This document shows, one piece after another, positions 1 to 64,000 of a stretch of DNA of 64,000 bases. Every line of letters starts with the position of its first letter. Position 1 is the stretch's first letter. Below the pieces are notes generated by a model. That model saw only the letters and a program-made list of their open reading frames with translations. It made no database searches and had not been told where the DNA came from. The position numbers and the translations under genes were made by a program. Origin of the DNA: Cephalotus follicularis (taxonomy: Eukaryota > Streptophyta > Magnoliopsida > Oxalidales > Cephalotaceae); contig BDDD01006683.1 of the NCBI GenBank assembly GCA_001972305.1, forward strand, positions 1-64,000, written 5' to 3'.

Positions 1-98
1 TAGCCGGTCTGCATGCATAGATGAAATCATCTGTACGATATGTAGATCAAAAGTTCCCACAAATCAGAAAGGCAATTGAACTAGTGAGCTAAAATTCA

Positions 99-281
99 CT
101 ACTTTCTGATAGCAGTCCACCTGGGCATAATTGCTAGCAACCAGTCCATACTCATGATCACTTCCAGTTCATCTATTGGTAAAAAAATAAGATCGGTCCG
201 TAGGATGCAATCATCAATCTCTACAGTGCAGTCTCTACACACCCTATCGGTAGTCACTAACTCACCGATATGTGTACTCAC
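99..281 (-). pseudogene. gypsy aspartic protease fragment
   Basis: The 60-residue reading contains VCRDCTVEIDDCILRTDLI, LPIDELEVIMSMDWL and a trailing W..I.K, the C-terminal half of a gypsy retropepsin (family pattern: D-[IL]-LP...FD[VL]ILGMDWL...A.IDC..K). The catalytic DSGA triad would lie upstream, in the poorly preserved stretch to the right. It sits at the expected distance after gag on the same strand. RT and later domains would lie outside the window to the left. Confidence 0.75.
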
Positions 282-933
282 TTCCGTCAGGAATGGAGGA
301 ACTCATGTCTCAAACCCATATGGCATAGAAAATGAGATGTAATGTATAATAGCCCGAGTAAATCAGAACATGTGCTGAATGCTGGTAAAGTTGAAAGGTA
401 TCTCTAATGACAGTGTTCAACCCAGGAGTAGCTCCCTGATCCATTGTGAAAACCTTCACCTGAACTGTCGGTGTAAAACCCATAACATGTTTCCCTTTGG
501 ACTAACTAGTCCCTTAGAAAGAAGACGGTGCATTACTGATTTGTCTCTGTGGTATCTATCCTTGCATTGCATGTGTCTATGGTGTTTATCCTTAGTTGAT
601 ATAGATGTGGGGACAGTCTCTGGAAATATGATCCATAGCTTCATAAGCCAAACAGTTACCCAAGTACCAGCGGCAGTTGTAAGAAGTATGGCTGGTCTTC
701 TGGCAATGCATACAAGGTACAGGAGTAAACTGGTTACCCGTATTGGAGAATCTGGATGGTGTACGCAGGTGGGTTTACACTTATGTTGGTCTAGTTTCTC
801 AATTGTCTTAATTCCTCTGCAAAGCCTCGACCTGCCCAGCCCGAGTAATGACTTCTGACAAAGTTGTGAAACCAAGGGAAAGCAACTGTCTCCTTAATTC
901 GATTCTCAGTTCATAAAGAAACTTCTTCATTCT

Positions 934-1340
934 TTATGATTCATCTCCTAATAGATGCGGAGAAGATCGAGCTAGTTGAGTGAACCTTGCTTCATACTGT
1001 GGCACTGTGATGCTCCCGTATACCAGATTGGCAAATTCAACTTCCCTCTTATCCTTCTCGTCATCTGGATAATAATGGACATTGAAATCTGAGAAGAAAG
1101 TAGTCCATGTCCACTCTATTTTATTCCATAACCAGTCGGCATTCACCATCGCCCACCAATGTTCAGCTTCACCCTACAACAAGTATATGGCCAAGGAAGC
1201 TTTTGTTCATCAGTGCACTCCATTACTTAGAAGATCTTCTCAATGTGGATGAGCCATGACTCGGATATAGAAGGATCCATAAGTCCCATGAAAACATGAG
1301 GTTTCAATTTTAGGAATTCGGCTAACACATTGTCCCTCCA
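934..1340 (-). pseudogene. gypsy gag capsid-region fragment
   Basis: This is the Retrotrans_gag domain. The visible pattern is W..F.SDF...YYPDDEKDKREVEF, followed by L..GSITVPQYEARFTQLARSSPHLL, the classic capsid core that ends in the 'Y...F..L.R..P.L' signature. Upstream, on the same strand, lies the DP..SESWL..IEKIF block of the gag N-terminal half. In life this protein forms the cytoplasmic virus-like particle. It belongs with the protease fragment to its left (99-281). It is a decayed relic and not expected to make a product. Confidence 0.8.
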
Positions 1341-2089
1341 TGGTCGACGCTGTAAGCCCCTGATTTTTATATGTAAAGAATTTCATGTATTTTTGCTTGT
1401 ACTTATACGGTATTGTACGAAATTGTATGAATGGATGGCATGGATAGTATATAATATATACTATTTTCCATTTTTATGTCTGCTTATGGGTAGTGTAGGT
1501 TCAGTAGAACCTGATTGTAGCTTTTGAGATTTTTGCCTAAGGGAGCCTATTTCTATATTTAGGCGGTTTAGCTCTTTCTATTCTCATTTTCAATTATCGT
1601 TCAATTCTAGAGAGTGTGTGAGTTAGAGGGAGAAAGTGGACGAAATTAAGTAAGGTATGTGTCTTTGGGATCGTGGTAGAGTGTAGAACCTGAAGGGAGA
1701 ACCAGTTCAAGGATTCAAGTAACATATTCTCCATTCTCAGCCAATTTGAGGTAGGTTCTACAACGCTTTGATCTGCATATTATAATGAATTTGTATAATA
1801 TTATGGTTATGGATAGCTGTATACATGCTAGATGGATGGACTATGGTACCTGTTATGATATAAAACGGATTGAAATGGGAATCAAAGAGAGAATTGAGAG
1901 TTTATGTTAACAGGCCTAATCCCTTTTCCCTCCAGATTCATGGGTTATGGGTACTGATCTGAAGGGTTAAAGCTATTTTTATATTGCTATCGAACTTAGG
2001 AGCATATAGCTGCCTTTATATCGAATTTAAACTGATTTAAATGGTTTTAAAATGGATTTTAGAGTGGATTTGATGAGCTTCCTGCTACT

Positions 2090-2335
2090 GTCAAACCATC
2101 AACGCTTTGGCTAAGGCGTTGGCGGTTTGATCGCGCAAACCGTCGACTCTTGCATGTAAAGGGTCGACGCTTAAGGTCCAAACCGTCGACGCTTTCGTTA
2201 AAGCATCGACGCTTAATGTGTTACCAAATGATTGACGCTTAGTGCATGCATCAACACTTAAGGCACATTGCCTTAACCGTTGACACCTAACATCAAAGTG
2301 TCGATGCTTAGGCACTAATCGGCAATGCTTAGCGC
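2090..2335. repeat. array of GTCGACGCTT-type palindromic motifs in gypsy LTR
   Basis: Roughly a dozen CGTCGACGCTT or closely related words (cgtcgactct, catcgacgctt, gtcgatgctta, gttgacacct) occur here, spaced about 15-30 bp. Many alternate in orientation, so neighbouring copies form AAGCG...CGCTT inverted pairs. Related arrays occur in five other elements of the window. Confidence 0.7.
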
Positions 2336-2549
2336 CCTGTTTCAGCTAAACTACACTGTTTTTAACTGTTTTTGAACCCCAAATGGTTTTCTCTTCAATT
2401 GGATTCCCTCGGAAGCCTCCCTCAGGTTTTTTAGCCTATGGAAATCCTTTTTTAACATCTTTAATCCTTGAATCAACTTTCAAAATGATTCTTTAAGGAA
2501 AAGCGATTTTTCTCTTCTTTCCTTTGTTGTAGTTGATCACGATTCTATC

Positions 2550-3070
2550 TCCTTATTTGGATAAGTGTAGATCCCGTGAAATTTGTTGTAGTTAATCTCT
2601 TTATCCTATCTTCCATATCTGTTAGCAGTTATCCTTATCTCCTTTACTTAGAGGATAAGGATCCCTCGAATTTAGGCTAACTCCCTATCCCCATTCCGTG
2701 AAAGACGAGGAGACCTTCTATCCGAGGAGAGGAGCTGATGTGAGGCCAATGAGATAGTCGCCCCCTGACTTCAAAGTCTTCTCGGCCCATAGACCTGTAT
2801 TTGAATTGGATGGCCTTTGGTTCTTTGTCTGAGGGAATAGATCTTGGAAATAGAACTATTGGGCGTATCCTCGGCACTTATGCCGAGGAGAGGTCCTCCT
2901 TGAGTTGTCGCTTTCTTGACTCCCTGATTATAGAGTCATTTGGAATAGTCTCTCTCATTAACGGGACATATCTCTATTAGACAGCAGCTCCTCCGCCCCT
3001 GGACAACTATGACAACAGCTCATTTCCTCGTATTAGCCACCCTAAGGTCATTTCTCCTCTCCTCTAATCA
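2550..3070 (-). mobile_element. Retand-like LTR fragment inside the gypsy LTR
   Basis: This stretch has the GC-richer, 'cgaggag'-studded composition of the Tat/Retand LTRs seen at 32640, 43130 and 53519. It includes a CCTCGGC-N6-GCCGAGG hairpin (2869-2888) and a following 'gaggtcctcc', as in those LTRs. Reading direction matches G1 and G2. Borders and target duplication could not be fixed, so the extent is approximate. Confidence 0.45.
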
Positions 3071-4738
3071 TCGTCCGAATTAATTACGATTATTTGAATT
3101 CTTGCTTTCTATCGACATTATTTTGAGTAAACCTGTTAAATCTGAAATTTTGCTGCCTCTACGAAGCTAATTCGATTAAATCTATTAATCTAGAGCTCCA
3201 GTTCGTTAATTTAAGATTCGTTTGATTTCTACGAATTTAATCGAGTAAATCGGCCAAATTCGAGATTTTAGCCACTTTGAACTAACGAACTTAGTAAATG
3301 GAACGCCCACTTGATAATTATGAAATTTATTTACTTTAAATGAGTTTAAAGTGAATTTCTATTGGATTTTAAGTTCAAATGGTTAAGTCATGGAAAGTTA
3401 TGAATTTATTGGGTTTACGAAATTTTAAAGCGATTTCATGAATTTGAGTAATGATTATGATTTTCATGATAGAAGTGAGCTATTTAAGTTGAATTAAGTT
3501 TGTTTGAAACTCTTTTGAAAAATTTATCAAGGATTAATTTGTATCTAGCGGGTTTTGGAGAAATTTCACGTTATCTGTCGATTTTTGTCACTTTAAGTAA
3601 ATTTCAAGAATTTGAGGATTACGATGATTTTATTTCGATATTTAACTTAATTATAACTTGTGAAAATAGCTTATAAAGTTTTTACACTGGATTTAACAAG
3701 TTTATACCAATATTTTATGTTTTAGACCGATTTCGACCACTTATGGGTTTAAACAAGGATTTGAACTTTATTTTTGGATTTCAATGTCTGTAGTTTGATA
3801 TTCAACTTGTTTTTAATTTTAGAAAATGAATTATGCAGATTTAAACTTGATACAATGGAGTTTTAACATTTTTTTTCATGTTTACGACCGGTTACAGCTA
3901 CTTTGAACTTGCATTTGCATTTCATGAATGTCATATCTATTAGTATGCATTATAGTTGTTACAGACATTGATAGGGTATTATAATATATTTTATAGTTGA
4001 GGATACTGCTCACGATGTCAGCCCTATAACCGGCGACCAGAGTACTTTCTCAATATTATCTATGAGTGGGAGTTCTAACTATAGCGATTTTATTAGTTTT
4101 AAAGATTTGATTTATGCTTTAGCATAAACTTTAAACTCTTAAATATGAAACTTTGGGGCTTGAATCTTTTATAACTTTGTGTATATTTATATGTTTTGAT
4201 TATTGTCTAGTTTTTGAAGAACTTGCGATCTTTATGATTTTATTCATGTTTTTAGAAAATGTAGTTCACTGTTAAAATTTAATTATAAGAAATAATGCCA
4301 GATTTCCATGTTTTACATATATATGTGTGACTAGGGGTATTGATGGATCTTTTTTGCCTTTGGGGCTGGTCTGCACGTGTATGACCATGATAGTGCTTGT
4401 TGTACGACGGTACTACGTTGTCTATGTTTTGCAATGTGATATGATGGTATCACGTAGCCTTTGTCTGCACATGGTACAACGGTATCATGTTGCCTATGTT
4501 TTTGAGCCTGGTGTTTTAGCATCTTGCTCCTATGTTCAGATCACATGTATGTTTATATGTTTTTCATAAGCATTATTATGTTTATGCAATTACTAGTACA
4601 CTCAAGAATAATTTCATGTACAAATATATAAGATTAATTTATAAGAATTCCTGTTCATGAATAAATTATGTTAAATACTTGCAATTTGTTAAATGATTAC
4701 GGATGTTGAACTTTTAAGTTTTTAAAGAAACTTTACTC

Positions 4739-4925
4739 AAGCCCCATTTGGTATTGTGGTTGGGTTGCCCAATCACAGTTTGGGATCCAACCACATGTTT
4801 GGTAAATAAAGTTGAAAGTCTGGTGAAGTGAAAGTGATTTTACATTTTATAATGCCCGGCCGTGATTGTAGACTTTGGAAAAAAGGAATGGTTGCCATAT
4901 TGCTTTTCAAACACTGACTTTCTTT
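4739..4925. mobile_element. possible small non-autonomous DNA transposon (MITE-like)
   Basis: The stretch starts 'gccccatttggtattgtgg' and ends near 'ccatattgcttttcaaacac'. The two ends are weakly complementary, in the style of plant hAT-like MITEs. It has no coding capacity. It sits exactly between the end of recognisable gypsy LTR and the start of the host gene region. No convincing 8-bp target duplication was found, so this is tentative. Confidence 0.3.
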
Positions 4926-6217
4926 GTTATTCGTTTCAACTCTCTGTCTTTTGGTTCAATGCAAGCACAAATCATTGGGCAGGGAACCGATATCTCGTTC
5001 GATTTTAGGTAACTACAACCTAATTTTGACACTTTTTTTTAATTTTAATACTTTCGATTTCAAGCTCTCCAAAAGGCTCGGCTCTAAGATTTTGATTTTT
5101 ATCTTGTGTATTTTTTTTATAATTAATTTTGGCATTGTTTACCCTGCCTTACTTCAAATTTGTTACTATTTTTTGTATATATATTTTAATTGTTTGAAAT
5201 GATTCATGAATAGTTGGTAGATGGAGCTTGTTTATGCAGGTATATATTTCAGTTGTTGTTGTCTGTGCTCTTGAATATTTGATAATTTTTGGTTGTTTGC
5301 TTTGAAACGTCTGCTCTTACATCTGTTTATTCAATTCCGTGTTATTGTTGTAAGATGGTAGAGATTGGTTTCGGGGTTTGTTTCAATCTGGTTGTGAGGG
5401 GAATGTTGTAAGTGATTTTATGATTTTATTTTTGCCTATTCTCACGTTAGAGAGGTAGGGTATTTTTTTTGGCTCATAAAATAATTATGAAGTTTCTTTG
5501 TTGGGTCAATAAAGAACTTCACTGCAAATGGTGGTTTAACAGCATGCCCTGTCTCTAATAGAGTATGATCAGTGAAAGAGTTTTAAGTTTGTTCTTTGTT
5601 CATAATTTATGACTATTCAGTGATGGTTAGTGTTTCATTTCATGTTCATTTGCCAATTTTCTATATACATATATATACACACGACTATTTGAATTGGTGA
5701 ATTTCACAAAAGTGCTATTAATTTAGAAAAGCAATAGTTTGGTGGCATTTGACCAATGAACTTGATTGATTGAGATATTCCGTTCTGTTCAGTGTTGGTA
5801 TACCTTGAGAAGTACTTTACAAAGTCGTTTGTAATTTCTCTAATTTTTTGTCATCTCATTTTTTGGGATGATTTGGAGAGAAATATAGTTTTGATTTAAT
5901 TAAAAAATTTTATTCCTATCTTAATCTCACTTATCTTTTAAAATTCTTAAATTGTCCCTAATCACTCATTACAATAATAAAGACATAGAAGTAAATTTCT
6001 TTTAAAAGTTTCTTTTGCTTTCTCTCTTAAACATCCAAAGAAATAGATTAAAATTATATTTTTTTTCTCTAAGTATTAATCTTATCATTTCCTTTTTCTC
6101 TCAACTTCATCATTTAGGAATATCTAGGTGGGTACAGACAATTTGTTATTTAATTCAAAATTGAAAACTAAACAACACTTAGGAGTTGGATTCTATCTGC
6201 TCAAAAACCCTGGAGAA
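4926..6217 (+). promoter_or_regulatory. upstream region and probable 5'-UTR intron of the COX23-like gene
   Basis: About 1.3 kb of AT-rich DNA without a protein signature precedes the COX23-like start codon. A plausible non-coding first exon ends at 5008 with a GTAACT donor at 5009. A matching acceptor (acttag) ends at 6182, 35 bases before the ATG. Plant mitochondrial-import genes often have such a leader intron, but no transcript supports this one. No clear TATA box stands out. Open frames at 4924-5202 and before 6218 look accidental. Confidence 0.35.
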
Positions 6218-7900
6218 ATGGCGTCGAAAGCTGCAACAGCACCGTATCCAAGAGCTGCAAGAATCTCTGACTCTCCTTGTTACCCTCAATACACTGCCTC
6301 TCTCAAATGTAAAAAATCCTTATTCCTTAAAGAAACTCTTACTCTGATATTCAAGTTTTTCTTATATCGTAATTGATCAATGATATAATGGTTGTACTAT
6401 TGGTTCCCATTTTCGATTGACGTGTTAAAGTTTGTTACTATGTAAGTTGATTTTATTAAAATTTTCATCTGAGCATGTTAGTTAGATTGGGATTTGGAGT
6501 TTTGGTACTTTTGTGTTGTAATGTTTATTGAGACGAAATTTGATCTTGCACTTGTTTAAACATTCATTTTGGGGTGGATATTACCTGGTTTTGTTGTAAT
6601 TCCATTTTAGTTTACTGTTCCATATTGATTACTATCAATTAGATTTAAAAGGCTGCTTTTTTAATTGAAAAACTATTACTTTGGTTTGCAAATTTTTTGA
6701 TTTAGAAGATAACTACTACTGATATCAAGAGTCCAATGATGTGCATCAAGGGATCTTTATGTAATTGTAAAGGCGGTGCATTTGCGTGAGGAATTTAGTA
6801 GTCATCATGTTCCGTTTTTGGGAACAGTTAATAACTTATCAAATTGATTGCGCAACAAAACTCGTGGTTGTTTCCTGAGGTTCCGTTTTTGGGAACAGTT
6901 AATAACTTATCAAATTGATTGCACAACAGAACTCGTGGTTGTTTCCTAGAGAATTGTCCCTCTTCCAGTTTTCAATGTGCAAATTGGCTGATTCATTTAC
7001 TTAGCAGGTTACTTGGTGTGTCAGCTAGTGCTTGTATGTGCCTGAGCAGTTCTAGAAGCTCTAGCATGAATCACATATATGGTCACATCAATGTAACATT
7101 TGTTTACATTGAAACTTTGGTGTTTCAGTGTTGCTATTCGCATCCATGACAACCCATCTTGCAATAACCCATTGCTTTTATTCCGTTGTAAAATCAATGC
7201 ATGTGAACTAGCATAATGATAAAACTGGACAGGGGCATGTTGGTGAGCTCACTAGTTATTCTAGCTTTATCAATTTTGTTAGATACAATTTTATCTATTC
7301 AATCATACATAGTATTTGCTTAAGTAATCAATATTTAATATGAACGGCAAATGTGAGGACGTAGAGTGTGGTCATTATTCACCGTAAATTTTTTTAGTGA
7401 CTGCTTGATTTTTGAATTCTTTTTTATTAGTTTACGTATTCAGTAATTTTCTTTTAATTCCCAAGGCAATTATTTTCAAGCCTCGAAGAATTTCACTCTG
7501 ACAAGAGTAAATGTCAAGAACATTTGGATGTTTACAAAGAATGTAAGCAAAAAGAGGTATATGATCTTCTTTGTAATTTTTAAATGCTATATATTCGTTA
7601 TATGTTGTTGAAACTTCCTTGTGAACATAAATGACAAACACACTGATAGGAGGGTATAAATTTCTCCTGCAAAGAGCGTATATAGGTCTGCAATTGGCCA
7701 ACAATGTAAAGTTCACTAAATGTAAAATTGAGGTGTTTTGCGAAAAAGTAATAATCTTTGAGGATGACACCAATTTTTATGTAACCTACAGCATTACAAT
7801 GGGCATGCCTTGAACTATCTGTCTTACAATGCTTTGTCTTTGCTTTTGATAGAGGGAAGCTCGATTGGAATGCAACAGAAGTCGATCCCTCTTTTCTTGA
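6218..7900 (+). CDS. COX23: COX23-like twin-CX9C (CHCH) mitochondrial protein, three coding exons
   Basis: Coding blocks are 6218-6308, about 7480-7556 and 7853-7900, about 71 codons in all, the usual size of plant COX23-type proteins. The start MASKAATAPYPRAARISDSP and the end RSRSLFS match that family as I know it. Exon 1 holds the first CX9C (CYPQYTASLKC, second Cys split by the intron). Exon 2 holds the second (CQEHLDVYKEC) followed by KQKE. Exon 3 encodes REARLECNRS and the terminus. Such proteins fold in the mitochondrial intermembrane space through the Mia40/Erv1 relay and help cytochrome c oxidase assembly. Intron 2 is clean: GT at 7557, AG at 7851-7852. Intron 1 has a GT donor at 6309, but restoring the Cys codon and frame needs exon 2 to begin at 7480, directly after 'ttttcaa', so the acceptor reads AA rather than AG. 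Either a non-consensus junction is used or this copy is impaired. I recognise the family from memory, not from an alignment. Confidence 0.8.
6809..6950. repeat. 71-bp tandem duplication in intron 1 of the COX23-like gene
   Basis: Two adjacent copies (6809-6879 and 6880-6950), each beginning gttccgtttttgggaacagt and ending near gtttcct, differ at only a few positions. The unit contains the inverted pair gttccg/ggaac. It looks like a fairly recent local duplication. Confidence 0.9.
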
Positions 7901-8269
7901 ATCTTTGAGAACTATGCTACTTGTTAACCCAAGAAATTCTGAGATAATAAGGATTGTTGATGATTGCTGATGTCGCTTTCATGTAGCATCAAAAAACTTA
8001 CCGAGTTAAAATTTGTACAATTCCCTTCTATCTTGATATAGGGAGGAATTCAATTTAGTTTTTTAGTATAGATACAACTGCGGCATGTATATGACCTACA
8101 CCGTACAAATAACAATTTGCTAAATTTTGTGTTAGTTTCTTTGAGTAACACTGTTATATCTTGGATTTTGGTTACAACGTTAATCCTTGTAACTCAAAGA
8201 GATGAACTTGCATTGCGTACATAATTCATTGTTAATCTTATATGTATTTATTTATTTATATTATTTAAT
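7901..8269. other. 3' flank of the COX23-like gene, no further gene seen
   Basis: AT-rich sequence follows the stop codon and should hold the 3' UTR. No unambiguous AATAAA was seen near the stop, only AT-rich near-upstream-type sequence. Nothing else is recognisable before copia-like sequence begins. Confidence 0.4.
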
Positions 8270-9531
8270 TGTAAGTTTAGGACTAATATAAGATGAGCTT
8301 ATATCTGTATAAAGGCCCTAATTGGTACCTATATATAGTGATGATATTCTAATCAAAATTAGGAGATTAGGAAATTACAAAAAAAAGAAGTAGAAATGAA
8401 AGAAAAAAAAACCTTGAAACCATAACTCATATGTTGTGTCACACGTCCTCTCCTTCCTTATCCTCGTCACCGATCGTCCTCTCACCACAACTCTCTAGTC
8501 AATCGTCGCCTTCACCGATCATCCTCTCTGACCGATCATTCTCTTTGGCCAATAATCTTTTTCAATGAACAGTCACCCTTTCAAAAGTTTGTATCTCTGT
8601 TTGGTGTCGATCTCGGACTTCTTCTCCACCGGTCATCATTTCCAGACGATTGTCATCTTCGGTCATCTCTGTTTGGGGTCAATCTTTGTGCTTCTGGTTG
8701 GTATTATGATACGATTGTGTCTGTGTAGTGTGTTGGTGAGGCCTGATCTACTGTGTATGTGCTGTGTTGTGATTGTGTGGTGGGATAGTTGCCTGGTTTA
8801 GTGTATTTGGTGAATTGGTTGCTCTAGTTCGTTTATATTTTGTGGTAATTTGTTGTTGTGAGTGAGATACGATATCTTCTACATCCGAGGTTTTCTCAGT
8901 GCCTTCGAATTATGTTGGTAACTCATAGGGTATGACTAGGTTACATACCACCTTGGTAAAGTTGGATGGTACAAAATATCCAACTTGGTCTCCTTCTATA
9001 TCTATGTATATTGAAGCCAATCGACAATCGAGTTGCCTTGATTCTGATCCTCCAACAAATGTTAATGTTTTGGATGAGTGGAAGGCAACAAATGCTGTCC
9101 AAAGAACTCTTTTATAGGGTTGTATGACTTAGTCTATTTGGCACCCGTTTATTACGTGTTCTACTAATCATGCTATTTGAAAAAAATGTGCTTTCAGATT
9201 AGTGAAGGTGATTGTGATGCTTGGTTGTCTCTGTTTGAGATCAGTGAAGGTGATTCTGGTTTTGCTGACTACTATGCTAGATTCTTATCTACTTATCAGC
9301 GCCTTCAGTCCTATTTTCCTCTTACTGTTACCGTTGCTGAAATCCAACAGCGAGAGACTGATTTGGTCTCACTTTTATTCTTCGTGGCTTTATCCAGCAC
9401 GAAATGCATTTAGACAACAAATTATCTCTTCGGGTTCTTTACCTATTATTGATGAGTTATATTCTCGAGTTAGTCGCTTCACTTTACCGGCTTCATTCCC
9501 TATGATGTCTGAAAATTGGAATAAAACACTC
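8270..9531 (+). mobile_element. Ty1/copia remnant: LTR-like promoter region plus gag
   Basis: Around 8290-8560 the sequence looks like a copia LTR: a TATA stretch (cctatatatag near 8327) followed by a pyrimidine-rich leader with repeated 'ccgatc[ga]tcctctc' words. From 8932 a plus-strand reading gives a copia gag, with LDGTKYPTWSPSISMYIEA and later blocks ending IISSGSLPIIDELYSRVSRF (about 9410-9480). The element is broken in several places. It ends abruptly at 9531, where the SIRE-like element begins. No protease, integrase or RT of this copy was found. Confidence 0.65.
8932..9530 (+). pseudogene. copia gag (UBN2/Retrotran_gag type) relic
   Basis: The N-terminal block VKLDGTKYPTWS..ISMYIEA is the conserved start of many copia gags. 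The middle block is YARFLSTYQRLQSYFPLT, and the C-terminal block R..IISSGSLPIIDELYSRVSRF matches the 'LP.l.e.y..v...e' motif that precedes the nucleocapsid. The protein would build virus-like particles. The blocks are not in one continuous reading; this is a fossil. Confidence 0.7.
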
Positions 9532-10193
9532 TTGCAATATACAAGTGGGGGGGTGAATTGAATATTGAAGTAAATATTGAAAATTTAAAAACTTTAAATG
9601 TAAAGGTGCGTGTACTAGCCGTTCCATGTTTCCCGGGTCTTGTTCATTTAAAAATGCGTCGATGTCTTTTTAAAGGCGTCGATGTCTTTTCTGGGAAATC
9701 TCCAGGATTTGAATCTTTGAACATCACATCGACTTCTTCTGTGGGAGTCGATGCATTTTCTGGGAAATGCAGGTAGCTCTAGAAAGGCGTCGATGTCTAT
9801 GGAAAGGCGTCGATGTCTTTTGTGCTGACGTCGATGTCTTTGATGTAGGGATCGATGTCTTCAATTGCAATTTTACACAGTAGCTTCTGGCACTAAAAGA
9901 CGTCGATGTCATCTTGAAAGGAGTCGATGTCTTTCTGTACGGACGTCGATGTTATTACTGGAAGGACGATGTCTTCATTGTAATTTGATCTTGCACTAAA
10001 GACGTCGATGTCTTTTGGAAGGGATCGATATCTTCTTGTACGGACGTCGATGTCTTTTGTTGAGAGTCGATGTCTTTTTCTGCAGATGGTATTTTGCCTT
10101 GGTATTGAACTTGTAATTTCTTGCACATCAAGTAAACTTGTTAAATGCAAATATGTTATCATCAATACAAGGATTGGGACTAAATCGTCAACA
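9532..10193 (-). repeat. 3' LTR of the SIRE-like element
   Basis: It ends at CGTCAACA (10186-10193), exactly as the right LTR does at 16149, and shares from 'gtgcgtgtactagccgttcc' (9606) onward with it. The inner border is followed on the plus strand by 'atcttccccctttttg', the complement of a polypurine tract. The outer end near 9532 carries the 'caattcaccccccc' type tail (read on minus) usual for SIRE-like LTRs. Confidence 0.75.
9660..10080. repeat. GACGTCGATGTCTTT motif array in SIRE-like 3' LTR
   Basis: About 18 copies of (a)gacgtcgatgtctttt or near variants (ggcgtcgatgtc, gagtcgatgtc, ggatcgatgtc) occur over about 420 bp, at irregular 20-40 bp spacing. The core GACGTC is the C-box bZIP site, and many copies contain GTCGA. 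The same array recurs in the right LTR. Confidence 0.85.
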
Positions 10194-10864
10194 ATCTTCC
10201 CCTTTTTGATGATGACAAAAATTTGCTCAAAAGGCATATTATAATGTAAGCAATAAGTAATACCAATTTAAAATTATAAGTGAATACCAATAGAGACAAA
10301 TTATAATGTAAGCAATGGCAAGTTCATGCAATATCAAATAAGCAATAAGTTATGAGTCTTAGTCTTAATCTCCCAATATTGAGTTTTTTCAAAAAAAATC
10401 ATAGCATTTTGAGCCATTAGCATTTCTCCCCAAAACATATTTCTTTTGAGCCAATAGCATTTCTCCCCCTTTTTTGTATAGCATCAAAAAGTTCTACAAA
10501 AGGAAGAAATCATTAGCTCCCCCTTAATAACAGCAAGGGTAAAAAGAATATGAGCATAGGCAATATGAACAAAATATCATAATATCGGTAATGAACATAA
10601 TTATCGGCAATAATTGAGAAAATATAGTCATACAACTCAATTATATCATAAATCAAATATATATTCATACAACACAATTCATAAAACTGTATAAACATCA
10701 TCTCATAAACACAATTTCATAAACACATAAGCATTTCATTAATATCATAAATTCAAACTTGTTCTTACAAAAATTATAAATAAACACTTAGTTTTCATTA
10801 CAACACAACTAAAAACAAACAACAAAAACATCAACAGAACAGAAACAAAACAGAATCAACAAGA
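10194..10864. other. AT-rich tail between extra ORF and 3' LTR of the SIRE-like element
   Basis: This is non-coding, strongly AT-rich sequence with a repeated 'gagccattagcatttctccccaaaa / gagccaatagcatttctccccctttt' pair near 10410-10470. It would form the 3' untranslated part of the element's transcript. No gene is seen. Confidence 0.6.
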
Positions 10865-12190
10865 TCAGGCATCAGCAGCAGGAGGGGCATCGGAATCGGA
10901 GGATTCATCGCCCGAAGTCTCTTTGCAACGATCAATAGTCTTGGAATCGGCAAGCTTTCGTTCCATTCTTTTGAGACGCCTCTTTACTACTTTTAGATCG
11001 TAGTAGATGGTGTCATCAACATTTTCGTAGTCGGAATGAAGTATTTTATGATCGTTCTCCAATCTAGTGAGCCGCGTGTTGACTTGCTCAAATTTATCAT
11101 CAAGCGAGGCTTGCATGGAAGCAAATTGAGAACGCATGAACTCCATCACCCTGTCATAATCAGTGGTGGATGAGGAGCTTTGAGCTTGAGGCTGAGCAGG
11201 TGCAGCTTCTTCATGTGCTTCCCAAGGAGGATTGTCTTCTTGCTCTTCCCTTGCAATCCTTTGCACTTGATCAATTTTGGGGCAATAAGTCCATATTCCT
11301 TCATGTTTCTTCCACCCCATCCGATTCAAAGTACTTATGTTGTACGTGTCCTCTTTCTTCAATTTGGTTGCTATCTCTCCTTCTAGCCGAATTTGATGAT
11401 GGAGAAAGACTTTGGTAAGGATAGAGCCGAAAGGTAAAACTGATTTCTTTTGTGAGAATGCTCTAACCATAGACTTGAGCATGAGGAGAGGAAAACAAAA
11501 CTCAATTTTAGAAAGGATGCACCACATTAGAAAAACTTGCATCCTAGACAACTTTGCATACCCTCCACCGGTGGGTAGAATTTGATGTACAATAAGATGG
11601 TGGAGAAGCCTATGGTCCACTGATAATCTATTGGTAGTCAGTGCCATATTGGGATGAACATTTGGATTATTTGGGTACAAAAGAGACAAAATATGGTTAG
11701 GGTGAAAACCCTCAACCTCCGGCCATTTTTTGTGTTTAAAAACATATAAACCGGTGTGTGGAATGTGTAAAATGGAAGCTAGAATCCTAGCATCTAGGTA
11801 AATCCTTTGCCCTTTAACAAAAGAAGAGAGGGCAAATTCCTCATTTTGGCTTGACACCATCCTAAGGTTAGAGTAAAATTCCTTGACCAATTTAATGTAA
11901 AAAGGGTCAGAAATTTGTACAAGGGGAATGAGATGGAGATCCTCTAACCAAGAAACGAAAGAAAACTCGGAAGAACAGAAATCCAAGTCGATATTTCTGC
12001 CTCCCATAACTCTTTTGTCAACAAAAGTTACACTTCTCAAAGGGACAGGGACTTGCTCTTCAGATTCTGAATCCGAGAGAGAAGGGTCGGGGGAAGACTC
12101 TCTAAGTTCAAGTCTCTGCTTTTTAGCAGATTTCTTAGGTTGAGAGGTAGAAGCAGCCTTCTTTTTGGCAGGTTGTTTTGTCCTAGGCAT
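10865..12190 (-). CDS. extra ORF of SIRE-like element, 441 aa, with H3-tail-like N-terminus
   Basis: This is an uninterrupted ORF downstream of RNase H, in the place of the so-called env-like ORF of SIRE elements. I start it at the ATG on the complement of 12188-12190. That gives M-PRTKQPAKKKAASTSQPKK, a basic tail resembling histone H3 (ARTKQTARKS), then a Ser/Glu acidic stretch (about residues 30-55). Residues about 60-290 match the 'putative plant transposon protein' type domain (LVKEFYSNLRMV, GQRIYLDARILASILHIPHTG). A Pro/Gln/Ser linker follows, then a C-terminal coiled coil (FEQVNTRLTRLENDHKIL...RRLKRMERKL) and an acidic end. I see no signal peptide and no convincing membrane anchor, so an envelope role is not supported. 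A nuclear or chromatin role is inference. An in-frame ATG 12 codons upstream is possible but less likely. Confidence 0.75.
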   Translation of the reverse strand: MPRTKQPAKKKAASTSQPKKSAKKQRLELRESSPDPSLSDSESEEQVPVPLRSVTFVDKRVMGGRNIDLDFCSSEFSFVSWLEDLHLIPLVQISDPFYIKLVKEFYSNLRMVSSQNEEFALSSFVKGQRIYLDARILASILHIPHTGLYVFKHKKWPEVEGFHPNHILSLLYPNNPNVHPNMALTTNRLSVDHRLLHHLIVHQILPTGGGYAKLSRMQVFLMWCILSKIEFCFPLLMLKSMVRAFSQKKSVLPFGSILTKVFLHHQIRLEGEIATKLKKEDTYNISTLNRMGWKKHEGIWTYCPKIDQVQRIAREEQEDNPPWEAHEEAAPAQPQAQSSSSTTDYDRVMEFMRSQFASMQASLDDKFEQVNTRLTRLENDHKILHSDYENVDDTIYYDLKVVKRRLKRMERKLADSKTIDRCKETSGDESSDSDAPPAADA

Positions 12191-12359
12191 TTTATCAAGC
12201 AGTTGGTGAGTACAAGAGACAAACACAAAGAGTGATAAAGACAGACGGATTGGAAAAGACGAAAATTGTTTTTGAAGATGGAGAAGGAATTAGAGGATGT
12301 TTTTCGACCAAATAGAACGATTTTTGAAGAAAAAATGGAGAGAGAAGAAAATTTTAGAA

Positions 12360-12690
12360 AACTCAGAAATAAGGTTAAAATGAAGAATGAACATGAGATC
12401 GACGATTTTATAAAGAAGTCGATTTATGAGTAAAAGACGTCGACGTGATTCAAAAGAAGTCGACGCGTTCTTTAAAAATAAGCTACAAAAACGGTGCGTT
12501 TTGAAAAGAATCGACGCGTTTCAAAAAAAGTCGATGTGTTTCAGTGAAACACAAAGGGATCGACGTTTTTCAAAAGAGATAGACGTGATTTTCATAAGAC
12601 AGAAATTTTACAGAAAAGAAGTCGACGTTATTTTGTAAAGCATAGAATTTCCAGAAAAGAAGTCGACGTTTTTGTAAAGCAGAACACAAA
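12360..12690. repeat. GTCGACGT/GTCGACGCG motif array between pol and extra ORF
   Basis: About ten words such as aagacgtcgacgtg, aagtcgacgcgtt, atcgacgcgtttc and agaagtcgacgtt occur at 20-45 bp spacing. The array occupies the leader of the extra ORF, between its start and the RNase H end, on the minus-strand transcript. Confidence 0.8.
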
Positions 12691-12760
12691 ATCAAGCAGA
12701 AACAGAACAATAACTAAAGAAAATCATCACATCAATTTAACATACAATCAAACATATCAT

Positions 12761-13096
12761 TCAAACATAATAAACATCATTCAAGTCACATAGACCTAAT
12801 TCTCTTCTAAACTTAGAAAAAGAATTTTCATCTAAGGGTTTGGTGAAAATATCCGCCACTTGTTTTTCGGTGGGAATATACTCTAAAACAATATCTCCAC
12901 ATTCTATGTGTTCTCTTAAGAAATGGTATCTAATGTCAATGTGTTTTGTCCTAGAGTGATGAACAGGGTTCTTAGCTAGGCAAATACTACTAGTGTTATC
13001 ACATTTGATAGATACATCCTTAACACATATACCATAATCAACCAATTGTTGCTTTTGCCAAAGAATTTGAGCACAACAACTACCTACTACAATATA
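12761..13096 (-). pseudogene. copia RNase H domain of SIRE-like element
   Basis: The reading contains KCDNTSSICLAKNPVHHSRTKHID, IRYHFLREHIECGDIVLEYI and PTEKQVADIFTKPL, the classic copia RNase H C-terminal blocks. The preceding RT block ends SVALSTTEA, the start of the same domain. Its role is degradation of the RNA strand during reverse transcription. It belongs to the broken copy 9532-16149. Confidence 0.85.
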
Positions 13097-14120
13097 CTAA
13101 GCTTCAGTGGTAGATAAAGCTACTGAATTTTGCTTCTTACTAAACCAAGAGACTAGCATGCTTCCTAGGTATTGGCATGAGCCACTAATGCTCTTGCGGT
13201 CTACTTTATAACCACCAAAGTAGGCATCCGAGAAAGAATGTAGATCAAAACTAAAGTCTCGAGAATACCATAAGCCTAATGTAGGAGTGTATGCAAGATA
13301 TTTAAAAATCCTTTTCACAGAAAATAAATGAGATTCCTTAGGATTGGATTGAAAACGGGCACACAAGCACACACTAAACAAAATATCGGGTCTACTTGCG
13401 GTTAAGTACAATAAAGAACCAATCATACTTCTATAAAGCTTTTGATCGATACATTTACCTTGTTCATCTTTGTCAAGCTTTGTAGAAGTACTCATAGGTG
13501 TCTTGCTCATTTTAGCATTCTCCATCCCAAACTTCTTGAGTATATCCTTTGTGTATTTTGTTTGGTTGATGAAGATCCCATCTTTGTTTTGTGTGACTTG
13601 TAGTCCAAGAAAATAGTTGAGTTCTCCCATTAAACTCATTTCAAATTCAGCTTTCATTGTATTTGAAAATTCATTGCATAAAAAATCATTAGTAGATCCA
13701 AAAATAATATCATCAACATAAATTTGAACACTTAGTAGATCATTACCTTTAGACTTTGTAAAAAGAGTGATATCAACATTTCCTCGTTTAAAATCATTTT
13801 CAATTAAAAAAATTTTCAATCGCTCATACCAAGCACGAGGGGCTTGTTTGAGTCCATATAAAGCTTTATTCAATTTGAAAACATGGTTTGGAAAGTGAGG
13901 GTCCTCAAAACCTTGAAGTTGTTCAACATACACCTCTTCTTTGATAAAACCATCTAAAAATGCGCTTTTTACATCCATTTGATATAATTTGAAATTATTA
14001 AAACATGCAAAAGCAAGCAACAAGCGAATGGATTCTAGTCTAGCAACCGGTGCATAAGTCTCATCATAATCTATTCCTTCTTCTTGTGAATAGCCTTGGG
14101 CAACTAGTCTAGCCTTATTT
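13097..14120 (-). pseudogene. copia reverse transcriptase of SIRE-like element
   Basis: RVT_2 motifs are clear: LYQMDVKSAFLDGFIKEEVYVEQ, then LNKALYGLKQAPRAWYERL, then the catalytic YVDD box (VQIYVDDIIFGSTND), then FLGLQVTQNKDGIFINQTKY and SMIGSLLYLTASRPDI. Motif order and length match full-size copia RT. It reads straight into RNase H. On its N-terminal side lies a short pre-integrase block (14104-14286). Confidence 0.9.
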
Positions 14121-14502
14121 CTAATTTTACATTTTGGTTTTGAAGGTCATTTAAATTAATAACATAAACATTGCCTTCTCTTTGTCCAATAAACCTAGTA
14201 GTGTTATTGTTGTTGTCTACAACTCTACATGAAGTATTTTCAAAAATAACTCTACAATTCTTGTCACATAATTGACTTATGCTCAAGAGATTGTGTTTGA
14301 GTCATTTTACATGCAATACATTAGAAATAGAAATATCCTTGTTACCTATAGATCCGGTTCCAACGATTTGTCCTTTTGTATTGTCTCCAAAGTTTACGTT
14401 TCCTCCGTCTTTAGGTTTCCAAGTTATGAATAGGCATTTATTACCCGTCATGTGCTTGGAACATCCACTATCGAGGTACCAACGATTTTTCTTTGGTGAC
14501 AC
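14104..14502 (-). pseudogene. copia protease and pre-integrase blocks
   Basis: The protease is recognised by WYLDSGCSKHMTGNK (active-site DSG in the copia form) followed by GGNVNFGDNTKGQIVGTGSI and ISNVLHVK (14302-14502). The next block, SISQLCDKNCRVIFENTSC (14104-14286), is the usual linker leading to the pre-integrase domain. Both belong to the broken SIRE-like copy. Confidence 0.85.
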
Positions 14503-15302
14503 CTACAAAACAAGAACAATTTATATTGAAGATACCCAAGTTGCTTTGGGTCCGGGGGGGGTGGGTTAGTAACAAATGTTCCTTTAGGAACCCATATAGT
14601 TCTTAATTTCAACAATTTATTTTTCAATAAAAAATTCCTTTTGTGCATGTCATTTTTCTTCCGATAGCATGTGTGTGTAGTGTGGCCATGTCTTTTGCAA
14701 TAATTACAAGTCATGCTAGGTGAGATATTTTGCTTATCCTTCTTTTCAAGATATTTTTGAAAATGTTTAACGTTATTCATCTCATCATAACCTAGGTCAG
14801 CTTTGTTAAAAACACATCTTTGAAGACCTAAGAGTTTATCAAGTTTTTCACTACTATTTGAGAATTTTGAAAAAGTCTTTTTGAGAGCATCAATTTCAAT
14901 TTTTAAAGTCTCATTTTCTTTTTCTAAGGAAGTGATCTTATCATCTAAGGACTTACTAGATAAACATTCTAAATCATGTTTTAGACTAACATTTTCTCTA
15001 TTAATAGATTTAATGGTCTTTTTAAGAGAAGAGTTTTCTAGGCTACATTTCTCAAGAAGTTCAATGAGTTCACTTACCTCATTCTCATCTTCATCTTCAT
15101 CTTCATCTTGATCACTATCGTTGATTACCATCAATGCTATTTCTGCTACTTCTTGGTCTTCTTCTTCTTCGGAACTTGATTCATCACTATCCGACCAAGT
15201 GGCAAGCATGGCTTTCTTCTTCTTTTTATCTTGTTTTTCATCTTCCTCATGGTTTTTGATGGTCATTTCATGCGTCATGAGTGATCCAAGAATAAGAAAC
15301 AC
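14448..15302 (-). pseudogene. SIRE-type gag C-terminal part with zinc knuckle
   Basis: The segment starts near LGSLMTHEMTIKNHEED, a block typical of SIRE/Maximus gag. A Lys-rich stretch and an acidic, Asp/Glu repeat region (encoded by GAT/GAA runs at 15080-15120) follow, then a long coiled coil (LEKENETLKIEIDALKKTF). A CX2CX4HX4C knuckle (CNYCKRHGHTTHTC, about 14680-14720) binds nucleic acid. The capsid N-terminal domain is not recognised in this copy. Confidence 0.8.
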
Positions 15303-15339
15303 TCAGATAATCTCAAAGAGTAAAGCTTAGAAGCTTGTT

Positions 15340-16149
15340 AGAACACTATGGAGCACTTTGATCTTTTTGCACACTTGAATGCTTGGATTTGATTTCTCTT
15401 GATGTTGTGTGATTGATGTGAATAATTCTGAATTCTTGTATATCTTCTGAGGTTTCAGTCTTCCTTTTATAGCCATAAAAGATTTGTAGCCGTTGCATAA
15501 ATCATGGAAGCTTTTGATTTAATAATGTGTAGTTGCAATCTTTGAATTTGTCTTCTGCTGACATAAAGACGTCGACCACTTTAGAAAGGCGTCGATGTCT
15601 TTATAGCTGATAGCCGTTGAAAGTGCGTGTACTAGCCGTTCCATGTTTCCCGGGTCTTGTTCATTTAAAAAGGCGTCGATATCTTTTTAAAGACGTCGAT
15701 GTCTTTTCTAGGAAATCTCCAGGATTTGAATCTTTGAACATCACATCGGCTTCTTCTATGGGAGTCGATGCATTTTCTGGAAAATGCAGGTAGCTCTAGA
15801 AAGGCGTCGATGTCTTTTGTACTGACGTCGATGTCTTTGATGTAGGGATCGATGTCTTCAATTGCAATTTTACACAGTAGCTTCTGGCACTAAAAGACGT
15901 CGATGTCATCTTGAAAGGAGTCGATGTATTTCTGTACGGACGTCGATGTTATTACTGGAAGGTCGATGTCTTCATTGTAATCTGATCTTGCACTAAAGAC
16001 GTCGATGTCTTTTGTTGAGAGTCGATGTCTTCTTCTGCAGATGGTATTTTGCCTTGGTATTGAACTTGTAATTTCTTGCACATCAAGTAAACTTGTTAAA
16101 TGCAAATATGTTATCATCAAAACAAGGATTGGGACTAAATCGTCAACAA
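15340..16149 (-). repeat. 5' LTR of the SIRE-like element
   Basis: It shares with the left LTR everything from 'gtgcgtgtactagccgttcc' (15624) to CGTCAACA (16142-16149). The leftward extent to about 15340 is inferred from LTR-like, non-coding sequence up to the gag segment. Motif array GACGTCGATGTC spans about 15565-16030. Confidence 0.65.
15565..16030. repeat. GACGTCGATGTCTTT motif array in SIRE-like 5' LTR
   Basis: About 14 copies of gacgtcgatgtcttt-type words occur, in the same order as in the left LTR array but with several units absent. The two arrays of one element therefore differ in copy number as well as sequence. Confidence 0.85.
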
Positions 16150-16268
16150 GATTTGTAAAATCACGTGGAGGTTTCCATATAAGGGGCTTACCATGTGGCT
16201 GTCATGTCCGTCTCGGCAAGGTATTCGGGTCTTGCCAGGAAGGGGGTGACAATTTTTGGTATCAAAGC
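16150..16268 (+). promoter_or_regulatory. gypsy LTR 3' end with hairpin and tRNA primer-binding site
   Basis: The LTR tail ends GGGGGTGACA (16251). After a five-base spacer comes TGGTATCAAAGC (16257-16268), a near match to the initiator-Met tRNA primer site (TGGTATCAGAGC). Just inside the tail is a perfect 6-bp stem GGCAAG/CTTGCC (16215-16220 and 16231-16236) with a 10-base loop. Confidence 0.8.
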
Positions 16269-16389
16269 TTTTGATTTTTGATTCTCTAGACTATTTAAGG
16301 TAATGAAAAAGTTTTTTGTTTTATTGATCCATTCATGACAGAGTCTGAGATAAATGTGACATGTGTAAGTAACATTTCTCATGGTCAGA

Positions 16390-17105
16390 GTAGACAAACT
16401 ATTAGAGGCTCAAGGTCTTGAAGAGTCTCTAGGTAGACACCATCAGTAGAGCCTGAGGTACAGAGACATGAGCCTCTTGCTCATGATGTCCCTACAGTAG
16501 CTAAGTCAGCCAATAGGATATCACCCCCTCCTACGACAGATATAGCTCAGGCAGGTTTATTACAGGTAGTGGCAATGTTGGCTTAGGCATTGGGTATCGC
16601 CAGACCCCAGACTCTTCCGATTGAGCATATCAGACGATTACAGATATGTCTGAGGTAGAGGCCTGGTTATAGCGACTTGAGCGTACTTTTTAGCATATGG
16701 GCATTACTAATGGTCGATGAGTCATGCACACATCCTTCTTGCTTGACAAGGTTGCGTATCATTGGTGGTAGGTCGTTGGGATTAGATATCCGGCCCCAGC
16801 TGTGATTACCTAGATGAATATTCAGTGAGAGTTCTATCAACATTTCTTCCACTGCACTTAGAGAGATGAGCAGAGGAAGGAGTTTCTTCTACTGGTCCAA
16901 GGTATTATGTTAGTAGTTGACTATGAGTAGAGATTCATGGAGTTGTCCTATTATGTTCCAGCTTTAGTATCATATGAGGCAGAGAGATGCCAGAAATTCA
17001 GGGATGGCCTACAATATGACATCAGGCATGCAGTGTCGGTTACTTATTACATGGATTTTGGCAGGCTAGTTGAGGTTGCCATGAGGGTTGAGCAGAGTAT
17101 GACAG
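16390..17105 (+). pseudogene. gypsy gag relic
   Basis: Recognisable blocks are a region around 16640-16760 in the position of the 'VEAWL..LE..F..MG' capsid core, and 16937-17105 with ELSYYVPALVSYEAERCQKF, then FRDGLQYDIRHAVSVTYYMD and LVEVAMRVEQS. The last is the conserved C-terminal capsid block of chromovirus gags. The copia element at 17106 sits inside this coding region, and related sequence resumes at 25315. Confidence 0.75.
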
Positions 17106-18470
17106 TGTTGGAAACGGATAAACCGAATCCGAGCCAAAAACAGACTAAGGCATATAGGGTGTAAAAAAAACAAAATCATACAAAACGGCAGCGGAAGAAC
17201 ACCCAATAAACTCTAAAAACAGTCCATAAGGCATGTCCACAGACCACATGGATCACCACATCATCACATTGATTGAATTGGTGTCACCATGGCAAGCAAT
17301 GGTGACACAAAAGCATGGCAATATGAGAAGGACCAAGAGATATACCAACGATGTAGGTTCCTTCTTTCTTTGCCGAAACACGCTTGAGTAGATTCCCTCT
17401 TTAATCTTCTCCTAGTCACGGGAACAACAAGCAATCCAACCAGCAATAACAAAGAACAAAGTGTATGAACTCTCTCTCTCTCACTAAGCTTAGAAAAGGT
17501 AAATTGATATTGACCAATGAAGTCAGAAATCAATCCACCATAGATAAGCTCTTGCTTGGTGTATCACAGATGAAGGGAACACTCACAATCTGCAGAGAGA
17601 ATTTTGACTTTCTCTTGCCCAGCAAAAACTCTACCACACCTTTACATTTTTTGCAGAAAATGCTTATCACCAGCCTACTCCTTCTCTCTCCCACTCTCCT
17701 ATTCACTTAGAATCATAGTCCTCACTCCCAGGGAGTCTGTGACCATGATCCCCATGTTCCCATAACATGCAAGAATGGGAAATGGCTGCTGGAGATGAGA
17801 GAGAAAATGTGCCCACAAAGTGAGCTCGTGCACAGGTTGCACGTCCTGCTCAAAGACGTCGACACCTTCCAAAAGACATCGACGCTCATGCAATGTGGCA
17901 CTAAAAACATCGACGCTTTCTAAAAGACATCGACGTCTTTAGAAACGTTAAGCATCGACGTCTTTCTAAAAGACGTCGACGCTTTGTCTGGCAAGTGAAG
18001 CAATTAGAGTCTAACTCTTTTAGTGATCTCATGTACCCTTCGAATATTGGTTAAGTAAGATCAAGCATATGAGTTTCCACAAAATGCAAAATCCACATAA
18101 CCGATATTTGACACCAAGACTTAATATGTCTAACATATTAAAGAACTAATCATTATAAGGTAAGGACCCTTTAAAATCTTGGTTAAAACAAGAGGTGTTC
18201 ATAAATTACCAAAATACCCCTAGGGTCCGGTTTAGCCATTCTAAATGGTCCTTGACCAATTTAAATGCTATTGGAATAATATCAAAATATTATCCAGATG
18301 GAAAAATTAATCTAATTAATTTTCTCATACACCTCATAAACCCTAGATTTTCTAAGTCGTCGGTTCACGTGTACTATAATCCCTTGTCATGCTTGGCCCC
18401 GATTGAGGTCTAGGGAAAGGATATGTGTCAACCCTAGATAATATCTCAATGGCTAAAATATCTGATCAAG
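17106..18470 (-). repeat. 3' LTR of the copia element at 17106-25309
   Basis: The sequence parallels the right LTR from TGTTGGAAACGG through the palindrome array to 'tgtcaaccctagataatat' near 18440. It carries TGTT...AACA-type termini together with the other copy. Copia integrase sequence lies immediately to its right. Confidence 0.8.
17855..17990. repeat. GACGTCGACGCTTT motif array in copia 3' LTR
   Basis: Seven words (gacgtcgacacc, gacatcgacgctc, aacatcgacgcttt, gacatcgacgtcttt, gcatcgacgtcttt, gacgtcgacgcttt) occur in about 130 bp, in alternating orientation. The same array is at 23895-24035 in the other LTR. Confidence 0.85.
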
Positions 18471-18479
18471 TTGTGTCTG

Positions 18480-19761
18480 TTGAAGGTCTAACCTCCAACT
18501 CCTCCATCTTCTGTGTGGTTTCTACCTGTGGAAACTCCTTGAGTTCCACTTTACTCCCACTGTTTCCTTCAAGAAGGTATTCCTTCTCTAGGAACACAGC
18601 ATTTCGCGAAACAAATATCTTTTGTTCGCTAGGGTGGTAGAAGTATTATCCTTTTGTTTCTTTAGGATACCCCACAAACCTGCAACGGTCTGACCACGCT
18701 TCCAGCTTATATGCGTCAAGCCTTTTGACATAAGTAGGACAGTCCCAAACCTTCAAATGATTCAGGCTGGGTTTCCTCCCTGACCATACCTGGTATGGAG
18801 TAGAAGGCACAGATTTTGAAGGAATCTGATTCAAGATATAAGCAGCTGTATCTAGGGCATAACCCCAGAGATAGGTAGGAAGGTCAGTAAAAGACATCAT
18901 TGATCGAACCATGTCTAACAAAGTCCGATTCCTCCTTTCGGACACACCATTATGCTGTGGTGTTCTAGGAGGAGTCCACTGAGATAGAATTCCGTTATCT
19001 CTAAGATAACCAAGGAATTCAGCTGACAAGTATTCACCACCTCTGTCCGACCAAAGTACTTTAATCGATTTACCTGTCTGTTTTTCTACTTCAAGTCTGA
19101 ACTCCTTAAATTTCTCAAAGGATTCTGACTTGTGTTTCATCAGATACACATAACCATACCTAGATAAATCACCGGTAAAGGTTATGAAGTAGATATAACC
19201 ACCTCGCACACTGACTGACATAGGACCACATACGTCAGTATGGACTAAGTCCAGTAAGTCCATAGCCCTTTCTCCTTGACCAAAGAAGGGTGATTTGGTC
19301 ATCTTTCCCAATAAACATGATTCACAAGTTGGATAGGACTCTAAGTCCTGGATATCAAGGAGATCATCCTTAGCCAACTGTGATAGTCTAGCATCACTAA
19401 GATGACCAAGTCTACAATGCCAAGTATAGGTTTTATTTAACTCAGTTTCTCTTTGTCTTTTCTTATTACTTTGCTCTATGGATAGGACTTTGGATTGTGC
19501 AGTGTTTAAGACAAATAATCCATTGTCGATAAAACCATTACCGACACAAGCATTGTCAGAATAAACAAAACATTGAATGTCTTGGAATATGAGCTCCAAA
19601 CCCAAATTAAATAAGTATGAAACACTTATAATATTCCTTACAACTTTTGAAATGAAATAACATGGATCAAGTATCAATACATAACCATTACTTAAAGTAA
19701 CATCACATATCCCTACAGCCTCAGCGATGATCCTAGATCCATCCCCAAGTCGTAAGTCCAA
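18480..19761 (-). pseudogene. copia integrase region
   Basis: The pre-integrase zinc domain reads WHCRLGHLSDARL...YPTCESCLLGKM (H-H-C-C). The catalytic core follows, with LVHTDVCGPM, VLWSDRGGEYLSAEF and PPRTPQHNGVSERRNRTLLD, which supply the D, D and E positions. The C-terminal part has LNHLKVWDCPTYVKR and CRFVGYPKETKG. Integrase inserts the cDNA into the host chromosome. It lies directly downstream (minus strand) of gag-protease. Confidence 0.88.
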
Positions 19762-19764
19762 GTC

Positions 19765-20799
19765 TTAAGCTCTAACCTTTCTAACTTTTCTTAGTCCCTG
19801 CAACGAATTGGAAAGGTTAGTTCCACATCCAGTATCCAATACCCATGAAGAACTACTATTCAAAGCTAGATTTAGTTCAATCATGAACATACCTGATGTA
19901 CTTGCACCATGCAAAACATCATAAGAGACTCCAGCACCAGTAACTCGACAATCCTTTTTCCAATGCCCGGTCTTACCGCACTGGAAACAAGCACCTTCAT
20001 CAGCTAACTTCTTCAATTGATCTTTGGCAACACTCCCACTAGCTCCAAGCTTCCCCTTCTTCTTTTTTTGCTTCTTCTTACCCTTGCCTTTTGTGTTGAC
20101 AGGCATGAGTACGCCCTTCCCTTTAGAGAAAGACGAGGTACTACCGTTTCCTTGGGCAGACTTAGAAGAAGGAAGAAGTAGGGAGTGGGTCTTTGACCTC
20201 CCAGAGTCAAAATCGGCCTCAGCCGTCCTCAACATAGCTATCAGCTCAGATAGAGTTATCTCTATCTTGTTCATGTGAAAGTTCACCAAAAACTGTAAGA
20301 ATGACTTAGGAAGGGACGTCAATATAAGATCTACATATAGATCATGGTCCATGACAAACCCTAATTGAGTCAGCTGCTCAATCATGTCTATCATCTTCAA
20401 TCCATGCTCATGGACTGAAGCTCCCTCTTGCATCTGATCCTTAAAGAGTTTACGTGATAGATTGAACCTTTGAGTCCTAGACTCAGCTCCATACATCTCC
20501 TAGAGATGGAGTAGTATAGCAGATAAGGTCTCAATCTTCTCATTCTGACGCTGAAGCTCAGGTGTCATCCCAAGAAGGGCAAGACATCTAGCCTGTTCGT
20601 CATATTCTAGCCATTTGGCTAGTCGCTCACTCTCTTCAGGCGTCGGATCTTCACCCAGTGAAGGAGGCCCCCCAATCATCACATGGGCCATTTTATTGGC
20701 CATAAGGACAATCTTGAGGTTTTGGTGCCAATCGTTGAAGTTGGGCCCCTCAAGTTTGTTTGTCTCTAGAATGCGGGACATAGCAGATTGTAAAGCCAT
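19765..20799 (-). pseudogene. copia gag with zinc knuckle and protease start
   Basis: Gag starts MALQSAMSRILETNKLEGPN, with NFNDWHQNLKIVLMANKMAH after it, a well-known copia gag opening. Further on come QLTQLGFVMDHDLYVDLILT and PKSFLQFLVNFHMNKIEITL, then a Lys-rich stretch and a CX2CX4HX4C knuckle (CFQCGKTGHWKKDC, about 19950-19990). The protease begins with SSSWVLDTGCGTNLSNSLQG (active-site DTG, about 19800-19850). It heads the polyprotein of the element 17106-25309, which is a broken copy. Confidence 0.88.
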
Positions 20800-20828
20800 T
20801 TTATAGCAACCTAGATAAGGAAATATAA

Positions 20829-21852
20829 AGTTGAGTCAGCATCTATTTCAGTTTTAATATATGACAACCATAACACTTGGTCTTTAGTGTTTATGGTTCC
20901 TCCCACTATTCTAATCGTATCCCATACCCCCATATGGAATTCGAGAAGTCCAACTTCCTAGTGGGGATTGGAATCCATCGCAATCATATTATAACCTCAG
21001 CTAGGATATGACAAACTATAATATATCCAATGGGTAGGCTTTCTTGCCAATTTGTATCCAATACAAGATCCAATGATAGTATTCGGCCTTAGATTCAATA
21101 TGGCCTCAGCTAGGGCATGACAAACCATCAGAATCTTGATAAGTTCAGTACCCACAATTTTCATTGGAATGCACTAGTTTTAACACCCACACGTAGGTGT
21201 GCCAAGTGCTAAAACATAGCCACCCTTTGCGGTGCCCAACACCGATGTTGACATAATATCCACAAGTCATCAGCCTCAACTAGGGCATGATAAACCAATA
21301 ACCTAGGAACACTACTCAACGAAAATTGTGGAAGGCCAAAAGTTGAGTCAGCATCTATTTCAGTTTTAATATATGACAACCATAACACTTGGTCTTTAGT
21401 GTTTATGGTTCCTCCCACTATTCTAATCGTATCCCATACCCCCATATGGAATTCGAGAAGTCCAACTTCCTAGTGGGGATTGGAATCCATCGCAATCATA
21501 TTATAACCTCAGCTAGGATATGACAAACTATAATATATCCAATGGGTAGGCTTTCTTGCCAATTTGTATCCAATACAAGATCCAATGATAGTATTCGGCC
21601 TTAGATTCAATATGGCCTCAGCTAGGGCATGACAAACCATCAGAATCTTGATAAGTTCAGTACCCACAATTTTCATTGGAATGCACTAGTTTTAACACCC
21701 ACACGTAGGTGTGCCAAGTGCTAAAACATAGCCACCCTTTGCGGTGCCCAACACCGATGTTGACATAATATCCACAAGTCATCAGCCTCAACTAGGGCAT
21801 GATAAACCAATAACCTAGGAACACTACTCAACGAAAATTGTGGAAGGCCACG
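20829..21852. repeat. perfect 512-bp tandem duplication in the copia leader
   Basis: Copy 1 runs from about 20829 to 21340 and copy 2 from 21341 to 21852; every position I compared is identical. Each unit contains three degenerate words 'cctcagctagg[ag][ct]atgacaaac' (in unit 1 near 20995, 21110 and 21270). The unit is non-coding and lies between the primer-binding site and gag. Confidence 0.92.
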
Positions 21853-23085
21853 GAGAACCACTCCATGGGTTCCTACGTTAAGACTTATTATTAAAGTGAG
21901 GGAATTTGCGGTCTCAAGTTTTAAATACCGAGCCATTAATTAATTTATTGGTTGTATTAGCCAATTCCAATTAATTACGGCTTAGCATGCAAGATGTGTA
22001 CCTTATGCACCTTGGACATATTTCTAAAATATGTCAATGGATTGGCAAGGACATTAGTAGTAATGACTTGAGGCCAAAGTCACTACTAGGTCTTCCTAGG
22101 TGTAAAGATTTAAATTTATTTATTACAACAATAACCATGCATACATGGCCTTCAAAAGTCTTGTACTCCATTTCTCCTTTCCTCCATCTCTCCTTGTAAG
22201 GACTTCATTTACATAAAAGTACTTTACATTTTGAAAAGAAAATTACATTTAAAAAGTACAAGGAGAAATAACAAAAGTAAGAAAAAAATAAATGGTGCAC
22301 GCAGGCACCTTATTACAGACCTTTAAAAATAATAAATAAATAATATTCATCCACACATAGAAAACCATAAACTAGGTCAGTGTCCTTTTCCGGACCATCC
22401 ATTGTGCATAAGACTTATATAATATCCAATATTATAAAACACAAATAAAACAAATACCATAAATAATAACCAATTATTCAATTTAATTCAAGGATTGTTA
22501 ACTGATCAAACTCCCACTAAATCAAGCAATGATTTTTGATTTTCTAAGTGCCAAAATGTATAAAATCTAATTTTATTAAAAACAGTTTTTTTTTATAAAG
22601 ACGTCGACGCTTCCTAGAATGCGTCGACGCATTTCACGAAAACTGTTGAAAAAGGCGTCGACGTTTATCAACAACATCGATGCGTTTCCTGGGGATAGAT
22701 GAACAAGACATTGATGCGTTTCAAGAGCATCGACGTGTTTCACGAGAAAATGAACAAGACATCGACGTCTATCAAGAACGTCGACGTCTATAACCCCCTG
22801 GGCAGTTTCTGCATTTCGAAAAATGCAGAAAATAATGGTTTAGACTTTGGCATTCTAATCTGGCAATCCAAATTGCACTATGCATGTTCCAAACATAATT
22901 CTAAACACATTATATCAAAATCACCAGGTCTTAAACACAATGAAATCCAATTTCATGCAATTTTCACTAAGACACTTTGAAAAACTAGTTTGATCATAAA
23001 ACACATCCATTAATTAAACCGTTAATTAGTTCATCATCTAAGGCATATATTCAATCAAGGATGATGTAGGACGCTCTGATACCAC
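21853..23085 (-). promoter_or_regulatory. copia 5' leader and primer-binding site
   Basis: This is a non-coding leader of the minus-strand copia element. Its upstream end holds the complement of TGGTATCAGAGC (about 23072-23083), one base from the LTR, matching the initiator-Met tRNA primer. At 22595-22795 is another palindrome array, including the perfect 16-bp palindrome AATGCGTCGACGCATT (22618-22633). No gene is seen. Confidence 0.75.
22595..22795. repeat. GTCGAC-centred palindrome array in copia leader
   Basis: The words include gacgtcgacgcttc, atgcgtcgacgcattt, ggcgtcgacgttta, acatcgatgcgttt, gcatcgacgtgttt, acatcgacgtcta and aacgtcgacgtcta. Spacing is about 20-25 bp and orientation alternates. 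This array lies outside the LTR, next to the primer-binding site. Confidence 0.85.
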
Positions 23086-25309
23086 TGTTGGAAACGGATA
23101 AACCAAATCCAGAGCCAAAAACGGACTAAGGCATATAGGGTGTAAAACAAAACAAAATCATACAAAATGGCAGCGAAAAAACACCCAATAAAATCTAAAA
23201 ACAGTCTATAAGGCATATCCACGGACCACATGGATCACCATATCATCACATTGATCGAATTGGTGTCACCATGGCAAGCAATGGTGACACAAAAGCATGG
23301 CAATATGAGAAGGACCAAGAGATATACCAACGGTGTAGGCTCCTTCTTTCTTTGCCGCAACAAGCTTGAGTAGATTCCCTCTTTAATATTCTGCTAGTCA
23401 CTCCTTCTTTCTTTGCCGCAACACGCTTGAGTAGATTCCCTCTTTAATATTCTGCTAGTCACTGGAACAACAAGCAATCCAACCAGCAATAACAAAGAAC
23501 AAAGTGTATGAACTCTCTCTCTCACTCACTAAGCTTAGAAAAGGTAAATTGATATTGACCAATGAAGTCAGAAATCAATCCACCCTAGATAAGCTCTTGC
23601 TTGGTGTATCACAGATGAAGGGAACACTCACAATCTGCAGAGAGAAATTCGACTTTCTCTTGCCCAGCAAAAACTCTACCACACCTTTACATTTTCTGCA
23701 GAAAATGCTTATCACTAGCCTACTCCTTCTCTCTCCCACTCTCCCATTCACTTAGAATCACGGTCCTCACTTCTAGGGAGTCTGTGACCATGATCCCCAC
23801 GTTCTGATAACATGCAAGAATGGGAGATGGCTGCTGGAAATGATAGAGAAAACGTGCCCACGAAGTGAGCTCGTGCATAGGTTGCACGTCCTGCTCAAAG
23901 ACGTCGACGCCTTCCAAAAGACATCGACGCTCATGCAATGTGACACTAAAAACATCGACGCTTTCTAAAAGACATCGACGTCTTTCAAAACGTTAAGCAT
24001 CGACGTCTTTCTAAAAGACGTCGAAGCTTTGTCTGGCAAGTGAAGCAATTAGAGTCTAACTCTTTTAGTGATCTCATGTACCCTTCGAATATTGGTTAAG
24101 TAAGATCAAGCATATGTGTTTCCACAAAATGCAAAATCCACATAACCGATATTTGACACCAAGACTTAATATGTCCAACATATTAAAGAACTAATCATTA
24201 TAAGGCAAGGACCCTTTAAAATCTTGGTTAAAACAAGAGGTGTTCATAAATTACCGAAATACCCCAAGGGACTGGTTTAGCCATTCTAAATGGTCCTTGA
24301 CCAATTTAAATGCTATTGGAATAATATCTAAATATTATCCAGATGGAAAAATTAATCTAATTAATTTTCCAATACACCTCATAAACCCAAGATTTTCTAA
24401 GTCGTCGGCTCACGTGTACTATAATCCCTTGTCATGCTTAGCCCCGATTGAGGTCTAGGGTAAGGATATGTGTCAACCCTAGATAATACCTCAATGGCAA
24501 AAATATGTGATCATTACTAGGACCTTTGGTAAACTCTCCAGAAATATAATTTCCAGTCTACCTCAACCTTGGACAAGGATTTCATAAGTCCAAAGTATAA
24601 TCAGACCATAATAGGGCCGATCACCTTCGCTCAGGTGTGACAATCCCTTATTGCGCACTCACTTATATTCGTATAGATTCGATCATACCCAAAGATCACC
24701 CGATTGCCAGCCTGCGTAAGGAATGGGTAAGGTGGAGATTAAAGCATAACCGTCTCCATACAATATAGAGTAGTCGATCAGGTCTTAGGGTCAGACGAGT
24801 TTGAGAACTCGCTAAGTGATGATCACTTATACACAACCGCAACAAGTAGGAGTCACTACTGACACGAGAATAGCGACTATCCAAATAGTGTCTCCTACGC
24901 GGGTCCTGTTTAGTGTACACGCTCCCAGCGCCCACCCCGTATTTGCCCTAGTGTCCAACACAGATGGTAGTGAGAGAATCCATCATCCAATTCCATGAGC
25001 AGACAACATACGCGTAAGTCTATCGGGTTCACTAATGCCCACAAAGTGAACCTATGACTTGGAACAAATTTGACATAAGGAATAAGGTAACCAGTATCAC
25101 AGCCTCCATGCCAGGCATCCAACCTTATGTCAGGGCATCACAAGTATAAGTAGGTAATTAATAAACTACTTCAATTAAGTGATAAAATACAAGTGATATA
25201 GCCATAACAAATTAACACACATCATATATAAGAAATAAGATTGTTTCATACAAGAATAGATATAAAATGACAATCCATCCAATGGCTTGTCGGGTCACTA
25301 TATCTAACA
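23086..25309 (-). repeat. 5' LTR (2224 bp) of the copia element at 17106-25309
   Basis: It runs from TGTTGGAAAC to TCTAACA. Compared with the left copy it contains an additional 61-bp direct duplication (about 23340-23461, unit tccttctttctttgccgcaa...tgctagtcac). The palindrome array lies at 23895-24035. Apparent open frames inside it (for example near 24700-25120) have no protein signature. Confidence 0.85.
23895..24035. repeat. GACGTCGACGCCTT motif array in copia 5' LTR
   Basis: This is the counterpart of the array at 17855-17990, with the same seven words in the same order and a few base differences. Confidence 0.85.
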
Positions 25310-25314
25310 GACAG

Positions 25315-26345
25315 AGCAGTATCAAAGAAGAGATCTAGGTGGGAAGAGGAGCAAGCACGACTCTGCGCAAACTGAGTCTTCAAGGGCCACTTAGAGACGT
25401 AGGGGATTAGCCCTTACTAGTAGTCGATCCCCCTTGGGGGGAAGTTCTCAGTTCAGGAAGCCCGAGAGCCGGAGGGTTGCTGGACAGTGACCAACTCCGA
25501 CCTAGCCTGTGTGCAGTACACCTGGGAGGCCGCAACGGAGCAAACAACAAATTGGAATTAGAGGTACTACATCCTGTCACAGTTTTCCTCCATGTCCCGA
25601 TTATGGGCTCTCCTATCTTGGGGAGTGTCGACGTAGGACCCATACCTGATTTGGATGTGGTCAGTCTGGACACTTTTTACGAGATTGCCTTCAGGCAGGC
25701 CTTAGTGTGAGTTCAATTATGAGGATAACAGTGTCAGTAGGGTTGAGTTCAGGTAGAGGGTCAGGACAGCTGAGTCAACAGGCCTCAGTGCAGAGATCGA
25801 CCTCAATAGCTTAACAAGCCAACAAATCAAGGATGGTAGTAGTAGACAGTAGGGTTAGTTGGGTAGACCGCGGATGCAGACTAGAGAATATGATATGTCG
25901 TAGGATCAGGCTCAGACTGTATGTGATGTGGTAGTAGGTATGGTTTCTATTTTTCGCAGAGATGCCCATGTTTTGATTCATGCATGATGTACCTTATGTA
26001 TTGCATGCATTGTGCATTCATGTTGATAGAGAGTTGGGACATCAAGATCACAACGTAGTTGTGGCCACTCCCTTAGGTCTATCTATGATTGTTGATAAGA
26101 GTATTTCGGGGTTGTAGAATATGGCTTAGAGATCAGAAGCTTTCAACAGATTTAATGCCACTTGTGGTCCCAGATTTTGATACCATCCTCGGTATTGATT
26201 GGCTGATAGCCCATTAGGCATCGATCGATTGTTTTAGGAAAGTTGTTTCTTTACATCGACCTAACGGGACAGAGTTGGAGTTAGTCGGTGAGCACCGTAT
26301 TTTTCCAACTTGTGTTATATCAGCGTTGTCAGCCAGGAAATGGTT
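25315..26345 (+). pseudogene. gypsy gag end and protease relic
   Basis: From 25315 the gypsy reading resumes after the copia insertion ('agcagtatcaaagaagag'). A degraded nucleocapsid zone follows. The protease is recognisable at about 26130-26340 by PLVVPDFDTILGIDWLIAH and SIDCFRKVV, the LP..FD.ILG.DWL signature. It is a decayed part of the 16150-27903 element. Confidence 0.7.
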
Positions 26346-26359
26346 TAGGTAGGGTTGTT

Positions 26360-27290
26360 ACAGATTTTTGGCACATGTGTATAATAAGAGGATCTCTGGG
26401 CCGAAGTTAGAGGATATACCAATTGTTGGTGAGTTCTTGAATGTCTTTCCGGAGGATTTGCCAGGTTTGCCACCAGATAGGGTCATTGAGTTCTTTGTAG
26501 ACCTGGCACATAGCACAACCCCTGTATCCCTTACACGTTACTGGATAGCACTAGCTGAGCTTGTGGAGCTCAAGACTCAACTATAGGAGTTGATAAAGAA
26601 GGGATTTATCAGACTTATCAGTTCACCTTGGGGTGCGCCAGTTCCATTTTTGAGGAAGAAGGAAGGGACTCTCCATCTGTGCATAGATGACATGCAGCTG
26701 AATAAGGTCATGATACGTAAAAATACCCTATACCACATATCGATGACTTGTTTGATCAGCTTCAAGAGGCTAGTCTCTTTTCGAAGATAAATCTTCGATC
26801 TAGTTACCATCCACTGTGGATTCGAGAAGAGGATATTCCGAAGACAGCTTTTTGGAACCATTATGGGCATTATGAGTTCCTAGTCATGCCGTTTTGGTTG
26901 ACTAATGCCCAGTAGCTTTTGTGGACTTGATGAATCGAGTCTTCAGGCCTTTTCTAGATAGATTTGTGGTTGTGTTTATCGATGATATCCTGTTGTAATC
27001 TCGGAGTGAGGAGGAGCATAGAGAGCATTTGAGGACTATATTGCAGACCCTACGGGATGAGCTTCTGTATTCCAAACTTAGCAAGTGTGAGTTTTGCCTA
27101 GATATAGTAGTATTCTTTGGGGCACAGAGTCTCGAGTTAGGGGATATGTGTAGAGCCTAAGAAGGTAGAGGCAGTGGTGAGTTGGGAGCGCCCTACGAGT
27201 GTCACACAGATTCGCAGTTTTCTAGGGTTGGCAAGCTGTTATTGTAGGTTTGTTGATGGGTTCTCCTTTTTAGTTGCTCCATTGACAAAG
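26360..27290 (+). pseudogene. gypsy reverse transcriptase relic
   Basis: The pre-RT block is EDIPIVGEFLNVFPEDLPGL plus PPDRVIEFFVDL, universal in chromoviruses. RT blocks follow: [40 protein letters not shown], and the region around 26960-27000 where the catalytic YxDD box (here within 'gtttatcgatgatatc') sits. The 'SVTQIRSFLGLASYY' type block is at about 27195-27250. RT copies element RNA into cDNA in virus-like particles. The domain is broken here. Confidence 0.85.
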
Positions 27291-27903
27291 CTAACAAGGG
27301 GTGAAATTTGAGTGGTCTTATGCCTGCGAGAAGAGTTTTCGGGAGCTTAAGACTCGTTTAGTATCGGCTACAGTCTTGACTCTTCCATCACCTGGTGGAG
27401 GTTATGTAATACATAGTGATACTTCACGAAAGGGTTTGGGTTGTGTACTAATGCAGAATGGGAAGGTAGTAGCTTATGCCTCTAAATAGCTAAAGAGACA
27501 TGAGTTGAACTATCCTACCCATGATCTTGAGTTAACAACAGTGGTTTCCGCTCTAAAGATTTGGAAACATTATCTGTATAGGGAGCAGTGTCAGATCTTT
27601 GCAGACCATCAGAGCATGAAGTACTTTTTTACGCAGAAGGAATTGAATCTGAGGCAGACATGGTAGATAAAGTTGATTAAAGATTACAACTGTACCATCG
27701 ATTATCATACGGGCAAAGCGAACGTGGTTACTGATGCCTTGAGTAGGAAGTCTTCAACCTCTCTTGCGTACTTGCAAACAGTCTATTTGTCCTTACTAGA
27801 GGATTTGAAGTCTCTACGGATTGACATGTTAGCCTATGATACAGGATTTGAGGTTGTAGCTCTGCCCATAGCCAGCTCAGTACAGTATAGCTCTGTCCAT
27901 CGG
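27291..27903 (+). pseudogene. gypsy RNase H and connection relic
   Basis: The blocks are EWSYACEKSFRELKTRLVSA, VIHSDTSRKGLGCVLMQNGK, VVAYASK, then [20 protein letters not shown] and [20 protein letters not shown] (catalytic D and E positions visible). The connection to integrase begins with YNCTIDYHTGKANVVTDALS. Sequence of this element stops at 27903, at the SIRE-like LTR. Confidence 0.88.
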
Positions 27904-29189
27904 TGACTCAATCATTACCCTTAATGAATTTAAATAATTGATTTTGATGATAACAAGAATGGTAAACAGAAATGATTGAGTCAATAATACACTAATGGTT
28001 AAACACTTAGTAACAAAAAGAAGAAAAAGACTTCAAATCTGCAAAGTACTGATATAAACCAATATAGTCGATGTTATTGCCAATAAAGTCGATGTGTTGG
28101 GTTTTCTTTGTGACTTGTGCAGGATGAAAGGATGAACACGGCGATGTCTTGAATAATTTAGTCAATGTTCAACATAAGTCAAGTCAAATCAAGGAGACTT
28201 AGTCGACATTTTAGCTCTATCAGTCGACGTAGAGATTTTTTTTTTGGCAGAGACTTTTTGAAAATAATGATGACACTTTTGATCAATTAAGGCTACGTGC
28301 TAGGAAAAATCAAGAACAAGTTGATGTATGGACCAATAACGGCGACGTTTTGAAAATATGCAATAACAAGTTGACGTCCAGACAAATAACGATGATGTTT
28401 TTATAGTCAAAGCTAAAGTCACAAGTGAGACAAGTCAACATTACATGACACATCAGAATTCAGTTGACGTTTTAGTCAATAAAATCGATGCCCTAGAGCT
28501 GATTTCAAGCTAACAGCTAGTTGACAAAAAACTGTAATCTTAGGATTCTTGTACATGCTCTTAACGACTACAAGATTGATTTTTCAGCTATAAAAAGTCT
28601 TCCCTCGACGTATTCTAGCATTAAGCAACAAGTAGAAACATCTTCTCAAAAGATTCAAGCAAATTTCTCAAGTTTCTCTCAAAATAGTTTAGTCACTCAA
28701 AAGAGTTTAAATCTTATTGTTTTGTAATCTAAATGATAAGAGTGAGTTTTAGTTACATACTTGACCTATTGTGATATCTTTTACATTGTAAAAAGCTACT
28801 GAAAACATCTACAATTGTAATCAAGAGTGGTGTGCTCTTGAAAGCCTCTAGGTGTGAGGTTGCTTAATGATTAGGTGAATCACTGAAGTATTAAGGTGTT
28901 TCGATTTGTACCTGGAAGTCAAATTGAGGACTGTATTGGGGAGGAATACTAGTGGAATCTCAAGGGGGAGCCTTCAGGAGTGGACGTAGGCAAAGAGATT
29001 GGCCGAACCACTATGAATCGTGTTTGCATCTCTATCATGAATCTCTTTTAATTTTCTGTTGGTGTGATTGAAAAATGCTTGATTAATCTTGTTCTTATAT
29101 TTCTTTAAATTCTTGGTAATTATTTTTCTTCTTCATCTTGGTTTAATTTGTTAAAATAAAAAAAAATCCTCATATCCATAGAACTCTCA
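27904..29189 (+). repeat. 5' LTR of the SIRE-like plus-strand element
   Basis: It starts TGACTCAATCATT and ends near GAACTCTCA, two bases before the primer-binding site. It matches 45725-46975 over most of its length, for example 'aaatctgca.agta.tga.ataaacca' and 'tgacttgtgcagga'. The palindrome-type array (agtcgatgttattgcc, agtcgacattttagc, agttgacgtccagac) spans about 28070-28495. Confidence 0.8.
28070..28495. repeat. degenerate GTCGACG array in SIRE-like 5' LTR
   Basis: About a dozen 'gtcgacgt'-derived words (gtcgatgtta, gtcgatgtgt, gtcgacattt, gtcgacgtag, gttgatgtatg, gttgacgtcc) occur, each spaced 20-45 bp and each next to 'caataa' or 'agtc'. The array is more degenerate than those in the other elements. 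Its counterpart is at 45815-46250. Confidence 0.7.
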
Positions 29190-29248
29190 ATTGGTATTAG
29201 AGCGGGTTACCTTATAATTCTTAATTATTAAAGGTACAAAAGATCATC

Positions 29249-30210
29249 ATGGATATGAATGAAAGTAATGGTGAGAGGATGTCCATCTCTAAACCTCCTT
29301 ATTTTGATGGTAATAACTATCGTCATTGAAAAGCTAAACTGACAATATTTATTTAAGCTATTCATTTTAAACTTTGGGATGTAATCATTGATGGACCTGA
29401 TTTTCTTACTATTACTACTAGTGGAAGTGGTAGAACTTTCAAACAAAGACACTTGTTTAATGATGATGATAGAAGAAAATTTCAATTGAATACTAAAGCA
29501 AAACATGTGATTATTTGTGTTTTAAATTCAAATGAATTTAATAGAATATCTTCTTGTTCTACTGCCAAAGAAATGGATAGATTTGAAGTTACTTATGAAG
29601 ATACCAAACAAGTAAAGGACGCTAAGGTTAATATGTTAACATGAGAATATGAAACGTTTTGCATGTGTAAAAATGAAACTATCTCAAGCATGTATATTCG
29701 TTTTACTAATATTATTAATTCTTTGCAAACACTTGATAAGACTTATTCTAATAGTAAATTGGTGAGAAAGATTCTTAGGTGTCTACCTAAAAGTTGGATG
29801 CCTAAAGTTACTGCAATTGAGGAAGCTAAGAATCTCAATGAACTATTACTAGAAGAACTACTTGGATTACTCATGACACATGAAATGACCATAAAGCTTC
29901 AAAATGAGGATGAAGAAAAATAGTTAAAAAAGAAGAAAATTATTGCCTTCGAATCTAAGGAATATAGTGATGAAGAAAGCGATGAATATTTGGCACTCGT
30001 CATAAGAAGATTCAAGAAATTTTTAGCAAGAATAAATTTGGTGGCAAAAATTTAAAAAAAAGGCAATCTTCCAAACAAGAACCAAAGAAGGAAGAACTAA
30101 CATGATTTGAATGCAACAAACCTGGACATTTTAAGAATGAATGTTCAAAACTAAAGAAGAAAGAGTATTTTAGAAAGAAGAAAGTTATGTTGGCTAATCT
30201 AGAGTGATAG
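29249..30210 (+). pseudogene. SIRE-type gag relic
   Basis: The start MDMNESNGERMSISKPPYFD, then the NNYRH and KLWDVIIDGPDFL blocks, are typical SIRE/Maximus gag. Later come IICVLNSNEFNRISSCSTAK, NETISSMYIRFTNIINSLQT and LGLLMTHEMTIKLQNEDEEK. A CX2CX4HX4C knuckle (CNKPGHFKNEC in part) lies near 30110-30140. The reading is interrupted and the copy is a fossil. Confidence 0.85.
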
Positions 30211-30334
30211 TGATGAATATAGTTTCGATGAAAAATCAAACAATGATGAAACTTATCTAGCTTTGATGGCTTTCGAAGATGAATATAAAAGTGACTTGAA
30301 GATGTGTTTAAAGGCATCTTAAAAAAACATGTTG

Positions 30335-30560
30335 GTATCTTGATAGCGGGTGCTCAAAACACATGACCGGTGACAAATATCTATTCGTCACTTTGGAACC
30401 TAAGAATGGAAGAGAAGTTACTTCTGGAGACAATGATAAAGGAAAGATTGTTGGTAAGAAGGCAATGTTTATGTTGTTGATTTGAACGATTTACATTCTC
30501 AAAATGCTAAATGCATTGTATCCATAAACGAGGATAGTTGGTTGTGACATAGGAGACTTG
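30335..30560 (+). pseudogene. SIRE-type protease relic
   Basis: CWYLDSGCSKHMTGDKYLF (active-site DSG) is followed by the GDNDKGKIVG block. It continues from gag on the plus strand and ends where the LINE piece begins. Confidence 0.8.
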
Positions 30561-30570
30561 GACACGTTAA

Positions 30571-31845
30571 TATTTTTTTTTAACAAGTTCAAAGTGTGTA
30601 TATTTATAACAAAATATACAGAGTACAAAATACACAAAATGGGTGGGGTGACTCTTGTTTATAAAAGCACAAGAGTGGCACAAAACATGAATAACATAAC
30701 CTGCTGGATACATTAGGCACAACTATGATCTATCACAACTTTAAGCCTGATATCGACAAGGCATTACAGAAAGAAAAATAAAAAAGCTATGAAATACAAT
30801 CTCAGTTACTAAAAAGCTACCCATATGCAAGGAAAAACCCAGGAGATGCTGCCACCAAATCCAAGTGGTAACAGCCTCTAACATGGACCAGACCCTGCCA
30901 AACTTGAGTGGAACCTGCAATAGAGTCACCCCTCTACGCCTACGTTACTACCACCTGCATAGCTGCTCACAAGTCTCATCGGCCAGCAAACTCCCGTCGC
31001 CATCCACATCAGCCTGGAAGCTGCATACCATGAGAAGCAGCAGCCTGAATGGAACCTGGATGTAGGAAGCAGCAAAGCTCCCAGCCCAGAAACTCGCATA
31101 ACAACACAAGGACCTGGGAGCAAAACCAAGTCCAGTGTTTCTGCACTCAAGTCACCACTCTGAACCTCCATTACCGCTAACTGCATCTCTGCTGAAAAGT
31201 GCATCAAACGTCTCGTAGCATCCACTATAGTCCGGAAGCTGCATAACCTGCCTGGACAAGTGATGCAACAACCTAAATGGAGCCTGCAAAAGAGACACCT
31301 TGCACCCACCAAAACAGGCCAACCACACTCCAGCTAACAGGTTTTTCCTGCTAGCAAAGACACAGCATCCTAAAAAACTAGCAAGGCCATGTGAAACAGC
31401 AACCTGTGAAGAAAGCACATCACACTAGTGTCCACGAATACTCGGCGTCTGTTGGGACGACTCACATTTATCCACCAGACCACAAACCCTGCCACCGAAA
31501 GTATGGCACAACCAAGGCCCCATCCGATTTACATCCCCCCACAGCGGGTAGGCCCTGGCTCCAATAACCTATCCGGAATCTACCACCTATTTGCAATAAT
31601 CTATGTTGGTTGGATTGTCCTCAATCACCATCAATCTCAGGCATTTGTATCGGATAGTGGAACAAATGCTATTATGAATAGAGATGTTGTCCTTGAACTC
31701 ATTCCTAAATATCTGGTTATTTCTCTCCATCCAGCAGTGGTACATGCAAGTTGCCAAGGCTATCTTGGTGATCCAAACCTTAAAATCTCTACCCCGCAGC
31801 CTTAGGATCGCCCACAGTGGTACATGCAAGTTCCCAAGGTTTTGT
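30571..31845 (-). mobile_element. LINE (L1-like) 3' end with poly(A) tail, minus strand
   Basis: A poly(T) run at about 30571-30580 is the poly(A) tail of a minus-strand element. About 1 kb of non-coding 3' UTR follows. At 31587-31800 the minus strand encodes WITKIALATCMYHCWMERNN and QIFRNEF, the W..R..R.F pattern at the C-terminus of plant LINE ORF2 (after the zf-RVT domain). The rest of ORF2 is absent, so it is a typical 5'-truncated LINE. A 'gtggtacatgcaagtt.ccaagg' segment occurs twice at its 5' side (about 31738 and 31816), marking a small duplication at the junction with copia integrase. No clear target duplication could be fixed. Confidence 0.7.
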
Positions 31846-32639
31846 TGTTGTGGATGAAACATTTGCATCCAAATGCATGGAAGTAACCAATGTTAGGCTT
31901 TCTCTCTTTCCATAATTCATATGGAGTTTTTTTTTTAAGAATAAGCCTTATTAATGCACGATTTAAAATATAGCAAGAGGTATTCACGGCTTCGGCCCAA
32001 AAATGTTTTGGTAAATCATTTTCACAAAGCATTGTTCTAGCCATTTCTTCTAAAGTACGAATTTTCTTTTCAACAACCTCATTTTGTTGAGGAGTTCTAG
32101 GAGTTGAAAAATTATGGCTAAAACCGTTTTCTTCACAAAATTTTTCAAACAAATGATTTTCAAATTCCTTTCTATAATCACTTCTAATGCTAACAATAGA
32201 AGAGTTTTTCTCATTTTGAACCTTTTTACAGAAAATTGAAAATTCATGGAAGGCTTTATTTTTATGGGCAAGAAAAATAGTCCATGTATACCTAGAGCAA
32301 TCATTGACAATGACTAAGGCGTATGATTTACCACAAATACTTTTAGTTCTAGTTGGTCCAAATAAATCTATATACAATAGTTGAAGTGGCATAGTTGTGG
32401 AGACAACATTTGTACTTTTAAAGCTTGATCTAGTTTGCTTCCCTTTTTGACAAGCATCACAAATTTGATCTTTTTGAAATCTTATTTTTGGAAGTTCTTT
32501 AACTAGGTCATGTTTAATAATTTTTTAGAGAGTTGTCATGTTGACATGACCAAGTCTCCTATGCCACAACTATCTTCATTGTTTATAGACATAATGCATT
32601 TCACATTTTGAGTTTGTAAATCCAATAAATCAACTATAT
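31845..32639 (-). pseudogene. copia integrase core relic (SIRE type), minus strand
   Basis: The integrase core is well preserved: LLYIDLFGPTRTKSICGKSY (first D), then VSIRSDYRKEFENHLFEKFC (second D), then STPRTPQQNEVVEKKIRTLE (E region), then DLPKHFWAEAVNTSCYILNR and KTPYELWKERKPNI. The zinc-binding N-terminal part follows towards 32639 (LVKELPKIRF, CDACQKGKQ-like). G1 starts at 32640, and the sequence resumes at 44006 with the upstream pre-integrase part. Confidence 0.85.
32635..32639. repeat. target site duplication TATAT, left of G1
   Basis: TATAT here is repeated at 44006-44010 directly after the G1 right LTR, marking one clean insertion event. Confidence 0.85.
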
Positions 32640-33513
32640 TGTTGATGCAAAAATCCTTCCCTCAACAGTACCCCGCGTGTAAGGGCTTGATTTGTTAGGG
32701 AAACGTTGTTTTAATGCTCCGAGATGAAGGTTGACGATGATTATAAGTGTTTTCCCTGCACAGAAGAGCAAACACGTTGAAGGTCCAGGAGGTTATTCTC
32801 CCGGGGACACTCCGACGCTCAAGTTAGGCTTTGCACAGAGAAAACAAGGTTCTTTTAGATGTAAAAATGGCTAACCTGAGATATGTCTTTGATTCTTGTA
32901 TTTATAGTGCTGGTTTGTAACTGTTTGAGCGTGAAATGCGGAGGTGATAGCTGTCCCCTAAGGAAATGCCGAGGATCTCAGGATTTCCCTTATCTCCACC
33001 TGATTTGTCGCCACTTTCCTTGTAGATAGTTTATTATATCTCATGTTCCATATTTGGAAGAGGTGAATCCTTGGAAAGTAGGATGATTTTATGGTCTTGT
33101 CTTGCCGAGGATGAGGAGAGATAAATTCTCTTGTTATTTATCCACTTCAGGGTCTTCAACTTCAAAAGCTTCTTCAAGGGCTGGTGCCTGAAGCATTAGG
33201 TCCTCTGCCAAGCTGCCGAGGAAGAGATCTTTTACAGTGCAGTTGAGGAGGAGCCCATTGGCTAAGTCCTCGGCACTGATGCTGGAAAGGAGGTCCTCGG
33301 CGCTTATGCCGAGGAGGGTGGATTCCTCAACTCCACTAAAGGGTAGTTCCTCGGCACTGATGCCGAGGAGGATGTCTCTATCTGCTTCTCCTTCCAAGGC
33401 TTGATGAGCCTCCTCTGATCAGTATCCACATAAACTTTAAAGTCCCTAGACACTTGGCTATGTTCGCGGAGGACACGTGTCATCCTTGATATAAATTAAT
33501 TTTCCCCATATCA
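32640..33513 (-). repeat. G1 3' LTR
   Basis: This is an 874-bp LTR with near-identical partner 43130-44005. It contains two CCTCGGC-N6-GCCGAGG hairpins (33295-33314 and 33349-33368) and an ACACGTGT G-box (33473-33480). Confidence 0.92.
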
Positions 33514-34134
33514 TATGCTCCCCTGGTCCTTCTTCTCTGACCGTAGTCAGAGGAGGAGGAACAGAGCTGGGAGTCGTGACTCGGGCTGAACTCCTCTGGG
33601 AAACTTTTCATATGCTTTTCCTCGTGCGAAAGAGCTATGGTCTAAAGGTGTAGCTTTTGGTGATCCTCTGGCAAAGAACTGAGCTCGCCTTAGCAGAGGA
33701 TTGTAACTTGCCTCTTGTTTGGACCCATGTATGCTAACGGGCCTCGTGTCGCCAGCCCAAATCATTTGCATTTAAGTTGCGTATCGAAAAAGTTTTACAC
33801 GTGGCATAAACAGAGCGTTTCCCGCCTCTGTCTCTTGGTCTCCCGCGCCTGATTTGACCGTTCATTCCTCAGTCGTTGGATCCGTGCGATGTGGAGGGTC
33901 AGGATCCGAGCTACGAGTCTATAAAAGGGTATCTTTTGCCCAAAGCAAACCTTTCACTCCTTCAAACTCTTATCTTCGTCTTATTGCTGTGTGTTACTGA
34001 GATTTACAGTGCCTTCAAATCTTCATCTTCCTGCCATTCTTTCATCCAGATCTTTGGTAAGTTGCCACAGTCTTCTTGTTATTCTAAGCTCAACATAGGA
34101 TTTCTCTAGTTTCTTCTCTTTTCGTCTGACATAG
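33514..34134 (+). promoter_or_regulatory. antisense promoter and leader of G1 plus-strand gene
   Basis: A TATA box (CTATAAAAG, 33919-33927) stands about 210 bp before the first ATG, in a strongly conserved setting (ctacgagtctataaaagg) that recurs in G2 at 54781. The leader contains TTTG|GTAAGT (donor near 34047) and TCTGACATAG (acceptor ending at 34134), immediately before the ATG. An intron-like gap of about 85-90 bp therefore abuts the start codon. The region is the reverse of the one at 49695-50131. Confidence 0.75.
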
Positions 34135-35033
34135 ATGTCTAGAACTAAGCAAACTGCTAGGTCATCTCCTCCTTTAGAAGTCGAACCCCTAGCCATGGTG
34201 GTACCCACCGCCGAAAGTCCCCTCTCCTCCAAAGGTAGCCTGGGGGCTGCAGTGGGTGACCCTGCTGCTCCCATCGCCGAAGCTGACACCCTAGCCTCGG
34301 ATTGCTTTGGTGTTAGTACTCTTACTCGCAATGAGGTGTTAGAACTTTCTCGCAAGTATAATTTCCCTGCTGGGTTGAGATTTAGTCTCCCCTCGGATCC
34401 TTGGATGGTCACCGAGAGTAGGGAGGGCCACTTTGCGGTTTTCAAAGGTGCGCTGTCCCACGGCCAAAGGGTCCCAGTGCCCTCCTTCTCCATCTCGGTC
34501 CTAGAGGCATTCCATCTCCACCCTTCTCTTCTCCAACCCCAGTCTTGGAGCTTTATCATAGGCTTCCTAGTTAGGTGTCTAGAATCCGAGGTGAATGCAA
34601 CAGTGGGGCTGTTTAAAGAGTTCCATATCATCTCGTCCTCGCCAGGGGGGCGAGGATATTTCTTCAAGTCTCGCCCTGATATAAAAAAGCTTCTTACGAC
34701 CCCACTAAGTCTATCAAAAATTTGAGGAGGAGGTACTTCCTCGTAAAGAACTTCGAAGGGTTCACCCCCCCCCCTGCCTGGTGTGATTCTATGGAAACAC
34801 ATCCCCTTAACAGGAGGTCCCCCTTGACAACGGCAGAGAACATGGACCTCGACAAACTCTTGCACTTGGAGCTCGAGAAGTTGAACTCCACTGTGGTTGA
34901 GGATCGTCTGCTCCGAGTCAGGTTGAGCATAGTTCCCACCCGAGGATCATGCTCTGGAGATGTCAAGGACACCTCGGGGGGAGGGGGATCCCCAGATAAA
35001 CCCATGCCCCAAGTGCTGAGGAAAGCTGTATAA
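34135..35033 (+). CDS. G1 antisense ORF 1: H3-tail-like start plus 'putative gypsy type transposon' domain
   Basis: It begins M-SRTKQTARSS, which equals the histone H3 N-terminus (ARTKQTARKS) at seven of the first eight positions after Met. A Ser/Pro/Ala-rich linker follows. From about residue 55 comes the domain known as 'putative gypsy type transposon' (PF04195 type): LTRNEVLELSRKYNFPAGLR, LPSDPW, then VPSFSISVLEAFHLHPSLLQ and PQSWSFIIGFLVRCLES. The homologous ORF in G2 starts at 54997. Function is unknown. Position, strand and promoter fit the antisense ORF of Retand-type elements. Downstream of about 34700 the reading continues in a second frame before an intron-like spacer; I do not attempt to join them. 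Confidence 0.8.
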
Positions 35034-35130
35034 AGCCTTCTTGTCCTCCAGTTCTTGTCTTCATATTCCTTCTGTTTTCTCACTAACTGTTGCCATGCTC
35101 TTGATTTTTCTACCTCTTTTTTGTGCAGCG

Positions 35131-35703
35131 ATGGCTTCTCTGCGCGGATTCGACGCTCTCTTCAATGCTACCAAGATCACCAAACCTTCGTCTGCTGAAG
35201 GGTCCAAGCAGAAGGCCGCCGTGGAGGTGGCCAAACAAAAGGAAATGGATGCTGCCAAGGGGGCCAGGCAGAGGGTGAAGGCCGATACCGAGGGGGCCAA
35301 GCAAATGAAGAAGGCTTCTATGGCAGCCAAGGAGAAGGGAACAAAGCATCCTGCTGGGGGGCGTTCCTCTGGCGCTCCTCCTAGGCCTCTAAGCAAAAAA
35401 TGGAAGCACGCGTCCGAGGTTGAGGTAGAGTCTGCTCTCGACAGGACTTCCAACAACCCCATCATCTTACCTCCTCCTCGGGACGTAGAGAAGATGATCG
35501 AAGAGCTGGAGGTGGTGGGGAATGGGACTTCCAGCTTGGACAACCCCGGGGTTCCATTTGCTCTCAGCTCCCTTTGCCTTTTCCCTGACGAGCTGAAGGA
35601 GAGGAAGGACTGGACCAACAGGGACTTGATCCATAACTCCCTGCGGAGCCATTTCGAGGTAAGAGGGATCCTCTTCTTATGTGCTTTCCATTGTTCTTCT
35701 TAA
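35131..35703 (+). CDS. G1 antisense ORF 2: Lys/Ala-rich linker segment
   Basis: It starts MASLRGFDALFNATKITKPS, right after a pyrimidine tract and GTGCAG. It is dominated by repeats of the type (E/K)-G-A-K-Q-x-K (SKQKAAVEVAKQKEMDAAKG, then GARQRVKADTEGAKQMKKAS). The end part has PREVEKMIEELEVVGNGT-like and KDWTNRDLIHNSLRSHF sequence. A consensus donor (cgag|gtaaga, 35660) ends the conserved part; an acceptor (cttgtag) ends at 35766. It is probably a middle exon of the same antisense gene. The basic repeat suggests nucleic-acid contact, by inference only. Confidence 0.65.
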   Translation: MASLRGFDALFNATKITKPSSAEGSKQKAAVEVAKQKEMDAAKGARQRVKADTEGAKQMKKASMAAKEKGTKHPAGGRSSGAPPRPLSKKWKHASEVEVESALDRTSNNPIILPPPRDVEKMIEELEVVGNGTSSLDNPGVPFALSSLCLFPDELKERKDWTNRDLIHNSLRSHFEVRGILFLCAFHCSS

Positions 35704-35766
35704 GTGATTTCCATTCTTCTTAAGTGCTTTCCATTCTTCTCCTTACTTTTGTGTCTTTCTTGTAGG

Positions 35767-36590
35767 CTCTGAATGATCATCACCTCTTGTTCAAAAAAAA
35801 TTTGATCATCTTGGAGAGGTATGACAGAGCGAGGAAGGAGTTGATGGTGGAGATGGAGACCTCGCGCTTGGCTAAGGCGCGGCTCGAGGAAGTTCTCAAG
35901 GCCCAGGAGTCAGCTGTCGAGAAGAGAAACAAAGCCATCATGGAGAGGGACCAAATGATAAAAGACCTCTCCAAGATCGGCGACCATTACCGGACGTTGC
36001 ATAAGAAGCATGAAGACTCCGTCAAGAAACAAGAGGAGTTACGGGCCAAGGCAATGGAGGACGCCCTGGCGGAGTTCAAGTCCTCGGACGAATTCCACAG
36101 CTTGATGGAGGCCTTCGTGGAGGATTACAAAGCTTCAGAAGCCTTTGGTGATGAAGTCTTCAAGGAATCTGCCGAGTACTATCATCGGGGATTCTACACT
36201 TGCCGAAACTGGGTTAAAGCTCTTCATCCCGAGGTTCCATTGGGCGAGGTTGCCTACTTCTCGGCTGCCAAGGCCTTCGACTATTATCCCGACGGTTATG
36301 AAGTCAAGGAGGTGAAGGCTGAAGAAGCTTTGGAAGAAAGAAACGGCCAAGGGGCTGTGGAAGAGGGAGAGGAAGTCCAACCTGCCTCTGAAGCTGTAGT
36401 CGGCCAAGGAAATGAGGCTGGAGGAGATGGATCAGTCATGACGACCGTTCCTCTGTTGGATCCTGCGTTGGCCTCTGCTTCATTTGCTCCCTCCTCGGAT
36501 CTCATCATTCCTCAACCTCCTCAGACTGGACCTTTTGTACCTCCTCCTCCAGAGGATGAATCTTCTCTTGATTCCCCTCCTGCGGCTTAG
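35767..36590 (+). CDS. G1 antisense ORF 3: coiled-coil protein segment
   Basis: After the acceptor at 35766 the reading ALNDHHLLFKKNLIILERYD leads into a heptad-rich coiled coil (TSRLAKARLEEVLKAQESAV, EKRNKAIMERDQMIKDLSKI, HYRTLHKKHEDSVKKQEELR) of about 110 residues. A compact conserved block follows (SAEYYHRGFYTCRNWVKALH, then AKAFDYYPDGYE), and then an acidic/Pro tail ending EDESSLDSPPAA. This layout (transposon domain, basic linker, coiled coil) resembles many plant proteins annotated as transposase-like or 'putative plant transposon'. The G2 copy (56590-57413) is about 85-90 per cent identical by eye. Confidence 0.75.
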
Positions 36591-37440
36591 TTTTGTAGGC
36601 TAGCTTTAGTTTTGCCTTGTAGTAGTTTTTTTACTTCTCTTGTACTTGTAAACTCCTTTAAATATGAATGAGAAAAGGACCTTTTTGAATACTTGTATCT
36701 TTGCCTTTATTTTTTGTATCATGAGCTTGAAGTGTTTGCACTCTGCATATATATGTATGTTTACAATTCCCTTAGGAATTCTGTCTTTGCCCAAGTTACT
36801 GACTTCTCGTAGAAGTTAACACTCAAGCTTAATAGTCCTCGTAGGACATTTTATTTCAACTTAGTCTTTACGAGTTCTTTAGTGTTCGTAGACTAAGGTC
36901 TTGGTCTGCTCGGATAAGTTCCTATGGGTTTGCCGAGCAGTGTATCGTCTGACCCATTAGATTTTACGACAGGTCGGCTGAGCTTGCAGTCCGCGTAGGG
37001 ACACTTGTATGAAAGTGCTCAGTCCGACGAGCTTGATCATTGCGAGTTTTCATGGATTCGCCTTTCAAGACACGATTTTAGGTCTGGTCGGTCAAGTTCC
37101 TATGGTGTTGCCGACCAGTGTTTGCTCCTTGGGGAGTCTTAGTGCTTCCTTGCAAGTCTTTTGGTGTTCCTCTGAAGGAGTCTTTGTTGATAAGTATAAA
37201 TATGCTCCTCGGAGGGAGTCTTTGGTGTGCTCCTCGAAAGGAGTCTTGTTTACCCTTGGTCTGTTGGAGACCTCGGCTGGCGTTTGTTCTTTGCTGAGGG
37301 AGTTGATCGGTGGCTGTTCAGAGGTTTGAGGACATGAACATTGGATCTCCGGTCCCTTGCAAACTTGGAACTATGATGTTGATGAACAAGTATTTTGAAA
37401 AATTTTGTTTCATTGATGTCTAAATTCGTACAATTTACAA
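36591..37440. other. G1 convergent 3' region between antisense gene and integrase
   Basis: This holds the 3' ends of two opposing transcription units. It contains 'cctcgtaggac' and 'gctcctcgga' type short repeats, with three loose copies of a ~30-bp unit at about 37150-37250 that is expanded in G2. No gene is seen. Confidence 0.6.
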
Positions 37441-38654
37441 TCATTGATAATACTTCCTCAGATGCTCGGCATTCCAAGCTCTGGCAATCTCCCTACCCCC
37501 CAAATTTTCAAGTTTGAATGTTCCTGGGCGGAGGACCCTCTTGATTTTGTATGGCCCTTCCCAGGTAGGGGCTAGTTTTCCTCTAGTACCGGTTCGATCT
37601 GCAATAGCTGAGTTGCGTAGGACTAGATCTCCTTGTCTTAGTGGTCTGGGCTTACCCTTTTGTTATAGTAGTGGCTCACCCTCTGCTGGTAGGCTGCAAC
37701 TCTGATCGCGGCCTTGTCTCTGAGCTCTTCCACCAAGTCGAGGAGGCATCTAAGCCCCACTTCATTGTTGTCTTCAGTGAAATGTACAACTCTTGGTGAT
37801 TGTACTCCAATCTCTACCGATATCATGGCTTCAGCTCCAAAACAAAGGCTGTATGGCGACTCACCAGTTGTTGTCTGAGGAGTGGTTCTATATGCCCATA
37901 GTACACTTGGTAGCTCCTCTGTCCATCTTCCTTTGCTGTCTTCGAGGTGCTTCTTCAGACCCGAGATGATTTCTCTGTTGATCATCTTGGCTTGACCGTT
38001 GCTTTGGGGATAGGCCACTGAAGCAAGCCTATGCTCTATCCTCCACTCCTTGCAGAAATCACGGAAGGCTTGGCAATCAAACTGTTTACCGTTGTCTGAG
38101 ACGATTATCCTCGGGACTCCAAATCTACAGATGATTGACTTCCATACGAAGCTCTCCGTGTTCTTTTCAGTAATTGTGGCTAGAGGTTCTGCTTCCACTC
38201 ACTTGGTAAAATAGTCCACTGCCACAATGATAAACTTCCTCTGGCCCGTCGCCATGGGTAGTGGTCCGACGAAGTCCATTCCCCATTGTGTAAAGGGCCA
38301 TGGGGCCGTGATAAACGTCAGAGGTTGAGAAGGTCTTCTACTTATGTTTGCATTCCTCTGACACTTGTCACACTTTCTTACCAAGTCTATAGCATCTTGG
38401 TGCATGGTCGACCAAAAGTAACCCTGCCTGAAAAGTTTGTGGGACAAGGTTCTGCACCCAGTGTGGTTACCGCAGATTCCTTCGTGGACCTCCCTTAGAT
38501 CATAATCGGCCTCTAAGGGGTTCAAGCATCTCAGCCAAGGAAAAGAGAAAGATCTTTTATAGAGGATTCCATCTCGGAATTGGAATCTGTTTGCTCTGTA
38601 GACCAGTTTCCTCGCTCCACGGGGTCCTCGGGCAGGATCCCATTTCTCAGTCAA
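37440..38654 (-). pseudogene. G1 integrase
   Basis: The HHCC zinc domain is visible as HEGICGNHTGCRTLSHKLFR and then CDKCQRNA. The core follows with MDFVGPLPMATGQRKFIIVA (first D), then PRIIVSDNGKQFDCQAFRDF (second D), then YPQSNGQAKMINREIISGLK (E). The C-terminal domain has NKRVSP and, further left, the GPYKI..V..GTFKLE type block with NAEHLRKYY at its end. This is full Tat-type integrase order; the copy is broken. Confidence 0.88.
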
Positions 38655-40487
38655 TTGATAAAGGGAGTCATCCAGTTTGGCTCATGTAGTACATCTATGT
38701 CCATTACATCTACTTCAGAGAAGGTGGGCCTATCCAGGTAGTCTACAAGCACGGTTTGATTTTTCTCTAGTTCCTCCGCCGTTGCTAGTTTTGATAACTG
38801 GTCTGCTCGGACGTTTTCTGCTCTGGGTACTTTCAAAATTCTTAAAACCTCGAATGCTGACTTCATGCCCTGAAAATGGGACAAGTATTTCACCATAGGG
38901 TCTTCTCGGGCCTCATACTCCCCATTTTCCAGACCAATCACTAACTGAGAATCACTGGAGGCTTCTATCTTTTGCACCTCCAAGTGCTTTGCGATCGTCA
39001 GTCCAGCTATCAGAGCTTCCCACTTAGTTTCGTTGTTTGTAGCTTTAAACTTAAACCTTGGAGCATACTCCAACGTCCAACCATCTGGGCTTGTCAATAC
39101 CAGTCCTGCTCCACTGCCAGTGATGCAGGAAGAGCCATCCACTGACAATTTCCATATCCCCTTCTCGTTCTCGGAAGGGTTCTCCTTCAAACACTCCGTA
39201 GGTGTATTATCTCCAACAAAGTCGGCCAGTACCTGTGATTTGATTGCTGGTCTGGCTTTGAACTTCACATCATACTCGCCTAGTTCAACTGACCACTTTA
39301 TTAATCTGTCCGAGGTATCGGGCTTCGCAAGAACTTGTTTGAGTGGTTTGTCAGTCAGAACCTTGATTGTATGGGCTTGGAAATATGGCCTCAGTTTTCT
39401 GGCCGAGATGATCAAAGCATATGCGAACTTCTCCACCTCTGGGTACCTCCCTATCGGCATCGTTCAAAGCTTTGCTCACGTAGTATACTGGCTTTTGAAC
39501 TGTTTCCTCTTCTCTGACTAGCACTGCACTCACTGCGCCTGAGGTGGCTGCAAGGTACAAATACAAGTCTTCCTCATCCTTAGGTTTTGAGATCAGAGGA
39601 GGGGAAGCCAGGTATTCCTTCAACTTGTTGAAGGCTGCTTGAAAGTCGTCTGACCAAGAAAATCCCTTGGGATCTTTGAGTATTTTGAAGAAGGGAAGGC
39701 ACTTCTCTGCAGACTTTGACACAAACCTGCTCAGGGCTGCAATATTCTCATTTAACCTCTGAACATCCCTGATGGTTTGAGGAGGCCTCATGCTTTGGAT
39801 TGCCGAGATCTTCTCTGGGTTGGCCTCTATTCCCCTGCTGGAGACTCCGAGGAACTTGCCAGAGGTGACCCCAAATGTGCACTTGGATAGGTTGAGCTTC
39901 ATGTTGTATCTCCTCAGCACCTCAAACGTTTCCTCCAAGTCTTTTATGTGGGGGCTCCTGGCCGGGGTCTTGAGGAGCATGTCGTCGATGTAGACCTCCA
40001 TATTTTTCCCAATCTAAGGCTCAAAGATTTTGTTCACCAGACGTTGGTAGGTGGCCCCTGCATTCTTCAAGCCGAAGGGCATAACCTTGTAGCAATACAT
40101 TCTTCGGTTCGTGATGAATGTTGTCTTGTTCTCGTCGGACCCGTACATGGGAATTTGATTGTATCCCGAGTAAGCGTCCAAGAAGCTTAACATTCTGTAA
40201 CCTGAGGTCGCATCCACCAACTGGTCTATCTTTGGGAGAGGGAAGTGATCCTTTGGGCAGGCTTTGTTGAGGTCTGTGAACTCGATACACATTCTCCACT
40301 TGCCATTTGCTTTTTTGACTAGTACTGGGTTCGCCAGCCAGTCTGAGTAGTGCACTTCCCTTATGAACCCTGCCTGCAGAAGCTTGCTCACCTCCTCGGC
40401 TATTGCTTGTTGTCGCTCAGGGGCAAAGTTCCTATTCTTCTGCCTGGTCGGAGGACTCATCGGATCCACACTTAGTTTGTGAACCAT
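38651..40487 (-). pseudogene. G1 reverse transcriptase, RNase H and second RNase H
   Basis: RT blocks: VHYSDWLANPVLVKKANGKW, then CIEFTDLNKACPKDHFPLPK, then KVMPFGLKNAGATYQRLVNK, then the catalytic MEVYIDDMLLK. RNase H blocks: KGFSWSDDFQAAFNKLKEYL and KLRPYFQAHTIKVLTDKPLK. A second RNase H of the archaeal type follows (KLSVDGSSCITGSGAGLVLT, then FKATNNETKWEALIAGLTIA, then IEASSDSQLVIG). This is diagnostic of Tat-lineage gypsy elements and thought to have been acquired from a host-like source. Confidence 0.9.
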
Positions 40488-40757
40488 GACGTTAGGGCTG
40501 ATCCCAAAGACCTCCTCTGCCGACCTGGCAAAGACATCTTTGTTATTTCAGAGGAATGTTATTAATTCCCCCTTCTCCACCTCTCCAAGCTGTGAGACAA
40601 CTTGGAACACTTTTTCAGTGTTGCCCTCTTCCATGGGCACTTGGACCACGTCCTCAATAGGCTGTGGACGCTCGGGTTCCATGTCTCCTCTAAGCTCCAC
40701 GTTCGCTATGAGAAGTACCTTATCCTTCCCCTTATCCGAGATGGCAGTTCTGTAACA

Positions 40758-41440
40758 CTACCTTGCTGCCTGTTGGTCTCCTCTGACTTCCCCCATACCA
40801 AATCTCGTTGGAAACTTCATCAACAAGTGTCTCGTAGACACTATGGCCTCCATTAAGTTCAGACCTGGTCGCCCTATTATGACATTGTAGGGGCTGGGTG
40901 TGTCCACCACCAGGAATGTCATCTCTACCTGAGTCTGGTGTGGGGTCGTGCCTGCAACCACGGACAGGTTGATGGATCCCAGAGGATGGATCATCTCGCC
41001 TGCAAAGCCAACTAGTGGGGTCTTCACGGGCTTCGACTGGTCTACCGGTATCACCAGCTGATCAAATTCCTGTTTGTATAGATATCGGTCGAGCTGCCAC
41101 TGTCTATAAGGACTCTCTTCATGGTGAAAAGCTCCACCAGAAGAGTTACCACCACTGGATCATCGTGAGGGAGACGTACTCCCTCATAGTCTGCCTCCGA
41201 GAAGGTTATCACCTCCTCGTCTCCACCAGTTCTCAGCCTTTTGCTATGATGGACTTGTTGCACAGTAAGGGACTGTCTCCGATAGGCTTTTCTTGCATTT
41301 TTGTGGTCGCCACCAGATGCGACCCCCCCAGAGATGGTGTGGATGACACCTCTGGGTTGTTGTTGTTGCTGCTCCTCTTGTTGTCGGGGAGCCTCTTCTC
41401 TTCTTTGCTCCCTCCTTCCTTGGGGAGCATCTCTGTCCAC
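40758..41440 (-). pseudogene. G1 aspartic protease region
   Basis: The active site is FTMKRVLIDSGSSTDIY (DSG), preceded by DDPVVVTLLVE. Downstream blocks are TPLVGFAGEMIHPLGSINLS and FLVVDTPSPYNVIIGRPGLN, the ILGRP-type flap and psi loop of Tat proteases. It releases gag and pol products in the particle. Confidence 0.85.
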
Positions 41441-41491
41441 ATAGTTGCGCAGATGTCCCTTTCTAATCAGGTCCTCAATCTGATTCTTCAG

Positions 41492-43084
41492 CTACCTGCA
41501 CTCCTCGGTATCGTGCCTGTGGTCACGTTGGTACCGACAGTATTTCTCTAAGTCCCTCTTCTCTGCCGGGGACCTCAACTTCTCAGGCCACTGGAAATGG
41601 ACCTTATCTTGCTCCACAGCAAGTATTTTGGTGCGTGTGTCCAGGAGGGGGGCAAAGTTGTTGTAGGACGGGATTGGTACCCCTCCCCTGGATGAACTCT
41701 CACGTTTGGAGAGTTTATGTCTAAGGTCTTCCTTGGTCAATTCCGACCTTTCCTTCCTCTTCTCTTTCCTCTCGGGAACATTTCGTGAATGCTCCCCTTT
41801 CTCCTCCTGATGGCCTGACCAGGGTGTCTTTTGTTTCCTGGCTGCCATCTCTTCCTCGACGTTGACATATCTCTCTGCCCTTATCAGCAGGTCTGCCATG
41901 TCCACCGCGGGTTTCTTCAAAAGAGAGAAGGTGAAGGGAGAGTTACTCCTCAGCCCGTTGTTCAAAGCTGTCAGTGCAAAGGATGGCTCCAGATCTTTCA
42001 CTGTGAGAGATTCCTTGTTGAATCTGGTGAGGTAATCTCTCAGCGACTCATCTCTACCCTGCACTACATTGATCAGGTGCGTAGAGTTTCTCCTCTGCGC
42101 GGTGCTGTTGAGAAACTTGGTTACGAACAGTTCCGTAAACTGATCGAAGGTCTCCACCGAATCCTTTGCCAAGGTGAAATACCATGACTGCATAGCTCCA
42201 GTCAAGGTCGTAGGGAATCCTCGGCAAAGTGTCGCGTCCAAGGTTTGGTACATCCACATGGCTTGAATGTAAGAACGCACATGTTGGATGGGGTCCGTGG
42301 ACCCGTCATATTTGTCCAGGCTTGGGATCTGAAACCCGCTGGGAACATGCTCTGTCATGATCTCGGATGGGAAGGGGTGGGCGCTGATGTTGTGCACCTC
42401 GGATAGATGTCCCCCGTGTTGTTCCGCTCCTCGGAACCTTCTTTCCAACTCAGTAAGCTTTCTGTTCACCGATTGCTCCATATCCTCTATGTTCCTAGCC
42501 CTGCTAGAAACACGTGACCCTCCAGCCACTGTAGCTGGGGGGTCGACCCTGCTTCCTCGAGCCGTGCCAGCTCTGCCCGGGGCATCAGAGCGTACTTGTG
42601 CCTCCTCTACTCCTTTGGCTTCCTCCCGAGGATCTACATCCATGGCCTGGTGTTTAGGGCGCGTCCTCCTAGGATCGTTGGGTTGATCCCGGGCAGTCGA
42701 GAACTCTGCCCTCTGAGATCCATTGATCTCAGGTCTCCTCCCCAGGAGAATATTATCCCCTGACCGCCTTGGGGGTAGTCGGTCTCCCCTCAGTGGGTTT
42801 TTCCTGACACCTCATGGATGTCGTGTCTCCACCCCTAGTCTGCTGGGACCAGAAACTCCTCGGACCACTTGCGGGATAGGCCTGGCTTGCTGCTGGTGGG
42901 CCAAAGTAGTGACCAACAAATCGGTGAGGCGCTTCGTCCCTAAGACTAACTGATTGAGCTGCTCCCCTGTGACGGGAGCTTGCTCTTGGGCCACAGCTTG
43001 GACGGCATCTGGGAGAGGAGGTGTGATCTCCTGTTGTTGACTGCCTGTGGCTCCAGGCTGGTTGTTGTTCTTTCTCAGAGGCAT
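41492..43084 (-). pseudogene. G1 gag
   Basis: The start is MPLRKNNNQPGATGSQQQ, close to the primer-binding site. The capsid core reads DPIQHVRSYIQAMWMYQTLD, CRGFPTTLTGAMQSWYFTLA, then FVTKFLNSTAQRRNSTHLIN and GRDESLRDYLTRFNKESLTV. The knuckle-like block CRYQRDHRHDTEECRQLK is the C-H-H-C form typical of Tat gag. Together these give a full-length Tat gag layout with a Gln/Arg-rich linker before protease. Confidence 0.88.
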
Positions 43085-43129
43085 GATTGTTGATAGTTTT
43101 TTGCTGCGTTTCCCACAGACGGCGCCAAC
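43085..43129 (-). promoter_or_regulatory. G1 primer-binding site
   Basis: Read on the minus strand, the LTR end (CATCAACA) is followed by a one- to two-base spacer and TGGCGCCGTCTGTGGGAAA (about 43110-43128). This is the GGCGCCGT-type primer site widely seen in Tat/Athila elements, not an initiator-Met site. Confidence 0.8.
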
Positions 43130-44005
43130 TGTTGATGCAAAAATCCTTCCCTCAACAGTACCCCGCGTGTAAGGGCTTGATTTGTTTAGGGAAATGCTGT
43201 TTTAATGCTCTGAGATGAAGGTTGACGATGATTATAAGTGTTTTCCCTGCACAGAAGAGAAAACACGTTGAAGGTCCAGGAGGTTGTTCTCCCGGGGACA
43301 CTCCGACGCTCAAGTTAGGCTTTGCACAGAGAAAACAAGGTTCTTTCAGATGTAAAAATGGCTGACCTGAGATATGTCTTTGATTCTTGTATTTATAATG
43401 CTGGTTTGTAACTGTTTGAGTGTGAAATACGAAGGTGATAGCTGTCCCCTAAGGAAATGCCGAGGATCTCGGTATTTCCCTTATCTCCACCTGATTTGTC
43501 GCTACTTTCCTTGTAGGTAGTTTATTATATCTCATCTACCATATTTGGAAGAGGTGAATCCCTGGAAAGTATGCTGATTTTATGGCCTTGTCCAGCCGAG
43601 GACGAGGAGAGATAGATTCTCTTGTTATTTATCCACTTCAGGGTCTTCAACTTCAAAAGCTTCTTCAAGGGCTGGTGCCTGAAGCATTAGGTCCTCTGCC
43701 AAGCTGCCGAGAAAGAGATCTTTTACAGTGCAGTTGAGGAGGAGCCCATTGGCTAAGTCCTCGGCACTGATGTTGGAAATGAGGTCCTCGGCGCTTATCC
43801 CGAGGAGTGTGGATTCTACAACTCCACTAAAGGGTAGTTCCTCGGCACTGATGCCGAGGAGGATGTCTCCATCTGCTTCTCCTTCCAGGGCTTGATGAGC
43901 CTCCTCTGATCAGTATCCACGTAAACTTTAAAGTCCCTGGACACTTGGCTATGTCCGCGGAGGACACGTGTCATCCTTGATATAAATTAATTTTTCCCCA
44001 TATCA
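43130..44005 (-). repeat. G1 5' LTR
   Basis: This is the 876-bp partner of 32640-33513, with a TATA-like 'tatttataatg' on the plus strand and the same hairpin and G-box features (ACACGTGT at 43964-43971). The TATAT target copy follows at 44006-44010. Confidence 0.92.
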
Positions 44006-44280
44006 TATATAAACATTGCTTTGTTTATAACCAGTGAACCTAGTTTTATCGTTGTTAATGTCTACTACCTTGCAATGAGATTTTTCAAAAACAACTCTAT
44101 AACCCTTGTCACATAATTGACTAATGTTCAAGAGGTTATGTTTGAGTCCATTAACATATAATAAATTATTTATTTGGGTAGAATCATTACTTATGGAGCC
44201 AATTCCTTCAATTTTTTCTTTTGCATTATCTCTAAAGGAAACTTATCCTCCATTCTTTGGCTTCAAGGTGATAAATTAAA
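44006..44280 (-). pseudogene. copia protease/pre-integrase relic (SIRE type), minus strand
   Basis: This is the continuation of the SIRE-type sequence cut by G1. The minus strand carries the region equivalent to 14104-14400 of the other SIRE element (NLLSISQLCDKG-like block; DNAKEKIEGIGS-like protease block). The plus-strand RT of the same family begins immediately to the right, so orientation switches here. Confidence 0.7.
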
Positions 44281-44289
44281 CTTTTTTTT

Positions 44290-45235
44290 AAAAAAAAAAA
44301 AGGAAATGATTTGATTGTAGAACAAATTTATGTTGATAATATTATTTTTGGTTCCATTAACAAATCCATGTGTAAGGATTTTTCTCATATTATGAAAGCT
44401 AAGTTTGAAATAAGTATGATGAGAGAATTAAACTTCTTTATTGAACTACAAACCAACCAATCTAAAGATGGAATTTTCATCAATCAATCAAAGCATACGA
44501 AAGATTTACTCAAAACGTTTGGAATGGAAACATCAAAGGTAAGTAAAATTCCTATGAGTGCATCTTCAAAGCTAGACAATGATGAAAAAGGTAAATCAGT
44601 GGATCAAAAGTTTTATAGAAGTATGAAAGGATCTTTACTGTATTTAAATCTGTTCCTAAAGAATCTCATCTTTTTGCTGTAAAAAAAGATTTTTAAGTAT
44701 CTAGCATGTACGCCTGCCTTGGGCCTTTGGTATTCCAGAGATTCTTACTTTGAATTGTATGTTTACTCGGATGCTGATTTTGGTAACTATAAGGTAGATC
44801 GTAAGAGTATTAATAGCTCATGTCAATTTTTTTGGAAATATGCTTATATCTTGATATAATAAAAAGCAAAATTCGGTATGTAGCTTTTTCTACTACCAAA
44901 ACTGAGCATATTGCTGTTGAAAGTTGTTATGCTCAAGTATTATGGATGATGCAACAACTTTCTGATTTTGGTTTTATTTTTGAAAATATTCCTATTAAAA
45001 TTGACAATACTAATTTTATTTGTTTATCTAAAAATCTTGTTCATCATTCTAGAACTAAGCATAGTGATATAAGATATCACTTCATACGGGATCATATTGA
45101 AAATGAACATGTGTCTTTAATATATGTTTCAACTGAAAAATCAAATTGCTGCTATTTTTACAAAGCCTCTTGATGAGAACAACTTTTCAAATTTTAGAAG
45201 AGAACTTGGTTTGTGTGTAATTGATGATTGATCAT
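44290..45235 (+). pseudogene. SIRE-type reverse transcriptase C-terminal half and RNase H relic
   Basis: The RT part has the region of the catalytic box (EQIYVDNIIFGSINKSM), then MRELNFFIELQTNQSKDGIF and INQSKHTKDLLKTFGMETSK. The RNase H part has KIRYVAFSTTKTEHIAVESC, then KIDNTNFICLSKNLVHHSRT and KHSDIRYHFIRDHIE, followed by a TKPLDENNF-type end near 45165. The stretch is decayed and belongs to the 27904-46975 element. Confidence 0.85.
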
Positions 45236-45289
45236 TTTATGCCTTTTTTACTCTCTCTAAAATAGGGGGAAAATAGAATAATTAGTTGT

Positions 45290-45724
45290 TTTTAATTTTA
45301 ATTTTAGAATATAATTGACTGAATCTGAATGAACATCTAGTTGATGCTGAATAGTTAAGAAATAGTAAGTGAATGATGAATACTGAATAGATAAAATAGT
45401 TTGATAACTGTGCTGATTAAAAGATCTGAATATGTATAATTTCTCATTTAGACCTTCTAAGCTATATATTAAAGAATATGTTATTTTATAAAAATTAGAG
45501 TAAACTATAAATGTTGGTTATTATGAGGATATTTTTGTCCAAATAGTCAATCAGCACTTCCTTTTATCTACGAAGTGATGTAAATAATGCTTTTTGGATA
45601 AGAAGTAATAAGTGATATTCAGTGTTTATTTAAAAACTCAAACAAATACACTTATTGGATCTTTCACTTATCCATCCAACATAAGCAATAATAAGCACTT
45701 CAATAAGTGCAAACAAATGGGCCC
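45290..45724. mobile_element. possible hAT-like MITE next to the second SIRE LTR
   Basis: The AT-rich block ends 'aataagtgcaaacaaatgggccc' and contains alternating 'acttattgg', 'aataagcact' and 'gaagtgatgtaaataatgc' words. This composition is typical of plant hAT-family MITEs that end in 'gggcccgtttgt.tgcactt'. It occupies the place where the first ~70 bp of the SIRE LTR would be. The opposite terminus was not identified. Confidence 0.4.
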
Positions 45725-46975
45725 TAAGTCAATAATGCATTCATGGTTAAATATTTAGTAACAAAAATAAGAAAAGGACTTCAAATCTGCACAGTATTGA
45801 AATAAACCAATACAGTCGACGTTATTGCCAATAAAGTCAGCGTGATAGGTTTTCTTTGTGACTTGTGCAGGAAGAAAGTATGAACAAGGCAACGTCTTGA
45901 ATAATTCAGTTGACGTTCAATGCAAGTCAAGTCAAATCGAAGAGACTTAGTCGACGTTTTAGCTTCATCAATCGACGCGGAGAATTTATTTTTTGGAAGA
46001 GGGTTTTTGAGAATAAGGACGATGCTTTTGAACAATTAAGGTGACATGTTGGGAAAAATCAAGACCAAGTCGACGTATGGACCAATAACTGCTATGTTCT
46101 AGACATATGCAAAAACAAGTCAACGTCCAAACAAACAAAAGTGACATTTTTATGGTCAAAGCTAAAGTCATAATTGAGACAAATCAACAGTATATGACAT
46201 GTTAGAATTCATTCAACGTTTTAGTCAATAAAGTCTACGCCCTGGAGTTGGTTTCAAGTTTACGGCTAGTTAACAAAAAGCTACAATCTTGGGATTGTTG
46301 TACACGCTCCTAACGGCTACAAGATTGATTTTTCAGCTATAAAAAGGCATATCCATACGTATTCTAACATCAAGCAACCAATAGAAACATCTGATTAAAA
46401 TATTCAAGCAAATTTCTCAAGTTTCTCTCAAAATAGCTTAGTCACTCAAAAGAACTTAAATATTCTTGTTTTATAATCTAAGTGATAAGACTGAGCTTTA
46501 GTTTACATACTTGACTTAGTTTACATACTTGACTTATTGTGAGGTCATTTACATTGTAAAAAGCTATTGAAAACATCTGCAATTGTAATCAAGAGTGGTG
46601 TGCTCTTGAAAGCTTCTAGATGTGAGGTTGCTTAGTGATTGAGTGAATTACTGAAGTGTTAAGGTGTTTGATTTACACCCGAAACTCAAATCAAGGATTG
46701 TATTCGGGAGGAATACTAACGAAATCTCAAGGGGAAGCCTTGGGGAATGGACATTAGCAAAGAGATTGGCCGAATCACTATAAATTGTGTTTGCATCTCT
46801 CTATCCTTAATTTCTTTTAATTTTCTGTTGGTGTGATTGATATATGCTTGATTAATCTTATTTTTATATTTGTTTAAGTTCTTGGTACTTATTTTTCTTC
46901 ATCATCTTGGTTTAATTTGTTAAAATGGGAAAAAGTTCACATATTCATAGAATATACAATTTACCCCTCTTGTAT
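45725..46975 (+). repeat. 3' LTR of the SIRE-like plus-strand element
   Basis: It aligns by eye with 27960-29189 from 'agtcaataat.ca' onward. It continues to 'atacaatttacccctcttgtattttctct', the usual SIRE LTR tail (read CAATT.ACCCC.CTTGTATT). The motif array 45815-46250 (agtcgacgttattgcc, agtcgacgttttagc, atcgacgcggag, agtcgacgtatgg) parallels 28070-28495 but is better preserved. Confidence 0.75.
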
Positions 46976-48145
46976 TTTCTCTCAAGCCCAAAGGTGGTGA
47001 AAATCTAATCAGAGGGAACAGATGGATGTGTGTAACCATTGCTCAACATGCATGACTAAGGTCACGAGGTCGCTTTAATAGGAGTAGTACATTACAATCA
47101 ATCAATCAGTGTCAATCGCCAATAGGCGGTGAACGTCTAACTAGAGGGAACAGATGATTGTACAATCAACGCCTAGCTTCTTGACTAGAGATCACTAAAG
47201 CGCCTATGGTCATGATCAATTAATCAATTAGTCATCAACACGACTGCACAATCGTTCAGTACGACCGGTGGATTGATGGGTGGATCGTAGTCCAATAAGT
47301 CGATCAATCTATCGGTCAATGAATCAGTTAGCCAGTCATGTCAATTGATAGTGTTGTACAATAAATCGATCTATCAAAAGATCATGACTTGTCTAACCAG
47401 GTAGAAAACAATTTTACAAAGGCTTGAGTGATCTCAGGTGCGATCTGGTCAAACAGTCATTTTGAAAATGGTTTAAAAGTGGAAAACAAGGCTACTAAGC
47501 GGCAACGCTGTAAGTTCAAGCTTCGGCACTTAATGCCTTCATTAAGTTTTGTAAAACATACACTAAACGGCAATGCCCAAACTTAAGCGTCGGTGCTTAG
47601 CATCAGCGCATAAACCCAGGAATGAACCCAGGTTAAGCAACGACGCTTGAACTCTAAGCTTCAGTGCTTAGGTCGAGCATCATCTAGTATTCAATATGTG
47701 ATTGGTCTAAGCAGTGACACCCATGGGTAAAGCGTCGGCGCTTAGACAGAAGAGAACATGGTCTGTTCTTATCAAAGTATCGATTTCAATCCAATCTTTT
47801 GGCAAATCAATCCAATGTCTAATACAATCATTTCAATCAATTTCAGTCAATACAATCAATCAATAACAATTTATATGTGTATAATTTTATGCGTTTTAGG
47901 TAGAGAAAATCTACCAAGTGCTTTGAAGTTTATGGTTGATCAATCTGTCAGAAAATGGAGGTTAGACTCAAGTATAAATATCCACTGATCTTGCAAGCTT
48001 TAACACGTGTTCTTGCTGTACTAAAAGCTCAATCATTCCCCTTTTGTTGCTGTGGAGGATCAACAATTAGAGAGAGAGGAAGAGAGGTATATGTTGTGTA
48101 TTTTTTGTGAAGAAGATGAAGAGATAATGAGAGGGGGGTGAGAAC

Positions 48146-48148
<3 letters not shown>
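46976..48148. other. unclassified LTR-like region with diverged repeats and GCGTCGGCGCTTA words
   Basis: No protein domain is visible on either strand. Two diverged copies of a ~125-bp unit (about 46995 and 47120; 'ctaa.cagagggaacagatg' in each) open the region. At 47500-47750 is a further array of palindromic words (aagcggcaacgctgtaag, ttaagcgtcggtgcttag, aagcgtcggcgcttag), similar to the gypsy LTR array at 2090-2335. This suggests a gypsy LTR fragment. The frame 47758-47988 has no signature. Confidence 0.45.

Positions 48149-48196
<48 letters not shown>
48149..48196. repeat. (GA)24 microsatellite
   Basis: This is an uninterrupted GA dinucleotide run of about 48 bp, preceded by a looser GA-rich tract from 48070. 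It lies in non-coding LTR-like sequence. Confidence 0.97.
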
Positions 48197-48199
<3 letters not shown>

Positions 48200-48370
48200 G
48201 AGAGATTTTGTGTGTGTTAGAGCAAGAAGGCTGGCCTATAAAGGAAATCATGTGGCCAAAATATCAATTCACAACATGTGGTCTACAATGATCATGGCTC
48301 TACACTCTCGAAACTCAACTCAACATACTCGAACGATAATAGAAATGCATATGTATAATCAATAGAGTAG

Positions 48371-48891
48371 GGATGAGTATAAAATACTCCAATCCATTCA
48401 ATAACAGTACAGTACAATACGGTACAGTAGTACAATAAAATACAATACATAGCTCATGTCATTACATTACTCCCTATGGTTAGGCGACGTACTTAAGTTT
48501 CACCAACACATGATATCTTACACACAAAATATCAAGTGGTGGCTCAGGTCTAAGGACCACTTACACAACTGCAATACAAAATACTTGTTTGACAAGTAAA
48601 ACTCCTTACACGAGTTCTTACTGTGAGTCACTTCAGTACAACTCATAAAATTATGAGCACCCACATGTATGCCATATAGTTACTACATGATGACTTGTGA
48701 GATCAGTCGACCTCTTCAATGAGTGAGTATACAACGTGCTAGTCTAACTGGATTATATATATACAGTGTATATAATCCCACAACTAGAAATGTTCTAGAA
48801 TAAATCTTACAAATGTTCTAAGTCTCACAACATGATCTCATCATAGTCTTAGTCATCATACTTTATTCTATGGACACTCATTCATTATAAA
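48371..48891 (-). mobile_element. copia-like leader/LTR remnant, split by a young Retand-family copy
   Basis: The sequence has the character of long non-coding leaders of copia elements, like 20829-23085 ('catatagttactacatgatgacttgtgag', 'actcataaaattatgagcacccacatgtatgcc'). It breaks at 48891, where the short Retand-family element starts, and continues at 51035 with similar AT-rich sequence. Assignment rests on resemblance only. Confidence 0.4.
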
Positions 48892-49694
48892 TGATAGAGG
48901 AAAAATATGCTTATAATATCAAGGACACGTGTCCATTCCACACTTGACCAACTGTCCATGGGAGATTAGAGGCTTATTAGCAAAGCGTGCCGAGGAGCTC
49001 ACTCATGACAAAGAATCGTCATCTCGGACCAAGAGCCAAGGATTATTACTTTTCGAAGACAACACTCTGAGACCACAAGTCCGAGAACACTCCTCAGACT
49101 CGAAGGCGAAAGATCATATTCACGGTGCGAGGGCCGAGGACTCCCTCGGCCCAAAGTACCTATCGGGTGGAGAACAGGAGATACGGACTCCTGTTTACAG
49201 AAGCTGAGGACCTCTTCCTCGGACGAACTCATATTTGTTCCATCCTCGGAACCACAGCAGAGACCCTCTTTCCTCTGCAGACATGCCACAACCAATATCA
49301 TCCTATAATGGAGGACCTCAACCTTATCTACGGGATAAGGAGATTATCTTCACCAGATTCCATGGGATCCGTACCTATCCAAACAAAGAGTTAGAGTTCA
49401 AGTCAACTACTACTAAAGGAAAGTAGCTACAATATAGGCGGAGATAAGGGAATGTCCGAGATCCTCGGCACTTCCTAGGGGATAACGATCAGATCCGATT
49501 CACACGCTCAATCAGTTACAAAAATCCACTATAAATACAAGTTCAACATACTGAACAAAGGTCAGCAATTTTTACATTCAAGAGAGTTCAATATTTCATC
49601 TGCACTTGACTAACTTGAGCGTCGGAGTGTCCCCGGGAGAACAACCTCCTGGACTTCCACCATTGTCGTTACTTGTGCAGGTGTCCGAGATCAG
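48892..49694 (+). repeat. E3 left LTR
   Basis: It carries the 12-bp palindrome GGACACGTGTCC (48923-48934, G-box/ABRE core CACGTG), a TATA-like 'tataaatacaag' near 49532, and the 'cgtcggagtgtccccgggag' block shared (reverse) with G1 LTRs. Confidence 0.85.
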
Positions 49695-50131
49695 TTTCCT
49701 AAGTGAAGAACCAAGGCTTTTATAGGCCCTTTCCTCGGATCCTAGCCATCCACCTCACATCAGATCCAACGGTGGGAAGTCTGACCATCAAATCAAGCGC
49801 GGGAAACGAAAAGGCAGATGAGGGAATTGCTCTGAGCATGACACGTGTAAAGCGTATTTAATACGCAACTTAAAGGATAATCATAACGGTTCAATACTCG
49901 AGATCTGTTAATGGCTGTGAAGGCAGACCAAAGGCCAAGAGTTAGGTCTCGGCTCAAGCAGACTATGTCATGCGTCAGAGGAGCCACCAAGACAATGCTC
50001 TCGTCCTCGACCAATTTGTATAAGCAAGAACTACCCAGAAGTATTGCAGAGGAGTTTTGTCTGGGCCACGGCTCTCAACTCTGGTCCTCCTCCTCTGACC
50101 AAGCTCAGAGAACAAGGACCAGGGGGGCATA

Positions 50132-51029
50132 TGATGGAGGAAAAATATGTTTATAATATCAAGGACACGTGTCCATTCCACACTTGACCAACTGTCCATG
50201 GGAGATTAGAGGCTTATTAGCAAAGCGTGCCGAGGAGCTCACTCATGGCAAAGAATCGCCATCTCGGACCAAGAGCCAAGGATTATTACTTTTCGAAGAC
50301 AACACTCTGAGACCACAAGTCCGAGAACACTCCTCGGACTCGAAGGCGAAAGATCATATTCACGGTGCGAGGGCCGAGGACTCCCTCGGCCCAAAGTACC
50401 TATCGGGTGGAGAACAGGAGATACGGTCTCCTGTTTACAGAAGCTGAGGACCTCTTCCTCGGACGAACTCATATTTGTTCCATCCTCGGAACCATAGCAG
50501 AGACCCTCTTTCCTCTGCAGACATGCCACAACCAATATCATCCTATAATGGAGGAACTCAACCTTATCTACGGGATAAGGAGATTATCTTCACCAGATTC
50601 CATGGGATCCGTACCTATCCAAACAAAGAGTTAGAGTTCAAGTCAACTACTACTAAAGGAAAGTAGCTACAATATAGGCGGAGATAAGGGAATGTCCGAG
50701 ATCCTCGGCACTTCCTAGGGGATAACGATCAGATCCGATTCACACGCTCAATCAGTTACAAAAATCCACTATAAATACAAGTTCAACATACTGAACAAAG
50801 GTCAGCAATTTTTACATTCAAGAGAGTTCAATATTTCATCTGCACTTGACTAACTTGAGCGTCGGAGTGTCCCCGGGAGAACAACCTCCTGGACTTCCAC
50901 CATTGTCGTTACTTGTGCAGGTGTCCGAGATCAGTTTTTTCCTCCAGGCATCAGTGACAAAGCGTTTCTCTTAACAAATCAAAGTCCTCCACGTAGGATA
51001 CTGTTGAGAGAAGGATTTCTGTATCAACA
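50132..51029 (+). repeat. E3 right LTR
   Basis: About 99 per cent identical by eye to the left LTR over their shared length, including GGACACGTGTCC (50163-50174). It ends with 'ggatttctgtatcaaca', the reverse complement of the TGTTGATGCA start of G1 and G2 LTRs. Confidence 0.88.
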
Positions 51030-51034
51030 ATAAA

Positions 51035-51560
51035 TATATAAATGTAAATGAATAATTACCATTGATTAATAAGAACATCATTTTATTGAACTTTATTACA
51101 AATTATTTTTATTATAAGATAACCTAATTTGTACAACTTATTCTTAACATTTTCTACCATCATGGAGGACCCTAAGTCGTAAACTCACAAGGTTATGGTA
51201 CATATGTGTGAGATTTCCAATGTCTCATTGAGAAAGAACACTATTAACTTGGGAAGCAGACACTATGGGAATGGCCTAAGGACCAACCATGGGAATAAGG
51301 TCAGATGGTGTAACAATTGCTATCGGCCTCTCAATTGTCTCCCTTCAAGAACGTACAATTCCCTCAGCCTCTTCCTTTTTTGATAGCGTAGAGGTGCGTT
51401 TCACCCTAGCCATTCTACGAATGAAATGTGAGCTCTCCTATTTGCTTTACACAAAGACTACTACAGAGCGACTGGATTTGAGGGGTAGTGAAGGCCTAAC
51501 AGTCAGTTCCAAATCCCGTAGGAAAGAAGAGGGAGCATCAAACAAATCTATCTAATTCTA
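51035..51560. other. continuation of the copia-like remnant, then unassigned sequence
   Basis: 51035-51130 is very AT-rich and continues the sequence left of E3. From 51170 on, composition rises in GC, and short open frames (51195-51383 and 51289-51555, plus strand) appear without recognisable domains. The minus strand near 51400 gives MARVKRTSTLSKKEEAEG, which I cannot place. Confidence 0.3.
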
Positions 51561-51989
51561 AGGGGAGGATCAGATAACGACAAAGGGGAAGAAAAATTGG
51601 AAGTGTTAATGAATTTACTACTAACAATCCTCCAATTAAGTTTTGAATTCTGAATGGAGGAATAAGAGGACATGGGGTATGTGATGTGGGTAAAAACAAC
51701 CTTCTAGTAAGATAACAACACATAGCTCGGAAGGGCAAAGTATCCAAATGGCGCCAATAACGAAATTAGAATAAGTAGTGAGAGAGGGAAGTCTGACATG
51801 AGATGAGGATGCCACCTTCATAACGGCCAAATTTTCTGTTTTAATAATAATCTAATAAAATTTTTTGTTTTAAAATGCAATAAACCCCAAATTTTTATTA
51901 ACTATCAATTTAAATATAGCATCAACCCAAAACCATCCAATTCCTTCTCTCCCTTTGTTTGTTCATCCCACACAGCAAACCGCTCTTCT
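51561..51989. other. unassigned AT-rich stretch
   Basis: Overlapping short minus-strand frames here (51538-51747 and 51636-51830) are rich in Leu/Pro/Cys. They do not match a family I know and look accidental. Nothing else is seen. Confidence 0.4.
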
Positions 51990-52208
51990 ATGCACTCTCT
52001 CGCCATAGCATCTCCAAGACACCATAGAATGAGCACAAGCCAACACCGACAACAAAACCAAAACCCAAACCCAAAACCAATCCCTCCCTTTGACAAATCC
52101 CCCAAACCCCACTCCTATGCGCCCTTGAATCCTCCATCATCCCCAATCCCCACATATCCAGCAATCATAGAAATATTCCAATTAAAAATTTCTCTGTTCG
52201 GCATTTGA
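51990..52208 (+). CDS. hypothetical Pro/Asn/Gln-rich 5' exon or small ORF
   Basis: A 72-codon frame starts MHSLAIASPRHHRMSTSQHR, followed by a Gln/Asn/Pro-rich run (NQNPNPKPIPPFDKSPKPHS) and PLNPPSSPIPTYPAI. A pyrimidine-rich leader (ccttctctccctttg) and higher GC than its surroundings make it look like the first exon of a host gene. However, I find no credible downstream exon, donor site or homologue. It could equally be chance coding in a CA/CCA-rich stretch. Confidence 0.25.
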   Translation: MHSLAIASPRHHRMSTSQHRQQNQNPNPKPIPPFDKSPKPHSYAPLNPPSSPIPTYPAIIEIFQLKISLFGI

Positions 52209-53399
52209 TCAAATAGTTTACGTGCAATAGCAACCTCCCTGTTCTCTCATTGCATGCCTTCACTATGACACAGCAAAACAATAGAAAAATACAAGTATTA
52301 ATGTGATGGACATCACATTCTCTAGTCTAAACCTTTTTGCACCGACATGACACATGCCGACTTTTCTTTTTCTTTTTCTTTTTCAATTGTGCGTGGTCAA
52401 GAATCCACTTATTTTAAATCTGCTCCAAACTGGTGAGTCTCATTGTTGAAAGAATTCCTCAAATAGAGAAGCATATTTGCAAGCATTTCTACAAACATTA
52501 GTGCAGTCAATGGGTTATTCATCAGCTGTAGTGGAGAAAAGAGATAAAACAAGATATTTTTGTCAATAATTATATTAAAAGCATATGGGAATGCGTTAAC
52601 TATTAGCCTCTTAAAATGTTTGATGTATTAAATCACATTAAATACAAAACCAGATGCTAAAATAAATAGTCTTAATAAGTTAATATCTGAAATATTTAGA
52701 TTCACACATACTTTTAGATGAAACAAATGTCCCCTTATTATACCATATATAGCGTTTTTTTTTACTGTATCGATGTTTTGCCATGCAATTTTTCTTGAAT
52801 GTATATATTGATAATGTTTTTATTTATTTATCTTTTTTATTTATTTTATTAGATGTCGATAGTTAGCTATGTGAATGTGCATTTTGTATTGAAAACACAG
52901 AGAAATCGTGCTTAAGAATTATCCTCTACTGATTATGATGCTTCTAAAGTTTGTAAATTCGTGTAATTTCATCGACTAGCCAATTTCTATAATTTAAATT
53001 CGTGTACAAATATAGTACTTAATCTGTATGGGTTCTTTTGTGGAGCATTAACTTCTTTTCTTGTTTTTTTGGAACGGTCCAAGCAATTAATGTTTTGATG
53101 TTTGGTGAAAGGAAGTGGAGATGAAGATGTAGCGTAAGAGCCTCTGACTAAAAAAATTCAATTTCCAGTTGTTATTACAGTGATGGTATTCATAGATTCT
53201 ACAAGAAAGCAAATGCTATTTTTCATCTCTAATTTTAACACATTATTTTGGTTTTCTAATTATAATTTGAGTACAACTTATCTATTTTACTAGTTAAAAA
53301 ATTCTATTTTTATAACTGTTTTGATACTAAAAATATGTTAACAATAATTACTATGGAATAGATTAGTGAAACTCAAAAATTGATTATGTTACGTTAAAC
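52209..53399. other. AT-rich intergenic DNA
   Basis: No gene, RNA or clear repeat was found over about 1.2 kb. Near 52570-52735 is a patch ending 'gaaacaaatgtcccctt' that may be MITE debris. A (cttttt)n tract lies at 52360-52385. Confidence 0.5.
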
Positions 53400-53518
53400 A
53401 CAAAAATCATATATAGGCTTATTACATGAATGTGGGTCTCTTAGCTAAGCACAACTTGTAAGTAAAATACTAATGATAACACTCCCCCTCAAGTTGAGGC
53501 ATACATATTGTTGATGCA
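53400..53518. mobile_element. small copia-type internal/LTR fragment flanking G2
   Basis: The words 'aatgataacactccccctcaagttgaggcatacatat' are a common signature of the region next to the LTR in some plant copia elements (there read as the complement of a polypurine tract and its surroundings). G2 begins at 53519, directly after it. Confidence 0.4.
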
Positions 53519-54376
53519 AAAATCATTCCCTCAACAGTACCCCGCGTGTAAGGGCTTGATTTGTTTAGGGAAACGTTTTTTTAATGCTCCGAGATGAAGG
53601 TTGATGATGATTATCCCTGCACAAAGTAGCAAACTCATTGAAGGTCTAGGAGGTTGTTCTCCCAGGGACACTCCGACGCTCAAGTTAGACAATGCACAGA
53701 GAGTTCAAGGTTCTTTCAGATATAAAAATGGCTGACCTGAGATATGTCTTTGATTCTTGTATTTATAGTGCTGGTTTGTAACTGTTTGAGCGTGGAATGC
53801 GGAGGTGATAGTTGTCCCCTAAGGAAATGTCGAGGATCTCGGGATTTTCCTTATCTCCACCTGATTTGTCGCTACTTTCCTTGTATGTAGTTTATTATAT
53901 CTCATCTTTCATATTTGGAAGAGGTAAATCCCTGGAAAGTAGGCTGATTTTGTGGCATTGTCCTGCCGAGGGCGAGGAGACATAGATTCTCTTGGTATTT
54001 ATCCACATCAGGGTCCTCAAGTTCCAAAGCTTCTTCTAGAGCTGGCGTCTGAGGTATTAGGTCCTCTGCCGAGTTGCCGAGGAGGATATGTTCTACAGTG
54101 CGGTTGAGGAGGAAAACCTTTGGCTTGGTCCTCGGCACCGATGTTGGAAAAAAGGTCCTCGGCACTTATGCCGAGGAAGGTGGACTTTACAACACCAATA
54201 ATGGGGAGTTCCTCGGCACGGATGCCGAGGAGGGTGTCTCCATCTGCTTCTCCTTCCAGGGCATGATAAGCCTCCTCTGACCAATATCCATGTGAACTTT
54301 AAAGCCCCTAGACACTTGGCTATGCCCGCGGAGGACACGTGCCATTCTTAATATAAATTTGTTTTTCCCCATATCA
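53519..54376 (-). repeat. G2 3' LTR
   Basis: An 858-bp LTR (TGTTGATGC...CCATATCA) similar to the G1 LTRs. It includes the tcctcggc...gccgagga hairpins (around 54150-54230) and a G-box-like ACACGTGC (54334-54341), where G1 and E3 have ACACGTGT. Confidence 0.9.
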
Positions 54377-54996
54377 TATGCCCCCCTGATCCTTCTTCTC
54401 TGACCATAGTCAGAGGAGGAGGAACAGAGCTGGGAGTCGTGACTCGAGCTGAACCCCTCTGGGAAACTTTTCATATGTTTTTCCACGTGCGATAGAGCTA
54501 TGGTCTGAAGGTGTAGCTTCTGGTGATCCTCTGACAAAGACTGAGCTCGCCTTAGCAGAGGATTATAGTTTGCCTTCTGTTTAGACCTATCTCTGCCAAC
54601 GGGCCTCGGGTCGCGAGTCCAAATCATTTGCATTTAAGTTACGTATTGAACACGTTTTACACGTGACGTGTACGGAGCTTTTCCCGCCCCTGTCTCTTCG
54701 TCTCCAGCGTCTGATTTGACCGTTCATTCCCCAGCCGTTGGATCTGTGCGATGTGGAGGGTCAGGATCCGAGCTACGAGTCTATAAAAGGATATCTTTTT
54801 CTCAAAGAAAACATTTTATTCTTTCAATCTCTAATCTTCGCTTGTTGCTGAGAGCTACTGAGATTTACAGTGCCTTCAAATCTTCATTTTCTTGCCATTC
54901 TTTCGTCCATATCTTTGGTAAGTTGCCACAGTCTTCTTGTTGTTCTAAGTTCAGTCTAGGATTTCTCTAGTTTTTTCTTTTTTTCGTCTGACATAG
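54377..54996 (+). promoter_or_regulatory. antisense promoter and leader of G2 plus-strand gene
   Basis: The TATA box CTATAAAAG is at 54781-54789, again about 215 bp before the first ATG. GTAAGT (donor at 54918) and TCTGACATAG (acceptor ending 54996) frame a 79-bp intron-like gap that touches the ATG at 54997. Both signals are conserved between G1 and G2. Confidence 0.75.
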
Positions 54997-55894
54997 ATGG
55001 CTAGAACTAAGCAGACTGCTAGGCCATCTCCTCTCTTAGAAGTCGAACCGTTGGCCATGGTGGTTCCCACCGCCGAAAGTCCCCTCTCCTCCGAAGGTAG
55101 CCTGGGGGCTGCGGTGGGTGACCCTGCGGCCCCCATCGCCGAGGCTGACACCCCAGCTTCGGATTGCTTTGGTGTTAGCACTCTCTCTCGCAATGAAGTG
55201 CTAGAGCTTTCTCGCAAGTATAACTTCCCTGTTGGGTTGAGATTTAGTCTCCCCTCGGATCCTTGGATGGTTACCAAGAGTAGGGAGGGCCTCTTCGCGG
55301 TCTTTGAAGGTGCACTTTCCCATGGCTTAAGGGTCCCCATGCCCTCTTTCGCTATCTCGGTCTTAGAGACTTTTCATCTTCACCATTTTCTTCTCCAACC
55401 TCAGTCTTGGAGCTTTATCATAGGCTTCTTGGTTAGATGTCTAGAATCCGGGGTGACTGCAACAGTGGGGCTGTTTAAAGAGTTCCATGTCATCTCGTCC
55501 TCGCCAGGGGGGGCGAGGGTACTTCTTCAAGTCTCGTCCTGGTACCAAAAAACTTCTTTTGAACCCCACAAAGTCCATCAAAAATTGGAGGAGGAAGTAC
55601 CTTCTCATAAAAAACTTCGAAGGGTTCACCCCCTCTGCCTGGTGCGATTCTATGGAAGCACCACCTCTTAACAGGAGGTCCCCTTTGACAACGGCAGCGA
55701 ATGTGGACCTCAGCAAACTCTTGCTCTTTGAGTCCGAGGAGGTGAACTCTACTGTGGTCGAGGATCGTCTGCTTCGAGTTGGGCTGAGCGTAGTTCCCAC
55801 CCGAGGATCCTACTCGGCAGATGTCGAGGATGCCTCGGGGGTGGGGGATCCCCAAATAAACCCATGCCCCAAGTGTCCGAGGAAAATTGTATAA
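54997..55894 (+). CDS. G2 antisense ORF 1: exact H3-tail octapeptide plus 'putative gypsy type transposon' domain
   Basis: It begins M-ARTKQTARPS. After Met removal the first eight residues equal those of histone H3 (A1-R8), including K4; residue 9 is Pro instead of Lys. The linker PLLEVEPLAMVVPTAESPLS leads to the domain (PF04195 type): LSRNEVLELSRKYNFPVGLR, LPSDPW, MPSFAISVLETFHLHHFLLQ, PQSWSFIIGFLVRCLES. The DNA start (atggctagaactaagcag) also resembles a plant H3 gene start, but nothing beyond it encodes a histone fold. The homologous G1 ORF keeps the motif. The reading changes frame after about 55510; I do not join it further. Confidence 0.8.
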
Positions 55895-55997
55895 AGCCAT
55901 CTTGTCCTCCAGTTCTTGTCCTCATATTTCTTTTGTTTTTTCACTATCTGTTGCCATGCTCCTGATCTCTTTTTTTTTGCCTCTTTTTTGAGTAGCG

Positions 55998-56524
55998 ATG
56001 GCTTCTCAGTGAGGATTCGATGCACTCTTCAAGGCTACCAAAATCACCAAACCTTCATCTGCTGAACGGTCCAAGCAGAAGGCCGCCGCGGAGGGGGCCA
56101 AGCAGAAGGAAAATGATGCTGCCGAGGGGGCTAGGCAGAGGACGAATGCCGCTGCTGAGAGGGCCAAACAAATGAAAGAGGCTGCTTTGGCGGCAAAGGA
56201 GAAGGGAACCAAGCGTCCTGCTGGGGGGCGTCCTCTGGCGGCCCTCCTAAGCCTCCAAGCAAAAAGGGGAAGCATGCGTCCGAGGTCGAGGTCGAGTCCG
56301 CTCTCGGCAGGACTTCTAATAATCCTATCATCTTGCCTCCTCTTCGGGACGTGGAGAAAATGATTGAGGAGCTGGAGGTGGTGGGGAATGGGACCACCAG
56401 CTTTGACAACCCTGGGGTCCCATTTGCTCTCAGCTCTCTGTTCCTTTTCCCTGGCGAGCTGAAGGAGAGGAAAGACTACACAAACAAGGATTTGATCCAC
56501 AACTCCCTGCGGAGCCATTTCGAG
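55998..56524 (+). pseudogene. G2 antisense ORF 2 region (Lys/Ala-rich linker)
   Basis: Homologous to 35131-35660 of G1: the same opening ATGGCTTCTC, Lys/Ala/Glu repeats (AKQKENDAAEGARQ-like, then KQMKEAALAAKEKGTKRPAG), the KMIEELEVVGNGT block and a GT donor (cgag|gtgaga, 56525). It is a decayed copy. An acceptor (ccttgcag) ends at 56589. Confidence 0.6.
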
Positions 56525-56589
56525 GTGAGAGGGATCCTCTTCTTATGTGCTTTCCATTATTCTCCTTACTTTTGCGTCTTCCTTGCAGG

Positions 56590-57413
56590 CTCTGAATGAT
56601 CATCACCTCTTGGTCGAAATTTTTTCGATCATCTTGAAGAGGTATGACAAAGTGAGGGAGGAGTTGATGGTGCACATGGAGACCTCGCTCTTGGCCAAGG
56701 CTCGGCTCGAGGAAGTCCTTAAGGCCCAAGAGTCTGCTGCGGAGGAGAAAAACAAAGCCCTCATGGAGAGGGACCAAATGATAAAAGACCTCTCCAAGAT
56801 CGGTGACCAGTACCGGACGTTGCACAAGAAGCATGAAGACTCTGTCAAGAAACAGGAGGAGTTGCGGGCCAAGGCAGTGGAGGACGCCCTTGCGGAGTTC
56901 AAGTCCTCAGACGAATTCCACAGCTTGATGGAGGCCTCCGTGGAGGATTACAAAGCTTCAGAAGCCTTTGGTGATGAAGCCTTCAAGGAATCCACCGAGT
57001 ACTATCGTCAGGGATTCTACACTTGCCGGAACTGGGTTAGAGCTCTTCATCCCGAGGTTCCCTTGGACGAGATTGCCTACTGCTCGGCTGCCAAGGCCTT
57101 CGACTACTATCCCGACGGTTATGAAGCCGAGGAGGTGAGGGCTGAAGAAGCTTTGGAAGAAAGAGCCGGCCAAGGAGTTGTGGAAGAGGAAGAGGAAGTC
57201 CAACCTGCCTCTGAAGCTGTAGTCGGCCAAGGAAATGAGGCTGGGGGAGATGGGTCAACTGCGGTGACCATTCCTCTGTCGGACCCTCTGGTAGCCTCTG
57301 CTTCGCTAGCTCCCTGCTCGGATCTCGTCACCCCGCAACCTCCTCTGACTGGACCCTTTGTTCCCCCACCTTCAGAGGATGAACCTTCTCTTGATGCTCC
57401 TCCTGGAGCTTAG
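56590..57413 (+). CDS. G2 antisense ORF 3: coiled-coil protein segment
   Basis: It reads ALNDHHLLVEIFSIILKRYD and then a coiled coil (TSLLAKARLEEVLKAQESAA, KNKALMERDQMIKDLSKIGD, YRTLHKKHEDSVKKQEELRA). The conserved block TEYYRQGFYTCRNWVRALHP follows, then AKAFDYYPDGYEAEEVRAEE and an acidic/Pro tail ending SLDAPPGA. Length and order equal the G1 segment; this part is uninterrupted in both copies. Confidence 0.75.
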
Positions 57414-58512
57414 TTTTTGTAGGCTAGCTTTTTTCTTTTTGCCTTGTAATTGTTTTTTGGCTTCTCTGTACTTGTAAACTTTTTAAGTATGAATGAGAAG
57501 AGAACCTTTGCGTATACCTGGATCTCTAGCTTTACTTTTTGTACCGTGAGCTTGATATGTTTGCACTCTGCATATATGTGTATGTTTACAATTCCCTTAG
57601 GAATTTTGTCTTAGCCCAAGTACTGACTTCTCGTAGAAGTAAACTCTTAAGCTTAATAGTCCTCGTAGGACACTTTATTTCCAAAGCGCTCAAGTAATTT
57701 TGACTTAGTATTTGCGAGTTCTTCTGTGTTCGTAGACTAAGGTCTTGGTCTGCTCAGACAAGTTCCTATGGGTTTGCCGAGCAGGGTATCGTCTGACCTA
57801 TTAGGTTTTGGGACAGGCTGGCTGAGCTTGCAGTCCGCGTAGGGACACTTGTATCAAAGTGCTCAGTCCAACGAGCTTGATCGTTGCGAGTTCCCATGGA
57901 TTCGCCTTTCAAGACACGATTTTAGGTCTGGTTGGTCAAGTTCCTATGGTGTTGCCAACCAGTGTTTTCTCCCTGGGGAGTCTTAATGCTTCCTTGGGAG
58001 TCTTTTGGTGCTCCTTGGAAGGAGTCTTTGTTGATAAATATAGAGATGCTCCTTGGAGGGAGTCTTTTGTGTGCTCCTCAGAAGGAGGCTTTTGTGTGCT
58101 CCTCGGAAGGAGGCTTTTGTGTGCTCCTCGGAAGGAGGCTTTTGGTGCTCCTCGGAAGGAGTCTTTGAGATGCTCATCGGAAGGAGTCTTTTAGGTGTGC
58201 ATCCTTAAGTGTTTTCTCGGACGTTTGTTACCTAAGTCTGTTCGAGACCTCGGCTTGTGTTTGTTTTCCTCTAGGGGCTAGTCTTTGTAAGACAACTTAG
58301 AAAGCACTGGTCTGGTGTCAGGATGTACTCTGAATGCCCCATTGGGAGCACGGTCAGACATGCTCAGAGCAAAGGCTGAGGGAGTTGATCGGTGGCTGTT
58401 CAGAGGTTTGAGGACATGAACATTGGACCTCCGGTCCCTTGCAAACTTGGAACTATGATATTGAACACAAATTTTGAAAAATTCTTTCAACTTTATTCAG
58501 TACATCTTACAA
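57414..58512. other. G2 convergent 3' region with minisatellite
   Basis: This is a non-coding overlap zone for the two opposing transcripts. At about 58010-58190 a ~28-30-bp unit (tgtgctcctcggaaggaggcttt) is repeated about six times. G1 has about three loose copies at the same place. Short 'ctcgtaggac' words precede it. Confidence 0.8.
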
Positions 58513-59968
58513 TCATTGATAGTACTTCCTCAGATGCTCGGCATTCCAAGCTCCGGCAATCTCCCTACCCCCCAAAGTTTCAAGTTTGAATGTTCCTGGG
58601 CAGAGGACCCTCTTGATTTTGTATGGCCCTTCCCAGGCAGGGGCTAGTTTTCCTCTGGTACCGGTTGGATCTGCAATAGCTGAGTTGCGTAGGACTAGAT
58701 CTCCTTGTCTTAGTGGCCTGGGGCTTACCCTTTTGTTATAGTAGCGACGCACCCTCTGCTGGTAGGCTGCAACTCTGATCGCAGCCTTGTCTCTGAGCTC
58801 TTCCACCAAGTCGAGGAGGCATCTAAGCCCTTCTTCATGGTTGTCTTCAGTGAAATGTACAACTCTTGGTGATTGTACTCCAATCTCTACCGGTATCATG
58901 ATTTCAGCTCCAAAACAAAGGCTGTATGGTGACTCACCAGTTGTTGTCCGATGAGTGGTTCTATATTCCCATAATACACTTGGTAGCTCCTCTGCCCATC
59001 TTCCTTTGCTGTCTTTGAGGCGCTTCTTCAGACCCGAGATGATTTCTCTGTTGATCACCTCGGCTTGACCATTGCTTTGGGGATAGGCCACTGAAGCAAG
59101 CATATGCTCTATCCTCCACTCCTTGCAAAAATCACGAAAGGCTTGGCAATCAAACTGTACCGTTGTCTGAAACGATTGTCCTTGGGACTCCAAATCTACA
59201 GATGATCGACTTCCATACGAAGCTCTCCGTGTTCTTTTCGGTAATTGTGGCTAGAGGTTCTGCTTCCACCCACTTGGTAAAGTAGTCCACTGCTACAATG
59301 AGAAGCTTCCTCCGGCCTGTCGCCATGGGTAGTGGTCCAACGAAGTCCATTCCCCGTTGTGCAAAGGGCCATGGGGCCGTGATAGACGTCAGATGTTGAG
59401 AAGGTCTTCTGCATATGTTTGCGTTCCGCTGACACTTGTCACACTTTCTTACCAGGTCTATAGCATCTTGATGCATAGTCGACCAGTAGTAGCCTTGCCT
59501 CAAAAGTTTGTGGGACAAGGTTCTGCCCCCAGTGTGGTTCCTGCAGATTCCTTCGTGGACCTCCCTTAGAGCATAATCGACCTCTAAGGGGTTCAAGCAT
59601 CTCAGCCAAGGAAAAGAGAAAGATCTTTTGTAGAGGATCCCATCTCGGAATTGGAATCTGTTTTCTCTGCAGACCAACTTCCCCGCCTCCACGGGGTCCT
59701 CGGGTAGAATCCCATCCCTCAGCCAATTGATAAAGGGAGTCATCCAATTTGGTTCATGTGGTACATCTATGTCCATCACATCTACTTCAGAGATGGTGGG
59801 CCTGTCCAGGTAGTCTACTAGCACATTTTGGTTTTTCTCTAGTTCCTCTGCCGTTGCTAGTTTCGATAACTGGTCTGCTAGAACGTTTTCTGCTCTGGAT
59901 ACTTTCAAAATCCTTAAAACCTTGAATGCTGACTTCATGCCCTGAAAATGGGATAAGTATTTCACCAT
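58513..59968 (-). pseudogene. G2 integrase
   Basis: Zinc domain HEGICRNHTGGRTLSHKLLR with CDKCQRNA; core MDFVGPLPMATGRRKLLIVA, PRTIVSDNGT and YPQSNGQAEVINREIISGLK. The C-terminal domain has RQGDLVLRNSAIADPTGTRG, LAPAWEGPYKIKRVLCPGTF and the end WNAEHLRKYYQ. The stop codon at 58513 defines the natural end of pol in this family. Confidence 0.88.
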
Positions 59969-59977
59969 AGGGTCTTC

Positions 59978-61432
59978 TCAGGCTTCGTACTCCCCATTTG
60001 CCAGACCAACAACTAGCTGAGAATCACTGGAGGCCTCTATCTTTTGCACCTCCAAGTGTTTTGTAATCGTCAGCCCGGCTATCAAAGCTTCCCACTCAGC
60101 TTCATTGTTTGTGGCTTTAAACCTATACCTCAGAGCATATTCTAACGTCCAACCATCTGGGCTCGTCAATACAAATCCTGCTCCACTGCCGGTGATGCAG
60201 GAAGAGCCATCCACTGACAACTTCCATATCCCCTTCTCGTTCTGGGAAGGGTTCTCCTCCATACACTCCGTAGGTGTATTATCTCCAACGAAGTCGGCTA
60301 GAACCTGTGATTTTATGGCTGGTCTGGCTTTGAACTTCACATCATACTCCCCTAGCTTGACTGACCACTTGATTAACCTGCCCGAGGTGACAGGCTTCGC
60401 AAGAACTTGTTTGAGTGGTTTGTCAGTCAGAACCTTGATTGCATGGGCTTGGAAATATGGCCTCAGTTTTCTGGCCGAGATGATCAAAGCATATGCAAAC
60501 TTCTCCACCTCTGGGTACCTCCCCTCGGCATTGTTCAAACCCTTACTCACGTAGTATACTAGCTTTTGAACTTTTTCCTCTTCTCTGACTAGCACTGCAT
60601 TCACTGCACCCGAGGTGGCCGCAAGGTACAAATACAAGTCTTCCCCATCCTTAGGTTTTGAGACCAGATGAGGGGAAGCCATGTATTCCTTCAACTTGTT
60701 GAAGGCTGCTTGACAGTCGTCTGACCAAGAAAATCCCTTGGGATCTCTGAGTATTTTGAAGAAAGGAAGGCATTTCTCTGCTGACTTTGACACAAACCTG
60801 CTCAGGGCTGCAATCTTCCCATTTAGCCTTTGAACAACCCTGATAGTTTGAGGAGGCTTCATGCTCTGAATCGTCGAGATCTTCTCTGGGTTGGCCTCTA
60901 TTCCTCTGCTGGAGACCATGAATCCGAGGAACTTACCAGAGGTGACCCCAAATGTGCACTTGGATGGATTAAGTTTCATGTTGTATCGCTTCAGCACCTC
61001 AAACGTTTCCTCAAAATCTTTTATGTGGGGGCTCCTGGCTGGGGTCTTGACGAGCATGTCGTTGATGTAGACTTCCATATTTTTCCCAATATGAGGCTCA
61101 AAGATTTTGTTCACCAAACGATGGTAGGTGGCCCCTGCATTCTTCAAGCCGAAGGGCATGACCTTGTAACAATACATTCCTCAGTCCGTGATGAAAGCTG
61201 TCTTGTTCTCGTCGGGCCCGTACATGGGAATTTGATTGTATCCCGAGTAGGCATCCAAGAAACTTAACATCCTGTAACCCGAGGTCGCATCCACCAACTG
61301 GTCTATCTTTGGCAGAGGGAAGTGATCCTTTGGGCAGGCTTTGTTGAGGTCTGTGAAGTCGATGCATATCCTCCACTTGCCATTTGCTTTTTTGACTAGT
61401 ACTGGGTTCGCCAGCCAGTCTGAGTAGTGCAC
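59978..61432 (-). pseudogene. G2 reverse transcriptase, RNase H and second RNase H
   Basis: RT: HYSDWLANPVLVKKANGKWR, CIDFTDLNKACPKDHFPLPK, VMPFGLKNAGATYHRLVNKI and the catalytic region MEVYINDMLVK. RNase H: KGFSWSDDCQAAFNKLKEYM and KLRPYFQAHAIKVLTDKPLK. Second, archaeal-type RNase H: KLSVDGSSCITGSGAGFVLT, FKATNNEAEWEALIAGLTIT and IEASSDSQLVVG. Same Tat-type order as G1, largely continuous here. Confidence 0.9.
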
Positions 61433-61450
61433 TTCCCTTATGAACCCTGG

Positions 61451-62290
61451 CTACAGAAGCTTGCTCACCTCCTCAGCTATTGCTTGCTGTCGCTCAGGGG
61501 CAAAGTTCCTCTTCTTCTGCCTGGTCAGAGGCCTCATCGGATCCACACTTAGTTTGTGAACCATGATGTTAGGGCTGATCTCAGGGACCTCCTCTGCCGA
61601 CCAGGCAAAGACATGTTTGTTATTTCGGAGGAATGTTATTAATTCCCTCTTCTCCACCTCTCCAAGCTGTGAGCCAACTTGGAACACTTTTTCAGTGTTG
61701 CCCTCTTCCATGGGCACTTGGACCACGTCCTCAACAGGCTGTGGACGCTCGGGTTTCATGTCTCCTCTGAGCTCCACGTTCGCTATGAGAAGTACCTTAT
61801 CCTTCCCCTTATCCGAGATGGCAGTTCTGTAGCACTGCCTTGCTGCCTGTTGGTCTCCTCTGACTTCCCCCACACCAAATCTTGTTGGAAACTTTACCAA
61901 CAAGTGTCTCGTAGACACTATGGCCTCCATTAAGTTCAGACTTGGTCTCCCTATTATGGCATTGTAAGTACTGGGTGTGTCCACCACCAGGAAGGTCATC
62001 TTTACCTGAATCTGGCGCGGGGCCGTGCCTGCAACCACGGAAAGGTTGATGGATCCCAGAGGATGGATCGTCTCGCCTGCAAAGCCAACCAGTGGGGTCT
62101 TCATGGGCTTCAGCTGGTCTGCCGGTATCCTCAGCTGATCAAATGCATGTTTGTATAGGATATCGGCAGAGTTGCCACTGTCTATGAGGGTTCTCTTCAT
62201 GGTGAAAAGCTCCACCAGAAGAGTTACCACCACTGGATCATCGTGAGGGAGACATACTCCCTCATAGTCCGCCTCAGAGAAGGTTATCAC
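61451..62290 (-). pseudogene. G2 aspartic protease and link to RT
   Basis: Active site FTMKRTLIDSGNSADILYKH (DSG), then TPLVGFAGETIHPLGSINLS and FLVVDTPSTYNAIIGRPSLN. The RT link contains ELITFLRNNKHVFAWSAEEV, PEISPNIMVHKLSVD and FAPERQQAIAEEVSKLL, as in Tat elements. Confidence 0.87.
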
Positions 62291-62335
62291 CTCCTCGCCT
62301 CCACCAGTTCTCAGCTTTTTGCTGTGATGGACTTG

Positions 62336-64000
62336 TTACACAGCAAGGGACTGTCTCTCGTAGGCTTTTCTTGCATTCTTGTGGGAGCCACCAGATGCGA
62401 CCCCCCCAGAGATGGTGTGGATGACACCTCTGGGTTGTTGTTGCTGTTGCTCCTCTTGTTGTCGAGGAGCCTCTTCTCTTCTCTGCTCCCTCCTTCCCTG
62501 GGGAGCATCTCTGTCCACGTACTTGCGCAGATGTCCCTTTCTAATCAGGTCTTCAATCTGATTTTTCAGCTGCCTGCACTCCTCGGTATCGTGCCAGTGG
62601 TCACGATGGTACCGACAGTATTTCTCTACGTCCCTCTTCTCTGTCGGGGACCTCAACTTTTCAGGCCACTGGAAAGGGACCTTATCTTGCTCCACAGCAA
62701 GTATTCTGGTGCGTATGTCCAGGAGGGGGGCAAAGTTGTTGTAGGACGGGATTGGTACCCCTCCCCTGGATGAACTCTCTCGTCTGGAGAGTTTATGTCT
62801 AAGGTCGTCTTTTGACAATTCCGACATCTCCTTCCTCTTCTCTTTCCTCTCGGGAGCATTTTGTGAACGCTACCCTTTCTCCTCCTGATGGCCTGACCAG
62901 GGTGTTTTTTGTTTCCTGGCTGCCATCTCCTCCTCGCTGTTGACATATCTCTCTGCCCTCCTCAGCAGGTCTGCCATGTCCACTGCGGGTTTCTTCAAAA
63001 GAGAGAAGGTGAAGGAAGAGTTGCTCCTCAGCCCGTTGTTCAAAGTTGTCAGTGCAAAGGACGGCTCCAGATCCTTCACTGTGAGAGATTCCTTGTTGAA
63101 TCTGGTGAGGTAATCTCTCAGCGACTCATCTCTACCCTGCACTACATTGATTAGGTGCGTAGAGTTTCTCCTTTGTGTGGTGCTGTTGAAGAACTTGGTC
63201 ACGAACAATTCCGTAAACTGATCGAAGTTCTCCACCGAATCCTTTGCCAAGGTGAAATACCATGACTGCGTCGCTCCAGTAGAGGTCGCTGGAAATCCTC
63301 GGCAAAGTGTTGAGTCCGAGACTTGGTACATCCACATAGCTTGAATGTAAGAGCGTACATGTTGGATGGGGTCCGTGGACCCGTCGTATTTTTCAAGGCT
63401 TGGGAACCGAAACCCACTAGGAACACACTCTTCCATGATCTCGGATGTGAAGGGGTGGGCGCTGATGTTGCGCACCTCGGATAGGTGTCCCCCGTGCTGT
63501 TCCACTCCTCGGAACCTTTTTTTCCAAATCTGCAAGCTTTCTGTTCACTGCTTGCTCCACATCCTCTATGTTCCTAGCCCTGCTAGAAACACGTGACCCT
63601 CCAGCCACTGTAGCTGGGGGGTCGACCCTGTTTCCTTGCGTCGTGCCAGCTCTGCGCGGGGCATCGGAGCGCACTTATGCCTCCTCTACTCCTCTGGCTT
63701 CCTCCCGAGGATCTACATCCATGGTCTAGTGTTCAGGGCGCGTACTCCTGGATCGTTGGGTTGATCTCGGGCAGTCGAGGACTCTGCCCTCTGAGATGCA
63801 TTGATCTCAGGTCTCCTCCCCAGAGGAATATTATCCCCTGACCGCCATGGGGGTAGTCGGTCTCCCCTCAGCGGGTTTCACCTGACCTCGTGGGTTCCGT
63901 GTCTCCACCCCTGGTCTGCTGGGACCAGAAACTCCTCGGACCACTTGCGGGATAGGCCCAGCTTGTTGCTGTTGGTTGGCCAAAGTAGTGACCAACAAAT
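62336..64000 (-). pseudogene. G2 gag (N-terminus outside window)
   Basis: Capsid core DPIQHVRSYIQAMWMYQVSD, CRGFPATSTGATQSWYFTLA and GRDESLRDYLTRFNKESLTV; nucleocapsid CRYHRDHWHDTEECRQLK (C-H-H-C form); Gln-rich linker before protease. Comparison with G1 (first Met at 43084) puts the gag start a little beyond the right edge. Confidence 0.87.

Follow-up and report, generated by a model that had tools for sequence, protein, structure and literature searches.

The antisense proteins described in this study, which are encoded by a family of retrotransposons in the genome of Cephalotus follicularis, carry an N-terminus that resembles the tip of histone H3, a trait that extends across the family in the one genome examined and that is under constraint at the level of the protein. 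In our preferred interpretation, which we hold with moderate confidence, the protein of this antisense accessory open reading frame (aORF) would start with a selected imitation of the H3 tip, by which it engages host proteins that read or modify the N-terminus of H3. The underlying sequence is found in the window, by which we refer to the whole stretch of 64,000 nucleotides that was analysed, where the codons ATG GCT AGA ACT AAG CAG ACT GCT AGG at 54997-55023 of the + strand encode M ARTKQTAR. We take the eight residues following the initiator to be residues 1-8 of histone H3, as found in textbooks, and the same identity is evident from seven H3 contaminants in prokaryote records described below. 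The features of this element are as follows.

53509..54379, - strand: long terminal repeat (LTR) adjoining the aORF, the 3' LTR relative to gag-pol
54997..55671, + strand: aORF, first open frame, 224 codons
55000..55023, + strand: ARTKQTAR codons, equal to H3 residues 1-8, immediately after the start codon
55303..55491, + strand: Transposase_28 domain (TRP28, PF04195), aORF residues 103-165
56547..57413, + strand: downstream open frame, 288 codons
58516..63535, - strand: gag-pol remnants, on the strand opposite to the aORF

An initial sequence-only reading had claimed that the exact H3 octapeptide opens an antisense protein which is not a histone but contains a gypsy-type transposon domain, and both statements hold, the 224-codon frame beginning with the octapeptide and matching PF04195 (E 6.8e-8, 33.1 bits compared to a curated cutoff of 26.2). 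With the aORF on the + strand, gag, reverse transcriptase and integrase on the - strand and the LTR at 53509-54379, the frame is placed between pol and the 3' LTR. By domain and layout it is a PF04195 reading frame of the kind that Retand-type gypsy elements carry antisense to gag-pol. The gag-pol remnants comprise gag (PF03732), reverse transcriptase and RNase H (PF00078, PF17919, PF17917) and integrase (PF17921, PF00665). No histone fold was found in the aORF beyond the tail, PF04195 being its sole Pfam match up to E 1, and a sequence search of the PDB returned a single weak and unrelated match (E 1.2); the predicted structure has a mean pLDDT of 39.9, a value too low for a comparison by fold. 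The downstream frame at 56547..57413 is likely a later exon; as read by eye, it contains a charged stretch of helix-like character, and it has a weak match to PF06217 that falls under the cutoff of this Pfam family.

The window contains a second element.

32640..44008, - strand: second element, its aORF antisense to its gag-pol frames
34135..34725, + strand: aORF of the second element, start MSRTKQTAR

Its LTRs, at 32640-33516 and 43130-44008, are 95.6% identical. The frame of the 54997 copy departs from that of the 34135 copy near codon 172, which marks the former as degenerate. Over codons 1-170 the two copies differ with a dN of 0.051 and a dS of 0.358 (ratio 0.14), but since the linker (codons 10-60) shows a similar ratio of 0.13 and the tail alone differs by a single silent and a single amino-acid substitution, the pair is too small a sample of tail changes to reveal special constraint. 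Between both elements, at 49405-51032, we observed reverse-oriented pieces that are 72-78% identical to the LTR of the aORF family.

The distribution of the tail was investigated by pattern searches, with control patterns used in the assembly. In the window, a degenerate tail pattern with up to two mismatches had no matches beyond 54997 and 34135 (chance expectation 0.02). In the 1.577 Gb Cephalotus assembly, DNA coding for ARTKQTA[R/S], the exact degenerate pattern allowing Arg8 to read as Ser as well, was matched 572 times and the reversed control not once, in line with the claim of the sequence-only reading that the octapeptide is unlikely to have arisen by chance, and ATG plus tail with up to two mismatches gave 4075 matches compared to 17 for the control. 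We examined 49 of the 572 exact-tail places (48 fetched and the window's own), a set that, having been picked for the exact tail, informs on clade spread and silent codon change and not on frequency. All 49 run on as aORF linker, 30 of the window type, 17 of clade B and two of clade C, with none continuing as H3, and 47 have an ATG immediately 5' of the tail. Silent codon changes between types A and B amount to a mean of 5.4 in 24 nt. At residue 9 we found V, P, A, S, T or Q, with K in one place only; its codon in clade B is CAA, one change from the AAA of that single copy. Ser10 equals the H3 residue in 30 of 30 window-type places.

Outside Cephalotus, the MARTKQTAR pattern had 10 matches in a collection of prokaryote species comprising 257 Gb (uniform chance expectation 1.9). 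Seven of them run on as eukaryotic H3 and are eukaryotic contamination, two have the exact tail in short frames (19 and 28 codons) and one is a Ser variant, which leaves as base rate two exact N-termini outside H3 in 257 Gb of prokaryote DNA, both in frames of less than 30 codons. The contaminated records, each containing the start of a eukaryotic H3 gene, are seven prokaryote genomes (L003, L004, L006-L010). The same pattern had no match in IMG/VR, where a peptide-pattern search matched five stretches, none of which encodes a relative of the aORF. All chance figures for the tail are to be read in light of the many other famous motifs that could equally have caught notice.

Searches of protein collections based on shared five-residue words retrieved 17 distinct PF04195-type relatives, all from Cephalotus, and none shows an H3-like tail at its annotated N-terminus. 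In four of these (P0001-P0003 and P0017) the start Met corresponds to residue 21 of the window protein, and they resemble the tail-lost cluster described below. The deposited Cephalotus gene models of the family (L019-L160, P0001-P0017) begin at downstream methionines, and the tail is for this reason hidden in protein databases.

An estimate of how widely the tail is retained requires copies chosen without regard to it. A pattern for the core of the TRP28 domain (LQ.QSW.F) had 5921 matches in the assembly compared to five for the control, and in the first 100 of these places we searched the region 200-700 nt upstream. The best match to the 26-nt pattern of ATG plus tail had no mismatch in five copies, one in 10, two in 32, three in 17, four in seven and five or more in 29, so that 71 of 100 copies contain the tail within four mismatches, compared to 1.4 per 100 for codon-permuted tails. 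The N-terminal region is kept in 93 copies, and the seven in which it is not recognisable (L086, L108, L118, L132, L134, L140, L158) did not enter the counts of residues. Identity to ARTKQTAR in the 93 is eight residues in five copies, seven in 40, six in 16, five in 15 and four or fewer in 17; in 56 an uninterrupted frame connects the tail to the core. The sequence-only reading would have been undermined by a motif missing from most members of the family, which for the near-match is not the case, since at least six of the eight residues are matched in 61 of 93 copies, the exact octapeptide being found in merely five of 100.

Conservation is unevenly distributed along the tail. Ala1 is found in 78 of the 93 copies, Arg2 in 74, Thr3 in 62, Lys4 in 72, Gln5 in 67, Thr6 in 77 and Arg8 in 73. 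Substitution by another basic residue is rare at positions 2 (K in five), 4 (R in one) and 8 (K in three), illustrating that it is the exact basic residue that is kept and not charge alone. Gln5 is replaced by R in 13 copies and by L in 10, and at position 7 K and A are found in 26 copies each, S in 16 and other residues in 25; a Glu at position 4 is found in three of four copies of cluster 1 and in three of 33 of cluster 3. The rule of the family is A-R-T-K-Q-T-x-R, with position 7 free and K9 not kept. In this respect it is not supported that the family conserves an exact copy of H3, in light of the free A7, the frequent replacement of Q5 by R or L, the variable residue 9 and the existence of one cluster without a tail, whereas an H3-like N-terminus that is family-wide and kept at the protein level is supported. 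The tail-lost cluster comprises 12 of the 93 copies (L083, L084, L097, L099, L102, L104, L109, L127, L133, L151, L152, L160), which have MASQE-like N-termini in place of ARTKQT. Its distance of 0.31 from the tail-bearing cluster 3 in the TRP28 region makes it a natural loss experiment.

Constraint on the tail is reflected in the ratio of non-synonymous to synonymous polymorphism (pN/pS) within clusters. Without position 7 it is 0.23 in cluster 3 (n=33), to which the type of the window belongs, 0.09 in cluster 5 (n=17) and 0.16 in cluster 9 (n=10), compared to 0.29-0.51, 0.18-0.33 and 0.47-0.53, respectively, in three stretches of the linker; with position 7 the tail values are 0.31, 0.08 and 0.29. 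The codon-bootstrap range of cluster 9 without position 7 is clear of all three linker stretches and that of cluster 5 is clear of the first, one of the three overlapping it, whereas in cluster 3 the difference is small and the ranges overlap. The supposition that tail codons might change as freely as those of the linker is thus contradicted in clusters 5 and 9 and left standing in part in cluster 3. For these codons the tail-lost cluster has a ratio of 0.39, or 0.59 once position 7 is included, and its TRP28 stretch is still constrained (0.27). As copies were sampled by an exact core, pN is lowered close to that core, whereas the tail is not affected. Since the pS of the tail, at 0.50-0.65, is similar to or above that of other stretches, the constraint acts on the protein and not on DNA or RNA.

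A comparison between clusters, based on 757 pairs of 48 open tail-bearing copies from which the tail-lost cluster and broken copies were excluded, leads to a similar picture. In the DNA of the TRP28 region, distances among the seven largest clusters are 0.30-0.47. Identity in the tail is 0.65, or 0.73 if position 7 is disregarded; it falls to 0.26 in the first and 0.21 in the second eight-column block past the tail and reaches 0.79 in the core. Constancy is highest at residues 2, 4, 6 and 8, with values of 0.81-0.83, compared to 0.66, 0.60, 0.60 and 0.10 at residues 1, 3, 5 and 7, respectively. This alternation resembles a strand that is read from one face, a resemblance that is suggestive only, as C-to-T decay hits Thr and Ala codons too. 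Pure chance as sole account of the tail was considered and is ruled out by the pattern counts relative to their controls, the tail-blind sample, the constraint and the identity between clusters. Selection on the tail does not, in turn, imply that its H3 likeness is more than coincidental, and a chance likeness of a selected tail is compatible with the counts.

The region preceding the ATG was inspected for signals of expression.

54782..54787, + strand: TATAAA, candidate promoter element, 215 nt 5' of the ATG
54918..54996, + strand: putative 5' UTR intron, GTAAGT at 54918, AG at 54995-54996 adjoining the ATG

There is no ATG between the TATAAA and 54997, and a TATAAA is present in seven of nine distinct exact- or near-exact-tail sequences examined. 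A GTRAG is located 60-95 nt 5' of the ATG in 52 of 93 sampled copies. The AG right before the ATG is found in 21 of 33 copies of cluster 3 and eight of 10 of cluster 9, whereas 15 of 17 copies of cluster 5 have CC or CT at this place, which counts against a 5' UTR intron as general property of the family. In the window copy, the putative TATA box and a possible intron ending at the ATG suggest that the aORF would be a gene of its own, in which this ATG comes first.

In the mechanism that we propose, in which translation from the tail-bearing ATG, exposure, binding, target and effect are steps that we infer, the protein, once its initiator Met is cleaved off, would present A1-R2-T3-K4-Q5-T6-x-R8, carried by a long variable linker that precedes the TRP28 domain. 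The tail would then dock into a host pocket by which the H3 N-terminus is read or modified, candidates being PHD fingers of the UHRF1/VIM or H3K4 type and demethylases of the LSD1 type, and the remainder of the protein, which is predicted to bind DNA and whose counterpart in maize Grande is reportedly nuclear, might carry the bound factor to the DNA of the element or, alternatively, keep it off chromatin. The residues concerned, R2-T3-K4 of H3, are exact at the N-terminus of the window copy and are found in 74, 62 and 72 of 93 copies.

The main alternative to this proposal is a tail that was selected as basic N-terminus with another job, such as nuclear import, contact with nucleic acids or stability, whose likeness to H3 is coincidental. 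We regard this as a realistic possibility, although one that we do not favour. Selection on the tail is silent about its binding partner, position 7 is K as often as A and Q5 is replaced by R in 13 of 93 copies, changes that raise the basicity of the tail and might render it similar to a nuclear localisation signal; moreover, an Ala following the Met is frequent in plants and ARTKQT[A/K/S]R is simply close to ARTKQTAR. The same genome also provides, in an unrelated Transposase_32 family of accessory ORFs with the variable basic start M[PV][RK][TS]K..KKK, an example showing that basic RTK-like starts are not rare in such proteins. It is difficult to reconcile with such a role that R and K are swapped in only five, one and three of 93 copies at positions 2, 4 and 8, that the neutral Thr6 is kept in 77, although an import signal would require neither Thr6 nor a fixed choice between R and K, and that the tail is located at the extreme N-terminus. 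We thus favour mimicry because R2, K4, R8 and Thr6 are kept and fixed behind Met-Ala, and because the kept residues correspond to the part of H3 that is gripped by readers of its N-terminus. Mimicry, for its part, has to accommodate that exact H3 identity is not maintained, that K9 is not kept, that one cluster persists without a tail and that the window's own cluster 3 keeps it only slightly better than the linker.

Two further accounts dispense with a present function in mimicry. The start of a host H3 gene might have been captured and have later drifted at positions 7 and 9, as would fit an identity that begins exactly at the start codon, the H3-like Ser10 in all 30 window-type places and the residue-9 codon of clade B, a single change away from the Lys codon of one copy. 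The absence of H3-like sequence past residue 10 and the fact that clusters in which position 7 is K or S are as frequent as those with A speak against this account. In the form without present function it is highly improbable; capture as origin is compatible with present mimicry. Still less probable is a functionless tail that persists by common descent only among recent, decaying copies. Although the copies do share ancestry and many have decayed, with 56 of 93 still open between tail and core, the separation of clusters by 0.30-0.47, the low identity of the columns past the tail (0.21-0.26 against 0.65) and silent sites in the tail that are as diverged as those in other stretches all speak against it.

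The Transposase_32 family referred to above is represented in the window.

10868-12190, - strand: Transposase_32 (PF20167) accessory ORF, start MPRTKQPAKKK, beside a copia reverse transcriptase (PF07727)

Among 120 relatives listed of 364 found, 119 are Cephalotus proteins with up to 92% identity and the other is the window's own, and 43 of these 120 passed a filter for a full N-terminal tract. In the 43, position 1 is P in 27, V in 15 and L in one, position 2 R in 38 and K in five, position 3 T in 36 and S in seven, position 4 K in 42 and N in one and position 5 Q in 18, R in 18 and another residue in seven. R-T-K is mostly kept, with variable positions 5-7 and neighbours that are variable and basic, which admits two readings, convergence on the signature of H3 or, as a caution, a general abundance of basic RTK-like starts in such proteins. 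The combined scenario, in which the aORF protein would be an anti-silencing mimic that occupies a reader of H3, such as a PHD finger of the VIM/UHRF1 type, with Transposase_32 proteins converging on R2-T3-K4, appears unlikely to us, albeit conceivable.

Collectively, a selected H3-like start on the antisense protein of a retrotransposon suggests that such elements may imitate histones to engage chromatin proteins of their host. If true, retrotransposons would join viruses in histone mimicry, with a family of at least 5921 TRP28-core sites in a single genome, and accessory proteins of transposable elements could provide natural tools for probing the plant proteins that read the N-terminus of H3. 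Known viral and host histone mimics include influenza NS1 and G9a, which like the aORF contain a short H3-like stretch in a non-histone protein, but which do not carry a copy of the N-terminal residues 1-8 on a retrotransposon antisense protein. Another comparison is with SNAG-domain proteins, whose N-termini imitate the H3 tail towards LSD1. In these, as predicted for the aORF, an H3-like N-terminal peptide is attached to a DNA-binding protein, although they are animal transcription factors with other residues past position 3. With respect to the proposed outcome, the comparison extends to VANC proteins, in which we know of no H3-like tail. VANC are anti-silencing proteins of the VANDAL transposons of Arabidopsis (PMC5735166, PMC10398659), which are transposon-encoded and act on host silencing, as we propose for the aORF, but which belong to a DNA transposon and bind DNA in sequence-specific manner.

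The PHD finger of UHRF1 binds the ARTK of H3 and the VRTK of PAF15 (PMC8034647), and mouse DPPA3 competes for and displaces UHRF1 via a VRT motif (PMC11187062). PAF15 with its free N-terminus and DPPA3 with an internal motif thus likewise imitate H3 residues 1-4, as A-R-T-K or V-R-T(-K), but both are mammalian host proteins, whereas the aORF protein is encoded by a transposon, extends the likeness to residue 8 and is known from its sequence. Plant VIM proteins retain the PHD finger, and whether a mammal-like mechanism operates in plants is described as unknown (PMC8594673). In titles and abstract openings of the literature on histone mimicry and plant transposons or Transposase_28, which included few subscription papers, no H3-like tail is described, and the words 'histone' and 'mimic' are absent from the main text of two reports on Retand-type elements (PMC11963269, PMC7264820), the available portions of the former containing no discussion of an N-terminal tail. 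The antisense reading frames of the Retand lineage encode PF04195 (TRP28), are located between pol and 3' LTR and are predicted to bind DNA (PMC11963269), and the function of Retand-type antisense proteins is stated to be unknown in the portions available of both reports. With these proteins the aORF has the PF04195 domain and the antisense position in common, and a conserved mimic of the H3 tip would offer a concrete and cheaply testable function for them.
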